Assembly (NCBI GenBank): GCA_025435555.1
Contig: JAIWWG010000009.1
Coordinates: 543,804 to 607,803, forward strand
Source of the DNA: Chytriomyces cf. hyalinus JEL632
Lineage: Eukaryota; Chytridiomycota; Chytridiomycetes; Chytridiales; Chytriomycetaceae
Direction: 5' to 3'
Length of the DNA stretch: 64,000 nt
The notes under the pieces are model-generated. The model was given only the letters and a program-made list of their open reading frames with translations. It did not search any database and was not told the DNA's origin. This document shows positions 1 through 64,000 of this stretch, in pieces (the first letter of the stretch is position 1; each line of letters starts with the position of its first letter). Both the position numbers and the translations under genes were made by a program.

Positions 1-1
1 G

Positions 2-262
2 GATCCTGTGACGCGCGAGGCGAGTCAATGGTGGAGGGGTCGGCTGCGGACTGGACAGATGGGTCATTTTCCGAGCAATTATGTGGAGGCGATTGTGAAG
101 CGGGATACGCCTGCTGTGAATGGAACAGCAGCAGCGCTAACAAATGGGGACGGAAAGGCAGGTACTTCTCCTGTTCCGTCCAACACTCAAAACGAAAACG
201 GGCAACAACCTGCGATTGCGCCTGGCTCATTTGCGGCAGATACCACTTTTACGAAAGGTTGA
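2..262 (+). CDS. SH3-domain protein, C-terminal end (5' partial)
   Basis: The gene enters from the left edge; the frame is open from base 2 to the TGA ending at 262, giving the last 86 residues. Residues from about position 8 (QWWRGRL, then GHFPSNYVE) are the second half of an SH3 domain: the W-W binding-surface tryptophans and the ALxPxNYV-type end strand. SH3 domains bind proline-rich ligands, usually in cytoskeletal or signalling adaptors. The tail after the SH3 is Thr/Ser/Asn-rich with no other domain. The rest of the protein is outside the window, so the adaptor class cannot be named. An upstream exon boundary just before base 1 is possible. Confidence 0.7.
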   Translation, partial: DPVTREASQWWRGRLRTGQMGHFPSNYVEAIVKRDTPAVNGTAAALTNGDGKAGTSPVPSNTQNENGQQPAIAPGSFAADTTFTKG

Positions 263-386
263 TACATGCGAAAAAAAAACAAAAAACAACACCAGTAAAT
301 TATGTCAAAAACGAAGGTCCGCAGATTTATTGATCCACCGGATAAAAAAAGAAACAGAAGAGCTTAACGCGAAAAAAAAAAGTTGC

Positions 387-1910
387 TTAATGGTCAAGCT
401 CTTGACCCTCCAACCATCTTTCAGCATCCAAAGCCGCCATGCATCCACTTCCCGCAGCGGTTACTGCCTGACGGTACGTATGGTCCTGAATATCACCTGC
501 AGCAAAGACTCCCTCGATGTTTGTGTAAGTGCTTGGGACGCCCTGGTTCGGGTATGTCTTGATGTAACCCGTCTCATCCAAGTCGAGCTGCCCAACAAAC
601 AAATCCGAGTTTGGCTTGTGTCCGATCGCGTAAAACAGGCCGTTCACATCCAAGGTAGACCTCTCTTTTGTCACCGTGTCCTCAATCACGAGCTGTTTCA
701 GCAAACGATCACCCTTCGCTTCGATGGGCACCTTGTTCCACAAAACCTCCACTTTGGGGTGCTTCAGCAAACGATCCGCCATGACTTTCGAAGCACGCAG
801 TTTGTCTCTACGCACAAGAACGTACACTTTGGATGCGTATTTGGTGAGGAACGTGGCTTCCTCGGAGGCAGAGTCTCCACCACCAACAACGACGAGAGGT
901 TTGTTGCGGAAGATGGGGACGGCGCCATCGCAAACGGCGCATGCACTGATTCCAGCCTGCCAGAATGTATCTTCGCCGGCAATGTAGAGTCTTTTTGCGG
1001 TTGCGCCTGTTGCGATCACGACTGAATCGGCAAGAATCACGTCCTGTTTTATAAATCGGGGAGCAGGAGAAAACAAAAGGTGTGAGGAAAAAACGCGGGA
1101 AAAACAAGGGTGAACTAATTATAAGCCCGCGGGCAAAACACTCACAGCAGCAGCTTCATACCCTTCCCTCCAAAGCTTAAAAGGTCTCTGCGACAGATCC
1201 ACTTTCGAGATGGTTTCCGTGACGATCGTTGTTCCAAACTTGAGAGACTGCTTTCTCATTTGGTCCATGAGTTCTTGGCCTCCCATGCCTGGATTATTTG
1301 TTGAAGGGCGTTTAGCATGTCAACAACACGGAAGAATATTCGATTCGTTTTTTTACCATCTGGGAATCCAGGGAAGTTTTCGACATCGGTGGTTGTGGTC
1401 AGTTGGCCTCCGGCGGCGACACCTGATGTCAAAATGGGAAATAGGTCAGTAATGATTTCAAATCGGGAATTGCATCATCGAAACGGGAGGCCAACGATCA
1501 GAGTATTCCCCGCTGCTGTTCGGCAGAATCACACTCTTCACATGATGGGTTGTTGTTATCGGGAATCCTGATGAGCAGCGGGGGAATATGTAGGGGGGCC
1601 ATGGAAATGCGGAGTAGATAACGGGAGGGAAAGACGAACCGGCAGCGAGAAATCCTTCAAACATGACCGGGTTCAAGTTTGCACGTGCCAAGTAGACTGT
1701 TGATAAAACAAAACATGCGCGCTTAGTTCTAGACTAAGGTTTAGACGGCAGTGGACGGGCATTAACTGGCAGCGGTGTGTCCGGCTGGGCCTGAACCTGT
1801 TTATTAACGTAGAGAAGCGTGATGCGATGAGTGATCTCACTGGCTGAGAAGGATCAAACGTTTTCTGTACCGATGATGACGACTTTGTGGTGTGCTGGGA
1901 TTGGTGCCAT
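387..1910 (-). CDS. TRR1: Thioredoxin reductase (NADPH), low-Mr type
   Basis: This gene encodes the flavoenzyme that transfers electrons from NADPH via FAD to thioredoxin. A six-exon model, complement(387..1043, 1146..1288, 1357..1422, 1640..1696, 1767..1796, 1871..1910), gives an uninterrupted 330-aa protein, the usual length for fungal enzymes. Visible signatures are the N-terminal FAD motif [14 protein letters not shown] assembled across exons 1 and 2, [17 protein letters not shown], the redox-active CAVC, the NADPH-binding [12 protein letters not shown], and the C-terminal FAD loop GVFAAGDI. Exon 2 is only 30 nt. All introns are GT-AG. The start at 1910 is the first ATG before the FAD motif. 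It is divergent from the RNA methyltransferase at 2271, with 360 bp between the start codons. Confidence 0.95.
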
Positions 1911-2270
1911 TTTTTGTGAAAGTTATCTTTTTCAAATGCGAGGTGAGCATTCGATATCAGCGAGTTTCAAGTTTAAACGCGGAACAAGGGGAGCCTGTTC
2001 AGGGAAATTCCTTGCTCCGTATGGAGGGAAGCGCGCTGAGAACCGTGTTCAGTCCGTACGTGATCACAAGGTGTCCGTAGGCCTCCAACGAGGGTGGGCT
2101 TCGGACAAGCGCGAATTCTTTCTTTGGAGACTTCCGGACTTTTCCTTTTGACACATATCGGACGCTTGGGGATTGCATTTTTGCTTTAGATAGTGCCTGC
2201 TTACAAGGCAAGATATAATGCCGGACAAGCGGAGAACAGCGTTTTTTGTTTTTTATTCCAACAAATCAGA
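1911..2270. promoter_or_regulatory. Shared intergenic region between divergent TRR1 and NSUN-like genes
   Basis: The 360 bp between two divergent start codons must hold both core promoters. I see no clear TATA box. Several frames are open across it on both strands, but none shows conserved content. It is treated as regulatory by position only. Confidence 0.4.
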
Positions 2271-3526
2271 ATGGAAGACGTGAACTCAATCGCAACCAGC
2301 ATCTCGACCATCAACCTCAACGATGCCAACCCATCCACAGAAACAGGCACCACAGCATCACACCCCGATTCCAACCTGAAAGCCGCCAAACCCAACAAGA
2401 AGGAGAAGGACACCACCAAAAAAATGTCAAAAACCAAGCAAAAGGAAGTCCAACGCAAGGAAGCTGCCCGCAATGGATTCTCGCGGTACTTTTCTGCATT
2501 GTACCCTCTAGACGGCCGATGGGACCGGTTGCTGATTGGACTTGAAGGCCCCGTTCGATACTGCTGTGTGATCAACAAGTATGCGGACACGGAAGACATT
2601 GTTGGTCGACTTGCGGTGATTGAGAAGGAGATGCGGATGATTGAATGGCTTAAAGGGATTAGTTGTGTTGTTGTGGACGATGATGAGCCGTCGCTTGCGA
2701 CAGCAAAGAACGTGAAGCCGTTTCCATCGCCCGTGATGGACTTGAAGAATATCAAAACGCATTACCTTATGGATGCAGCGTCGGTGCTGGCCACGGATGG
2801 GTTGGACATTCAGGCTGGGGATATTGTCTTGGACATGTGTGCTGCTCCTGGGGGAAAGTCGTTCTGCATGCTGCAGAGATTGGGGCCCCAGGGTAGACTA
2901 TATGCGAACGAGATGAGTAACGACAGGAGGACCCGGTTGCGCAAAGTTTTGAAAGAGTGAGTGCATGCTGATTCTTCAGCGAGTCATTATTCGCTGATAC
3001 GCGACAACCACCTATCTTCAGATACATTCCCTCAACGATCCTCGACACATGTGTGACGATTACAGGCTTTGATGGAACAAAAAAGGAAAGCTTCCCACCA
3101 AACACGTACCCAAAAGTCCTGTGCGATGCCCCATGTTCATCTGAACGACACGTCCTCCATGACGAAGCCGAACTCCTACAATGGTCTCCAAGTCGGACGA
3201 AAAACAGCGCGAAACGGCAACGCTTGCTTCTCGCGCATGCGCTTCGAACAGCCTTGGATGACGGCGGGCGTGTTGTGTATGCCACGTGTTCGATTAGTCG
3301 GTATGAGAATGATATGGTTGTTGAAAAGGTTCTTAAAAGGAGTCCGTATAATGTGCATGTGGCTACCCATGATCGGGAGTGGCCGATTGGTGAGCCTACG
3401 ACGTATGGATGGATTGTTTTGCCGGATACCGTTGGGAGGTGGGGCCCCCTTTTCTTTTGCGTGTTAGAAAAGCGGGGCCGCAAGGATGGCGTGTCTGGAG
3501 ACGGTTTGGATTTTGATGATGACTGA
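2271..3526 (+). CDS. NSUN3/NSUN4-like RNA (cytosine-5) methyltransferase
   Basis: This gene encodes a SAM-dependent RNA m5C methyltransferase of the NOP2/NSUN superfamily. Two exons (2271..2956, 3022..3526; intron GTGAGT...TTCAG) give 396 aa. The first ~60 residues are low-complexity with a Lys-rich stretch. The SAM-binding motif is VLDMCAAPGGKS. Catalytic motif IV is CDAPCSSERH, where the Cys-x-x-x-Arg-His context matches the mitochondrial NSUN3/NSUN4 branch rather than NOP2 or NSUN2. Motif VI is VVYATCSIS. Mitochondrial tRNA or rRNA is therefore the likely target, although the N-terminus is not a clear transit peptide. The stop lies only 35 bp before the ATG of the next gene. Confidence 0.88.
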
Positions 3527-3561
3527 AGGATCCAAAAAACTTAATAAACCAAAACTTAAAA

Positions 3562-4056
3562 ATGCTGACAAGTCTTGTCCTGCTTCTCCTCCCAGTGCTC
3601 GCGGCCGCCTCGCGAGGAGCCAGTGCATACCGCGGTGGATACGGCGATGTCGAAGAATCGGCGCAGCAGTTCAAACGGGGCATCCAGCGGCAGTTCAAAG
3701 ACACGGCGGCAAAGGCATCCAACATCCATCTCTTCTTCTCACTGCACGATTACAACCATGACGGGCATTTGGATGGACACGAGCTGCGTGAGTTGTGACT
3801 TGTTTGAACATGGTGGGGAATGCAATGACTGAGATAAGCATTTCTTGATCGATTTGGATGACGCATGCAACAATATGTTTCTTGGGATACAGGGATCGCG
3901 TTCACCGAGTTTGAGACAAAAGACGGCAAGCAGATAACGCTGCAAGAAGTCGAAAAAATGATTGACGAGGCGTTGGAGAAGGACGACCGCAACGGCGACG
4001 GACTGATTGGGTGGGCCGAGTATCTCGAGTCGCAGAAGGAGGCGGGCGTTCAGTGA
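3562..4056 (+). CDS. Secreted/ER EF-hand protein, MCFD2-like
   Basis: Two exons (3562..3787, 3893..4056) encode 129 aa. The N-terminus MLTSLVLLLLPVLAAAS is a signal peptide. Two EF-hand loops follow: DYNHDGHLDGHE and DDRNGDGLIGWAE. In MCFD2 such a pair forms the calcium-dependent cargo-receptor partner of the lectin LMAN1/ERGIC-53 in ER-to-Golgi transport; the same role here is inferred from architecture and length. Splicing uses GTGAGT and the AG at 3891-3892 and joins HELR to IAFTEF. The gene follows the upstream methyltransferase by only 35 bp, so its promoter must overlap that gene's 3' end. An AATAAA lies near 4084. Confidence 0.75.
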
Positions 4057-4126
4057 AGCTGATATAATACAGTGACGAGCATAAATAAAGTACATAATAT
4101 GGGATGAGTGATCAGTCTGGTTAAAA

Positions 4127-5242
4127 ATGATTGCAAAAACAGGTCTGCGAGGGCTCACCCACTCCCTGCGGACAACCCGTTTCTACTCCACCTCTGCCAC
4201 GCCTGCTGCATCCACCTCCTTGACAGGAAGAGTGTCTGGATTCTTTTCGGCAACCAAAGAAACTGCGAAACTCTACTACAATGGATCAAAGCAGCTGTTC
4301 AGCAACTCCAAACAAGCTGCTATCCTCGTGAGAGAGAAGCGAAGCATTGAATTGAAGGGCGGAGAAGTCTCGTGGACTCGCTCCCAGTTTCTGATGGTTT
4401 GTATCGTGTGCTTTCTGCTTTGTTTTCTCTGGCAACCAATTCATCCCCCCCTCTCTCTTTCTATTTACCAGGTAAAGCAAACTCAAAAGGACATGAAAAA
4501 ACTGCCACCATTTCTTTTCCTTGTGTTGATTCTGCCGGAATCAATCCCGTTTGTGCTCATGTTCAGCCCCTCCATGATCCCTTCCACATGTGTCTCATTG
4601 GACCAAAAACGCAAATTATGGACGAAACTGAAAGAACGCCGAGAAGCCACTGCAAACGCTTGGATTCAACAGTTGAACGAATTCCAAAGCACTGCTGAAA
4701 ATCTGGGCAAAGAAGCGCCCAACAAGGCCGGGGAGCTGGGATGGATCTCGCAAGTGCCCGTTGCACAGTTTAAGGATGCAGCAAGTGTACTGCATCTTGC
4801 GAAACACGCGCCGCAGTATTTTGAAGCATCGAGTTTGGAGCGGTCGGTTGTGAAGGCCATGAATGGGTCGATTGGGTTGACTGAGCGAGCGTTGCTGACG
4901 TCGAGTTTGAAGAGCGCGCTTGAGAAGCATTTTGATGTCATCCGTGAAGATGATGTTTATCTGTCTGGGAAAGGGGACGATATTTTGAGTTTGGATGAGA
5001 TGGGATTGATTGAAGCTGCGGAGGCGAGGGGGATGTGAGTTGTCTTTTTGTTTATTATCCCTTTTGTTGCGTGCTTTCTAACGCGACTATGCTGCAGCTC
5101 GACAATGGAGAAAACGCGCGAGGAGATTCTTGATGATCTCAAGTGGTGGTTGACTGTTTCAGTGAATAAGGAAAACGTTCGCATTCCAACGGGACTAATG
5201 ATGATGGCAAACTTGATTCGACAAGTGAAGCAGAAAGAGTAA
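4127..5242 (+). CDS. LETM1-domain mitochondrial inner-membrane protein
   Basis: Three exons (4127..4396, 4472..5034, 5098..5242) give 325 aa. The N-terminus is Arg/Ser/Thr-rich without acidic residues, as in a mitochondrial presequence. The LETM1 core is clear: a short helix, then KKLPPFLFLVLILPES and a hydrophobic stretch ending FSPSMIPSTC, which is the single membrane segment. It is followed by the ribosome-binding-like C-terminal domain. LETM1/Mdm38 proteins support K+/H+ exchange and export of mitochondrially encoded proteins. At 325 aa it is much shorter than LETM1 or Mdm38 and closer to LETMD1-type proteins. Intron 1 is 75 bp and also open in frame, so retention would add 25 residues. 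Intron 2 has a textbook CTAAC branch site near 5079. Confidence 0.85.
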
Positions 5243-5391
5243 AACAAGTGGATGATGACTTTGAAGTTATTTTGTTTAGACTGTGATGGTCGAAACACAG
5301 CGAGTCGCAATCAGAGGACCCCACAAAACAAAAACCACGTTGACTCGCGCGCGCGCAGCATGCACAGCTTTTTTTTATTTATGGCCATCAA

Positions 5392-5999
5392 CTACATCAT
5401 GCGACGCTGCAACAGCTCAGTAAGACCGCGCTCCAAATCCTTGACATCCCGCTCCAACTTTTCTTGAGCTCTAGCAAGCGATTTGACTTCTTTGCCGGCA
5501 TCTTCGGAGCGTTGTTGAAGTGCTTGCGTCATTTTGGTCAAGTCCTGTTGTAGGAACCTGGTTCCCCACCCCCCAAAGAGCAAATTAGAACAACAGTGAA
5601 CAAAGGAGAGTGAGCCACGCGCAATCCCCATGACTCTTTCGAACCACAGTCTTACTGACTGCGAATGAGTAACGACGCAAGAAGGGAAATAGATGTCATA
5701 AAATGAAAAACATTGGGGAAAGGCTCACATCTTGCCAACAGACTTGTACGCAACGGTGCCCTGAGGATACTGGGACAATTCCTTTGCCGCGAGTTCGCCA
5801 ATCTTTCTGTCTCGCTCCTTTGCATTGATTTGGCCCTTTACATTCGCGAGCTGTCTCACAGTCACTTGGTGTTTATCCTGCGTTTCAATGAATGCCTGGT
5901 GGATGTTGTATGCGTTGTTGAGTGTTGATTTTCGAGACATGCGGTTGTTTGGTGTGATGCTTGAGATCGCACCTTCTTGAGGGACAGGTCGCTGGACAT
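5392..5999 (-). CDS. PFD1: Prefoldin subunit 1
   Basis: Complement(5392..5557, 5729..5895, 5973..5999) encodes 119 aa. The spliced N-terminus MSSDLSLKKAFIETQDKH matches the beta-type prefoldin PFD1 start, and AYKSVGKMFLQQDL is the conserved beta-hairpin turn between two coiled-coil helices. Prefoldin delivers unfolded actin and tubulin to the CCT chaperonin. The first exon is only 27 nt. The start at 5999 rather than the in-frame ATG inside intron 1 (near 5940) is chosen because only splicing yields the conserved DLSLKKAF. The gene is head-to-head with LAMTOR5 with 66 bp between the start codons. Confidence 0.9.
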
Positions 6000-6065
6000 G
6001 GTTGCTGTTTTGGGTGGATTTATTTACTGCCGTATTTATTTTATCGTAAACATTTAACCATAAAA
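6000..6065. promoter_or_regulatory. 66-bp bidirectional promoter between PFD1 and LAMTOR5
   Basis: Only 66 bp separate the two divergent ATGs. The segment is AT-rich (including ttatttattttatcg). No separate TATA box can be assigned to each gene. Transcription start sites of both genes must lie within this stretch or inside the opposite gene's leader. Confidence 0.6.
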
Positions 6066-6470
6066 ATGAGTGAAGCAGCGGAGACACTTTTCCAAGCCGC
6101 CGGCGCTTGCGAGGGTGCAATTGCACTCAACAGCCGCAGCGGTGAAGTTGTCGCGGTGATTGACGCACTGCCCACGGACGAATGCCCTTTTCGAAACTGA
6201 ACAATCTCAAAACATTTAGACAAGAGGAACGTTGACGGGTGCCACGGATGTTGCGCAGCCGTTGTACGGCATCGTGATGGATGCAATGCGGTTTAGTGGG
6301 AAGGAGACGCTGGATTCGGTGACGGGTGCCATATATTTTTAGCTGCTGGTTTATTTTTGAACGTGACACCTGACACTTGACAAACAGTGCTGATTGACGG
6401 CGGAAAGAGGGAACTTGTTGCGACTGCGGATTCGGAATTGATCATTGCGATTCTTCGCCTTGTTCATTGA
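6066..6470 (+). CDS. LAMTOR5: Ragulator subunit LAMTOR5/HBXIP homologue
   Basis: Three exons (6066..6155, 6220..6325, 6388..6470) give a 92-aa protein, matching the ~91-aa human family member. The roadblock fold is recognisable from GAIALNSRSGEVVATRGTL (first beta strands and the conserved RGTL), then a helix (DVAQPLYGIVMDAMRF), and closing strands VLIDGGKRELVAT. LAMTOR5 is part of the pentameric Ragulator that anchors Rag/Gtr GTPases to the lysosome or vacuole for TORC1 amino-acid signalling. Without splicing, the first exon would stop after 44 residues and look like an orphan ORF. Identification rests on fold-level similarity and length, so it is good but not certain. Confidence 0.75.
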
Positions 6471-7576
6471 AAATGAGCGCTTCTCTTTGCATTACAAAAT
6501 GATACCTGCTTAGACTAGCACTCTCTGTTTTTAGTTGCTGGCAAATACATCGACGCTTTATTAGGATTGTTTGTTATTCATAATGCATCCATTCAACTAG
6601 AGTCGCGGTGATAATCATCACTGCCAATTATGATGAAGTAGCGCGTCATTTTATCGGTCCCAGATGCGCGGAAATTTACTGTTTTTGGGTCATATCGGGA
6701 CCGTAATGATCATACACATAGTGCAATGACTCTAGATGTCTTTCGGCATCGTGGAGTTAGGAGTTTTTGTGGGTTTTGTTTTCTATTTGAGCTTGCGTTG
6801 TTGACACAGATTTCACACAATATGATCAAGTCGGCCGTATTGACCCCCAACGCATTCCATTTTGACAGGAAGAACTTACGTACTCGAATTACTTGGGTTT
6901 GGTTGGCACTGTTCTTTTTTCAGTGACAGATCGCGACCGATTTTGAATTATGGGCGTCATCCGATTTGATGAGCTCTGCGACGGATGGATTTGCTGCTGT
7001 ATACAGGCAAGTGTGATTTATTGCCCTGTTTCTTTGGTTCTGACTGTCGACACCTTAGGCTTTCAGCGCCTCCAGAATTTACGAAAACAATGGGCATCTT
7101 GAATGATGCATTGTGACCAATTCATATATTCATATCCCGCGGATGCCGTTAGACTTGGGCTTCAGTCGGAACCACTGCTGTGTTGTAACGCTGCTCAGAA
7201 AGAAACACGCAGATGGAAATCGAGCCCCGCATGACAACACGCGATATTTCCGACCTATTTGCAAGATGACAACGAAAGAAGGGTGGCGCTCGGAATGAGT
7301 TTGTGCGATGCAGAGCACGTCTCTTTGGCTGAAGGGAAAAATGCTTTGGACTTAGGCCGCGTCTGCGCTTAACTGAACATGAACCAGAAATGCTTCTGAT
7401 TAAAACTCGGTCGAGATTAGAGGCCTGAAAGCACATGCTTCAGAAGAGAAAGCGTCGCTGGCTGGATTGGGTTGGGTTCCTCTTGTAAGCATGGCTGGAT
7501 GAGCTTGAGGACATGTCCGAATATCAACAGCAGCCTTGTCCGGACGTAGAAAGATTCAACCATTTATTTTTCAAAC
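6471..7576. other. Gene-free stretch
   Basis: About 1.1 kb with only short overlapping open frames on both strands and no recognisable domain, RNA gene or repeat. I see nothing to annotate. Confidence 0.5.
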
Positions 7577-7850
7577 ATCGGCCGCTTTCAGTCTGGCCCT
7601 TCTCTCCTTCAACATCACAACTAAATTCCAACCCGTAAAAGCCCAGAACAGCGAGAGTTCCACAGCATACAAGGTTAAGTAAGCCATCTTGCTCAGTCCC
7701 AATCTTCTAGAATGTTATGACGAGCATGATGATGGTTGCGTTGAGATTGAACCCTGAATTGAAGGGCGTCACGAACGATGCGTCAGACATGATGTATTCG
7801 AGAAGTGGTGGTTTGTGAGTGGCAGCGGCGGTCGCTCTTTTTGTTCTAAA
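7577..7850 (-). pseudogene. Decayed copy of the two-TM protein gene at 55603-55923
   Basis: Read on the minus strand, this stretch aligns piecewise with the intact 106-aa gene at 55.6 kb. LLEYIMSDASFVTPFNSGF parallels LFEYSRNMTAATFLTPFSLGF, and LYAVELSLFWAFTGWNLVV parallels LYSIQVSLFLIVTLWNLVV. An in-frame stop falls where the intact copy has the tryptophan of ISFWKIGT, and at least one frame change follows before the second hydrophobic segment. It is a dead duplicate, not a gene. Confidence 0.8.
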
Positions 7851-8253
7851 ATCAGAGGCAGCCAGGGACTCAAGAGCATCGTGCCAACGGCATGAGATAA
7901 GTAAGACTCCCCCCCCTCGGGTAATTTATGTTCCTTTATCGCCGAATAACGCGTCGCATTCGTCGCGTCAAGAAGATGAATGAAAGTCCGGCAAAACTTA
8001 CGAGAATCGAAATGCAGAATGCTCATTAGTGGTACTCACCATGTGCAGAATCAAAGACTTTGATTCTCCAAATCGCAGCTTCAAACCAAGGATCAGTGTT
8101 CATATCTTCATTCCAAGAAACTTGGTCCACACGGTCCGCAGCAAAGGGCCGTGCTCTCATAAGAACATGCCACGAAGCAAAAAAAGAAATCCACTGCAAG
8201 TTCCCCGACACGCAAGCGGCCCATCTTTTTTTGCCCCTCAGCGCAACTACCAA

Positions 8254-8838
8254 CAGTTATTCTTCCACAACAAGTATACCCCGCAAAACACGTACACCCC
8301 CACCCAGGCATGCCAACGGGAAAACTGCTGGCACCCCCTCACGCATATTAACGCCTTCAGCCCATCCATCCCGAAACACTCTCGTCAAAACAATAAGGTC
8401 TCCTTCCGCCAAACTCTGTTCATCCGACCTTTCTTTTGCATAAGCTTGCACCACTGGGAAGCTGTTTTGATTCTTGTTTGCAACAATAAACGGATCTCTG
8501 GCAAACTCATCCATTGCAGCTTCGTCTTTACTTGACAGGTTATGAGTTTTGGGGAGGGAGAAGGTGCGCTTCGGAATTTTGTTTTGGTTGCGCGTGATCC
8601 TTGCCGTTTCATTTGGATTTGATTCATCTTCATCGTGGTTTGAGGTATTGGAAGCGATGGCGGTGGCGGGGACCTCGCAATGGAGGCCATCAGCCTGACA
8701 AGTCAGGCGTTCTTGCTTTTCACGGCTGGTCCTCAGTGCACGCAAAATCAGCTTCCTTTCCTGCCTCCTTCTCCAAATGTATGGAATTTCATTTTCATGC
8801 CCTTGATTCGTTGCAGGATTGTTGCTCGTACTCAGAGT
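8254..8838 (-). pseudogene. Out-of-frame SH3 tail remnant of the truncated kinase paralogue
   Basis: The open frame 8257-8745 encodes a segment parallel to the C-terminus of the full kinase gene at 10796-13699: NQNKIPKRTFSLPK versus SQNKIPKRTFSIPK, then the SH3-like VVQAYAKERSDEQSLAEGD and VFRDGWAEGV. It is one frame away from the upstream coding sequence, which stops at 8832. The whole TKL kinase domain present in the sister gene is missing between them. I see no credible intron that restores the frame. It is most simply a leftover 3' part after an internal deletion plus a frameshift. Confidence 0.65.
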
Positions 8839-10213
8839 GTGTATGAATTCGACTTGTCAGGTGCGCATTGCGCGGATATCTCAACTCTGGCTGAAGAATT
8901 CGCAACACCTGTGCCTTTTTCGGATGTATATCCAATATCTGCAGGGTGTTCCCACGGATTTTTTCGAGAAGGCAGTTGCACATGATTGGCCATTGGAATC
9001 ACGTCCTCGGATCTGCGTCGCGCTTCCGGGTTGGGACGTGCTTTTCCGACAGGTGCTACAGACAGAGCCTCGATAGCACCGTTAATGGCAGCAATAAGAG
9101 TTTGCAGCGGTATTTGTATGGGTATGCGGCTGGCGGCTAAAGTTTGAGTGACGATTTGGGCAGCATCATGGGAATTGGCTCCATGTGTTTCATCTGGAAT
9201 TGCAGGTGTGGTACCATTGAGCCATGCGTGTTTGAGAGCCTCTGATGCGGTAGGTCTGTCTTTCGGGTTGCCTGACAGGAGCAGCCGAATGAATCCGATT
9301 CCTATGCGTTTTTGCACATGAATATTTTAAAATCCGTTCCATATGGGTGGTATTTCAATTTTTGAAAGGCGCGTTTTACCTTCTTCCGAGATTTTAGTAG
9401 TCACTGGAAATTGCAATTCCGGCTTTTCCTTGCTCAACATTGCCGTGAACCCCGGATACGGCAAGCATTCGTACAAAAGTTGATACGTCGTAACGCCGGT
9501 CGCCCAAATATCGACAGGTCTGCCGTATGTTTTCGTGTTTGTTTGCTCTGGTGCGATATATCCCATCGATCCTGTTTGTAGAAAATGCTTCAGCAGCAAG
9601 CAGTCAAACAAAAAACAAGGCCGAACCTCTGAGTCCAACACAGGTTGAACATCCATCATCTCTCGTACAGATGCCAAATCCACCAAGTTTCAAGGAATCC
9701 AAATCATCGGAAAACAAAAACATGTTTTCGGGCTTCACGTTTCTGTGAACAATGTACTTGGAGTGGCATGCAACCAGAGCCTCGAGCAAGCATCGAATCA
9801 CGCCTTTTACTTCAGATTCGGAAAGTTTCGGTCGCAGCAGGAGCGCTTCTGCCAGCGAGTAACGCGCCTTTTCCATGACAAGTACGACTTGACTTTCGGT
9901 GGAGCGGTAACATGATCTGGAATGGAATTGTGTCAGTGCGTATGAGCAGAATTTTTTATCAGACGCAGCACTCAAGTGAAAGCCAAGACACGCACATAAA
10001 GTTGATAATGCGCCACGGATTCAACTGAGACAATACCCGCATACCGAATGCCTCCATGTTGCTTTGATACGTCTTTGTGTCGTCAGAGAACGGCACTTCC
10101 TTTGAATACATGCATTTGAGCAAAACTTCGTTGTTGGTTTCGAGGTCTCTTGCAATCCAGATGTTTTCAATGTGATCGTAGAAGCGGCAAAGGGGCCGGA
10201 ACCGTTCAGCCAT
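8832..10213 (-). CDS. Pseudokinase-only paralogue (truncated tandem kinase)
   Basis: Complement(8832..9301, 9380..9571, 9627..9916, 9996..10213) is open for 389 aa with clean GT-AG introns at the same positions as in the sister gene 3.5 kb away. The single kinase-like domain has HRNVKPEN where active kinases have HRDxKxxN, and LGGFGIC in place of DFG, so it is predicted to be catalytically dead. APEQ and the helical C-lobe (VDIWATGVTTYQLL) are kept, as is DRPTASEALKHAW. Whereas the sister continues into a TKL kinase and SH3, this one stops soon after the linker. It may act as a free pseudokinase or be drifting toward a pseudogene; the regular exon phases favour a recently functional gene. Confidence 0.65.
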
Positions 10214-10795
10214 TTTCAAATTTTTCAGGGATTTGATGATGTGCTTTTCCGACTCTTTGCCCTGCACAGTATGTGGGAGCAGCAGATGTGATGGTATTTG
10301 AGGTGTTGAATATGTTGTTCAAATTTTTTTTGTCTGCAAAGCTTGGGTTTCCGAAGAACAACTCACAAAACAACTGTGCCACAGATTTTGAAGCAGCGCT
10401 GCAGTTCCAGAGTTGCCTCCACATCCTGAACGCGTTTTTGGAATCCCAAACTTGTTCTCAGAAGGCAAAGTAGCATTTTTCTCCAACCCGAAGAATCACG
10501 GCCAGGCGGAATAAACGCAACGGAATGGAGGTCGGGCAAAAGTAACGCAAGTTGAACTGCTGAATTTTTCTCATGTAGTCACCACTCGCTGAATAAAAGC
10601 CTTTGAGTCTCCGAATAAAGCGTCGAAAAAAGGATCAGTTGTTCCATCTTCATTCCTGCGTGAGTGTTATTTTTATTATAAGAATACATAAGTCCATTGG
10701 GTGCGCAACAACACTCTCTCACAAGAACGTACCAAATGGATAAGAAAGGATATCCGCTGCAAGTTCCAGACATGCACGGCTACACTGATGGGCCA
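10214..10795. other. Intergenic spacer between the two tandem kinase paralogues
   Basis: Roughly 580 bp between the start of the truncated paralogue and the stop of the full-length one. It must contain the promoter of the former and the 3' UTR of the latter. No TATA box or other motif is convincing. Confidence 0.4.
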
Positions 10796-13699
10796 TCATT
10801 TGCCCTCATTCCAGCTGCCAAACAGTCTTTCTGCCACCGCAACAAGAAGGTCCTGCACAACAAGTACACCCCCACCCAGGCATACCAACGGGAAGACTGC
10901 AAGCACCCCTTCACGCTCGCTAACACCTTCAGCCCATCCATCCCGAAACACTTGAGTCAAAACAACATAATCTCCGTCTGCCAAGCTCAGTTCATCCGGC
11001 CCATTTTTCGCATAAGGTTGCACCACTAGGAAGTTGTTTTGGCTGTTGTTTGCAAAAACGAACGGACCTCTGGCAACGACGTCCATTACGGCTTCGTTTT
11101 CACTTTGCAGCGCTCGATTTTTGGGAATGGAGAAGGTGCGCTTCGGAATTTTGTTTTGACTGCGTGCGATCACTGCTGTTTCTGTTTCATTTGAACCTGA
11201 TTCATCTTCAACGTGGTTTGAGGTATCAGAAGCTACGATGCAGACTTCACAATGAAGGCAATCAAGATGGCAGGTGAGGCCTTGTTTCACTCTGTTCCAG
11301 TCACTGCTTCCTGAAAAACTACCATTGAATGTTTTCGCAGAAGGAATTTTCGCAGAAGCCGTCGGTGTTTTTGGAGAGGGTGCAACAAGAGTGTCATCAG
11401 TCGTAATGAACTGATCCCAAAAGTCCGTACAGCTTTGTTCGACAGTCATGGGTGGCGCCACTTCTGCGCTCCAGTTTTCCATGGACTCCATGATTTGAAT
11501 AAAATCCGGGCGGAGAGGTGCATCTTGCTTCCAGCAGTCTTCAATCAATTTCCAACAGCAATCTGGAATGCTTATCCCATTGGGCGGATCCGGTCTTTCT
11601 CCCCGCTTTACCCAATCCTTTGCATTCGCACGGCCTTGCTCCTCGGAAAATGGAGCTTGAAGGCCCAAAATTTCATACGTGGTCATGGCAAAGCTATACA
11701 CATCATGCTTTGTAGATGGTTTGTATCCCATCTCGAAAGATTCCGGTGGTGCGTACAGATAAGCTCCATGTTTTCTGGTTTGAACAGGGTTCGTTGTATG
11801 GCTGTTGGTCAACCTCTGGATACGCGCAAGACCAAAATCGGCAAGTCGGGCATTGCCATCGCAGTCTGCAATGAACGCATTCAAAAAACATTCACATCAA
11901 GTTTTTGAAGAAGGAAACAAACCAATTAGAATATTGTCAGGTTTCAAGTCGATATGGAGGACAGGTGGTTTGCACTCATGGTGAAGATAGAAGAAGGCAC
12001 TTGCAGTTTGGCGCAACCAGAGCAACCTCTTCTTCAAAGTCGGAGGAACGTGAGAGTAAATGGCAGAGTAAACACTTGTGGACATTTGCTCCATAACAAG
12101 CATTGGTTTTGCCTCAACTGATCCCATGATGTTCACTCGAGTCTCGTCAAAGTAGCTGATGCCCAGCAAAGGCACGATGCACGAATGCTTGAGCCTTCGC
12201 CATTGGCGTGCTTCATTCTCAAATTCTTTGCATGCAGCAGGTGTGTCCACGCCACGGAGACACTTGACTGCTACACTGCGTTGGCCATAGGTGGCTGCGT
12301 ACACAATGCCAAAGGACCCTTCACCGAGCACTTTGCCAGTTTCAATGCACAAGGCGCCAACCGGGATATTCATCACAACATCATCAAGCTCTTCATTCCT
12401 CACAGGGTTGCTGCTCGTACTCAGGGTGGATGCATTCGATTCGCAAGTTCCATATTTCGCGGATTCCTCAACTCTGGCTGGGGAGCTCGCAACACTTGAG
12501 ACTGAATTGTGCCGGGTTTTGTCAGCAGGCGCTGGGCCACCATACAGATTAGCGATAGCAGCGTTAATGGCAGCGGTACGCATTTTTGGTGGTATTTGGA
12601 TGGGTATGCTGTTGATGGCCAACTTGGGAATGGTGGTTTGGGCAGGGTCATGGGAATTGGCTCCAGGTACTGTCGGTGCGCCTTCATTGCGAATTACAGG
12701 AGCGGTGCCAGCGAACCATGGGTGTTTTAGGGCATCAGCTGCGGTGGGTCTGTCTATTGGGTGGTCTGAGAGAAGCATCTGAATGAACCTGATTGCTGAG
12801 AGAGTTTTGCACATGAATATTAAAAATCCGCCTTTACTTGGTGGTGTTTCAATCTGAACAGATGCAAACCTTCTATCGAGATGTTGGAGGTGACTGGAAA
12901 CTGCAATTCCGGCCTGTCCATGGGCAACATTCCAGTAATCCCCGGATAGGGCAAACATCCATACAAAAGCTGATACGTTGTTACGCCAGCTGCCCAAATA
13001 TCGACAAGCGTCCCGTACTGCGTTTTTTCTGTTTGCTCTGGAGCCATGTATCCCATTGTTCCTGTTTGCACAAAACGTGTCAGGATCCAAACATACCAAA
13101 AAAAAAAAAAAAAAAAAAAAAGGTCAACCTCGAAATCCAATGCAATTTGACCGTCCGTCATCTTCCAGACACATGTCAAATCCGCCGAGCTTCAAGGAAT
13201 TCAAATCATCGGAAAACAAAAACATGTTTCCCGGATTCACGTTTCTGTGAACAATATTTAAGGAGTGGCATGTCGTCAGGGCCTCGAGCAAGCATCGAAT
13301 CACGCCTTTTACTTCAGGTTCGGTAAGTTTCGGTCGCATCAAGAGCGCTTCGACCAGGGAGCAGCGCGCCTTTTCCATGACAAGTACGACTTGACTTTTG
13401 CTGCATCGGTAAAATGATCTGGATTGGTTGCAATTAGAAGTTTGGTATCAGACGCAACACACATTTGAAAGCCAAGACACGTACATAAAGTTGATAATGC
13501 GCGCCGGGTTCAGCTTGGACAATTCGCGCAGGCAGAATGCCTCCAAGTTGCCATCATATTTCCTGGTGTCAAATGACGGGCGTTCCTCTGAGTAGAAGTA
13601 TTTGAGCAGAACTTCGTTGTCTGTCTCGAAGTCTCTTGCGGTCCAGACGTTTTCAATGTGGTTGTTGACGAGGCGGAGTGGCTGGAATCGCTCCGCCAT
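10796..13699 (-). CDS. Pseudokinase + TKL kinase + SH3 fusion protein
   Basis: Complement(10796..11865, 11923..12795, 12870..13061, 13129..13418, 13485..13699) encodes 879 aa with no internal stop. The N-terminal domain (residues ~1-270) is a kinase fold with HRNVNPGN and LGGFDMC replacing HRD and DFG, hence a predicted pseudokinase. A linker follows, then a second kinase (~385-660) with GEGSFGIVYAA, VAVKCL, HIDLKPDNIL, DFGLAR and APES, all catalytic residues present; its sequence style is tyrosine kinase-like (TKL). The C-terminus (~770-840) is an SH3 domain (VVQPYAKN...DELSLADGD...GWAEGV). An intramolecular pseudokinase may regulate the TKL domain, as in JAK-type tandems; this is inference. 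Intron 2 contains a run of more than 20 T on the coding strand. Confidence 0.85.
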
Positions 13700-14480
13700 T
13701 TTGATCAGTTGTCCTGTTCAACAAATTTTGTTTATGTTCAGAGCACAAAAACTCACAAACAGGTCAAGCTGTTTCCACGCATTCCAACATTCGGTTGACA
13801 CTCGCTGAATTGATGCACGCAGACTTGGATTCAGTGTGCGTGACTGTTCTTCGATTGCGCCCAATCACGACGATATGAGCTGGATCCTGAGTCCTGAGTC
13901 AACCCACAACATCATGCTCTCTCATGTTTCGCCGCAGACAATCCCCCCGCTAAAAAAAATTGACCCCTTGAGCCAACGCTAAAAATCCGTTTGAATCTGC
14001 CACATCGGTAAAACGACCACCAAACCTCCAACTCCTTCGTTGGATGATGTCATTTATCAGGCCCCAACTGTGCAAGAATTGATGTATCGTAATGATGCAG
14101 GTGGATAAGCACGAATATTGTTGAAGTCCAAGCAGTTTGCTATGAGAGACCGAACACAACCGGAACCCCAAACTCATTTTTTTGGCGATACTGCTGCCGA
14201 AATTCGGATACGCGTGTCTCTCTAGCAGGAATGTACTTTTGCCAGCTAGCGCGTCTGTCGGTGGCGTGGATGACGGTGTGTTCCGTTTCCAATGTTGAGG
14301 TGCATGAGAAAACACTGGCTGTGTCATTGGTTGAAGTATTTTTGAATTCAAAGCCTTTGCTCGCATTTGAAAGCTAATATGTATCCGACTGCATGCGGAT
14401 TGTTGGAATGGGTGACTCGGTTCATCGTTGGGAGAATGCGGGCAACATTTTAACCAGAGTTTGCATCGCGCGGTGGAGCC
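13450..14480 (-). repeat. Inverted segmental duplication, copy 1 (kinase 5' end plus upstream flank)
   Basis: Exon 1 of the kinase gene and about 0.8 kb upstream recur in inverted orientation at 53.27-54.4 kb. Matching blocks include the first kinase exon, the flank with ATGATGTCATTTATCAGGCC here versus GGCCCCATAAATGACATCAT there, and the block near 14340-14450. The copies are diverged, with indels. Apart from the exon, no coding content is seen in this flank. Confidence 0.75.
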
Positions 14481-14952
14481 CACTCTGCCGTGAGACGCAG
14501 TGGCGGTCAGGGAAGCGAGGCAATTCGAGATGGTTCGAAGGGAATCATGTCGAGGTCATCGTCGAGAAAGTGACGGCTACATACAACGCGTTGAATTGCA
14601 TTTGAAGCAATCCAGGGTGATACAGATAAGTTGAGTGTCCTTGTCCTGGTCGGATGAGAACGGATGATCGCAGGCATAGGAATCCAGAAGCCGTCCGGAT
14701 TCGTGCAGTGACGAGTTTTGGTGGGGATTGTGTTTTTATTTTTGGCGCGTTTCCATGCTCTCCAGCTGTGAGACGAGACAGCGCTGCACAAACATGTGAA
14801 GGAGGGGGAGGAAGGCACAACAGACTGGCGTGGGTGAAACACGCAAAATGGGTCGGCGGTGTAATTATAGCTCACAGGAACGGGGCGTCGCAACGGGCGT
14901 ATAAAGCTGCCTCCCAAATGTGCATAAAAAAGTTCATAAAAAGTTCGCAAAA
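14481..14952. other. Upstream region of the C2-domain gene
   Basis: No gene is supported here. An element gtataaagc near 14898-14906 is a plausible TATA box, about 50 bp before the C2-gene ATG at 14953. The rest shows nothing recognisable. Confidence 0.4.
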
Positions 14953-15415
14953 ATGTCCCACATCACTCAAGTCAAAGTCGTCAAGGCCAACCACCTCAAC
15001 AAGAAGGATCTGATCAGTGCGTGTCCCTTCTGCTTCACTCTCGACCTTCCCTGAACTCATCTGTGCTAATTCTCACTCCGCCTCTTCCTTCTCTCATTGA
15101 CAAACAGCCCAGAACGACGTCTACATCGACCTCTGGATCGACAGCCACCTCCTCGGCAGACAACACACGACCCGTGTCAGTGGATCAGACCCCGTGTTCA
15201 ACCAGTCCTTCAAATTTGAGCACAATGAGCACGAACTGCACTTGGACGTGCGCGACAAGGACCTCGTCGGTTCTGATGGAATTGGTAAAGCCAAGATCCC
15301 CCTCGGAGACTTGCCAATTGGAAAGCCTGTTGTGAAGGAGGTGGACTTGTATGCCGGCTTGGTGGACTTTACGTCCAATGGAAAGGTTACGCTTGAAATT
15401 ACGCGCATCAAGTAA
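14953..15415 (+). CDS. Single C2-domain protein
   Basis: Two exons (14953..15016, 15108..15415; GTGCGT...CAG) encode 123 aa that are almost entirely one C2 domain: VKVVKANHLNKKDL, YIDLWIDSHL, DPVFNQSFKFE, LHLDVRDKDLVGSDGIGKA, then KVTLEITRIK. C2 domains bind phospholipids or proteins, often with calcium. The loop-3 aspartates (DVRDKD) are present, while loop 1 has N/K-D, so calcium binding is possible but may be incomplete. The small size and absence of other domains resemble fungal stand-alone C2 proteins. The start is the first ATG and fits the beta-1 strand immediately following. Confidence 0.85.
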
Positions 15416-15726
15416 AAAGGACTCGAGACGTTGGATATTCTTTTTGTTTGCGCCCGCGTTTTGTGGTTGCGCGTGTTTCATGTTTGGCGCTTTGGAATAA
15501 ACCCAAGGTTGCTGATATCTGGTTTCGATGTGATTCTGTCCTCGCCCTCACGTGCTCCCAAGGAAGACACTACATGCAGTTCTTGATAGAAAGTGTTTTC
15601 ATAGGCGAGTTGCGTTCTGATTGCAATTGTCAACGTTCAAAAAACATACATGTCCCCAGCACTCTTTCAAAACAATACATTATAGCAGTGCGATCCACCC
15701 GCCGCGTTTGGAATATCGGATGTCCG
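15416..15726. other. Spacer between the C2 gene and the ARMC3 remnant
   Basis: About 310 bp containing the 3' end of the C2 gene. No coding or RNA feature is supported. Confidence 0.4.
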
Positions 15727-17790
15727 AACTCTGATCCTGCTGCTGCAGTCGCCGGACCAAGTTGTCTGCCTCCAAGCGCTCGACAGCCTCATCAAATTTG
15801 GCCAAAAAGGTGGGGCAACCACCAGTTCTGGGAAGCGCGCGACATCAATTGAAAAAAACTGCATTTGAACACAGGCTCGAAGTATCGCGTGCAGTTGCTC
15901 AATTCAAACATTTTGAAGCCGTTGCTCAATTTGACATCTTCAAAGGACATGGCTATAAAAAAGGCCACCGTTGCATGCATCGCTGCTTCTACGGAGATTG
16001 GTAACTTTATGTTCTTGTGCACTACGCCGTGTGTTTTTGACGTGTCGAAACATTTGGTGGGCAGCCGAGATCCATGCCGAGATGCGAAGAAAGGAGTTGT
16101 TCGAAACACTCGTATCCCTTCTCGCAGCCGAAGAGCCGCCCGAAGTTCAGGACGAAGCCGCATTCGCAATCTCAAACCTCGCAAAAGATTGTGAGCACGT
16201 TTTGGTTTTTGGTGCCAATTACTTGCTTTCAACCTCATCCAGTGTTAAAACTTTCCATGCCCAGTCAAAACAAGGAATAAAATCAAGGCGCAAGAAGCGA
16301 TTGGAGGAGTGTTGAGGCTTCTGACTTTGGAAGACTGTCAGACGCTTGTGAACGCGTGCGATTGTATTGCGAATCTGGCGGAGACAGTATGTGCTTTTTT
16401 AACGTCTCCACAAGTTTCCAAGATTATTGATCAGGTGTAAACAGCTCCATACAGAATCGACGCAGTCAAGCTTGGAGGAGTTTCATTGCTGCTTTCAGCG
16501 CTCAACAAGGCAGACACGTCCGTGCAATCATCCGCGTGTCTTGCGCTTGCCAGATGCATGCAAGAAGGTTGAGGTTTTCGTTGTTTTTAGAAACCGTGAT
16601 TGGGATTATGTGTTCACAAGTTACTTCTTTTTTAACAGGCGAAGCTAGACTATCTCTCGCAAAAGAGAAAAAAAATGAGAGCATTGCACGGCTAATTGCG
16701 CTTGTTCTGTCCAAAGAAGTGACTGTTGCGCGTAACGCTGCCTATGCCCTGTCGAATGCATCACAGCATGGTTTGTTTGTGATTACGGACGCTGGGTAAC
16801 ATACCCCTAGTTAAGCAATTTGAAACTGCAGAATTGAATGCTTCTCTTTTCTGTCAAATGGTAGCAATTGAGGCACTGTTGGCGCTTGGAAAAGACGCGA
16901 CAAAGTTCACAAAAGTTTTCACACGACGCGTTGGATAACTGCTCAATTACAGTTAAGATTTCCTTGTTTACTTAATTGCCGCTTTATCGTATCTTTTCAG
17001 ACTTGGCCGCAAAATACTGGCTCCGCAATGAACTTTCTGCTGCAAACATAATCAAAGGTGGATTCTATGGCATTGGATCAGCTGGAGCAAATCTGGACAC
17101 TATCAAAAGCCTTGCATCTCTCTCACAGCTTTCGGAAACCCCCGCCGATAAACGCCGAGATGTGCTGGTGCTGGACTTTGAACGCGATCAAAAACTGTCA
17201 CAAATCTGTCAAGCGGTAGCAACGAGTTAAGAAGGCCTTTCGAGCCGCCAGCAGTTACGCCAGATTGCGGCAATTGTCAGCAACGTGATGGGTGAACCTG
17301 TAGAAACTGGCGCGCTCAGCGAATTTGCGTTCAAGTTCAAAAAGACGGAATTGAAAATGAAGGCTGGAAGCAACGTTATTCCTATCGATCAAGTGTATAT
17401 GGGAACATTTTATCACAGGGCCTCACTGTTAAAGGCCATATGGGATAAAATCGGGCTGGGGCCGTGCCAGCTTATTCGAGGAGACTATGGAACATTGCAA
17501 GCAAAAACTGTCGTCACGGGGTCGCGCAAACTCGGCAGTTTCTCCCAGAAACTTCCCTCCGTCTCGGGAGATGCCAGTTGGTTCCAACGGCACTTCGTAT
17601 GCAGCAGGAGGTCTTGCAAGCATTGCTGCTGTATCGCCATTGAATGGGTTCCTTCCTTCTAATTGGACGCCTCAATCTGAACCGGAAGGATTCCTGGCCG
17701 AAGCTACAATTGTGGACTTGATGTTTGAGCCGGGTAGACTCATGGAGATTAGCTCGCAGGAAGCCAACTTTTATAGATCGCCGTCAAAGA
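15727..17790 (+). pseudogene. ARMC3: ARMC3-like armadillo-repeat gene, apparently decayed
   Basis: Armadillo-type exons are spread over ~2 kb: LLLQSPDQVVCLQALDSLI, VQDEAAFAISNLAKD, AQEAIGGVLRLLTLED, DAVKLGGVSLLLSALNKAD and ARNAAYALSNASQHG. They are followed by the ARMC3-specific C-terminus: SNVIPIDQVYMGTFYHRASLL, LIRGDYG, and AEATIVDLMFEPGRLMEISS. ARMC3 proteins belong to the ciliary/flagellar inventory. The gene looks broken: an in-frame TAA at 17228-17230 splits the C-terminal region, a frame change near 17490 separates YHRA...GDYG from the last block, and the splice phase between exons near 16390 and 16452 does not close. It also has fewer repeats than the ~870-aa animal protein. Unusual introns cannot be fully excluded. 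Confidence 0.6.
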
Positions 17791-18192
17791 GTCTTGCTTG
17801 TTTTTTTTTTTCACGTTGCATGCAGTTGTCCCGAATAAATCATTTCGTATGAAAAAGCTTGTGAGTTGGCACAGTAAATGCAAGCCAGATCATAAAATAG
17901 AAATCAATATCTTTTCCGGATTACAACTGCCCATCAGGTTGAAGTCAGAAGCAATGATGCCAACAAAACGTGTCTCTAAACGAACTTGGTCTGTATTAGG
18001 TCCCCACTGCGTGTATCCAACGAGCCTCCACGATCCCCTTCCATCCCACTCAAAGCAAAGCAACGTCAACATGAAAAAAAATAAAGCGCGCGGAGGTGAA
18101 AAAAAACAAAAAACAAACAAACAAACGGGGTCGCACGTCATTCACCCCCTCTTTCAAGTCTGCGTTGTCACTCCCCTCTCTCCTCAAAGAGC
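17791..18192. other. Spacer between the ARMC3 remnant and SCS7
   Basis: This stretch contains A/T-rich runs (for example aaacaaaaaacaaacaaac near 18110) and convergent 3' ends. No gene is seen. Confidence 0.4.
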
Positions 18193-19538
18193 TCACTTCA
18201 ACTCCGTGTTGAAAGCGTAGTCCCACAGTTTATTCGTGATTCCAAACCCGAGATGTGCGTTCTTGTAGTGATGGTCCAGGTGGTACGTTTTCATTTCGCG
18301 GAGGTATGCAGTGTACGGTCGTGCATGGTGCAAGTGGTCTGTTCGTTTAAGCGTCAGCAAAGAAGTGTTTTTTTTTTGGGACTTCGATTTCAACTCACAG
18401 TGGATCAGGTCATACAGCATAAATCCGCAATATGCGCCTCCGGCCACAACGTTTCCAGTCCCAATGGGAAACAGTGCAATGATGGATTTGTACACGGGGA
18501 TTGAGAGAACTAGGCCGAGAGCAGGCGGCATGACCAGTCTCATTCTGGAGGACACACCAAAAAAACATCAATAAAAAACAAAAAGCAAGAAACTGAAAAT
18601 CAAACGTACTTATCCATTGGCAAAAAGTGGTGAATTCCGTGGAGCAAAAAGTGAAGCGTGAACGCAATTTGGTGATCCGGCAAGAACTCATCAATATGGA
18701 ACAAGAATCGGTGCAGCGAGTATTCGACAAATGTCCACACCAAGATTCCCACAGCAAAGAATGCCGGTACGGTGGCCAGCGAAGCGCCCAGCTCCGTGAC
18801 GCCGTAGTAGATGTTGTACAGGGTGATGGGGATGTACACGAGGGGGATGACCCACCATGGTGTCAGGGAAAACATTTCGAGGTACCATGGGCCAAAGAGT
18901 GGGGCGCTGCCTTTCACCTGGCGGGGCAGATGGACCTGAAGGGGAGTGTTGTGAGTGAATTTATAATTTACACGAAATCTTGTTTGGCATGAGTGTACGC
19001 ACCTGTTCCACGTAGAAGTCCTTTGTAAACTTTGCGTTCCACACTTGTGCGAGCATGGGTCGGGTTGGGTCGATAAAGTCGTTGCTCTTCTTGCCGTACC
19101 CGAGCGCCGCTGTCGTGGGCTCGTCTCCAGCGTCCTTGTCCTTCTCCTCACTGTCCACCAGTGTGCCAATGTAGTAGTCCTCCAGCATCTTGTATGCTGC
19201 CTTTGAGTGTGCATGTGTGTCCTCGTCACCCATGATCTCCTCAATGTCTGATCCACCGTGCTGAAGAATCGAGTCGGCGCCGCCTGGATGATCTGCAATG
19301 AACTGAGAACCTGGCGCAGTTAGTTCTCATGAACCTTCAAGCAGGGTGAGGCAGAAAACATTGCACCTCGGTCACATCGTAGACTGTGGTATGTAACGAC
19401 GGGGGCATCAGACATGACTCCATCTCTCGAATGCTGGAAACACTACGTGCGCTCACCTTTCCCACGAAGGGTCACCCACACGCTGCGGGATGTCCGGTGC
19501 TCTTCGACCTGGGCAGCTGTGAAAGTGGTGAACTGCAT
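18193..19538 (-). CDS. SCS7: Fatty acid 2-hydroxylase (ceramide very-long-chain), Scs7/FA2H
   Basis: Complement(18193..18338, 18399..18544, 18610..18935, 19003..19302, 19367..19383, 19457..19538) encodes 338 aa. The order is an N-terminal cytochrome b5 domain (VYDVTEFIADHPGGADSI, the haem-binding HPGG) and then the membrane-bound hydroxylase with di-iron histidine boxes: EYSLHRFLFH, LHFLLHGIHHFLPMD, HYHLHHARP and YHLDHHYKN. The hydrophobic stretches between them are the membrane segments. The enzyme 2-hydroxylates sphingolipid acyl chains in the ER. Exon 2 is a 17-nt microexon needed to join the b5 domain in frame. For exon 3 the second AG (after gttctc) must be used to give FIADHPGG. Confidence 0.93.
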
Positions 19539-19783
19539 CTTGTTTCTTTTCCGGTCACAAATTTGTGGTTCCACGAATTGGATTTGTTTGGACAACCGAC
19601 TTGCCAACCTGACTCATTCTTGGACATTGTCGTTCGTCTTTGATGCAGGTGATCAGTGCTAATCCACTCAAATGCACTGCTATTATTCCTGGTTTGCTTC
19701 ATGCATACACAGGAGACAAACTTCCGCAGTTTAAATCCAAGTATACGTTGAAATAGTTAAGCGCTAAAACTTCAATTTGTATC

Positions 19784-19856
19784 GGTCTCCTAGTGTAGTG
19801 GTTATCACGTGTCCTTCACACGGACAAGGTCGCGAGTTCGAACCTCGCGGAGACCA
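19784..19856 (+). tRNA. tRNA-Val: tRNA-Val (anticodon CAC)
   Basis: Bases 19784-19856 fold into a complete cloverleaf without an intron. The acceptor stem GGTCTCC pairs with GGAGACC and the discriminator is A. The D-arm is TAGTGTAGTGGTTATCAC and the anticodon stem TGTCC/GGACA holds loop TTCACAC, which presents CAC. The T-arm is GCGAGTTCGAACCTCGC. Internal A and B boxes are standard (TAGTGTAGTGG and GTTCGAACC), and TTTT follows directly at 19857 as a Pol III terminator. Confidence 0.97.
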
Positions 19857-21453
19857 TTTTGATTTTGGCTGCCAACTTTCATGCCCAGCTCCGATGTTGC
19901 GTCCTTGCCTTATAAAGTTTCTGGGGTCTTGGTGAAATGCGTTTGCAACTTCTCATGTTCCCCGTGGGCTTCTTAAAATCTACACCAGTCATGAGAATAT
20001 CGCATTTTTATTACGTGCGAGTGCTGCAGGTGCTCAAAGCCAAGTATTTCACATTGTCATGTTCCGACCTCTCCTAATTTTATTGAGCACATGAAAACTG
20101 CTCGTCCCACCTCACACGGGGGCCACACCAAAAGTGGTGTTGTTTTTGATTTGCAACTGTGTGTACAATGGGATAATGCTGAAGCAGAGAGCACCGAGTA
20201 ATTTGGATTATTTTTCATGTGGGTCGCAGGCCTTTTTCAATTGAACGCACGCGTTAAAAAAGAGGCTTGATGATGGGCACAGGCAATTTTTTTTGGTGGT
20301 GGAAATTCAGGTAGCTTTGTTGCTTGGCGTTGTTGGCGGGTGAAGTCACATCTTATCATCTAGCAGTGCCAGATGTGGTCACTGCGAGCAAAAGTTGCGG
20401 GTGATACACAGAGCTTGAATGATGCTTGAGTACTGGTTACCTTGAAAGACAAAACCTCTGGGACAATGGGGTGGACAGGCGTGCGCTGGGGAGTGCTGCT
20501 TGGACAATCGGTGCTGCAGCTTCGTTTGCTCTTCTCTGTACACTTTGCTTCTGGCATTTGTTGTGCTTTGTTGCGCGGTCTCAGCATTGCTTCTAAGGGT
20601 GCAAGCAGATCTTCCCGTCAATCATCTCTGCAGGGAAATAAGCCAGTTCTCTTCCATGATCAGGTGTGCCAGAGTGCATACAGTTATGCATGTGGCTTTT
20701 GAATTCGAAGCTGGTTGTGCCAGAGAGTTGGTTTGGTGGTACAAGAGAGGAATCTGACATCTGTGAAGTGACATACAGGAGATTGAGAAGACGATGGAGT
20801 TATGCATGGTTTTGTGTATGTTGAGGTACCTGGATACTTCAGTGACGTGATTGATAGACAAGAGGATATCTGGGCAAGGTTTCAGAGGGGAAAGTGTTAT
20901 TCAATGGAAAAAGTAGGTACACTGGCGCAAGAGCTTGCATTCATCTACCAAGGACAAGATTTCTTTGTGTTGATTCATATTGCTGTTATTACTCCTCCTT
21001 TTTGTAGGAGTTTTACCTGCCAGTTGTGCATTTTCCCACACTCTTTGGCGGGAAGCGTATGTTTGAGGGTGTACTGTTCTGGTAGACGGCATTGATTGAT
21101 CATGGAGAAAAACGTTTCAATACTCTGGTGCTCCCACTCTGTTTTGCTGAATCCGGCAGTTTCATGGTAAATACCTGGCATGCCCAAGAGAACATGTGCT
21201 ATTACAGAATACAGATATTTTGAAGACGCGAAGAATGAACAACCAAAGTAAACACTTTATTTTATTCAATACAGGTGTGGTATTTTTTTTGGTAAAACAG
21301 GATAAAAAAGAAGAAAAAACAAAGAAGAGCCTCAGAAATGCCAACCAAAGAGTTTTGTTTTTTTAAAAAAAGTTGTACTGACATTCATGAGGAAAACAGT
21401 TTCTATATGTTTGTTGTTGTTGGGGGATTGGGATTCTAGGTGTGCGTTGTGCA
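19857..21453. other. Long gene-poor stretch
   Basis: About 1.6 kb downstream of the tRNA. Several medium open frames overlap on opposite strands between 20.4 and 21.2 kb, but none has a domain or splice pattern I can support. Possible remnants of a mobile element cannot be excluded. Confidence 0.4.
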
Positions 21454-24273
21454 TTAGCTGCTTTTGCTTGATTTGGTGCTTGCGGGGCTGTGAAAACATG
21501 AATTAGTGACACACAAAAAGTAAAAAGAAAACAGACGTACACTGGTGGTGGCCCATAAATCTGTCGCAACGACGCAATCTGCTGGATCGAGTAAACCTGC
21601 CCTGTGTATCCTACATACGAGTTCCAGCTTTCGAGAATCTGCTGGTCATTAAACTGCGCAAACAGCGTGCGCATGTATTGCGATTCATCAGGCGCTCCTG
21701 ATCCATTCGATGGAGAAATCAGTGGAGTTCCAGATTCGCCCGATTCCAGCGACGAGTTGAGTGAAAACATGGATTGTTTCGCGTTTACGGCCAGATGGTG
21801 GTGGTCAGTGGGCGTCATTGACGTTTGAAGGCGGGAGTAGTCTCTGCTGGGGGTTAGAGCCCTCGATGGCGCACGAACACCTTTGAACGGTTGGGGACCC
21901 TGGTTAATGATTCCCATGCCTGGCATTTCCCAAGCTTTAAGTGGTTCGTTTGCTGGAATTGAAGGACTCCCTCTTTTGGAAAGGCTTTCCATGAGTGCAC
22001 GACGTTTTCGCCGGGCATCGCTGATGAGAGAGGGAGTGTTTGGTTTGGATGCGGTGAGAGGTGTGCCGCTGCGGCTGCCATTACGGCTGCCTCTTCCAGA
22101 TTCAAGTTCTGAGTTACGCTCAGATGCATCTTCTTCGTCATCTTCGTCAGTTTCTTCGTCCGAATCGTCGATCGACATTCCCGAGCCAGAAGGATACGTG
22201 AGTCCCGAAAGTCCAGATGCGTACGAGTCGCGCGTTCCAAATGTCAATTTAGGGTCCAACTTTTGCTGCTCTTCATCGTTCAACGCGATTTTGGCACCAA
22301 ACTTGTGCGTCTGTTCCGGGTCAGTGAATCCTCGCTGCTGCTGCGGCTGTTCAACGCCCGTCTGTTTGTACTCGATCACTTTTTTCAGTTCTCCGCCAAC
22401 TTCACGTCCAGACGGAGCAGTGTGGGAGCCGAGAATCCCCTGCAGCGCCAAATCCGGGTCTACGCCCTCGCGACGCAGTCTATCGGTCATGTAATGGTCA
22501 ATCTCAGCTTGTTCCTTTTGTTTACGCGAATGCCGCGTCCATACAACTGATGCAATGGCAATGAGAAGCAATGCGCCACCGCCACCCACGATCCCATAAA
22601 TAACCGGCTGAGACAGCGAGAATCCGGGTGCTGCGGGTGGTGCGGGTGCAGGGGGGGCCAAATGCGGTGCCATGGCTGGGGGTGGATTCACAGGCGCGTA
22701 CGCAGCAGAGGATGGAAAATTTCCCCATTTATCGTTTCGAATATCATACGCAATCAGTTGCGGCTGGCGTTCAATGTTTTCTGCCTGTGACGCTGTACCG
22801 TTGATGTATGTGCCAAACGCGTAAATGATAAAGTCGTTGATGAAGATTGCGTTGTGTGAGTGGCGTTGCATGGGGGATGGAGCGAGGGGCGTCCATTCTG
22901 GGATGGGTTTTGATAGGTCGAGAAGCCACGTGTCGTTGGCGGTTTGGTAGTATTGGTCAATATCCTGCGTGTATCCGCCGTGCAGAATAAGTTGCGTGTC
23001 GCTGACTGTGCCGGGGGAGGATGCGTGAATTCAGTTCTCCAAAAAAGAAACATTATTCTTTTGCCAAGGGAAAGTCTCACCTGCAGTCAGCGTTGCCATA
23101 CTGCGATTCTGCGGGAATCCAAGTGGACCGGCCAACTGCATCCGCGACCACCTTCCATCTGAAGGAACTTTCGAGTACTCAAACACAAACATGTAATCAA
23201 GAGGAGCCCACTCGGAATCCGTCTCGGTTCCACGGACACCGCCCAGCATGTACGCCTTGCCGCCAGTGCACGACATCATTTGGTCCTTGAGCATGAGTTT
23301 GGGGTCTGCGGCGGACGCTTGTGGTTGAACCCAGGCCTGCTTGTCTGTGCTGCGCGCTTGCTGGAGGGATAATAGCCATGTTGACTGTTGGATGACTCCG
23401 TATGTAATGTCAACTCCACCGTGGATGAGCACAGTTTGGGGGTCGACAAGGCACGACGCTGTCTGCTGTCGACCGCGTCCAGGAGGGGATTTGCTGCTCC
23501 AGTATCCCTGGAAAGCAGAACCGACCCCTGGCATGTATCTGTTTGAACCCAAATGTGGTCAGTGAAAAAGAGCGATAACACAAGAGCGAGAAACAAGAAA
23601 CAGAATCCACTTACTGGTAGACTGTAGTCGTAGGAAACAAACCGGGGATAGCGCCGTCCCTCGGTCCCAACTGCGCAAACACGTAATGAAACACATCGCC
23701 CGTATACGATCCCAGATCCAGATCCGCGCCCCTCGCAACCACACCCACACCATACGCACCAGCAAGCGGCGACGACTCGTTCGCCTGGGTGCTGACAAAC
23801 GGCTGAGCAACCGAGACCCAATTTGCATTCGAATTCACAGAGAACCCGGATCGAACGTTGAGTGCAACGATTCCGGCGTCGGGTGCTGCGGTTGATTGGG
23901 CCCAAGTTCCTCCGTATCCGCCGACAAAGAGGACGAGGCCTTGGTCGCGGAGGAGTTGGGCGGATGCGCCGAAGCGGGGCTGGATGGGGCCGTGTTGGGT
24001 GATTGGGAGCGGTGCAGTTGGGATGGTGTTGGCGGTGGGTGGTGGTGGTGAAGGTGATGGTGACGCTGTGGATGTAGATGAGGTCACTTGTTGTTGTTGT
24101 TGTCCTCCAGAAGAAGATGATTGCGCTGCTGCTGCTGGAGGTGATTGTTGAAGCGAGGCGGATGGCAGTGTTGATGAGGTTTGTGCAATACTGTTGATGG
24201 AGGATGTGGATTGCGCATGCACATGTCTGCTGGTGAGGATGACTGCAAGCGTTGCGAGGATGGATGGGTGCAT
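21454..24273 (-). CDS. Kelch-type beta-propeller protein with one TM segment and cytosolic tail
   Basis: Complement(21454..21487, 21541..23005, 23081..23538, 23615..24273) gives ~871 aa. The layout is a signal peptide (MHPSILATLAVILTSRHVHA), a Ser/Pro/Gln-rich linker, kelch/galactose-oxidase-like repeats (LVLFVGGYGGTWAQ, VLIHGGVD, AYMLGGVRGTE, LILHGGYTQDID), a Pro/Ala linker, a TM helix (IYGIVGGGGALLLIAIASVV) with a basic stop-transfer, and a ~300-aa cytosolic tail rich in Ser, Asp/Glu and basic patches. This suggests a surface receptor or polarity protein; the ligand is unknown. The last donor is ambiguous: GTACGT at 21540 gives the short ending VPASTKSSKSS, whereas not splicing gives a Pro/Gln-rich ending to 21363. 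Confidence 0.82.
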
Positions 24274-24613
24274 GGTCTGTCTATGTCTAGTTTTGTTTGT
24301 TTGCTGCCGGATGTCCGATAATGCGAGAATCGATGTCCGAATGGAATCAGAGAATCAGTTGGGATCAGAAGGATCAGAGGAGACTGTTTGTCAGTTGCGG
24401 CCTGTCTTGAATCAAATTGAACCGATTTAATTTTAGTTTTTAATCACAAGCTAAAATCCAATTTCATTTGTTTTTTATTTATTACTTTTTGCATTTGTGG
24501 GGACCGATTTGATGTGTCTTGTGAGCATCCCAAAGTCATGAGTCGCTCTTCAGTCTCGGGAATACTCGGAAACATTCGGGGATACTCGGGAAGAGCCGGG
24601 AAGAGCCGGAACA
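24274..24613. other. Region between the kelch and methyltransferase genes
   Basis: About 340 bp holding the promoter of the kelch gene and the 3' flank of the methyltransferase gene. A short imperfect tandem of tactcgg/gggaagagccgg units lies near 24560-24610. No gene is seen. Confidence 0.4.
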
Positions 24614-25755
24614 TCACTTCCGTCGCGCGTGAACAACAACAAACGAAAGAACGCGCTTGTTCACAACCCACGACAAAAAACTCGCCATCCCAAATCCATA
24701 CTGCATCCATCTAAACGGATCAGCAAAATCTTGCAGCGATTCACTTTGCCGCCTCACAAACTGCAGCAGACCCGGAAACACTTGATCCGTCACATCTTCA
24801 ATCTCGATATCCACAAACCCAGCTTCCTCAATCTGTAGTCTGTAGTCTTTGAGCGGGACCAGGTTTTCCATTGGGACACTTGCGTTTGCGCAAAAGATGC
24901 GGAGAAACAGTTTATCCACGAAACTAACCGTTTCCGCGTTTTCGAATCCTGGGCCAAGGATAATGTCAGAGATTGAGAGGAGCCCGGTTGTTGGTTTGAG
25001 GATTTCGATGCTTTGTTGCAGGAATTTTTGGCGATTGTTGAAGTGGTAGCATGCATCGAGTGATACGACAGAGTCAATGGATCCGTTGGTGAGTGGGGAA
25101 GCTTCGACAGAAGTGGCATCCTTTACGGTCGTGACTTGTCTCCATTCCCATGGTTTCAACGCGTCTCCTACAAACACTTTTATGACTGAATAGATGGAGT
25201 TTTGCTGCAACTGTGAGGCTGCATATTGCGCTTGAGCAAGCTCTGAAGTCACGGCTGTGATGGATTTCAAGTGTGGTTGCATTGAGATCCAGAATTTCAA
25301 TTGGTCGCCGCATCCGCATCCGAAATCTGAAATACTTGACCACGGTTATCAATGATGGTCTTGTGAAAGCAATGAACAAAAAGATGGAGGGTCGTGTGAG
25401 TGTGAAAAGGAAAAAATAACCTGCAACAGCGTCACCGGGTTTGAATCGACCGCCACACACTCTCCGCGCTAATCGTTCACACGCTTCTGCAAACGAAGAG
25501 GGATTGCTTTCTTCTTCGTTTGTCCATAGACCCTGCGTGCGGGGTGTTTTGAAAGATTAGTTTTTTTCATGCGAGGTTGGGGCGTGTGTTATGAACCATG
25601 CTCAGCCAACGAGAGACCCGATCCATTTGCAGGTTTAGAAGAACGTGGTCCATTCCGTAGACATCGGCTGGTTTACGGCCTCTGAGGATGTACCGGATGA
25701 TGACGGGTGCGATCCAGGTGGTGGCTGCACCGACAAGGAACCAGAGAAACCACAT
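24614..25755 (-). CDS. Membrane-anchored class I SAM-dependent methyltransferase
   Basis: Complement(24614..25326, 25421..25532, 25597..25755) gives 327 aa. The N-terminus MWFLWFLVGAATTWIAPVII is a hydrophobic anchor. The Rossmann methyltransferase motif I is FKPGDAVADFGCGCGDQ, assembled across the exon 2/3 junction. IDSVVSLDACYHF is motif II and GLLSISDIIL is motif III, the arrangement seen in ubiquinone/sterol/tocopherol-type small-molecule methyltransferases. A second hydrophobic stretch, FGMASFLSWVV, lies near the C-terminus. The substrate is probably a lipid or lipophilic metabolite, given the membrane anchor, but it cannot be named. An upstream in-frame ATG at 25815 would lengthen the N-terminus; 25755 is preferred because the hydrophobic anchor starts there. 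Confidence 0.82.
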
Positions 25756-25988
25756 GACTTTTTTATTATAAATATTTTGGCAGTGCTTCCAACCCACCCA
25801 AAGCCAAACAAACACTGCGTATGCGATGATATGCTACACTTTTATTTTATTTTCGCGTTCAGAGATGCTGCGTTTTGTTTTGTTTGATTGCAGCGCGAAA
25901 AGCGCTTCCAGAAAAGTTTATTTGCACACTTGACAGCATAAACACACACACACACATGACTAGCATTGCTAAAGAGAAGAAAGGACTG

Positions 25989-26552
25989 TCAAATGAGAAG
26001 CGCAGAGACCAACAGCGCCACCAAAACACACATGCGCGCCGATCCAGTCACTTGCAAAGACGCAGATTTCGTGGATGTGGATGTGAGCGCTGCAGGAGAC
26101 GCTGCTGCGACAGTCTTGGCAACCGTTTGTGAAGCTGTGGCTGGGATGTTTGGGGATGTTGCTGATGATGATGGCAAGGTTGTTGCAGCCTTGGGGGATG
26201 TGGCAGGTACAGGCGAAGTTGTTGCTGGGCGAGAGGCTGCAGGAGAGGACGCGACTGTCTCTGACACGATTTCATCGTCCTCGGTTGTCGAGATGACGCC
26301 AGTATCACTGGACGCGGTACAAATCCCTGGAGCGCCTGGCATATCTTGACCAACACATACCAAACCGGGTTGACACACTGGAGCAAACTGTGTTCCACCC
26401 CCACACACTTCGTCCTCACCGTTGACGGCGACTTGGCAGGACCCAAACGCGTCGGCCACGTTCCCGACGACTAAACAAATGAGCGGGGATGTGCATTTTG
26501 GGCCCAGGCCTCCGAGGAAGCCGCCGCATGATTCGTTCAGAGTGAGGGACAT
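25989..26552 (-). CDS. Cys-rich wall/secreted-type protein, paralogue 1 (no signal peptide)
   Basis: A single open frame of 187 aa. It has two Cys modules of the form CGG...C...GLxC...GxC (SCGGFLGG...PLICLVV; VCGGGTQFAPVCQPGLVC...PGICTAS), then a Ser/Thr/Ala/Pro-rich stalk and a hydrophobic C-terminus (MCVLVALLVSALLI) like a GPI-attachment signal. Two related genes at 28395 and 29371 have the same plan plus a clear signal peptide. Here the protein starts directly at the first Cys module. I found no upstream ATG with a hydrophobic leader within 150 bp, so either a distant first exon is missed or the leader has been lost. Confidence 0.65.
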   Translation of the reverse strand: MSLTLNESCGGFLGGLGPKCTSPLICLVVGNVADAFGSCQVAVNGEDEVCGGGTQFAPVCQPGLVCVGQDMPGAPGICTASSDTGVISTTEDDEIVSETVASSPAASRPATTSPVPATSPKAATTLPSSSATSPNIPATASQTVAKTVAAASPAALTSTSTKSASLQVTGSARMCVLVALLVSALLI

Positions 26553-26814
26553 TTTTGTTGAGCGTGTTTTTCTGTTGTTCTAAAAACGGGCGTTAAGGTG
26601 TCAAAGTTTTTCTAAAAATGTCTCCCCCCTTCCCCTTCTGTTTGCCGTTTTGGCTCCTATGTGATGTGAGTTTTGCGGTCAACACGCGTATTTTTTGTAT
26701 TCAAACAAGACTCCAAATCAAACAACTGCAACTAATAAAGAACAACAAGAAATAACTATAAACATCCCGTCCATCAAAATCTTTACAAAACAACAACCAA
26801 CCCCACGCCCCAAT
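26553..26814. other. Short spacer in the secreted-protein cluster
   Basis: An A/C-rich spacer between a divergent promoter and a 3' end. No feature is supported. Confidence 0.3.
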
Positions 26815-27855
26815 TCAAACCATCACAAGAAAAGCAACAACACCAACAAACACCGCCCTCACACTTTCAGCCGATGAAACGAATAAACTCGCTGGAGGAA
26901 TGACAGCCGCTGTGTAGTACGCTTTGGTACTTTTCCCAGCCTGCTTTGTCGATGCAATCACGGGTACAGGTGGGATATACATTCCCGACGAGGTTGTAAT
27001 AGGTTGCTGTATGGAGGTGCTAATAGGTGAGATGAGTGCGGGTGCCGCCTTTGTTTCTGAACAGGTGGTGGTTGTACTGCTACTTGGAATCAAGTTTACG
27101 GGTTTTGACACAGCCGTGGTGGTGGGTTGGATTGGAACTTGTGGGGCTGGTTGGATGGAAGTGGTTGGTGGCGGTGTTTGGTACTTTGGTTGTGGTGCAT
27201 TTGCTTGAGCGTATACTGGTGGAGGTTGCGCGTAGATGGGTGCTGGTTGAGCGTATACTGGGTTATACTGAGCTTGTGGTTGAATTGGAAGGAGTTGTTG
27301 TTGTAGTTGGGTTGTTGTTTGTGGAGGTGGCAGCGTTTGGCTAGCGATGAAGGCTGATGGTGCGGTTGTTGGAGTGGATGAACTTGTTTGGGAAGTTGGG
27401 GTGGATGATGGAGCGAATTGGGCAGCTGGAGCGATGGTGGTTGCAGAAAGGGTGCCGAGTTGGATGGTGCCAGTTTGAGTAGTGGTTGTTGAGGCGACAA
27501 AAGATGCAGGAATCACCGCCACGGATGTCTGGAGAAGAGGTGCATACAGGTTTGGTTGGTAGCCTTGTTGTTGAGGCGGTGGTGCAACGTATTGAGGAGC
27601 TGCGATTTCGTATACTGAATTTGACCCCGACTGTTTGTATTGAATCTGTGGAGCAGCGTATGCAGTCTGGACAGGAAGAAAGTTGGATGAAGCAGACGCG
27701 GTAGTTGGTTTTACGTTGCCTAGATGGATTTCTTTGACAACGCGGTTGGGACCGGATCCGTAAGCGAAGCCAGCGTCGAATGAGGCGTCCATGTTGAATG
27801 TGGGTGCTGCGGCTGAGAGTGCTGAGAGAAAGAGAATGGAGGTGATGGAGCTCAT
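26815..27855 (-). CDS. Secreted Pro/Gln/Thr-rich low-complexity protein
   Basis: An intronless frame of 346 aa. The N-terminal hydrophobic segment (SITSILFLSALSAAAP) is a signal peptide. The body is low-complexity: repeated YAQP, PPPVYAQ, TTT and PAPQ units rich in Pro, Gln, Thr, Ser, Ala and Tyr. The C-terminus ends in a hydrophobic stretch (VRAVFVGVVAFLVMV) consistent with a GPI-anchor signal. This composition is typical of heavily O-glycosylated cell-wall or matrix proteins. No catalytic domain is seen. It sits among three Cys-rich paralogues with similar end signals, all on the minus strand, suggesting a surface-protein cluster. Confidence 0.75.
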   Translation of the reverse strand: MSSITSILFLSALSAAAPTFNMDASFDAGFAYGSGPNRVVKEIHLGNVKPTTASASSNFLPVQTAYAAPQIQYKQSGSNSVYEIAAPQYVAPPPQQQGYQPNLYAPLLQTSVAVIPASFVASTTTTQTGTIQLGTLSATTIAPAAQFAPSSTPTSQTSSSTPTTAPSAFIASQTLPPPQTTTQLQQQLLPIQPQAQYNPVYAQPAPIYAQPPPVYAQANAPQPKYQTPPPTTSIQPAPQVPIQPTTTAVSKPVNLIPSSSTTTTCSETKAAPALISPISTSIQQPITTSSGMYIPPVPVIASTKQAGKSTKAYYTAAVIPPASLFVSSAESVRAVFVGVVAFLVMV

Positions 27856-28394
27856 TCTTGTTTTTTGGATGGGTGTGAGGGGTTGGAAGGATGTCTTTTA
27901 TATTGGCCTTAGCTTCCCCGCATTGACTTGGCAAAAAAAGCTTTCTGAAACTTGGAAATAGGAACAGGAAATTATTTCATTAATTCTGTGGTCCCGCAAT
28001 AACTGGCAAGTCTTTCTGTTGGAACAAATTAATTTCATGTTTGCGCCGAGTCATGTCGGTAAGGTTCAACTTTGGCGTTTCAGAAGTGACGCGATTACTC
28101 ATCCCAGATTCACAGTCTGCGGAAGCTTCTTGGTGGATTGCATTTACTTTGACTACGGTGGTCGTGTTTCGAAAGTGGCATGATGTACTTGTTGCGGGTC
28201 AGATGCAATGGCTTCTGGGGGTCAAGTAACTACCAAACGGGGTAAGGTGCATCGATCACAGTACGATTGTTGTGCACATTTGAGAATTAAAAGTAGTTAC
28301 AGCTGAGCATAATGCAGGTACTGAATTGAGGTTTTTTATTGTACAGTGGAGGGGTCACACACAAGTTTCGCGCAACTAAAACATAACAACAAAA
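27856..28394. other. Spacer in the secreted-protein cluster
   Basis: About 540 bp carrying the promoter of the Pro/Gln-rich gene and the 3' flank of the next Cys-rich gene. No further feature is supported. Confidence 0.4.
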
Positions 28395-29069
28395 TCAAAA
28401 CACGAGCGAGAGAAGAGCAATAACAAGAATGGAAGCTTGAGAAGCCCAAGCACCGGATGCTTTGATGGTACCAGTTGCTGCTGCTGTTGCACCGGCGCTT
28501 TTAGTTCCGGTCCCAGCTGCTTTCGCGAAAGTACCCGCGGACGCGACGACTGGTACACTGGCCATGGTCACTGCGGGGGCAGTAGTGCTTGACATTCCAG
28601 AAGACGCAGTTGATGCCGCGGCAAAACCGGCGCTTATCTGAGCAGTTGAAGTCTCAGTGACTTGAAGCAAGATTGGAGAAGCCCCCGGGCTGCTGCTACC
28701 AACACTATCCTCCGGTACACCACTCTGCCGACACGTCCCGGTACTAACACCCCCAGTTTCAGGAAACACGCATTTTAAACCAGCACTGCACATGAGTGCT
28801 CCGCCACATTCTCCGCCTTCAAGACTCATTGGAGTTTGTGGAAGGCCTGGCGCGACGGCACCGGCGCCGGTGGTTGAGTCGGATGGTTGACAGGTTCCTG
28901 GGCCGTCGGATATTTGGCCAGGCATGCAAACGAGGCCTGGTTTGCATTGAGGGCCTCCTGCGTTGGCCATGAATCCGCCGCCGCAAGCTCCGCCGACATC
29001 GACGGGTGTTGATTGTGCGGATGCAGTTGATGCGAGGATATACAGGGTTGTGAATACGAGTGGAAGCAT
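28395..29069 (-). CDS. Cys-rich secreted, probably GPI-anchored protein, paralogue 2
   Basis: The 224-aa protein starts at the ATG at 29069, where a clean signal peptide begins (MLPLVFTTLYILASTASAQ); the 41 codons upstream in frame are polar and disregarded. Two Cys modules follow: ACGGGFMANAGGPQCKPGLVC...GPGTCQPS and ECGGALMCSAGLKC...STGTCRQS. Next is a long Ser/Thr/Ala/Gly stalk and a C-terminal hydrophobic segment (SQASILVIALLSLVF). The CGG-x-C-x-GLxC spacing is shared with paralogues at 25989 and 29371 and recalls small disulphide-knotted extracellular modules (IGFBP-like). Function is unknown; surface adhesion or wall structure is a reasonable guess. Confidence 0.78.
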   Translation of the reverse strand: MLPLVFTTLYILASTASAQSTPVDVGGACGGGFMANAGGPQCKPGLVCMPGQISDGPGTCQPSDSTTGAGAVAPGLPQTPMSLEGGECGGALMCSAGLKCVFPETGGVSTGTCRQSGVPEDSVGSSSPGASPILLQVTETSTAQISAGFAAASTASSGMSSTTAPAVTMASVPVVASAGTFAKAAGTGTKSAGATAAATGTIKASGAWASQASILVIALLSLVF

Positions 29070-29370
29070 GGTTTTGTTTTTGTTTTTATTGATGGGGGTG
29101 CTGGTGGGAGTGTCGTCCCAGGTTTTATATGCATGTGTGTTGTTTTTTGGAATGAATGAGTTTGAAAATAATGATGAACATTTTTGCGGCATAATTCACG
29201 TGAACTCGTAACGATGACAGGAAACAAATAAGCTGCACTTCACACGGATGAAATGCGGGAATGAAAATGCACATATCAAGGTCCAACTACTGCGCATGAA
29301 CAACAAGGTTTGAATCTAAAACGCGTATCAAAACATTTACTTTTCGACAAGTTTTTATTTAAAGTCTCTT

Positions 29371-29979
29371 TCACACAATGCAAGAAATGGCGACGGCAAA
29401 AAACAACGGGAAAGCCATGAAATCACGCTGAGAAGATGACTTGATATTTGCAGTGGCGAATGTGGCCATGCTGGTCGCAGGCTTTGCGGATGACGCCGTT
29501 GTTCCCGTGGCTGCCATTGACTGTGAGGCAGTCGTCGATGCAGCAGCTGGCAACCCTGTCTCCACGCTGGATGCCACAGATGCCACGCTCGATTCTGACG
29601 CTTGCAAAACGGATCCAGTACTCGCAACCTCGGAAGCGGAAGTTGGATCTTGCTTCACATCTTGCGACTCTGTCTCGTTCTGAATCGCGCGGCAAACGCC
29701 CGTGTTTCCTTCTTGAAGACATACAAGTCCTACACCGCAGTCAGCTCCATCGGGACCACCGCATGCATCCCCGGCAAGACCTACGGCGTTTTCTTTAACG
29801 TTTGGTTCGCATGTGTAGGTTCCAGGAGAGTTTGGGGTGGCTGTGCAGATGAGACCTGCTTCGCACACGGCGTTTGTTGTGCCGGATTGGAAGCCGCCGC
29901 CGCATGGTTGACCCTTTCCAGCGAGGGTTTGTGCGTGGGAGAGGATGGCGAGTGAGAAGAGTTGGATGGTGAGCAGCAT
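29371..29979 (-). CDS. Cys-rich secreted, probably GPI-anchored protein, paralogue 3
   Basis: A single frame of 202 aa. The signal peptide is MLLTIQLFSLAILSHAQ. The two Cys modules are PCGGGFQSGTTNAVCEAGLIC...GTYTCEPN and ACGGPDGADCGVGLVC...TGVCRAI. A Ser/Thr/Ala stalk and a hydrophobic end (FMAFPLFFAVAISCIV) complete the same plan as the two neighbouring paralogues. The three genes differ strongly in the stalk but keep the Cys spacing, consistent with tandem duplication and rapid divergence. There is no intron. Confidence 0.78.
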   Translation of the reverse strand: MLLTIQLFSLAILSHAQTLAGKGQPCGGGFQSGTTNAVCEAGLICTATPNSPGTYTCEPNVKENAVGLAGDACGGPDGADCGVGLVCLQEGNTGVCRAIQNETESQDVKQDPTSASEVASTGSVLQASESSVASVASSVETGLPAAASTTASQSMAATGTTASSAKPATSMATFATANIKSSSQRDFMAFPLFFAVAISCIV

Positions 29980-30325
29980 TGTTGTTTAGGTTGTTGGTCC
30001 GCGGGCGTGTCTGTCTGTCTTTATATTTGAAGGACGCCAAAAAAATTTCATCTTGGTTGTCTAACACCACCAAGTGAGGGTGATAGGAACCGAGGCTGAA
30101 TGAAATTTATTGCCACGTTGATTTAGTTCGAGTCTAAAGAGCTGCGTCAGTTGTTTTCTGCTCTTGTTTGTCCAAGGTCGCGTGCGTCGCGTTGAGCGAT
30201 CGACGCTGGTGCTGCTGCTGCTGCTGCAGAAAGTCAACTGAATTGGGCTCAATAGCTGGAGCGTCCTTAGCGTATTCATATCATGGGCATGCACACATTC
30301 CCCCTCCCGTGTTTCGAAATGCAAA
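29980..30325. other. Left flank of the copia insertion
   Basis: Upstream region of Cys-rich paralogue 3, including a short CTG trinucleotide run (ctgctgctgctgctgc near 30210). No gene is seen. The retrotransposon target site duplication begins at 30326. Confidence 0.4.
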
Positions 30326-30330
30326 CAGTG

Positions 30331-30545
30331 TAAGAGTGACCAATGCCCCCTGGTGGTGGTGACAGTTGAGCGAAGGGGGAGCGAGTGGGAGCGAGCGAGC
30401 CAGCGAGCCAATTTACTGAAAGATCGGTAAATTGGTCGTGACAGCTCTCACTTCCCATTCACCATCACCAGGGGAAAAATTATAAATAAAAAGAACCAAT
30501 CAAAGCTGCTGAGCCAGTTGAAAACGTCGGGGTGCATCCGACACA
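30331..30545 (-). repeat. Copia 3' LTR (element sense), 215 bp
   Basis: This copy matches the other LTR apart from the 67-bp tandem duplication there. It contains a TATA-like/poly(A) segment (aattataaataaaaag) and a short GAGC/GAGCC-rich stretch. The LTR edges are set by the CAGTG duplication. Confidence 0.93.
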
Positions 30546-30560
30546 CACCCCCCCAAATGG

Positions 30561-33191
30561 CTAGGCAGTAATGCTTTCTTCGCCAAAAGCGCGACGACAG
30601 TCTGTGAATTTCGTCGATCCAACGCCTTTTGTAAGAATATCAGCCCACATAAGAGGGTCGGGGCAGTGGCCAACAGTAATAAGGTTCTGACGAACTTGAT
30701 CCCGTAGAAACGCATACTTGATGTCGAGGTGCTTGGTTTTGTGCCTGAGTGCCCCCTCCTCCATGTTAAAGACTGCCCCTTTGTTATCAGTCCACACTTG
30801 TGACGGCACTTCCTGCGGATGACCCAACCATTCGAGCATGTTTCGAACCCAGATAACCTCTTTCACCAGGGAGCATGCAGCAATCACTTCAGCAGAGACA
30901 GTCGAGTCAGCAACTATTGGCTGACGCTTGCTGAAGCTAAGAACTGCTGATGTCCCTACACGAACCAAAACTCCTGTTGTTGACCGCCAAGTGTTTACGT
31001 CACCAGCAAAATCAGAATCTGAGTATCCCTCCACCACCAGCTTGCGACCAGTGCGTTTGAAACATAGACCGTGATCTCGAGTGTTGTTGAGATATTCGAG
31101 TAATTCCTGAGCAGCTTTCCAGTGGATGATTCGAGTATTAGTTGTGTGTCGCGCTAGCTTTCCCACAGCATACTGGATGACAGGGCGAGTCACAGTTAAA
31201 AATTGGAGTTTGCCCACTAGTCTGAAATAATTGCGGTCTTTCATGAAGTGGAGGTCATCGTGGCTCGGATCACACACTGCATCAAATTCCTTGTCGTTTA
31301 CTGAGCGATAGGGCTGGGTTCGCCTGCCGTATGGGTTTTCGAGGAATTCATCCAGAATGTTCTCCAGATAAGCAGCCTGGTTGAGTGTGGCTTGCCCTTC
31401 CTGGAACCTGAATACAATACTGATGAACTGATCCACCTTGGGCTTGACTGTCATCTTGAAATGCTTGGTCCCGAGGTCCGAGATGAGTTCGTCCAGCTCT
31501 GCCTGAATCTCCCGATCTGCTGCCCACGCAAAATCATCTGCCCATACCAGCACCAATATGAGCCTTTCCACTCCCTCTTTGACAATCACCTTTTTGAAGA
31601 TCATTGGTTCGTGTGGACATCGCTGCATTCCCATCATTTCCAAAGCCTTGTCCCGTTTGAGTTCCCATTGCCTCGAAGCCTGCTTTTGCCCATACATGGC
31701 TTGCAGCAACTCCAACACCTTTCCCTGGTCTTCTGGAGCCACCTCCATTCCCTGCGGTATCTTAATGTGCATAACGCGATCTCGATCTGCCACTAGGTGA
31801 GCCCCCATAGCATCTGATTGCCTTGTCACCATTTTGCGCTCCACCACTTCCACTGTCCACAGTTTGAGGGAGTGCATGTATGGAGTTGAAGCATGAGTCT
31901 TGTCGTAGTCTTCGCCGGCCACTTGTCTCCTACCGTCGAGGACCAGACGAGCTTTGTACTTGGTCTCCCCAGTGGTGTCATCCTTCTTGACTTTTAGAAC
32001 CCAGATGGTGTTGAGAGTTTTCGCCCCCTTTGGCAGCCTGACTAGCCGCCAGACTTTGAGACCCCAGAACTGATCTAGCTCCTTGTTGATGGCTTCCTTC
32101 CACTTGGGGTCTTTGAGTCCCTCTGAAATGCGTGGGCCATTTAGAGTTGACAGTGCAAGTTGGTTGTGATTTCCCACTTCTTCTAGAGTTCCGTCTGTGA
32201 CGGACAAAAGTGCCTCTCGTTCTTCATCTGAGAATCCGTCATTCCCGAGCGTACGGCTCCATGCGGGCATCGGTCCAGTGCGAGATCGTGTTGCGCGGGG
32301 TGCAGGTGTTGGAGTTGGTGGGGCGCTTCCTTCCGATTGAGTGCCCGAATCCTGCTCGTCCTCTGTGAACAGCTCGTTGAATGGTGTTACTGGTCCATCA
32401 TTTCCCCCTCGTTCAGATCCAAATGCTGTGTGGTACTCAGATTCAGGTGAGTTCGGCAAGTCCAGGCGTGGAGGGGATTCGCTATCGATATCCTTTTCAC
32501 CCCCTTGACTATTTTGTGTTGAGTGGTGTTCAAAAATCAGAGACTGAGATTCCGGATTATTTCGAAGAAGACCCCAGTTTCGACGTTTTTTGAGGTTTGT
32601 TGAAATCGCCTCCGGCGCTTGGGGAGCTCCATTATCGTGGCGAAAATCGGCCCAGGAGAGAGTCTTGACTGGATTGTGGAGAGGATTCACATTGCTTGGG
32701 TCAAACTGATCCTCTATGAAGGCCACATCTCGGCTGACCACAACAGAATAGGGATCACCATCTCGAGTGAGAATGCGATAGCCTGGGTTTTCACGTCGAG
32801 GTTGCCATGGATAGTTAGAATGACCAATGTATCGGCCCTTCACTGCTCGGGGACTCGATTTGCCCTCTGTGCGATTCTTTGGAAGCTCGTATGCGTACGC
32901 AACACAGAAAAGCGTCTTCAGATCACGAACTGTTGGCTTGGATCCAAATAGAGCTTCGTGTGGTGTGATGGTATCCTCTTTGTGCAGAAAAGAATTGTAG
33001 ATTTCAGCTTGGTGGTTGAGACCATCAACCCAGAGATTAGTTGGAGCATTTGCCTGGATGGTCAAAGCACGGTGTCTGTCCATGGCAATGCGGTGGTATC
33101 CCTCTTCCATTCCAAGTGACTGAGGCTGTTCTGTCCCCGTGTTGACGTACGAGACTCCACTCTCTCGGCATGCTTCAAGAAACCAAGTTGG
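30561..33191 (-). CDS. Copia Pol: C-terminal integrase, reverse transcriptase, RNase H
   Basis: The frame is open from the nonsense codon at 33192 to the TAA at 30561 and continuous with the upstream Gag-PR-INT frame. It starts with the rest of the integrase core, then NLWVDGLNHQAEIYNS and a GSKPTVRDLKTL C-terminal integrase segment. The RT begins near FWGLKVWRLV, has the catalytic aspartate in SDAMGAHL and AMYGQKQASRQWE, and the YxDD box reads WADD (LVLVWADDFAWAA). RNase H shows GYSDSDFAGD and QVWTDNKGAVFN. No frameshift occurs over ~876 codons. An internal start at 33110 is possible but not meaningful for a polyprotein. Confidence 0.9.
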   Translation of the reverse strand, partial: PTWFLEACRESGVSYVNTGTEQPQSLGMEEGYHRIAMDRHRALTIQANAPTNLWVDGLNHQAEIYNSFLHKEDTITPHEALFGSKPTVRDLKTLFCVAYAYELPKNRTEGKSSPRAVKGRYIGHSNYPWQPRRENPGYRILTRDGDPYSVVVSRDVAFIEDQFDPSNVNPLHNPVKTLSWADFRHDNGAPQAPEAISTNLKKRRNWGLLRNNPESQSLIFEHHSTQNSQGGEKDIDSESPPRLDLPNSPESEYHTAFGSERGGNDGPVTPFNELFTEDEQDSGTQSEGSAPPTPTPAPRATRSRTGPMPAWSRTLGNDGFSDEEREALLSVTDGTLEEVGNHNQLALSTLNGPRISEGLKDPKWKEAINKELDQFWGLKVWRLVRLPKGAKTLNTIWVLKVKKDDTTGETKYKARLVLDGRRQVAGEDYDKTHASTPYMHSLKLWTVEVVERKMVTRQSDAMGAHLVADRDRVMHIKIPQGMEVAPEDQGKVLELLQAMYGQKQASRQWELKRDKALEMMGMQRCPHEPMIFKKVIVKEGVERLILVLVWADDFAWAADREIQAELDELISDLGTKHFKMTVKPKVDQFISIVFRFQEGQATLNQAAYLENILDEFLENPYGRRTQPYRSVNDKEFDAVCDPSHDDLHFMKDRNYFRLVGKLQFLTVTRPVIQYAVGKLARHTTNTRIIHWKAAQELLEYLNNTRDHGLCFKRTGRKLVVEGYSDSDFAGDVNTWRSTTGVLVRVGTSAVLSFSKRQPIVADSTVSAEVIAACSLVKEVIWVRNMLEWLGHPQEVPSQVWTDNKGAVFNMEEGALRHKTKHLDIKYAFLRDQVRQNLITVGHCPDPLMWADILTKGVGSTKFTDCRRAFGEESITA

Positions 33192-35342
33192 TTAATTTTC
33201 ACCGCCTTTGTCAAGGGACCATGATCTGAGCTTTTGTCCAGTAGTTCTCTCCAACCATTGTTTTGACCACTGATACAGCTTGGCAGCTTTGGCTTTGCTG
33301 TCAACTCCAAAGCCAAAACGATATCCTAACGCATTTCTGACCGTGAGAGTCAGATAACAGCTGCTCCCCCCAAGTGACTTGTTGTTGTGTGAGAACACCA
33401 TCAGATCTGCAGTCACGACTTCGAGCAGTTTGTCCGGCAGGTAACGCGCACCTAGAGATCGTGGGTGTGGAAGCCGGTACATCTTGGCCAGGACACAAGC
33501 TTCACAGTTGCACGCCACTTCTGTATCATCGGTCTTGTCTGATAGCATGAGATCCAGACCGTCTGCAGCTGCAAGCCGAAATGTCTGTTCAAGAGCCTTG
33601 TCTCCAATGTGGGTACGATTGTGCCATACAAGGTTCCTTGTCTTCCAAGATGGAGCAACCACTAGCGCTGGTTGAGGGGAATGCTTGATTGTGATGGGAA
33701 ATAACCCTCCCTTTTTGAAACCTTTTGCAAACACTTGTCGTGGTCCATCTGCCGGGAAATATCCAATGCTTGCACTCATGTCAGAGTGATCAAACAAGAC
33801 ACTGTACTTGTTCTTGGTAAGGACGTCGTTGACACTTAGCAGATTGTGGGTGGCATGTGGTGTGTGCTCGATGGGAGGAGTAGTGTACACTACTGGAACT
33901 GCTGAGGTGCCTGATATAGAGCCCTCACGACCGCTCCCTGCAATCCTGCCCCCATTTATCCCACTCCATGTTGTAGGAATGCAAGGTGTTTGTGCAAACG
34001 CTGGATGGTTTCCCAGTGAACCTGATGCTGCTGAATCCAGATTGAGCGTGATTGGGTCCTCCCTTGAAATGGACAGAGCATACGCATCCATGTTGTTTAT
34101 TGGGAGAAACACGAAACCCAAAGCTTGATTAGCAACGCCTTGCTTGGGCTGGTTCCCACGATTTTCCGACTTGACCATGACCACTGGAACGTTTTCTCCT
34201 GAAGTCCGTGGAAATGCCAGATTCTTGCACCCAATGGCTTTTGCTGCTGCTTCAGCACTTTCAAAAGTCACCCAGGCCAGTCCTGACGGCTTTCCATCAG
34301 ATCTGGTACCAATAGAGATGCGTGTCGTTGGTCCGAAATTTTCCATTGCTGCTTTGAGAGTCTCCTCTGAGATATTCCACGGCAGCTGACGAACAAACAC
34401 TTCATTTTTATCCCTCTCTCCCCGGCTTGCCGGCACCATCCAAGTCCCACCAGCCGGATTTCTTGAACGGGTCCCAACTTTTGAGGCAGCACGCTCCACC
34501 TGAAGTGCCGCTCCTGATACCAGAGAGTCCATCTCCCCACGCTGGGCTTGGACCTGACGAATTTCTGCTGCCTCGAATTGCAAGAAAGCCTTCATAGTGG
34601 TCACAGTCTTGCAGGGATTTGGTGTGCCATCATCCTTGAGGTTTCGAAGAAACTTGTCCTTGTACACTTTGAAGTCTTCTTCTTTGAGTCCGAAACGCAG
34701 ACGATTTCCCCACTCAAGATGTTGGGCCTCACGACCAATCGCATCTGGGAAACCATAACGAGCAAGACGGATAATGAGATCATCAGCTTGCACCATATAT
34801 TCCAGTGGCGTCTCATGTGGCAACTGTGTTATTTTGATGAGCTTCTCACGGAGCGTGTCGATCATGAGCTGCTTGTCATGATTGATTTCCTGCATTAAAA
34901 CGTCCCAGCGTTGCTTCACTGTCGATGGGCTTGTAGGGTCCTCCATAATAAACTTGGCCAGATCGTCATCGAGATGTTGGCGAACCAACTTGGTGATGTC
35001 TGCTTGGATGGATCTGAAGCCCCGAGCCTGTGTCATGAAATCGCTATTGTCCTCTGCTTTGGCCTCACGAGCAGGGACATACGACAAATTCAACGCCGGA
35101 TTTGGCAGCTGCTCGGCTCGGGCAACAACAGCAGGCCGTGCGGGATACTTGTCTTGGAGTGGAGCCGGCATGTCTCGATGGATGAAATCCGTAATGTCCA
35201 GTGGATCCCCATGTCTGTATCCTTTTGGAAACTCGATGGCTGAGTTGAGTTCGAGAAACAATTCCGCCGCCCATTTTGGAAAGGCTTCGATGCCGTCTTT
35301 TCGGGTAAGGAGGTTGATTTTGTTGGTCGGCTTGGGTGCCAT
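33192..35342 (-). CDS. Copia Gag-protease-integrase N-part, with an RRM in Gag
   Basis: The 716-aa frame starts at the ATG at 35342 and ends in TAA at 33192-33194. Gag shows a UBN2/DUF4219-like helical region (LREKLIKITQLPHETPLEYM). Where copia Gag normally has a CCHC zinc knuckle, this one has an RNA recognition motif of ~75 residues: RNP2 EVFVRQLPWN, then RNP1-like SGLAWVTFESAEAAAKAI. The protease active site is NLDSAASGS. The GAG-pre-integrase zinc motif is NLVWHNRTHIG...CNCEACVLAK, and the integrase core has TADLMVF and LDKGGEN. The terminating TAA lies in the middle of the integrase catalytic core, so it is a disabling mutation rather than a programmed boundary. Confidence 0.9.
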   Translation of the reverse strand: MAPKPTNKINLLTRKDGIEAFPKWAAELFLELNSAIEFPKGYRHGDPLDITDFIHRDMPAPLQDKYPARPAVVARAEQLPNPALNLSYVPAREAKAEDNSDFMTQARGFRSIQADITKLVRQHLDDDLAKFIMEDPTSPSTVKQRWDVLMQEINHDKQLMIDTLREKLIKITQLPHETPLEYMVQADDLIIRLARYGFPDAIGREAQHLEWGNRLRFGLKEEDFKVYKDKFLRNLKDDGTPNPCKTVTTMKAFLQFEAAEIRQVQAQRGEMDSLVSGAALQVERAASKVGTRSRNPAGGTWMVPASRGERDKNEVFVRQLPWNISEETLKAAMENFGPTTRISIGTRSDGKPSGLAWVTFESAEAAAKAIGCKNLAFPRTSGENVPVVMVKSENRGNQPKQGVANQALGFVFLPINNMDAYALSISREDPITLNLDSAASGSLGNHPAFAQTPCIPTTWSGINGGRIAGSGREGSISGTSAVPVVYTTPPIEHTPHATHNLLSVNDVLTKNKYSVLFDHSDMSASIGYFPADGPRQVFAKGFKKGGLFPITIKHSPQPALVVAPSWKTRNLVWHNRTHIGDKALEQTFRLAAADGLDLMLSDKTDDTEVACNCEACVLAKMYRLPHPRSLGARYLPDKLLEVVTADLMVFSHNNKSLGGSSCYLTLTVRNALGYRFGFGVDSKAKAAKLYQWSKQWLERTTGQKLRSWSLDKGGEN

Positions 35343-35399
35343 GTTTTGATGTTTCGTTGTGGTTCAGTGCTCAATCAGTGACTGTTCAGACTCTTAATC

Positions 35400-35681
35400 T
35401 AAGAGTGACCAATGCCCCCTGGTGGTGGTGACAGTTGAGCGAAGGGGGAGCGAGTGGGAGCGAGCGAGCCAGCGAGCCAATTTACCTGGTGGTGGTGACA
35501 GTTGAGCGAAGGGGGAGCGAGTGGGAGCGAGCGAGCCAGCGAGCCAATTTACTGAAAGATCGGTAAATTGGTCGTGACAGCTCTCACTTCCCATTCACCA
35601 TCACCAGGGGAAAAATTATAAATAAAAAGAACCAATCAAAGCTGCTGAGCCAGTTGAAAACGTCGGGGTGCATCCGACACA
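35400..35681 (-). repeat. Copia 5' LTR (element sense), 282 bp with 67-bp internal duplication
   Basis: This LTR carries a perfect-looking tandem duplication of a 67-bp unit (35419-35485 and 35486-35552) beginning ctggtggtggtgacag. Outside it, the sequence matches the 215-bp LTR at the other end. As both LTRs are copied from one template during reverse transcription, the duplication arose during or after insertion. Confidence 0.93.
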
Positions 35682-35686
35682 CAGTG

Positions 35687-36869
35687 TGCAGGGTAATTGG
35701 TTTGGGAAGTCCGTTACTTTCGACTTGTAGTTTTGGAGTCATCACATATCTGGCCATAGCATGGACGGCGTGTAATCTTCATATGGGAAGTCGTTGCGCA
35801 AAAGTCAAACATGGCTGTGTGGGATGTACTTGAAGTATGGCGGGGCATCAACTGCAGGATTGATTCACCATCAACATTCTGACTGATGCAATCAAGGATC
35901 TCTGCCGCGCATTGTTTTCAAAAGCAGCAGAGTGCAGTGATGGATCCCCTGGCATGAGGTGGGTTGGTAGATCGCATGATTCGAAGGCGTCCATGCTGGC
36001 CAAAGAACCCATTGAAGTCATTTCGCGCCAGAAATTGAGCTCCGTCCAGCGCTCTTTGATGCAGCGAATGGATGTGGACCGCGTGCCTTTGACAGCATGG
36101 GCAGTGTGAGGAGCTCGTATTTGTATTTTTTTATCGTTGATTTTATTTTGATCAGTGCGCCCGCGTCAACTTGACGAGCCGTTCCAACGAACTTCAACAA
36201 ACTTGGTTGCGGTTACAGTCGCTACATTTTGTGCACCACACAAACCGATTCACGGGAGAGTGAGTTCCCTGACCTGTCAAAATTTTAAACGCTGTGACTC
36301 TCGTCAATGACCGGTTTACTGGTCCAATCTTGACACGCTTTCGCTTTGGATGTCCCAGCCATCTCGAAATCGAAATCAGGTCACATCTATCCCAGGAACG
36401 ATTTCAAACTTGGTGAATCTTTTCGTACCTCAATGTTGAAGATAATCCGATATCCTGCCCATTTCCCAACGAAGTGAAGCTTGAGTAAGCTAGAGGCGTT
36501 TAAAATGTGACAATTGGTGTCAGCGAAATCGCCGCTGAATAAATCTCATGTGAACATTGGAATAGGTATCGTATCATCTTGCGCGTGTCCCTCAAACACG
36601 CCTTTGATTTGGGTTCAGGTGTTTGACAGTTGTTGCCATGCACTGAACAGTGAGTCCACCCACTTACTCCAGTTCCTGACGCGTTTCGAACTGATGAGCA
36701 ACTCGAGCTAAGCAGGATGTCCGGAAATTCGCTTGCGCAAATTCGGACGCGACGTTTAACACGACCAAGTCCACGCAAGTGAGAGCGGGGATGGTTGGTA
36801 TTTTTTGTAATTTGTGTTGAGTAATCCTTGCCCCAATCAACCAAGACGGAAAAAGAAAGATTGCAAAAA
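35687..36869. other. Region between the copia element and xylulokinase
   Basis: About 1.2 kb. One frame (35912-36109) has a plausible amino-acid composition, but no family was recognised and no start or splice sites support it. It contains the xylulokinase promoter near its right end; no TATA box is evident. Confidence 0.4.
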
Positions 36870-38881
36870 ATGCACTTTTTAGGCAAGCGCCACCCTCTCC
36901 CCTCTCCCCACTCACCATCCCTGCGTCTCCCTCTCGCCCCGTGTCCTTCGTTACAACTGCACATCCGAATACCCAATCCTCAATGACAAACGAACTCAAC
37001 AGGAATCGATGCTTCGACGCAGAGTCTCACGGCCGTGCTGTGTCGCGTCGAGGGAGACACCAAACTGACAAGAGTCTGGCAGCATTCAATTGCACTCGAC
37101 ACCCTCAACATGGGCACGCAAAACGGTGTCATCCACGGCCCAGACGGATCCGCCACAACACCGTCGCTTGTCTTTATCGCGGCGCTTGACCGGGTCCTTG
37201 CTTTGCTTAAAAAAGAATGTCCAGACACTGTTGAACGGATTGTGGCTGTTTCTGGGTGTGGCCAACAGCATGGATCTGTGTATTGGGGATCGAATGCTGC
37301 GAGTCTGATTGCTGAGATGAACCCTGACGTGGAGATGAAGGTTGTGTTGGTTTTTTTTATTGTATTTTTTTTAGTGTCACTGACGGGGTATTGATGGCTT
37401 GAGTAGGAGCAACTCAAGGACGCGTTTGCAATCTCGAATGGACCCATTTGGATGGACTCATCCTCAACCGTGCGTTGCTTTAGCTTCACGTCGACTATTT
37501 TATTTTCAATGCTAAACAGCATTTTTGCTTTTCGATACCCAGAAATGGTGCCAACGACTCGAACGAGATCTAGGAGGCCCACAAGCAGTCGCAAATCTCA
37601 CCGGCTCACGCGCATACGAACGATTCACAATCAACCAAGTTGCAAAGCTAATTGACACTCATCCAAATGAATTCAAGAACGTTTCTCGAATCTCACTAGT
37701 TTCCAGTTTGCTCACGACCATCTTTGCGCGTCGGTTTGTTGGGATTGATGAAAGCGATGCGACGGGAATGAATGCGCTTGATTTAAAGTCAAAGACTTGG
37801 AGTGCGGATGTGTTGAGGAGTGTGGGTGGTGCGGTTGTCAAGAACCCGGAGTCGACTTTGGCGAATTTGCTTGGACCTGTTGCTACGCCGTATCTTCCTG
37901 TCGATAATATCTGTTCGTACTTTGTGGAGCGGTATGGGTTTTCTCCTAAATGCAAAGTCGTACCTTTCACTGGTGAGGTTTATTTGATAACTTGTCTTTA
38001 ATACTTTCTCAATCTATTTATGATTCAATAAGGCGATAATCCGTCCACTTTGGCGGGTCTGGGTATTTCTGCTGCCGGAGATTTGGCTGTATCTTTGGGA
38101 ACCAGTGACACTGCGTTTGCTGTCGTTGCCAAATCTGCGTGCAAACCAAGTGGCATTGAAGGACATGTTCTTCTGAACCCCGTTGATCCTGATACATTCA
38201 TAGCTATGCTGTGCTTCAAAAACGGATCGCTTGCGCGCGAGGTATTCCATCAGTTAAATTCCTAATTTGGGCGCTAAAACTGACTGGGAACAAAATTTAC
38301 AGCAAATTCGAGACAAGCACGCCAACGGCGAGTGGACAGACTTTAATTCCATGCTCTCGAAAACAGAACCTGGAAACAACGGCTATGTTGGATTCTTTCA
38401 CCCAGAACCTGAAATCACGCCACCGACGTCCAAACCAGAACAAATTCACATTTTCGATGCAAACAGCGACGCACCCATTTCTATCGCCACCGTCGCACCC
38501 GAAATTCAAATTCGCGCCATTATCGAGCAACACGCGCTTCGTCTCAAACACCACACGCAAATCTTGGGAGTTTCCGAAGTGAAGCGAATTCTGGTGTCTG
38601 GCGGTGCAAGTGCCAACTTTGAAATCCTGCGCGTTTTGAGTAACGTGTTTGGTGTACCCGTGTATGAAACGGTTGGAGGGTCAACGGCTGCAGCGGCGTA
38701 TGGAGGTATCCTGCGTGCGCAACATGCAATGGCTTGTGAAGCTGAGGGTGGTATGTATGTTCCGTTTCAACCAGACATTCAAGTGCGGTTGGTTGTTGAA
38801 CCGGATTCTGCTGCGCATGGGGTGTATCTGGGGGCTTTGGAGAGGTTTGAAAAGTTGGAGGGTGTTGTTGTTGCGTTGTGA
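36870..38881 (+). CDS. XKS1: Xylulokinase (D-xylulose kinase, FGGY family)
   Basis: This gene encodes the ATP-dependent kinase that phosphorylates D-xylulose to xylulose-5-phosphate, feeding the pentose phosphate pathway. Exons 36870..36882, 37003..37340, 37407..37469, 37543..37972, 38033..38241 and 38303..38881 give 543 aa, the family length. Signatures are the N-terminal FLGIDASTQSL, VSGCGQQHGSVYW, GPIWMDSSST, DNPSTLAGLG, VSLGTSDTAF and the C-terminal ILVSGGASANFEILRVLSNV. The first exon is only 13 nt (ATG CAC TTT TTA G) and its intron begins GCAAGC, a GC-AG intron. This is the only joining I found that supplies a methionine in frame with GIDASTQSL. Confidence 0.92.
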
Positions 38882-39164
38882 TTCTTTTGATAAACCGGGT
38901 TTTGAAGCGCATTTATGGGTATAGCTGTGATGGGGTAGGAGATGGAATATAATAAATGGGACAAGTAGTTTTTGTGTTTGTTCTTGGGGAAGAGTCAAAC
39001 AACACGTGTTTTTGTTCAGAATGCAGTGAGTGCCCTTTCTCCGATGAAATGAAACAAAGATTCACAATTGGTTGTTGTTTTCGTTCCGATTGCCGTTGTA
39101 AATTAGCCGCGTTCTTATGCCTTTGACTCGTAAAAAAAACAAAAGCAGGGTTCACTAGGAAAAA
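38882..39164. other. 3' flank of xylulokinase / left edge of the small-protein array
   Basis: No additional gene is supported. The left-most array promoter starts at about 39165. Confidence 0.4.
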
Positions 39165-39194
39165 TTAGGGTTTCCAAAACTGACATCATAAAAG
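39165..39194 (+). promoter_or_regulatory. Array promoter 1: TTAGGGTTT element plus TATA-like box
   Basis: ttagggttt at 39165-39173 precedes cataaaag at 39187-39194, about 90 bp before the ATG at 39284. The same pairing recurs before the other array genes. Confidence 0.6.
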
Positions 39195-39283
39195 GGACCT
39201 GCTCCTACCAGGGTCCCCTTTCACACACTCACACACACACATCTCGTAAGCAAACCAACCAACCAACAACAAAACCAACAACC

Positions 39284-39445
39284 ATGCCAGCACTCGTCCA
39301 AAACACCATTGTCAGCAATGAAGTTACTGCTACTGCTACTGCTGTCCAAACCTCCAAGCCTACCAGTCCCTCAGAGACAAAGAAAATGACAAAGCCAAGG
39401 GCCATTTGGGTTGACACGGCGTACCTTGGATCCAAGTTTCTTTAA
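39284..39445 (+). CDS. MPA small-protein family, divergent member (53 aa)
   Basis: An intronless ORF starting MPALVQN and ending YLGSKFL. It shares the MPA start, a Ser/Thr/Ala/Lys-rich middle and an aromatic...KF-hydrophobic end with the array genes downstream, but is otherwise diverged. There is no signal peptide or TM segment, and it has a high Thr/Ala content. The leader is A/C-rich (caaccaaccaacaac), typical of well-translated fungal mRNAs. Function is unknown. Its reality is supported by the conserved ends and by the TATA/AGGGTTT promoter, not by length. Confidence 0.65.
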   Translation: MPALVQNTIVSNEVTATATAVQTSKPTSPSETKKMTKPRAIWVDTAYLGSKFL

Positions 39446-40020
39446 AACATGCAGCAGGGGCATGTTCCAGCTCTCTTTAGTCTTATTCTTTTTTCGTTCA
39501 AATAAACCGATCGCTTGTACATTTTAAACAAATCTGCTTCATTTGCGACGTGTGATTTGTGTGTAGATGGTGTTGGTGTGAGGTGTACAGGTTCTCATAT
39601 GGTGGTGACGTGACGTGCGGAGAGGGTGGTGCTACCTGGTTAGTAGCCAAGTTGGTCCCCGCGCTTGTTACCAGGGTTGCGAGGCCATACAAGTGCTCAT
39701 GATACCGGGAATACCCGGCAGTTGTTTGACCCAGCAATCCAAGTATGCAGCAGCCGTCGCTGCTAGCTGGTTTGTACCCTTGTGCGGTTGGTCCCCTCGC
39801 TTTTAGCCAGGGCGCTGAGGGCATGCACTCTAAAGTGCTAATAATATCGCGTCGTACTGGTTCAAGCAGTTCCTTCAGATCAAAATAGTGTCGGATCGGA
39901 TGCGAGTAACGATGACTGTGCGACCGACAAATTTTTTCCCTTTTCCGTCCAATCACAGATGTTGCATCAAACACACCCACACACACACACAAAAATACTG
40001 ACGTGTCCAGCTGCGTCATT
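39446..40020. other. Spacer between array genes 1 and 2
   Basis: About 575 bp. It contains a weak internal repetition: taccaggg...gctg-type segments near 39640-39690 and 39765-39815, both with ggttggtcccc or gttggtcccc. A (CA)n run lies at ~39970-39990. No gene is seen. Confidence 0.35.
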
Positions 40021-40030
40021 GTTTGAAAAC

Positions 40031-40068
40031 GAGGGTTTTTCCCCCCCAGGAAAGAAACGAGTATAAAA
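40031..40068 (+). promoter_or_regulatory. Array promoter 2: GAGGGTTTTT element plus TATAAAA
   Basis: gagggttttt at 40031-40040 is followed by TATAAAA at 40062-40068, about 63 bp before the ATG at 40131. Confidence 0.7.
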
Positions 40069-40130
40069 GGAACCCCGGATTTGACACTGCTCCCACCAAA
40101 CAAAACACGCCTTTAAACACTCACCAAAAC

Positions 40131-40322
40131 ATGCCTGCTCCAGTCGAAAACGTTCCTTACATGGATGCCGTCACCGAGTTGAAATCCGCGGCCAAGCAAG
40201 CTACTGCCGTCGTTGCTGTTGTTGAACCTGCTGCTCCAGATGCGAAGGAGACTGGCAAGAAGGAAATGAAGCCGGCTGTATTTACTGCAAAGACTGCGTT
40301 CCTGGGGACCAACTTTATCTGA
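40131..40322 (+). CDS. MPA small-protein family, member 2 (63 aa)
   Basis: An intronless 63-aa protein starting MPAPVENVPYMDAV and ending AFLGTNFI. It is intermediate between the divergent members and the four near-identical ones downstream: the first 13 residues match the core family nearly exactly, the middle is Ala/Val/Lys-rich and diverged, and the C-terminus keeps an aromatic-rich ending with NFI instead of NKFI. No export signal is present. A strong TATA box and an A/C-rich leader with caaaac before the ATG suggest high expression. Function is unknown. Confidence 0.78.
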   Translation: MPAPVENVPYMDAVTELKSAAKQATAVVAVVEPAAPDAKETGKKEMKPAVFTAKTAFLGTNFI

Positions 40323-40714
40323 GAGTGGAGGAGAATTTGTTCCTTTTTTTTTGTTTGCTGCATCTCCCATTTTCTTTTTGTTCCGCACGCGTATCCTGTG
40401 CAGTTTTACATATAGCAAAATAAATCAATATTGAGTCAAGTTAAACTGCATTCATTGTTGCTTATTCCATCTCGGAAGTGGATGTCTTATTAACCTGTGC
40501 TGCGTGGATCAAGAAGTACCACCTTCCGCACCGGCAGTCACGGTCCGTTCAAGTTGTTGAAGGAAGGTCAACATGCCCAAATCGCAGCGCCGCTACCACA
40601 ACGTGCTCTGACTCACAGCACTCGTACAAGTTACACGTGTACTTCAAGAAGTTGCGGGAGAATTGATTGGAAGAGAGAACCTTTGTGAAAACCGGCGCTT
40701 TTCGCCTTCAAAAA

Positions 40715-40860
40715 TCAGGGTTTCTCAACAAAAAAAAAAAAAGCGGAACTCAAAGAACGGCCCTCCTCCTTTCCCGACTCCGAGATACCCTCTCCGACAG
40801 CTGAACTTCCCAGCTAAACCAGGGTTCCTTCTTATTCCGACGAGGAAGCGCGGTATAAAT
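40715..40860 (+). promoter_or_regulatory. Array promoter 3: TCAGGGTTT, CCAGGGTTCC, TATAAAT
   Basis: tcagggttt occurs at 40715-40723 and ccagggttcc near 40819, with TATAAAT at 40854-40860, about 64 bp before the ATG at 40924. A ccgactccgagatacc block (near 40776) also occurs before members 5 and 6. Confidence 0.7.
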
Positions 40861-40923
40861 ACGGGCATGATGGTACCCTTTTCAACCCATCAACTTCAAC
40901 CAACAAAACATTCACTCGTAAAC

Positions 40924-41118
40924 ATGCCAGCCCCCGTTGAAAACATTGCCTACATGGAAGCTGTGGAGCTCAAGCCTACCACCCAGCAAATGAAAGCTGC
41001 CGCCGCCGCTACCATGAAGGAAACCGCCTCCGTCGAGAGTAGCAAAAAGACCACCACCACTGTCAAACCCCAAATTCTTGATAGCCAGGCAAACTACTTT
41101 GCCAACAAGTTCATCTAA
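40924..41118 (+). CDS. MPA small-protein family, member 3 (64 aa)
   Basis: Core family member, intronless. It begins MPAPVENIAYMEAVELKP, continues TTQQMKAAAAATMKET (likely an amphipathic Ala-rich helix), then a Ser/Lys/Thr-rich hinge, and ends QANYFANKFI. It is very similar to members 4, 5 and 6, with differences concentrated in the hinge. The protein is predicted to be cytosolic: no signal peptide, TM or Cys. The conserved ends with a variable centre suggest selection on both termini. Downstream AATAAA elements lie near 41191. Biological role is unknown. Confidence 0.82.
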   Translation: MPAPVENIAYMEAVELKPTTQQMKAAAAATMKETASVESSKKTTTTVKPQILDSQANYFANKFI

Positions 41119-41570
41119 ACGGAACATACCAATTTTCACTTGCTTTCTCTGTTAAAGCATTCTCGCATATACTGTTCACTCGTGGCATAAACAAATAAAT
41201 TACAAATCATTTACCGTACACGCTTGTTCTTCTGCTCCAATTACAAGATATAGTCTTGCACTGGTACTGTTATTTTTGCGGGGCTGCGGTTTTCTTGACG
41301 GTTCTCGTTGCACAGATTTCCAGCACGCGTTCTATCAGCTTGTGACTGTGGGTATCACTGTAGCTTTGAGTCTGACCATATTGATTGAGCCGCATCATAT
41401 TAAGGCAGTTTGGCGGTCTCTGACCAGGATAGCGTCATAACAAGGCGTTCCACGTTTTTATTTTATTTTTACAGATTAATCTTGATAACAAACAAGGGTT
41501 CGTTCTCCTTCATCCCACACTTTCCAATGCATGCCCCCGTTAAAGCCCCGCCTCAACCGCGACCAAAAAA

Positions 41571-41613
41571 CCAGGGTTCTTTTCCGAACATTCACAGGAA
41601 AGCGAGTATAAAA
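41571..41613 (+). promoter_or_regulatory. Array promoter 4: CCAGGGTTCT plus TATAAAA
   Basis: ccagggttct at 41571-41580 precedes TATAAAA at 41607-41613, 61 bp before the ATG at 41674. A second partial element, aagggttcg, lies at about 41493-41501. Confidence 0.7.
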
Positions 41614-41673
41614 GCAGCACCAGATATTTCACGGTCAGAATCACCAAACCAACCAAACATCCAAGACGCAAAC

Positions 41674-41865
41674 ATGCCAGCCCCTGTCGAAAACATTGCC
41701 TACATGGAAGCAGTCGAGCTCAAGCCTACCACCCAGCAAATGAAAGCCGCTATCGCTGCTACCATGAAGGAAACCGCCTCCGTCGAGGGTAGCAAGAAAA
41801 CTCAGAAGCCGCACGTGCTCGTCGCAGAGACCCAAGCTGGCTACTTTGCCAACAAGTTCATCTAG
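41674..41865 (+). CDS. MPA small-protein family, member 4 (63 aa)
   Basis: The first ~42 residues are almost the same as in member 3 (MPAPVENIAYMEAVELKP, TTQQMKAAIAATMKETASVE). It then diverges (KTQKPHVLVAETQAGY) before returning to the invariant end YFANKFI. The ending is thus kept although the preceding hinge differs. Intronless, no Cys, no membrane segment. Tandem duplication with ~0.75-0.95 kb spacing between starts explains the arrangement. Function is unknown. Confidence 0.82.
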   Translation: MPAPVENIAYMEAVELKPTTQQMKAAIAATMKETASVEGSKKTQKPHVLVAETQAGYFANKFI

Positions 41866-42381
41866 AACGGAAAAACATGCCCATTTTCATTGCTGAGCAT
41901 TTTCGCATTACCGCATAAAATAAATTACAACTCTGTCATCGTAATTGCTGTGTTCGTCTTGTAATGGTTGCTCTTGGTCTCTCATCTCCTGTATGAAAAC
42001 AGGGCCGCCAAGATTCTGGCGTGAGAAAGCTTACGGCGCGCTTTTGCGTGGGGGCCAAGGCACCAAGTTTCACTGCTAAGACAATGTTTCTAGTCGCCTT
42101 TTCTTTTTCGTCCGCAAGTATTCTTGTGGTCACATGTTGGCAAAATATATCTGTTGGGCCACAGTCTGAAGACGTCCATTGCTCATGATTTTCCTAGTAG
42201 GATATTGAATTTTATTTGAGTCAAGAAGTACTCCGGTTCCGCTATCCTTCCAAAGAGGCATCCAAGGCCGGTGAAGATGCTCGATGGAAATCACGCGTGC
42301 CCCAAACCGGCAGCAACATTGCCGCGATAGCCTGTTCTGACTCACAGCACGCGCACATATTGAGTGCAGCATGCCGCAAAA

Positions 42382-42519
42382 TTAGGGTTTCCTCCAACGG
42401 AACTCAAAAAAAAAGGACGGGCAGCGGACCCCTTTCCGACTTCGAGATACCCTTCCGCCTTTCCAATAGCTGAACCTCCCGCAAAAGCAGGGTTCTTCCT
42501 GAGGAAACGCGGTATAAAT
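42382..42519 (+). promoter_or_regulatory. Array promoter 5: TTAGGGTTT, GCAGGGTTCT, TATAAAT
   Basis: ttagggttt at 42382-42390, gcagggttct near 42487 and TATAAAT at 42513-42519 precede the ATG at 42586. The layout closely matches promoters 3 and 6. Confidence 0.72.
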
Positions 42520-42585
42520 ACCGGGCATGACGGCTCTCCCTTTTCTACCCATCAACTCAAATCAAACAAACAACCACTCGCAAAC

Positions 42586-42774
42586 ATGCCAGCCCCCGTC
42601 GAGAACATTGCCTACATGGAAGCTGTTGAGCTCAAGCCTACCACCCAGCAACTGAAAGCTGCCGCCGCCGCTACCATGAAAGAAACGGCCTCCATCGAGA
42701 GTAACAAGAAGACCACAGCCAAGCCCCAAATTCTCGACAGCCAGGCAAACTACTTTGCCAACAAGTTCATCTAA
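42586..42774 (+). CDS. MPA small-protein family, member 5 (62 aa)
   Basis: Core member: MPAPVENIAYMEAVELKP, TTQQLKAAAAATMKET, hinge with ESNKKTTAKPQ, end ANYFANKFI. Compared with member 3 the hinge is two residues shorter, and M-to-L and V-to-I substitutions occur in the helix. Even the 3' UTR is similar to that of member 3 (gttcactcgt.gcataaacaaataaat), showing that the duplicated unit includes promoter, ORF and terminator. Function is unknown. Confidence 0.82.
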   Translation: MPAPVENIAYMEAVELKPTTQQLKAAAAATMKETASIESNKKTTAKPQILDSQANYFANKFI

Positions 42775-43409
42775 ACGGAAAACACATACCCATTTTCATT
42801 TGCTTTCTCTGTTGAAGCATTCTCGCATATACTGTTCACTCGTAGCATAAACAAATAAATTTACAAATCATTTCCCCTATATGCTGCGTTCTGGATTGGT
42901 TCAGGCCGTTATCCGAAGGCTTTCAAGTTGCGGATCTTCTGGCTGGACAGTCGCCCCAGATTTCCAGCACATGTGATGGCTTATTGTGTGCTTTCGTAAG
43001 GTGTCACTCTTTTTATCGCGGTAGTTCGAAAGTTGTGGTTGTCTCTATCATCTCATGGCAGTGGACATTGCCGTTCAGATCCCATGCGTGTTTTTCTGAG
43101 CCTGCTTGTGTGCAGTAAAATAAATCAATTGAGTCAGCTGATAAGCAGTCATGGTGTTGCTCGTGAGTTTCCGTATTGGATATTGGATTCACGGTGTTGC
43201 GCGTGGAGTCAAGAATGTGCTCCCACTCCGTCACTCTTCCAATAAAAAGGTGTTGAAGAAAGGTCAATGTGTCGAGGCTGCAACAACGCTACCGCGATAA
43301 ACAGTTCAGACTGACAGCACGCGCACATATAAAGTGCACGCTGTTGCGGAAGCGGGAAAAATGATTGGGAGAGAACTTTGTAAAAAACCGGCGCTTTTTG
43401 CTTCAAAAA

Positions 43410-43532
43410 TTAGGGTTTTTCAATAAAAAGGAATCCTTTCCCGACTCCGAGATACCCTCTTCAGTGTTTCCGGCAGCTGAACTTCCCACCAAACCAGGGT
43501 TCTTTTCTGGGACGAGGAAACGATGTATAAAT
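43410..43532 (+). promoter_or_regulatory. Array promoter 6: TTAGGGTTT, CCAGGGTTCT, TATAAAT
   Basis: ttagggttt at 43410-43418, ccagggttct near 43494 and TATAAAT at 43526-43532 lie 65-190 bp before the ATG at 43597. Confidence 0.72.
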
Positions 43533-43596
43533 ACGAGCACCACGGCGCCTCCTTTTCGACCCATCAACTCCTACCAAACCAACATCTGTCGCAAAA

Positions 43597-43785
43597 ATGC
43601 CAGCCCCTGTCGAGAACATTGCCTACATGGACGCTGTCGAACTCAAGCCTACCACCCAGCAACTAAAAGCCGCTGCCGCTGCTACCATGAAGGATACCTC
43701 CTCCGTCGAGAGTGGCAAGAAGACCACCGTCAAACCGCAGATTCTTGATAGCCAGGCAAACTACTTTGCCAACAAGTTCATTTAG
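43597..43785 (+). CDS. MPA small-protein family, member 6 (62 aa)
   Basis: Core member: MPAPVENIAYMDAVELKP, TTQQLKAAAAATMKDTSS, hinge ESGKKTTVKPQ, end ANYFANKFI. The substitutions relative to member 5 are conservative (E/D, A/S, I/V), consistent with purifying selection rather than decay. Intronless. It is the last core copy before the DUF2235 gene, which starts 214 bp downstream on the same strand. Confidence 0.82.
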   Translation: MPAPVENIAYMDAVELKPTTQQLKAAAAATMKDTSSVESGKKTTVKPQILDSQANYFANKFI

Positions 43786-43999
43786 ATGCTTAACGGTTGA
43801 CGGAAGAAGTTGCATATTTTCATTTCTAGCACAACGAGCATAATCATAATAAAGACTGGAGCTTTAGAGAACTGCGCCTGTCCTATCAATAGCAGCGATG
43901 TTCGCAGAATATTTACCGATTTTAATAATTATGACCTGGCATGCGCTCTGTCAAGTTTAATTTTTAGAGCGAAATCGTTTCAGTCCGCCAAACAGAAAG

Positions 44000-45633
44000 A
44001 TGGGCTCCAAGACCTTTCTTGCGTATGTGACCATTGCCCTGCTGGGTTACATCCTCGCGGCCAATGCGTTCTGGGGCATTGGAGTCGGTGGCAAAGAGAG
44101 AGAAGTCAGTGCTTCCCCCTTCCTGGAACCAGCCTCGTGTCTAACCCGCCATCCAACTCACGCAGCTCCCCAAGTTGACGGTTGAACCCTTCGATCCAGT
44201 CCTGGACGCGCATAAAATTGCTCAGTCGGATGCATTTGATGCGCCCATTGGTGGTGGCCGCCGCCTGATCGTGAGCACTGAACTCGTCTTTGTTGGATCC
44301 CTTTCTCTTTGTTGCTTACACCCTTGCTCCCCATGGGAACCCGATAGGTCTGCTTTGACGGATCTTGGAATTCTCCCGGATCTCTTTCTGACACGCATTC
44401 ACTCGGTGGAGTCAAGCTCACGGCGTCTCTTGTCCCATCAAATGTTGTCAAATTGGCATACCTGCTCGGAAGCGGCAAGAACCAGTTTGATCCTACTGCG
44501 GATCCGGTTCATACTGAGTTCCAGAAGGTGTACTACCACTCTGGTGTGGCCACAGAGATCAAGGATCAGAAGAAAGCAGAGTTGGAAGGTTCGAAATTAA
44601 CAAACAGCCGCCCCCCCACTCCGCGCTTCAATGTTCAATTTTTTGACGCTCACTCAATTGCGCAGGAAACTTTGGAAACATCCACGATCACGTTCTTGAT
44701 GCGTACGCTTGGCTTGCGAGCGAGTACAAGGCCGGAGATGAGATTTCTGCGTTTGGTTTCAGTCGTGGATCCACGATTGTCCGCTCACTGTTCTCTTTCA
44801 TTCGCTTCGCTGGTCTCGTCGATTTGAGCAAATTCCCGAACCACGCTGATGTCGTTTCCAAGGTGCTAACTGCGTACGACCTGTACAAGACACGCAAAAT
44901 TGACGAATCGGATTACTCTGACCGTGCGTTGGAATTCAAGTACAAGTACTGCCACGCCAATGTTGCTCTTAAGATGATTGGAGTGATGGACACTGTCGAA
45001 GCGCTTGATGTTCCCGACAATTACAGCAAGGTTGTGCCCTCGTGGGTCTTGACTGAACTCATTGAAGCCACGGGTGCTATTGAGGAAAACGATTACCACG
45101 ACTTGAATATTGGATACGATGTTGAGCATGCATACCACGCCATTTCGATCGATGAGGCGCGCGAGTACTTCCCGGTGACAATGTTTGAGCGCTACGATCC
45201 CGCCCGAATGCCCGCCACACATGTTCGTGAGCAGAAATGGTTCCGCGGTGGACACGGAGATGTTGGTGGTGGTTGGTGGGAGTCTGGGTTGAGTGACATT
45301 GTGTTGGATTGGATGATTGAAAAAGCGCGTGCTGCGGGGCTTGTTGTTCGCGACCGATCTGAGTTTGACGCGCATCTGTCGCCGTTGTTGTTGGGTATCT
45401 CGAAGGAGGATTATGTGTCCAAATCTGCGGTTGTGAACCACGACTTTTTCGAGTGGATTGGATCCACTGACGGTGAGAGCCCGCAAGGACGCAAGATTCC
45501 TCGAGACTTGAAGGGACGTTACATGGACCCAAGCAAATATGCGCCTTCTGAGCTTCACGAATCTGTGTACCGTTTGTTTAAGGATAGCCCAGTTCCAGAG
45601 AACTTGAAGGCTGTGTTGGAGAAGGAACCTTGA
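44000..45633 (+). CDS. DUF2235 (T6SS phospholipase Tle1-like) hydrolase with N-terminal hydrophobic anchor
   Basis: Four exons (44000..44104, 44166..44270, 44348..44588, 44666..45633) encode 472 aa. The N-terminus contains a hydrophobic stretch (TFLAYVTIALLGYILAANAF), either a signal or an anchor. The alpha/beta-hydrolase DUF2235 domain begins with LIVCFDGSWNSP, includes NVVKLAYLLG, and has the nucleophile motif GFSRGST (GxSxG with Arg). It then shows CHANVALKMIGVMDTVEAL and EQKWFRGGHGDVGGGW, which carries the conserved catalytic-region His/Asp. In bacteria the family includes phospholipase effectors; in fungi DUF2235 proteins are common but uncharacterised. It lies inside the MPA small-protein array, between members 6 and 7. 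Confidence 0.87.
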
Positions 45634-46095
45634 TTTGAAACTACTCTTTTTTTTTCTTTCTGTTTCTGTTTCTTGTTTTTGCCCCACCCCACTCTGAACA
45701 GAACCTCTTCTATCGATCGATCGCCTTTACAAATAAATATCCTTCCTCATCGTCGCGTCAATTGGTCAAACATTGCGGGTGATGCGATCGCAGTAGTTCA
45801 GAAGTGGTTGAACCTTGACCAATAACGTACAACAAAGACCCATGTCACCACACATCCAACTTCTCAAGTCATCAGCTGTTGCCACGTGTTTTTGATTCCC
45901 TCTGACTGTTCGCTTCCAGTTTTACCCGATAAAATCAAAATTGTTTTGTCAGCAGAAAATAATTGGGCAAAAATTGGGGTTGGGTCCTTATCATTTGTTT
46001 TGCGGGCAACGGACTTCGGGATCGGGAAGCGCTGTCGGAAAGGGCGAAGCGATCCCGTTCACTCCCACGTCCCATATCGATCCACGCGGAAAAAA
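45634..46095. other. Spacer between the DUF2235 gene and array member 7
   Basis: 3' flank of the lipase-like gene, with aaataaat at ~45731, and the far upstream region of member 7. No gene is seen. Confidence 0.4.
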
Positions 46096-46130
46096 TGAGG
46101 GTTTCTGTCCCACCCTCAAAGCGTGTAAAA
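46096..46130 (+). promoter_or_regulatory. Array promoter 7: TGAGGGTTT plus TGTAAAAG
   Basis: tgagggttt at 46096-46104 precedes a degenerate TATA box (tgtaaaa, 46124-46130), about 60 bp before the ATG at 46189. Confidence 0.6.
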
Positions 46131-46188
46131 GGGGCCCGCTTGGGTCTGCTTGTCGTGACTACGAACAACTACCAAAACATTCACAACA

Positions 46189-46344
46189 ATGCCAGCCATT
46201 ACAAGCACCCCAGTCACTGCCACCCCAAGCGCCCAGGAAATCAAGGCTGCCAAGACTGCCAGCATTGCTAGCAAAGCTACGTCAATTGTCACTCCAGTCC
46301 AGAAGCCTCCCATGATGAGCGAAGCGCCAGTCTGGTGCATTTAG
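46189..46344 (+). CDS. MPA small-protein family, divergent member 7 (51 aa)
   Basis: An intronless 51-aa ORF starting MPAITSTPVTATP, with AQEIKAAKTASIASKAT in the place of the Ala-rich helix of the core members and a distinct end, PVWCI. Membership rests on the MPA start, the same position of a Q/K/A helix, size, A/C-rich leader and the shared AGGGTTT promoter. The Cys sits at -3, so it is not a CaaX box. Function is unknown; it may be only distantly related. Confidence 0.55.
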   Translation: MPAITSTPVTATPSAQEIKAAKTASIASKATSIVTPVQKPPMMSEAPVWCI

Positions 46345-46468
46345 ATAAGAGCCAACATCGGCTGTGGATCGATCGATAGTGCTTTGACATTCAAAAACAT
46401 TTTCATAACGGTACTCTGTTGCTGCCATACTATAAATAAACCACTACATTCATTACTTCCAACTCGAC

Positions 46469-49400
46469 TCAATTGTTCGTTACTTTCTCCAAGCAGTAAG
46501 ACACGTGATCGCGAACTCCCTCATCCCCACTCTGCATCACTCCTCCAAGAATCTCATCTTTCAAGACAAGCTTTGCAACGCTCGCGTCACGATTTTCGTC
46601 GTTGAATGGAAACGCTTCGAACCCACTCATGACACTCTCGCGCACCTGTTTTTCGTGAATGTTTCAAACACTGTGCGAATCATGTTTAAAAAAAAAGCTG
46701 TAACCTCCTGTTTCGTAATTTGAATCGATAAGCAGTCAATGTTTTTTGAGTACGTGAACAGGTCCTTCAGTTCCTCCTTTGTAAATTTGGCAGCTCCGAA
46801 ACTCTGTTGGCTTGCGTCCATCAGCGTGTCGCTTAATCCCAATTTGGAAATCTGCCGTTGAAAAATCCTGGGGAAATCGAAAATTTTGGCACCATGATTA
46901 TCAAACAGTAATTTTTGGAATGTGTACCGCTCTTCAATCGATCCTGTCGACAAGAACCGATAAATTTTGACGGGCCGATTCTGCCCTTCCCTCCATACGC
47001 GTGCCATTGCTTGTAAACAAACACTCGGGTTCCAATCAATGTCGAGCAAAAACAGTCGCGATGCGCCAATCAAGTTCAAGCCAAGTCCACCCGCTTTTGC
47101 AGATAAAAGGAAACAGAAATTTGTTTGAGAGTTGGATGCGTTGAATTGATCGACGAGGCCCTTTTTTTTTTTTTTGGTTAATGCAAAATCAACGGTGGTT
47201 TTTTTGAGTGGAATAGGAATTTGTTTTTTCTCACCTGTCGTTTGGAAGAATCTGTTTGACCGTCCAGGCGTAGAAAGCTCATGCTTTGCGTTTTGAGCAA
47301 TTCTTGCACAACATCGAGAGTTTGGGTCCAGTTTGAGATGATGACAACCTGGAAAACGTGTCACCATTTATACAAACAAGTTCGAAAAGGAAAGGTATCT
47401 GCTACCTTTTCGGAAGTTGTTTCATGGATTTTCTTGAGCATTGAAGCGAGAACGCGCATTTTGGCTGATGATAAAAAAAATCGAGTTTATGGTCAACAGT
47501 CAAATCTTGCCACAACGGTAAAGCAACTCACAGCTCATGTCAAACAAACTGGGTGGATCTAGCTGAGCAATTTGCGACTCAAAATATTTTGTTACGCCTA
47601 AATCCACAGCAGTGACTGTGTCATCATTATTGATCTTTCAAAACACTGTCATGTCAGCATTGTATGGCAAAACACAGAAAAGAGAACCTTTGTTGGTTTC
47701 TCACCAATGTCGCTGAATTTACAAGCTTTTTCAGAAGAGTGATGTATCCCAATACATTTCTACCGTCCCCAGATCCCCCATAAACGCGTTTCACATGCGG
47801 ATGCGAAATAAAATGTTCGTACAGCTGCTCTTGGATTTTCCCGAGGCGGATAAAAATCGTGAATTCTGTCTTGGGAGGAAGATGCGTTCTTCCATTGGTT
47901 GATTCCGTGAAAATGGCGCTTGTTCGTCTCAGAATAAATTGTTGCGTTATTCTTGAAAGTTCTGCCGAGCGCTGCGAAAATCTTTCTGGTAAGGAGAGTG
48001 GAGAATTGAGCGAGAAACAGATTGAAAGGCAAATACCTCCTCTCCAAACAATCGCTCCTCCGAACTCGCGCTTGTATCCCGTCCCTTCAAAATCACACCT
48101 TCATACACCTCCGCAAACACGTTCCGCGATCCTAAAACTCCCGAATTCACCCAATCACATAGCGCATGAAACTCGCCGAGATCATTTTGGATTGGGGTTC
48201 CACTCAAAATCACACGGCGCTTTGTGTCAAAACTGTTCAATATTTGGTATGCTTGGGTGGACGCGTTTTTCAGTCTGTGGCCTTCATCCGCGATGATCAA
48301 ATCGAAGATGGAGGATGGAAGGGTTTGCTTGATTGAACGGAGTTTTTCGTCTGAAAATTTGGTGGGTTATTGCTGTACACTTTGAGAGCATTTTTAAACG
48401 TACATCCACAAATTAGAACAGAGTACACTTTTCCAACAGTGAAATCGGTTATATCACTCGAGTCTTCCATCACGAACACGCGAATTCGTTCATCACCGAG
48501 CCATTTTCCAAACTCGCGCTTCCAATTATTACAAAGTGAACTGATGTGAAAGAAGTCAGCAACCGGTCATTCATCTATTGTAATACTCAACGCCGGGCAG
48601 ACAATTAACGCGCGCTTTACTGGCGGAGCGGTGTTCGAAAACGAGGATTGTTCTTGAAAACAACGCAAGGTGAGTTATTTTTTCGAAACTTTTTGCCTAC
48701 TCAACTCAAGAGGGTCCAAAGGAGTGTTATAGCTTGTAGAGTTTTTCCGAGACCTGATTGCATCAACTGTTGAGTCTCCAATCTTTCGAGCAGATCGCAA
48801 TCACAAACCCATTTCGTCAGCAAGAATCGCCCCTCTTCCCCCGTAATCTAAACGACTATTAGCTCAAGTGATCGTTTGAAGCATAGATAAAATCGAACTA
48901 ACCTTTCATTCCCATAACGCATTCGTATAAAAATTGTACACCTTGGATTTGATGGGGTCTTAGATTGCCTGAAACTTAGAAGTTAACATCGTATCTTGGA
49001 AGAAAGGAACGGGTGCAGCGACCTGAAAGAAATCTGGCAAAGAAAAAGGTTTATCAGCTGCAGTTATGAAGGGAAAAATTGCGACTTACGGATCAACGAC
49101 CACATCGACTATTTGCCTTTCAGAAAATCCAAGTCATTAAGTTTTTAGAAGCTGAGTTTTGAATAACACTGAACAAACCTCAAGTCTTTCCCTTCCTTCA
49201 CTGGTCTTTTAAAAACAATTGCGCCTTCCGCTGAAGGATCGTGTCGCGGTTTTGCAGGCGGAATCGCAACAACTTTTGGCGCAGATCCGGATGACCCAGT
49301 AAAAGACGGGGGTCTGAATTTCCCCATTCCACCAATTTTCGAAGTTGATTGCATATTCGCGCGGGACGCTGCTGTGGTTTTTGTGAGTGTAACTGGTGGT

Positions 49401-50055
49401 CGCGTAGTTTGCGGTTGAATTGGTTCTGAAGTGCCGAGGAAACATTCTGCAAAATTGTCGATGTAAGTGACTGGGGCGAGCAGCGAAATCTACCTGGAAC
49501 TCAACTTCCAGATGAATAAGATTCCCAGGTGATTTCTGAAGAAATCTGAAGGTGTGTAAGTTGCGGTCTTAGCGACACGATGAAAGATGCGGTACAATTG
49601 AACTAACCTGAATTTCGCGACCACCAAATGAATAAATCGTTTCGTCGGAGGGGTCTTTCGAAATCGAGAGAGATGTGTTGGATGCGATCCTGTGGGATTG
49701 AGACGTGAATTCAAAAGAGCTTAACGCTGCATTCGGATAAAATATGAAGCGCACATTTTTCCAGTTGCTGAGAACAAGGATGCGGCAGAGGATGCTTTTG
49801 AGGAAAGGAAAATAAAAATGGTAAAAAACAAAATAAAAAAGATCAGTTTATGGAAAGAGCGGGACGACTGATATCGGAACGTCTACCTTCGACGGCAAGG
49901 ACGCCATCATCGTCCCAGTTTTTGTGTTTCTTGTTGAAGGATTGTTTCTTGCGAATGAGGACTGAAAACGCTCGCGCATGCGAATTCTCAGTGCCCGCGA
50001 TGGCATCTGATGAGCTGCTTGATCGTGCTAATGCTGTTTGCGATGTTCGCTTCAT
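46469..50055 (-). CDS. RDH54: Rad54-family DNA translocase, RDH54/RAD54B type
   Basis: This gene encodes a SNF2 ATPase acting with Rad51/Dmc1 in homologous recombination. About twelve exons are recognisable. The N-terminus, from ATG at 50055, includes SFNKKHKNWDDDGVLAVEG and GGREIQV, the RAD54B/Rdh54-specific N-terminal module. PRHDPSAEGAIV and VVDP then lead to LRPHQIQGVQFLYECVMG. Motif I is ADEMGLGKTLQAITLLWTLL (split by an intron), motif II IADEGHRLKN, motif III LSGTPIQND. The helicase C-lobe includes LLSAKAGGLGLNLIGASRLF and QAMARVWREGQ. The C-terminal exon joins after KQE and stops at 46469. The exon joining between 49.85 and 49.7 kb is not resolved in frame, so the N-terminal third is provisional. 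Confidence 0.85.
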
Positions 50056-50681
50056 TGGATGCGAAAGTTTCGGACTTCGGTTTCTCGCACAATTTTAAGC
50101 ACAGTTTTTAATAAATTTCTGAGCTTCACATGCATGCCGTTCACTCTCTAGCTCGTTCAAAAAACGTAAATGAAAGCTAAAAACCGCATACCCCGAAACG
50201 AGCGCGAGCAAACCCGTTCTATTCTCCCTATGATCCTCACAAGCGAATCAAACCGAACCAGCCCCGGACTTTGCTCAGGAGGTGCAACCCCAAGCGTGAA
50301 CCCACACGCGAGCACGATCTGGTGCAGCCCAAGTCTGGAACAACCCCAGGTCATCTTTGGGTGCGACCAAGGCTATACGGAATAGCCATCCTATGTGCAA
50401 TCAGATCGAGTTAGGGGTTAAAGTTTCATTCTTCGGTCGCTTGGAATCAATAAAACAGCCGAATCAGAATCGAGCCTGCTTTTTGAACGAGGTTTCGTTC
50501 GAAGAGGTAGTTCACCATGACGAGAGCCAGAAAGTGAATGGGGCTCAAGCAAGAACACGAAACTAAAGGCACCAGCTGGCTGTATCGAAGAGACGGACTG
50601 ATGTTCCTGTTTCGTGATAAATCGGCAGAGCAGTTTGTGTCCACGTGTGCAACCAACAATTCTGGAGAAAATCCATTCAAA
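50056..50681. other. Divergent intergenic region between RDH54 and YME1
   Basis: About 625 bp between divergent start codons. Open frames on both strands here show no recognisable content. No TATA box stands out. Confidence 0.4.
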
Positions 50682-53101
<2,420 letters not shown>

Positions 53102-53269
53102 TCCCATCGTTCATGTGTTCTGATATTCTTGTTACCCATTTCTGCATAATTCCTCTCTGAATACATCGCTTGTACTGACTGGTTCGAGATTTCATGGACT
53201 GGTTATATCGGACTGGCTGCCTCTTACCGAAAACAAGTCAAGCGCATACCCAATTCAAAGCTAGTTGAG

Positions 53270-54172
53270 TGGAAGTACGGCCCAGTATCATTTCCTCGCA
53301 CAATGCAAACTGCTGCCCGCATTCTCCCAACGAAGAACCGAGTCACCCATGCCAACCATCCGCATGCAGCCGGATACATATTAGCTTTCAAACGCGAGCA
53401 AAGACTACGAATTTAAAAAATGCTTCAACCGCACAGTCAGTGTTTTCTTATGCTTGTTGCTCACCCTGACATTGGAAACGGGGCACACTGTCATCCACAA
53501 CGCACTTTGACGGGCTTGTTGGCAAAGGAATATTCCTACTAGAGAGGCACGCGTATTCGAATTTCGGCGGCAGCATCGCCAAAAATGAATGTGAGATTCC
53601 CGTTATCTCAGCAAACTGACTTCAACCATACTCGTGCGTATCCACCGGCGTCATTACGAAACAACGATTCTTGCACATTTATGGCCCCATAAATGACATC
53701 ATCCAACAGGGGAATTCGAGGTTCGGTGGTCGTTTACCGATGTGGCAGAGTTGGACGTATTTTAGAGTTGGTTCGGTGGTCTTTTTTTTTCGCGGGGGGA
53801 TGTCTGTGCTGAAAAAAACTTGAAAGAGCACGATGTTGTGGGCTGATTCGGGATCTTGCTCATTTCGTCGCTGGGTCAGGCGCAATAGAAAAACAGTCAC
53901 ACGCACCGAATCCAGAGTTCAATTCAGCAAGCGTCAACCAAGTGTCGGAATGTGTGCAGCAACCCCTTGAATGATGTCTATGGCGCGTCAAGTGAGCCAC
54001 TGCCGGTTTCAGTGTTTGCCGCTCAAGCTTCGCGTTGAAGTGCGGCATCTCGGATGTAAAATAACAGTGTTCACGAGCCTTCTGGAAACAACGTGACCCG
54101 TTCGTGAGTTTTTGTTTCAAGCTCAGCACTCTGAACATGAACAAAATTTGTTGAACAGGACAACTGATCAAA
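53270..54172 (+). repeat. Inverted segmental duplication, copy 2 (kinase upstream flank)
   Basis: The inverted counterpart of 13.7-14.48 kb: for example ctgcccgcattctcccaacg near 53312 is the reverse complement of sequence near 14432. It has diverged and contains insertions relative to copy 1. It runs directly into the truncated kinase copy at 54173. Confidence 0.75.
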
Positions 54173-54638
54173 ATGGCGGAGCGATTCCAGCCACTCCGCC
54201 TCGTCAACAACCACATTGAAAACGTCTGGACCGCAAGAGACTTCGAGACAGACAACGAAGTTTTGCTCAAATACACCTACTCAGAGGAACGCCCGTCATT
54301 TGACACCTGGCAACTTGGAGGCATTCTGTCTGCGCGAATTGTCTATGCTGAACCCGGCGCGCATTATGAACTTTATGTACGTGTCTTGGCTTTCAATTGT
54401 GTGTTGCGTCTGATACCAAACTTCTGCTCATGCGCATGAATCCAGATCATTTGACCGCCACAGCGAAAGTCAAGTCGAACTTGTCATGGAAAAGATGCGC
54501 TGCTCCCTAACCGAAGCGCTCTTGATGCGACCCAAACTTACCGAAGCTGAAGTAAAAGACGTTATTCGATGCTTGCTCGAGGCCCTGGTTGCATGCCACT
54601 CCTTGAATATTGTTCACAGAAACGTGAATCCGGGAAAC
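54173..54638 (+). pseudogene. Truncated copy of the pseudokinase gene N-terminus
   Basis: The start (MAERFQPLRLVNNHIENVW) is almost the same as that of the full gene at 13699 and the exon 1 splice environment (AACTTTATGTACGTGTCTTGG) is kept. Exon 1 shifts frame near 54305, so the original continuation LEAFCLREL is only found in another frame. Exon 2 remains open (LVMEKMRCSLTEALLMRPKL) up to HRNVNPGN, where homology ends abruptly at about 54638 and ribonucleotide reductase-like sequence begins. Confidence 0.85.
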
Positions 54639-55305
54639 ATCCATTGGGCCTGGGTGTCTCGGGACTCGCCGACGTCTTCATTATGATGAAGGTGCCTTAA
54701 GCCCGTGTCATCAACAGGAACATCTTTGAAACAATCTACTTTGGCGCCCTCGAAGCCAGTTGTGAATTGGCTCAAGAATTTGGTCCCTATGACTCTTACG
54801 CAGGCTCTGGCTTCAGCAAGGGCCAATTCCAGTTTGACTTGGGGGACAAGGTTCACGGCACCACCACCGTGCATTCAGGAATGTGGAACTGGGATGGCTT
54901 GAAGGATCGGATCTTGAAGTATGGAGTGCGCAACAGTCTCGTGACAACGTGTATGCCCACCGCCAGCACACGCAAATCATCGGGTACACTGAGGCCACGG
55001 AGCCCATCAACAGCAATGGGTTTCAGATCATCAACCACCATCTTGTCCACAGTCTCTTGGGACTCGGCCTGTGGAACGAGGGCATGAAGCAGCGCATCAT
55101 CGAAGAGCCCCGGCAGCGTCCAGAATATTGCCGAAATCCCTGCAAATATCAAAGCACTCTTCAAAACGTCCTGGGAGATCTCTCAGAAAGTGGTGCATCG
55201 ATCATGCAGCCGATCGCACCGTGCACATTGACCAGTCGCAGAGCATGAACCTGTTCTTGGCTGACCCAACGTACAAGAAGATTACAAAACTATTTTTATA
55301 TTCGA
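54639..55305 (+). pseudogene. RNR1: Decayed ribonucleotide reductase large-subunit fragment
   Basis: In successive frames this stretch reads [116 protein letters not shown]. These are the C-terminal half of the class Ia RNR alpha subunit in the right order. At least three frame changes are needed and the NIYTRRV region is missing, so it cannot encode a working enzyme. Its 5' edge coincides with the break in the kinase copy, and no upstream RNR exons are present. Confidence 0.88.
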
Positions 55306-55602
55306 TCGAATAAATCTATTCATTCAATGGAATTTAATACATCCCAATTACAGGGGGTACTTTCTGGAAATGTGTTCTCAGTGTTCTCAGTCTCCATCCC
55401 ACCCACGCAAAATTGCTGAGAATGGTTGAAAATGTGTGAGAATTTGCGAGAATTTGTGATTTCCCGTTTTTCAAGTGGGCTTCAAATTGTTGTAGAAATT
55501 TTTGAAACTAAAATTAATTCATCAGAACTGATCAGAAATTTATCCAGCCAGGCACGTTCGTTTAATTGCAAAAAATAATTGGCCAATTTATTAATATTTC
55601 TT
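55306..55602. other. AT-rich spacer
   Basis: An AT-rich spacer with short direct repeats (gtgttctcagtgttctcag near 55373; gagaatttgcgagaatttgtga near 55438). No gene is seen. Confidence 0.4.
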
Positions 55603-55923
55603 TCAAACCTCGTCGGCGGCCTTCTTGGCCCTTCTCTCCTTCAGCACCACAACCAAATTCCAAAGCGTAACAATCAAAAACAGTGAGACTTGTATAGAGT
55701 ATAGGATTGTGCGATCTTGATCAGTTCCAATCTTCCAGAATGAGATGATGAGAAGAATCAGGGCAGCGTTGATCGTGAAGCCGAGGGAGAAGGGCGTCAA
55801 GAATGTTGCAGCCGTCATGTTACGTGAGTATTCGAAGAGTCTTCTCGTAACTGGTTTTTGCGGTGGCAGTGGCAGTGGTGGCTGCAGTGTGGAGGCTGTT
55901 TTTCTTGTTGGTTGTACAGCCAA
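55603..55923 (-). CDS. Small protein with two TM segments (possibly Pkr2-like)
   Basis: A single frame of 106 aa. After a polar, Pro-rich N-terminus it has FLTPFSLGFTINAALILLII and TILYSIQVSLFLIVTLWNLV, two membrane spans separated by a short charged loop (GTDQDR), and it ends in a basic tail (KERRAKKAADEV). Length and topology resemble the fungal V-ATPase assembly factor Pkr2, whose members also have TPG/F-x-N before the first span; this link is weak. A decayed copy lies at 7577-7850, which supports this being a real gene that was duplicated. The start could also be the internal Met at the NMTAATF position. Confidence 0.65.
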   Translation of the reverse strand: MAVQPTRKTASTLQPPLPLPPQKPVTRRLFEYSRNMTAATFLTPFSLGFTINAALILLIISFWKIGTDQDRTILYSIQVSLFLIVTLWNLVVVLKERRAKKAADEV

Positions 55924-56340
55924 GTGTGAACGGCTTTATACGAATCGCCATTGATTGGAAATACATTTTACAATTTGATTGAAGCGAAGCGGGTGGCGAG
56001 GTGGAGAGGTGGCGGTGGCGAGGTGGCGGGGTCAGAGCGTGCACCTGTTTTGGGGGCTGCTCGATGTCTGCCGGTGCGCGAATTCGATCACTAGAGGAAG
56101 CGAAGGGAAATAGAGGCTTTGCGAGAAGAAGAAGAGCACGGCCATAAACTGGACGTCAATTGGTGTAAGCAAACAGGCCCGTACTGATTGATTAGATTAT
56201 AAATTGGGTATTCGCCAATCATTTCATGGAGACTCATCAATTGCCCCCCACACCCGACTCGTGTGACTGAAAAAAATTCCGCACTTTCAATAAATTGACA
56301 CGCCATCTCGCAGTCAAAGCACCAAAAACCCACCCAAAAA
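55924..56340. other. Divergent promoter region
   Basis: About 420 bp between two divergent starts, including a run of ggtggcggtggcgaggtggcg repeats near 56000. The element tataaattgg at 56208-56217 is a possible TATA box for the gene at 56341. Confidence 0.4.
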
Positions 56341-57251
56341 ATGAAGTCTTTCCACCTTCAGTTCCTGTTTGCTCTCACTGCTCTCGTTGGAGTTTGTGTG
56401 GCGATCGACGCTCTTCCCCCCCAACTCCTTGAAGACGACACGTCGTCAAAATTTGAAGGCAATCTTGAACGACGCGGAGGCGGTGCTTTGATGCTGATCC
56501 TTATGGGAATGTTTTCTCTCTTGGGAAGCGTTACGGGTTTCATGGCCTTCTTGGCCGCTGAAATTGGTATATTTTAGCACCCAAGAAGCAGCACCGACTG
56601 ATGCACTGTTCCTAACCGTCCCCATTGCCCCCACCCCCCCTATTTCACACAGGCACACTGGCAGGCGCGTTGACTGTGTACGTGAGCGTTGCTAGCACCA
56701 CTATAGCCGGGTTAAATGGTGTCTTCACTGGATTGTGCCAAGCCCACGTTTGCTTACGTGACAGTGTTACTATGCACTCTAACGTTCACGAGATGCTGAC
56801 CCAAGATCTGGCTGTCGTCTTGTTCACCGGCATATTCGATGAGCTCAGTCAGACGAGTCACTTCAACTACACTGCCGCAACTGTCGCGCGTAATTTTCTC
56901 ATGGACCACTCATTCCAGTATTCTGCAAAGTCGGATGAAGTCAAGGGTCAAATCAGTGTCTACCAGCACGTTGCTGGGAAGCGGTTGTCGGCAAGAGACG
57001 AGCACAGTGACAAGGTCCTCATCTACGCGAGAAGTGGCAACAACCCAGACTGCACAGGATACACTACCAACGATGTCAAGAAGGCCTTTGATGCCGCAGT
57101 CTCCAAGTCAATGGCAAAAAGAGATTCGAGAGTTTCCTGCCAAGGTATCAACGTGAACGGTTGCCCTCTCTTCACGGTTAAGCTGGCGTTTGACTACTCT
57201 TGGAATGTCGGAAATTACAACAGTGACTGTTCTACAAATGGGGATGACTAA
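56341..57251 (+). CDS. Secreted or membrane protein with dibasic processing sites, family unknown
   Basis: Two exons (56341..56566, 56653..57251) encode 274 aa. A signal peptide (FLFALTALVGVCVA) is followed by a short acidic pro-region ending NLERRGGG, a kexin-type Arg-Arg site. Two hydrophobic segments follow (ALMLILMGMFSLLGSVTGF and a second Ala/Val/Thr-rich one around exon 2's start). The rest is soluble with several Cys (CQAHVC, NPDCTGYT, SCQGINVNGCP, NSDC) and a second basic site (MAKRDSR). The six or so Cys in the C-terminal half suggest disulphides, so this part is probably extracellular. I do not recognise the family. Confidence 0.72.
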
Positions 57252-57273
57252 GGAGTAGGGTTAATAATAAGGG

Positions 57274-57478
57274 TTTTTTTTTTTTTTTTTGGAGGTTTTA
57301 TTCACCCGGTAACCCAGGGTGTTTGGTAATTTTGACCCAAATAAGCTTAAGTACCAAATCTTTAACCTAAAAATGCTAAGTGGAAATCTGAAGAAGGTAG
57401 ACTAAAAATTGACCCTGAAACGTGTCGGCGACTTGGTGGTTCACCTTGTGCACGAAGTGGCTTGCAGGGTTGACAACA
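57274..57478 (-). repeat. Poly(A)-tailed 3'-end copy, copy 3 (5'-truncated)
   Basis: Read on the minus strand, this is ...GGGTGAATAAAACCTCC followed by A17 (T-run at 57274-57290). It matches the 3' ends at 62838-63267 and 63281 onwards. Homology stops near 57478. The plus-strand side next to the T-run is tagggttaataataaggg, telomere-like. An AATAAA 11-16 nt before the A-run marks it as a copied polyadenylated transcript end. Confidence 0.8.
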
Positions 57479-57545
57479 GTGAGGGCAATGTTAAATGGAT
57501 GGGTGAAGATTGAATGACCGGCGGTCTTGACTTTCCCCGCCAACT

Positions 57546-58402
57546 CGATCACCAGGATATTCTGCACATATCCACAGAACGTTCAGCAATAGTTCGTCTT
57601 GCCTGCGAATCCAACGCTTGTCCAAACTGCAATCAGATCCAAGGAAGCCAAATCTGTATCTGAGGACCTGAAAGCCGATGAATGATGCGAAGCAGACTTG
57701 GATCCATGAATACCGAAGAATACCAAATGCAAAACCAGAAAAACCGTCTCTCCCCGAATCATGATCGAAAAAATGACACCAAATCCTTGCGTGGCAGCAC
57801 GAAGTTGGCTCCCACGGAGCAGCATTGGAGATGGAAGGACATTTCGAAATTTTTTGGAGCTGACGCTTGGGCCACTGTTACATTCGGATGCGCGACCCAA
57901 GAACGACAAACTCGAAAAACCACCGTAGAACCGCTTCAGATAAGCGCTCCTCTAAATATTGATTCATGAATTGCGAGCTTGCTGAATCAGATGGGTGTCG
58001 GAATGAAACTTGGGAATGGGCACTGGGTCTGAATCGATGGGCAAAGGGGGCCCTCATATCAATGCCAAGATGGCCTTCGAATCTTCTGTACTGACAATCC
58101 CAACCATCGTCCGACGTGGTGCGTTGATGCTGATTGAGGCTGTTGATGATGTTCGAATTTCTTTCGCACAAATCTGGGGAGCATTTGAACGTCTGAAATG
58201 GTTTGAATCCCGCTTTTTTTCTCTCACAAAAACAAAGATAACTTGTATTGAATATCAGTCTCAAGTGATGGAGCACTGTTTACTTCAATAAAGGTTAATT
58301 CTCCCTGATTCATCTCTTATTCTCTACTGCAGATAAAGAAAAGTCACGCGCCTCACCATTCCACCGACCTCAATACATATGGGCATGAATTATGACATTA
58401 GG
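57546..58402. other. Gene-free stretch left of the Harbinger element
   Basis: Medium-length frames overlap on both strands (for example 58010-58291) but lack domains or splice support. Nothing is annotated with confidence. Confidence 0.4.
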
Positions 58403-58428
58403 GGGTCTCAATTTCAGGTGGTGATGGA
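58403..58428 (+). repeat. Harbinger left terminal inverted repeat
   Basis: The 26-bp sequence begins gggtctcaatttcaggtg and is the exact reverse complement of 61516-61541. Confidence 0.93.
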
Positions 58429-58538
58429 GGAAAATGAAAAAATGTTTTTTATCCCCGTTTTTTTTTCTGCTTCCCCTTGAACCGGTAAAACCCGATCAAT
58501 CCCGATCCATCACCATCTTGAAACACAAACCGGCCAGA

Positions 58539-60038
58539 ATGAAAAAGGTGAGCAGGAGCCAGTGGATTGGAAAACCCACTTCATGTAACGTTGAGCAACT
58601 CTCAGCGTAGACAAAGCAGCAGCACAGCATGCCAAGATCCTGATGATGATTCGATGGATCACAGTGCGTCAAGTCTCAGCACCCTTGCAACCCTTGCAAC
58701 GTCTTCTAGGGAATCATTCTCAAGAAACTGCACCCAGAATACTTCCTGGGATGACACCTTTGATGAAAACGACTTCTTTGATGCTGAGGAAAGCGCGAGG
58801 CAGGCAGGCGAATTCAGTGATTCGAATGGAGAGAATGCGCCGCAAAAACCAATTCACCGCATGTCATCTGATGCGCTCAAGCAGGAGTATACAAACCGGA
58901 AGAAGGAGGAGAAGGAGAAGAAGGACCGACTGGCCAAGGAGGAAAAGGATAGAAGGAATCAATTGGCCAGAGAGGAGAAGGAGAGAAAGGAACTTTTGAA
59001 GGCAGAGGATAAGGCAAGAAAGGATGCGGAAAAGGTGAGGAAAGCGGAGAAAAAGGAGCTGGAGCGAGCGGAAAAGGAGTTGGAGCAAGCGGAAAAAAAA
59101 AAAAAAGTGACGAAGAGAAAGAAAGAAAGCGAGAGGCCGCTGAAGCTGACGTAACCAGTGAGTTTTTGTGCAAGCCATTATGACAATGAAGTAACAGTAA
59201 TTTGTTGTGCAGGAGTCCGCCATTGGAAAGAAGACGGTTCGCTCGACTTTTTAATCGACTGGCTATCTGACCATGGGAACTATAATCGATGGAAAGGAGG
59301 CGATGGTCAAACGGGTGAAACCAAAGAAGTTTTGGCGGGGGAAATTTCTGCCAAGCTGGCGCAGCTTGGCAAGCCTGGTCGTACTGCACAAGCCGTCAAG
59401 TCCAAAATCACCAGCCTGGAAACTGGAAGGCTCGGACTGGCAACGGAATTCTCAACAACGTATTAATCGACAAAGCGACTCGCGAATCTCAAGTGGAAGC
59501 TGAAATCAAACGAATTTGCCCTCACTTTGACCTATTGGATGCAGTTGTTTGGAACCGACCGTCTTCCAGGCCACTTCTTACTTCTGATCACCTGATGGAC
59601 GACTCCAGCGATGAATCAAGTTCAAAAGAGAATGAAACCTCCGATTCTTCAAATGCCAAAATGTCAATAACTCCAAGTCCAAGGATGCCAACTATTGCAA
59701 GCCCAAGAAGCGCGAAGAAAGGAAGACCATTGTCTTTATCGGCCAGATTGTCTGGATTCGATGCAGATAGAGCGTTGGCGGTTAAAGTGCAGCAAGAAAT
59801 GGCGATGAGCCAGCAAAAGCTGGCGGCGGATAAATTTGCATTGGAGAAAGAGCGCAGCGCCAGGGAGGAAGCTCTTCACCACTTCCAAATGGAAACTGCA
59901 AAGGTTAATGCCGAAAATGAAAAGTTACAAGCAATGCTAGTGCGCGTTCAAACACGGCACCAGATGAAAGCAATGCTCACCAAGAACAAATTGAATGAGC
60001 TGTTTCCGGATCTGGCATCGGATGAGGAGAACTTGTGA
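58539..60038 (+). pseudogene. Harbinger Myb/SANT-like DNA-binding ORF with two frame breaks
   Basis: A model starting MKK|RRQSSSTACQ (exons 58539..58547 and 58606 onward) encodes an acidic N-terminus and a long charged K/E helix. An A14 run (about 59093-59106) then forces a frame change, after which the frame ends in a good donor (ACCA|GTGAGT). The next exon reads RHWKEDGSLDFLIDWLSDHG, the Myb/SANT-like domain that binds the transposon ends and recruits the transposase. A second break lies near 59425, where the frame moves to WKARTGNGILNN. The remaining frame is a coiled-coil tail ending at 60038. Homopolymer sequencing error could explain the first break; the second looks real. Confidence 0.7.
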
Positions 60039-60083
60039 AAGATGCGTAGCAAATAAAGCATCACTCCTACTTCTAATTTATTA

Positions 60084-61395
60084 TCAGATAAATCCAGCTT
60101 CCTCAAAGTAGGACACCATTTCCTCGCGTCTTCGCACTCCTGCAATGTCTGAACAATGAATCTGCTGAGGTGAGGGTTCAACCGGCAGGTTTCCATCAAT
60201 GTCATCACCATCATTGTCATCTCCTTCATCAAGCGCCGTGCCAAGCCATGTTCCATCGACAGAGTCAAGCAATAGATTGTGCAGAATCACGCAAACAGTG
60301 ATAAGCTTCAGGACATGGTTCATTGATCTTTTGTCCTTCACTACGTGTGGAATCTGCTTCAGAATTCCCCACCGCCCTTTTAAGATTCCATTTGTATGCT
60401 CCGAAATAATTCGAGGCTTCGCAATTTTCTCATTGAATTTTTCTTTTCGGTACTCCAATGGAAGGAAGGGCAGTTTCTTGAAGCATGGAATCAAATGAAC
60501 ATGCGGCGTGAATGCGGAGTCGCCAAGGACATATTCATCTGAAGCAAAATGCTCTGTTGTATTCTGGAACACCTTGGTGTCATCCAGCAGCCGTTGGTCA
60601 TGAGAGGAACCTGGAAATCCAGCAAGGAAGTAGCGTATGCGGCGATTGTCGTCACAAAATATCATGGAGTTGATTCCGTACCCAGACTTTCGATGGAAAT
60701 AGTCCTCGCCGAAAGACAAAGGTTTTTCGGCCAGATTGAACAGGCAGCCATCAGTGAAGCCAACACAGTTGGGAAAGCCATACTGGAGTTGTATTCGAAA
60801 GGCTATTTCTTGGCGTTCTCTTTCATCTGGCCAACAGATTGTTGCATCTCGCATAGCCAGGATAGCCTTCACCACGCGTTTTTCATAGTTTCTTATTGAC
60901 CCGATGCAAGTGTTAACTTTCATTCTTGTACAGCTGTAACTTGCGCCTGTTCCAAAGAAAGGAATCCGAACAAGAGTGACAAGCAATTGATTTCCTGGAG
61001 AACAATGAGATTACAGTGAATGAGAACAATCAACAGGGCGAACCTGGATGTGTTTGCTGGTTTACTCCTTTTGATTGAAATGCGCTATGGTCTTGGATGG
61101 CGGCCAGTAACCGTCCAAACTGGCTCTTTGTCAGTCGATACCATTCCTTAAAGTCCCGATCATTTGTTTGCGACATGACATTCTCGTATTGCAATGGTCT
61201 GCTTATATAGTTGCGCTCGCTCAGATACCGAGTGCTTTCGACGGCAGCATAGAGGTATCGAAGGGCGTCAAAGTAGTCATCATCAACAGTTGAAACCTGG
61301 CCGGTCAATTGTCTGGTAGTGAGATGATATCCTTCAATAGCCAGCCGCTCTTCTAGCTCTCTCATGAGCTTCGCGCGCTCAGACTGTTTCGGCAT
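60084..61395 (-). CDS. PIF/Harbinger DDE transposase (DDE_Tnp_4)
   Basis: Complement(60084..60994, 61044..61395) gives an intact 420-aa protein. The nuclease domain holds the three acidic residues in GFTDGCLFN (D1), LGDSAFTPHVHL (D2) and SEHTNGILKGRWGIL (E), with RKSGYGINSMIFCD and LHNLLLD typical of the family. The N-terminal part includes a helical segment (WYRLTKSQFGRLLAAIQDH), probably DNA-binding. The intron is short (49 bp) and restores HPGNQLLVTL. It is convergent with the Myb-like ORF, the stops being 45 bp apart. Because all catalytic residues are present, this enzyme could still be active if a Myb-like partner is supplied by another copy. Confidence 0.93.
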
Positions 61396-61515
61396 ATTCG
61401 ATGTTCAGTTGAAATTGACGCCCCTCGATGGACGCCACGATGTTGGACAAAAGCAAAAAATTCAAAAAAAACAGGCCCGATTCTTTCCGACGCTCTTTTT
61501 TGTTCCAACAAGAAA

Positions 61516-61541
61516 TCCATCACCACCTGAAATTGAGACCC
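61516..61541 (-). repeat. Harbinger right terminal inverted repeat
   Basis: The 26-bp sequence tccatcaccacctgaaat... is the exact inverse of 58403-58428. Confidence 0.93.
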
Positions 61542-61690
61542 ACTATTGAGTAGGGTAAACTACACAAATCCTTGTATTCTATAAAGGGTGCAGACTTGTA
61601 GATGACAATAGCTTATTCCACTACTTGATTTCAACTATTCTTGCTCTGATCAAGCATAAACATGGTTGAAAGTAATTGTTTGGAATTTAT

Positions 61691-61763
61691 ATGATTCTGG
61701 CATAGCTGTTAAAGTTCGCGACCACAGACCCACAGGTCACTGGTTCAACCTACACTGCTGCCA
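61691..61763 (+). other. Possible degenerate tRNA-like / SINE-like Pol III element
   Basis: tggcatagctg at 61698-61708 fits the Pol III A-box consensus and ggttcaacc at 61742-61750 fits the B box except for one position. The 44-bp distance is as in tRNAs. No acceptor or T-arm stem pairs, so it is not a functional tRNA. It could be chance. Confidence 0.25.
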
Positions 61764-62366
61764 ACTCCATCCAGCTGTCTTCTGATCTTTATAGGGAAAT
61801 AAGCAGAAGAAGAGGAAATAGAAATCAACTTAGACAAGTATTCTATTACCACTTTTGTATGACTAATCTGTCAAGCCAGTCAAGCAATTAATCAATAACC
61901 TTACCCACTGTGGGGATATTGATTATAATTGACACGCCTTTGCTGTCAGCCCAGTTCTGATTAATGAATCAGCCTGAAAACTGATTTGTGAGCAATGACT
62001 CACTTTTTCAGCAATTTCAAACTGGAAAATGACAAATGAGTGATTTCACATCCATAATGACTTTTCTGACTGAAAATCTCAATTATGACAAATGAAATGG
62101 AAAAAAAGGTGGCTGAGAAGTGAAATTGAAGAAAGCCTAATTAGATTTTATGGGAGACAAAAATGTATATAAGGAGAGCTGTTTTGATGTGTTGTGATTC
62201 ACCCTTAAGATAATAAATACTTATCAGCCCAAGTTCAAAACCAAACAACTTGCGAATATGCCCAACTCATGTCTGCCCTCATTGCAAACTTTAGCATCGC
62301 ACTGCAAAACCCGATTCAGGTAAAGACCTTTCCCTCTTCAACCCCACACGCCTTCCCTCCGTGCCT

Positions 62367-62412
62367 CGCATGTTGTTGAGATGTCGCATGTTGTTGAGAT
62401 GTCGCATGTTGG
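62367..62412. repeat. 18-bp tandem repeat, 2.5 copies
   Basis: cgcatgttgttgagatgt is repeated at 62367-62384 and 62385-62402, followed by a partial unit that continues into a small palindrome (atgttggacaacat). Confidence 0.85.
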
Positions 62413-62725
62413 ACAACATGTGCTTAACATGTGCGAACTCTCTCCCCATTCTCTTCTCGCTTGGACACTGGACCTCTCGCACGCGTCTTCAGCTTTCTGA
62501 ATGCCATGGACGATACTGGCCAAGGACTTTTCGCTCCATGCTGGATATATGTCATCTTTGTTTTGAATGCTGTCAAATTCTGCTCAGCATCTCCTCCCTC
62601 TTTCCCCTCTCTCATCCTCCGTCCTATTCTTATGCACACGCTCCAGATCTGCCGCAATTCATTCTTCAATCCCAGCCAGCTGTTGGTGTCTAACATGCTC
62701 TCTCACATGTCCACAACAGATTCTT

Positions 62726-62814
62726 TCGAGGTTAGGGTTAAACACTAAAACTTAAAAGTAGAGTTAGGATAGGATAGGGTTAAGATTAAGATTAGAGTTA
62801 GGGTAAGACTAGGG
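62726..62814 (+). repeat. Degenerate TTAGGG-like interstitial telomeric repeats
   Basis: The stretch contains ggttagggttaaacac, agttaggataggataggg, ttaagattaagatta, gttagggtaagactagggt. The many TTAGGG/TTAGGA/TTAAGA variants are consistent with mutated telomere-type repeats, directly abutting the T-run of the next element. Confidence 0.65.
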
Positions 62815-63267
62815 TTTTTTTTTTTTTTTTTTTTTTTGGAGGTTTTATTCACCCGGTAACCCAGGGTGTTTGGTAATTTTGACCCAAAATAAGCTAAAGT
62901 ACCAAATCTTTAACCTAAAAATGCTAAGTGGAAATCTGAAGAAGGTAGACTAAAAATTGACCCTGAAACGTGTTGGCGACTTGGTGGTTCACCTTGTGCG
63001 CCAAGTGGCTTGCTGGGTTGACCTTGTGTGCTGGGGTGTGCTTGGTAAACCTTGTGTGTCAAGTGATTCAAGATGCGCAAGGGCGGCCAGGAGGTCTCCT
63101 TTGGCAATGAACTTGGTCACGGTGGGGTCTTTGGGGCCGGTCGTGGGTGCAGTGTGGTACAAGACGAGACGTCGAGTCCCTTCCGCAGAAAGACCGGGGC
63201 TGTGCTTGAGGACATTGGCAATGCCGGAAGCTGGATTAAAGATGATGACTGGGCAGGGCTTGACTTA
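62815..63267 (-). repeat. Poly(A)-tailed 3'-end copy, copy 2 (5'-truncated)
   Basis: On the minus strand this is a ~430-bp 3' end followed by a tail of about 23 A (62815-62837 as T). It is nearly the same as copy 1 up to gggcttgactt near 63266, where it is cut and the A-tail of copy 1 begins. Its coding part corresponds to the last ~130 codons of the frame in copy 1. Confidence 0.85.
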
Positions 63268-63270
63268 GGA

Positions 63271-64000
63271 TTTTTTTTTTGAGGTTTTATTCACCCGGTA
63301 ACCCAGGGTGTTTGGTAATTTTGACCCAAAATAAGCTAAAGTACCAAATCTTTAACCTAAAAATGCTAAGTGGAAATCTGAAGAAGGTAGACTAAAAATT
63401 GACCCTGAAACGTGTCGGCAACTTGGTGGTTCACCTTGTGCGCCAAGTGGCTTGCAGGGTTGACCTTGTGTACTGGGGTGTGCTTGGTAAACCTTGTGTG
63501 TCAAGTGATTCAAGATGCGCAAGGGCGGCCAGGAGGTCTCCTTTGGCAATGAACTTGGTCACGGTGGGGTCTTTGGGGCCGGTCGTGGGTGCAGTGTGGT
63601 ACAAGACGAGACGTCGAGTCCCTTCTGCTGAAAGACCGGGGCTGTGCTTGAGGACATTGGCAATGCTGGAAGCTGGATTAAAGATGATGACTGGGCAGGG
63701 CTTGACTTGGGCTTTCTGTTTTTGCAGAAATTGGTGGACAATGTGGCGGAGCTTGTGATTTTCACTGAGACGGAGGAATTCCTGTGAAACTGGCAAGGAC
63801 GCTAAAGTTTGCATGAGGATGCATTGGTTGGCTGGAATGAGTCTTGGTGGTTTGATGGTCATCTTGGCGAGCAGGAAGTCGGCACGATCGAGGAAAGTTG
63901 GGATATTGAGAACGTGGCGTGCGAGGTCAGGTTCCAACGGTGGGTTGAACTGAAGTGGCTTGAGAATCCACTGGCAAACTTGATTTACAAAGGCAGTACC
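63271..64000 (-). repeat. Poly(A)-tailed element, copy 1 (longest, runs off the window)
   Basis: The tail is a T10 run at 63271-63280 followed by the common 3' UTR, with AATAAA in the minus strand near 63286-63291, and the open frame described separately. It sits head-to-tail with copy 2 without intervening sequence. Confidence 0.85.
63431..64000 (-). CDS. C-terminal part of an unrecognised ORF in the poly(A)-tailed element (5' partial)
   Basis: The frame is open from the window end (64000) to the stop at 63431, 189 residues. It has LARHVLNIPTFLDRADFLLA, then a helical segment (CILMQTLASLPVSQEFLRL...LRHIVHQFLQKQ) faintly like a TFIIS N-terminal (LW) fold, followed by a Pro/Ser/Thr-containing tail. 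It could be the 3' end of a cellular gene that spawned retrocopies, or the end of a non-LTR element. No RT or endonuclease motif is in view, so the choice is open. Confidence 0.5.
   Translation of the reverse strand, partial: GTAFVNQVCQWILKPLQFNPPLEPDLARHVLNIPTFLDRADFLLAKMTIKPPRLIPANQCILMQTLASLPVSQEFLRLSENHKLRHIVHQFLQKQKAQVKPCPVIIFNPASSIANVLKHSPGLSAEGTRRLVLYHTAPTTGPKDPTVTKFIAKGDLLAALAHLESLDTQGLPSTPQYTRSTLQATWRTR

Follow-up and report, generated by a model that had tools for sequence, protein, structure and literature searches.

Seven very small genes of intronless type, all on the forward strand, lie within 7 kb of the genome of the chytrid Chytriomyces cf. hyalinus JEL632. Comparison of the copies shows that these ORFs are genuine genes under purifying selection on the protein, and their products match no family in the libraries searched. 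The explanation considered best here, held at a little under even confidence, is a family evolving by birth and death, whose genes are strongly transcribed and whose small, largely disordered products stay inside the cell and act via a conserved C-terminal aromatic motif. The expression, stage and function in this explanation are what we infer. The genes are listed below by their positions in the window, which is the whole 64,000-nucleotide stretch of DNA that was analyzed; the coordinates of all seven take in the stop codon.

39284..39445, + strand: member 1, 53 aa, divergent, C-terminal motif TAYLGSKFL (ORF and homology to member 2 and the core)
40131..40322, + strand: member 2, 63 aa, intermediate (ORF; core query match at E 6.6e-4)
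40924..41118, + strand: member 3, 64 aa, core type (ORF and dN/dS)
41674..41865, + strand: member 4, 63 aa, core type (ORF and dN/dS)
42586..42774, + strand: member 5, 62 aa, core type (ORF and dN/dS)
43597..43785, + strand: member 6, 62 aa, core type (ORF and dN/dS)
46189..46344, + strand: member 7, 51 aa, second subfamily, ending in APVWCI (ORF, paralog and dN/dS)

All seven of the ORFs reported in a preliminary description, which was made from the sequence alone, are present in the layout given there, with start-to-start distances from member 1 to member 7 of 847, 793, 750, 912, 1011 and 2592 nt. Members 6 and 7 are separated by a phospholipase-like gene at about 44000-45633 (PF09994 match at E 1.1e-21 over its 44974-45630 part). 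Members 3–6 are as alike as had been claimed, with members 3, 4 and 6 sharing 94%, 82% and 90% identity with member 5, respectively. For members 3 and 4, the start of the longest ORF lies upstream of the MPA start, at ATG 40867 (13 nt past the start of the TATAAA at 40854) and ATG 41527 (80 nt ahead of the start of the TATAAA at 41607), respectively. The MPA start is likelier in both because these upstream ATGs sit wrongly relative to the TATAAA boxes.

The family extends beyond the window. Four further core copies, one of them frameshifted, are found on three other contigs, so that the copies are spread over four contigs in total. The tandem array of the preliminary description stands for its seven ORFs, but the family is not an array alone. 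Members 1, 2 and the core are homologous, as established by sequence comparison: none of 2,000 shuffles reaches the local score in any of the three pairs, and none of 20,000 shuffles per pair does so for the C-terminal 18-mers. Member 7 has a paralog on contig C164 (69% identity), beside an additional core copy, in a segment that is collinear with the window and represents an old duplication. The similarity of member 7 and this paralog to the core is reached by shuffles at fractions of 0.023 and 0.006, and their similarity to member 2 at 0.065 and 0.103. Both lack the C-terminal motif, and the member 7 type has a lone Cys. Member 7 had been counted as a family member, and it does share the promoter and a conserved neighborhood; its similarity in sequence is weak, and these two features are its main tie to the others. 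An 18-bit match to member 7 on C192 falls inside another, longer coding region and was dropped. The frameshifted copy and an orphan promoter on contig C180 are decaying copies, and this mixture of old and recent duplications with decay shows, at the sequence level, a birth-and-death pattern. The contigs are unlikely to be haplotypes of one locus, given a dS of 0.33–1.28 between core copies from different contigs.

The selection that had been claimed for members 3–6 is borne out by dN/dS far below 1. Among the 21 pairs of seven intact core copies, dN/dS is 0.07–0.38, with 20 pairs at or below 0.28 and the remaining pair at 0.38, and member 7 and its C164 paralog give 0.25. In two shifted frames used as a control, dN is higher than dS in each of the 10 tests. 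Substitutions fall mostly at third codon positions, and length differences between intact members stay in frame. Over nine pairs, identity is 74–91% in the CDS and 59–74% in the promoters, while in the spacer (-700..-350) it is 53–56% against a random baseline of 53%. These are therefore real genes, because dN/dS is low among core copies and the CDS is conserved while far spacers are at the random baseline.

The genes share one promoter design. In all 11 intact members of the family, a TATA-like box is preceded by AGGGTT in the orientation of the coding strand, and the elements found in the window are as follows.

39147..39172, + strand: member 1 promoter, AGGGTT at 39147 and 39167 (-137, -117)
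40032..40067, + strand: member 2 promoter, AGGGTT at 40032, TATAAA at 40062
40717..40859, + strand: member 3 promoter, AGGGTT at 40717 and 40821, TATAAA at 40854
41495..41612, + strand: member 4 promoter, AGGGTT at 41495 and 41573, TATAAA at 41607
42384..42518, + strand: member 5 promoter, AGGGTT at 42384 and 42489, TATAAA at 42513
43412..43531, + strand: member 6 promoter, AGGGTT at 43412 and 43496, TATAAA at 43526
46098..46132, + strand: member 7 promoter, AGGGTT at 46098, TATA-like GTAAAAGG at -64

The TATA-like box stands about 55–100 nt ahead of the ATG and is followed by a CA-rich leader. AATAAA follows the stop codon by 47–96 nt, or by 113 nt in the case of the C164 paralog of member 7. 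The strong promoters proposed earlier are thus supported as a design, in which the TATA-like box and CA-rich leader resemble those of histone H4 in this genome and may indicate strength.

The same AGGGTT design recurs in four additional tiny genes that are not clearly related to the family in sequence. Within 400 nt upstream of the resulting 15 tiny genes (12 identified independently of the promoter pattern and three by the pattern itself), AGGGTT occurs 26 times in forward and twice in reverse orientation, compared to a mean of 1.7 and a maximum of 7 in shuffled upstreams, although these genes are not independent trials because they are partly related by descent. By chance, AGGGTT is expected in the interval -83..-138 about 0.011 times per gene. 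Genome-wide, a strict promoter pattern has 10 matches versus 3 in the control: six core or member 2 genes, three tiny ORFs on contigs C1, C163 and C166, and one on C200 that sits inside a longer coding region. With ATGNC as the start there are 22 matches versus 8. Of the 12 outside the strict set, one is the orphan promoter of the family on C180, and the remaining 11 include the starts of transporter-like, dehydrogenase and OPT-like ORFs and several without a sensible ORF; AGGGTT plus TATA alone is therefore not exclusive to tiny genes. A looser pattern is mostly noise, with 59 matches versus 36 in the control. TTCCGA/TCGGAA occurs in 10 of 15 upstreams with both strands counted, and without a control it is not claimed as a second shared motif. 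It is possible, though rather doubtful, that a single grammar of AGGGTT, TATA and ATG-CC drives several unrelated tiny intronless gene families (the core with members 1 and 2, the member 7 type, the C166/C188 type, C163 and C1), which together would form a fungal microprotein regulon, marked by its promoter rather than by its protein and serving as a dedicated life-stage programme of zoosporic fungi.

The core proteins have an N-terminal MPA, an Ala/Lys/Thr-rich middle, a conserved KP and the conserved C-terminal aromatic motif Y-[FL]-x-x-[KN]-F-[IL]. They contain neither Cys nor low-complexity repeat, and no signal peptide is seen by eye in the family sequences. Net charge is near zero in the core and slightly acidic in member 2. 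An AlphaFold2 model built on an alignment of 7 sequences has mean pLDDT 56, pTM 0.15 and no strands; this low pLDDT may stem from the shallow alignment rather than from disorder.

The family is unnamed and absent from the Pfam, NCBIfam, PDB, viral and prokaryotic collections searched, in agreement with the earlier statement that it is not a recognized one. For five family proteins, no Pfam-A match exceeds the cut-off (member 1 at E 0.074, member 7 at E 0.41, the other three without match), and NCBIfam gives no match at E 10; the C166 protein has one sub-threshold NCBIfam match (E 0.025). A profile of nine core-type sequences finds nothing significant among PDB sequences, its three matches having E-values of 1.2, 1.2 and 4.1. 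Stretches fitting the pattern number 116 in IMG/VR and 26 in GTDB genomes, but tblastn confirms none of them at E 1e-3, and a viral or bacterial origin was rejected as no relative is found in either. MPAPVEN is not found in literature text, although this counts for little, as sequence is rarely printed in papers. Con-6 and Grg1 are small fungal developmental proteins that are likewise short, soluble, lineage-restricted and, by repute, strongly expressed, but the five proteins scanned match neither these nor any Pfam family.

Grouped genes for very small proteins are found elsewhere. Passages of PMC3640940 describe Dictyostelium prestalk clusters of hssA-related genes and genes for 57–59 aa proteins, where the small-protein genes respond together to one regulator and many have neighboring gene numbers. 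The present array is likewise one of tandem paralogs encoding fewer than 100 aa (seven ORFs of 51–64 aa in 7 kb). The organisms differ, and the Dictyostelium paper reports expression; the likeness drawn here is one of kind.

The evidence above bears on several other explanations. Short ORFs can arise by chance, and the transcripts might act as RNA with chance or vestigial ORFs, but this reading is scarcely tenable and already contradicted: the dominance of third-position changes, the dN/dS values with their opposite result in shifted frames and the frame-preserving length changes rule out noncoding or chance ORFs. The promoter box suggests, by analogy, growth or S-phase genes with a chromatin role under a telomere-repeat-binding, Teb1-like factor, since AGGGTT reads AACCCT on the opposite strand. 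According to passages of PMC5128866, core histone promoters in fission yeast carry an AACCCT box that is bound by Teb1 and Ams2, with Teb1 binding the TTAGGG inside it. The same hexamer, as its reverse complement, stands in the promoters of the short genes here. In the chytrid, however, the box is one-sided on the coding strand before a TATA-like box of tiny genes, and it is absent within 400 nt of all four H4 copies examined, out of 13 full-length copies in the genome. These H4 promoters give no support to a histone-type regulon, and as the family proteins are also not strongly basic, a Teb1-like arrangement seems very improbable.

Other readings concern the proteins themselves. Self-assembling structural peptides that stick together by the aromatic C-terminus, produced in quantity to build a transient structure such as a wall, plug or zoospore organelle, would suit the copy number, the promoter design and the conservation of that terminus, yet they fit poorly with a core lacking Cys and repeats, the absence of a visible signal peptide and the strandless, low-confidence model, and are unlikely. 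Known hibernation factors are small, as are these proteins, which might instead be stored with or clamped on a resting ribosome cluster and freed at germination. The earlier assumption of a zoosporic organism is supported, because genes for ciliary radial-spoke proteins score over the Pfam cut-off. Passages of PMC8887899 describe the dormant ribosomes of chytrid zoospores as clustered. Against such a dormancy role, the family sequences match no hibernation factor in Pfam, NCBIfam or PDB and the near-neutral to slightly acidic charge is unusual for an RNA binder, making it marginally less likely again. Leaderless secreted or membrane-active peptides, for signaling or against competitors, would account for small size, multicopy birth-and-death evolution and the lone Cys of the member 7 type; but with no signal peptide seen, low net charge and strong purifying selection, whereas arms-race peptides often diversify, they are distinctly improbable.

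Under the favored explanation of small intracellular proteins, each gene is a compact unit of one or more AGGGTT boxes, a TATA-like box, a CA-rich leader, a single unbroken ORF of 51–64 codons and AATAAA. One factor would bind AGGGTT and turn on every copy together, and copy number would increase dose. The products would remain in the cytosol, judging from the sequence read by eye, be mostly disordered when alone and dock on a putative partner protein through the aromatic motif, acting as abundant stage-specific small modulators.

The life-stage biology of chytrids is thinly annotated, and a strongly selected family missing from the libraries searched marks a gap. The shared AGGGTT-TATA promoter predicts that its genes are co-expressed, and it also predicts more tiny genes that annotation with a length cut-off would overlook.

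All seven tiny ORFs that the preliminary description had claimed are present as described, according to both the ORF listing and reading of the sequence. The contig is 607,803 bases long, the window being its final 64 kb, and the genome amounts to 37.8 Mb in 242 contigs. Six of the ORFs are spaced 750–1011 nt from start to start, and the seventh lies 2.6 kb beyond. The upstream starts that the lister gave to members 3 and 4 are ATGs adjoining or preceding the TATA box, so these longer versions are probably not translated. Other features of the window are as follows:

44000–45633, + strand: phospholipase-like gene between members 6 and 7, its C-terminal part matching PF09994, the catalytic domain of T6SS Tle1-like phospholipases (E 1.1e-21)
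30561–35363, − strand: Ty1/copia-type retrotransposon with long ORFs; ORF 30561–33191, when scanned, gave RVT_2 and a retroviral polymerase SH3-like domain
39651–39827: 41-nt repeat between members 1 and 2, two copies 76% alike, spaced 136 nt
62840–64000, near the contig end: ~440-base block repeated head to tail from ~62841 and ~63285 (by eye)

The Tle1-like domain, of T6SS type, sits in a eukaryotic genome and inside a small-gene array. Degenerate TTAGGG-like motifs are visible by eye upstream of the ~440-base block, which is possibly a subtelomeric or multicopy repeat.

The family is dispersed in the genome, over the window contig and three others (C134, C180 and C164). A genome-wide search with the core type (members 3–6 and like copies) reached nine places, five in the window (members 2–6) and four outside:

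C134:30794: core copy
C180:162372: core copy, frameshifted near its end, with no AGGGTT (the hexamer of the family promoters) within 400 nt upstream
C180:163030: core copy
C164:338703: core copy

Downstream of the intact C180 copy lies a member 4-type promoter without coding sequence (C180:163671, or ~5972 of L020, a stretch taken from this contig). This orphan stretch aligns to window 40706–41650, the alignment ending 24 nt short of the member 4 ATG. One full paralogue of member 7 (C164:337829–337981) adjoins the C164 core copy, on the far side of which a stretch aligns to window 50731–52491 (71% over 1851 nt), a region overlapped by the window ORF of an AAA/M41 protease (52083–53087). Hence the core type, the member 7 type and the protease form an old duplicated block whose order was kept. 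The family totals 12 genes, of which 11 are intact. Near the C134 copy, two adjacent + strand ORFs of L018, a stretch of that contig (53–763 and 1307–2008; 236 and 233 aa), look paralogous by eye, and both have a DDLDATL/NDLDATL start region.

Kinship was assessed by shuffle comparisons covering 28 pairs. For each of the three pairs among member 1, member 2 and the core, no shuffle out of 2000 equalled the local alignment score, and none out of 20,000 did so for the last 18 residues. Shuffle fractions against the core, member 1 and member 2 were 0.023, 0.0135 and 0.0645 for member 7, and 0.006, 0.0475 and 0.103 for its paralogue; because 28 pairs were tested, this likeness is only suggestive of a relationship. 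Three further tiny genes were compared:

C166, 82 aa: its C188 relative, 70% identical over residues 11–82, is frameshifted near the start
C163, 66 aa
C1, 94 aa

The C-terminal likeness of the C166 gene gave fractions of 0.015 (core), 0.0037 (member 1) and 0.074 (member 2), its full-length similarity to the family was not significant by shuffling, and the C163 and C1 genes showed no likeness to the family in the same test.

The family ORFs are protein-coding genes under selection. Among the seven intact core copies (members 3–6 and those of C134, C180 and C164; the count excludes the frameshifted copy on C180 as well as members 1 and 2), dN/dS was 0.07–0.38 in all 21 pairs and at most 0.28 in 20, which bears out the selection proposed earlier. 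Member 7 and its paralogue gave 0.25, and in the two other frames of the same alignments the relation was reversed in 10 of 10 tests. In nine pairwise comparisons, with unrelated random sequences at 53% as baseline, identity was 74–91% in the CDS, 59–74% in the 250 nt upstream of the ATG, 51–88% in the first 110 nt past the stop, 53–56% in the spacer (−700 to −350) and 48–73% at +150 to +400.

AGGGTT recurs upstream of 15 tiny genes (the 11 intact family members and those of C188, C166, C163 and C1): within 400 nt the coding strand holds 26 occurrences and the opposite strand 2; shuffled upstreams (n = 300) gave a mean of 1.7 and a maximum of 7. It lies at −138 to −83 in 15/15, against a background of ~0.011 per gene for that interval (126,605 bases, 23 + 25 sites), a set in which three genes (C166, C163 and C1) came from a promoter-pattern search and near-identical copies are not independent. 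In the more divergent upstreams it was the top over-represented hexamer (11/11; the best hexamer of 200 shuffled sets reached 9). Exact TATAAA occurs in nine of the 15 upstreams and a TATA-like sequence in the other six. Histone H4 has 13 full-length copies, on C151, C166, C188, C1, C38, C221, C90 and C112, each matching the query at 96% identity. Three of the four H4 upstreams read have TATAAA at −66 or −69 and none has AGGGTT within 400 nt, so the hexamer is not a general component of TATA promoters in this genome. Genome-wide, a strict AGGGTT–TATA–ATG pattern gave 10 matches vs 3 in a reversed control, and looser patterns 22 vs 8 and 59 vs 36. The additional matches of the 22-match pattern include starts of longer genes, and the promoter is therefore not exclusive to tiny genes. 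AGGGTT corresponds to the core of the AACCCT box known from fission yeast, where Teb1 binds TTAGGG (PMC5128866); a histone link of such a box does not hold here for the four H4 copies read.

Consistent with its description as unrecognised, the family had no significant match in Pfam, NCBIfam or PDB sequences, and no viral or prokaryotic relatives were found in IMG/VR and GTDB genomes. Conservation is strongest in the first seven residues and a KP pair, and the core, member 1 and member 2 also conserve a C-terminal tail, Y/F-[FL]-x-x-[KN]-F-[IL]. A low-confidence AlphaFold2 model of member 5, made with the seven window sequences (mean pLDDT 56, pTM 0.15), has two short helices (20–30 and 50–58); it neither gives a fold nor proves disorder.

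Our preferred mechanism is that the C-terminal tail would dock on a partner protein and that copy number and the common, presumably strong promoter would set the dose. A role in zoospore dormancy is an attractive alternative because chytrid zoospores are described as containing stored mRNA and ribosomes in a dormant state (PMC8887899), but no sequence feature points to ribosomes. The genome fits a flagellated fungus, with 12 radial-spoke protein matches above the Pfam cut-off and an M36 fungalysin adjoining the C134 core copy. Two radial-spoke loci with near-equal scores (C182:8777–10747 and C231:20298–22286) are either duplicates of recent origin or haplotypes left unmerged.

Among the cases seen, the nearest in kind is a Dictyostelium gene set: a mef2A mutant shows joint changes in genes encoding hssA-related small proteins and proteins of 57–59 aa (PMC3640940). 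Of the genes expressed at >10x the median in Aphelidium insulamus (an aphelid) zoospores, 29.4% have unknown function (PMC11767097), and unnamed strongly expressed genes would therefore not be unusual. Judged against the libraries searched (Pfam, NCBIfam, PDB, viral and prokaryotic), this is a putatively lineage-restricted small-protein gene family, and what makes it notable is that one promoter is common to apparently unrelated tiny genes.
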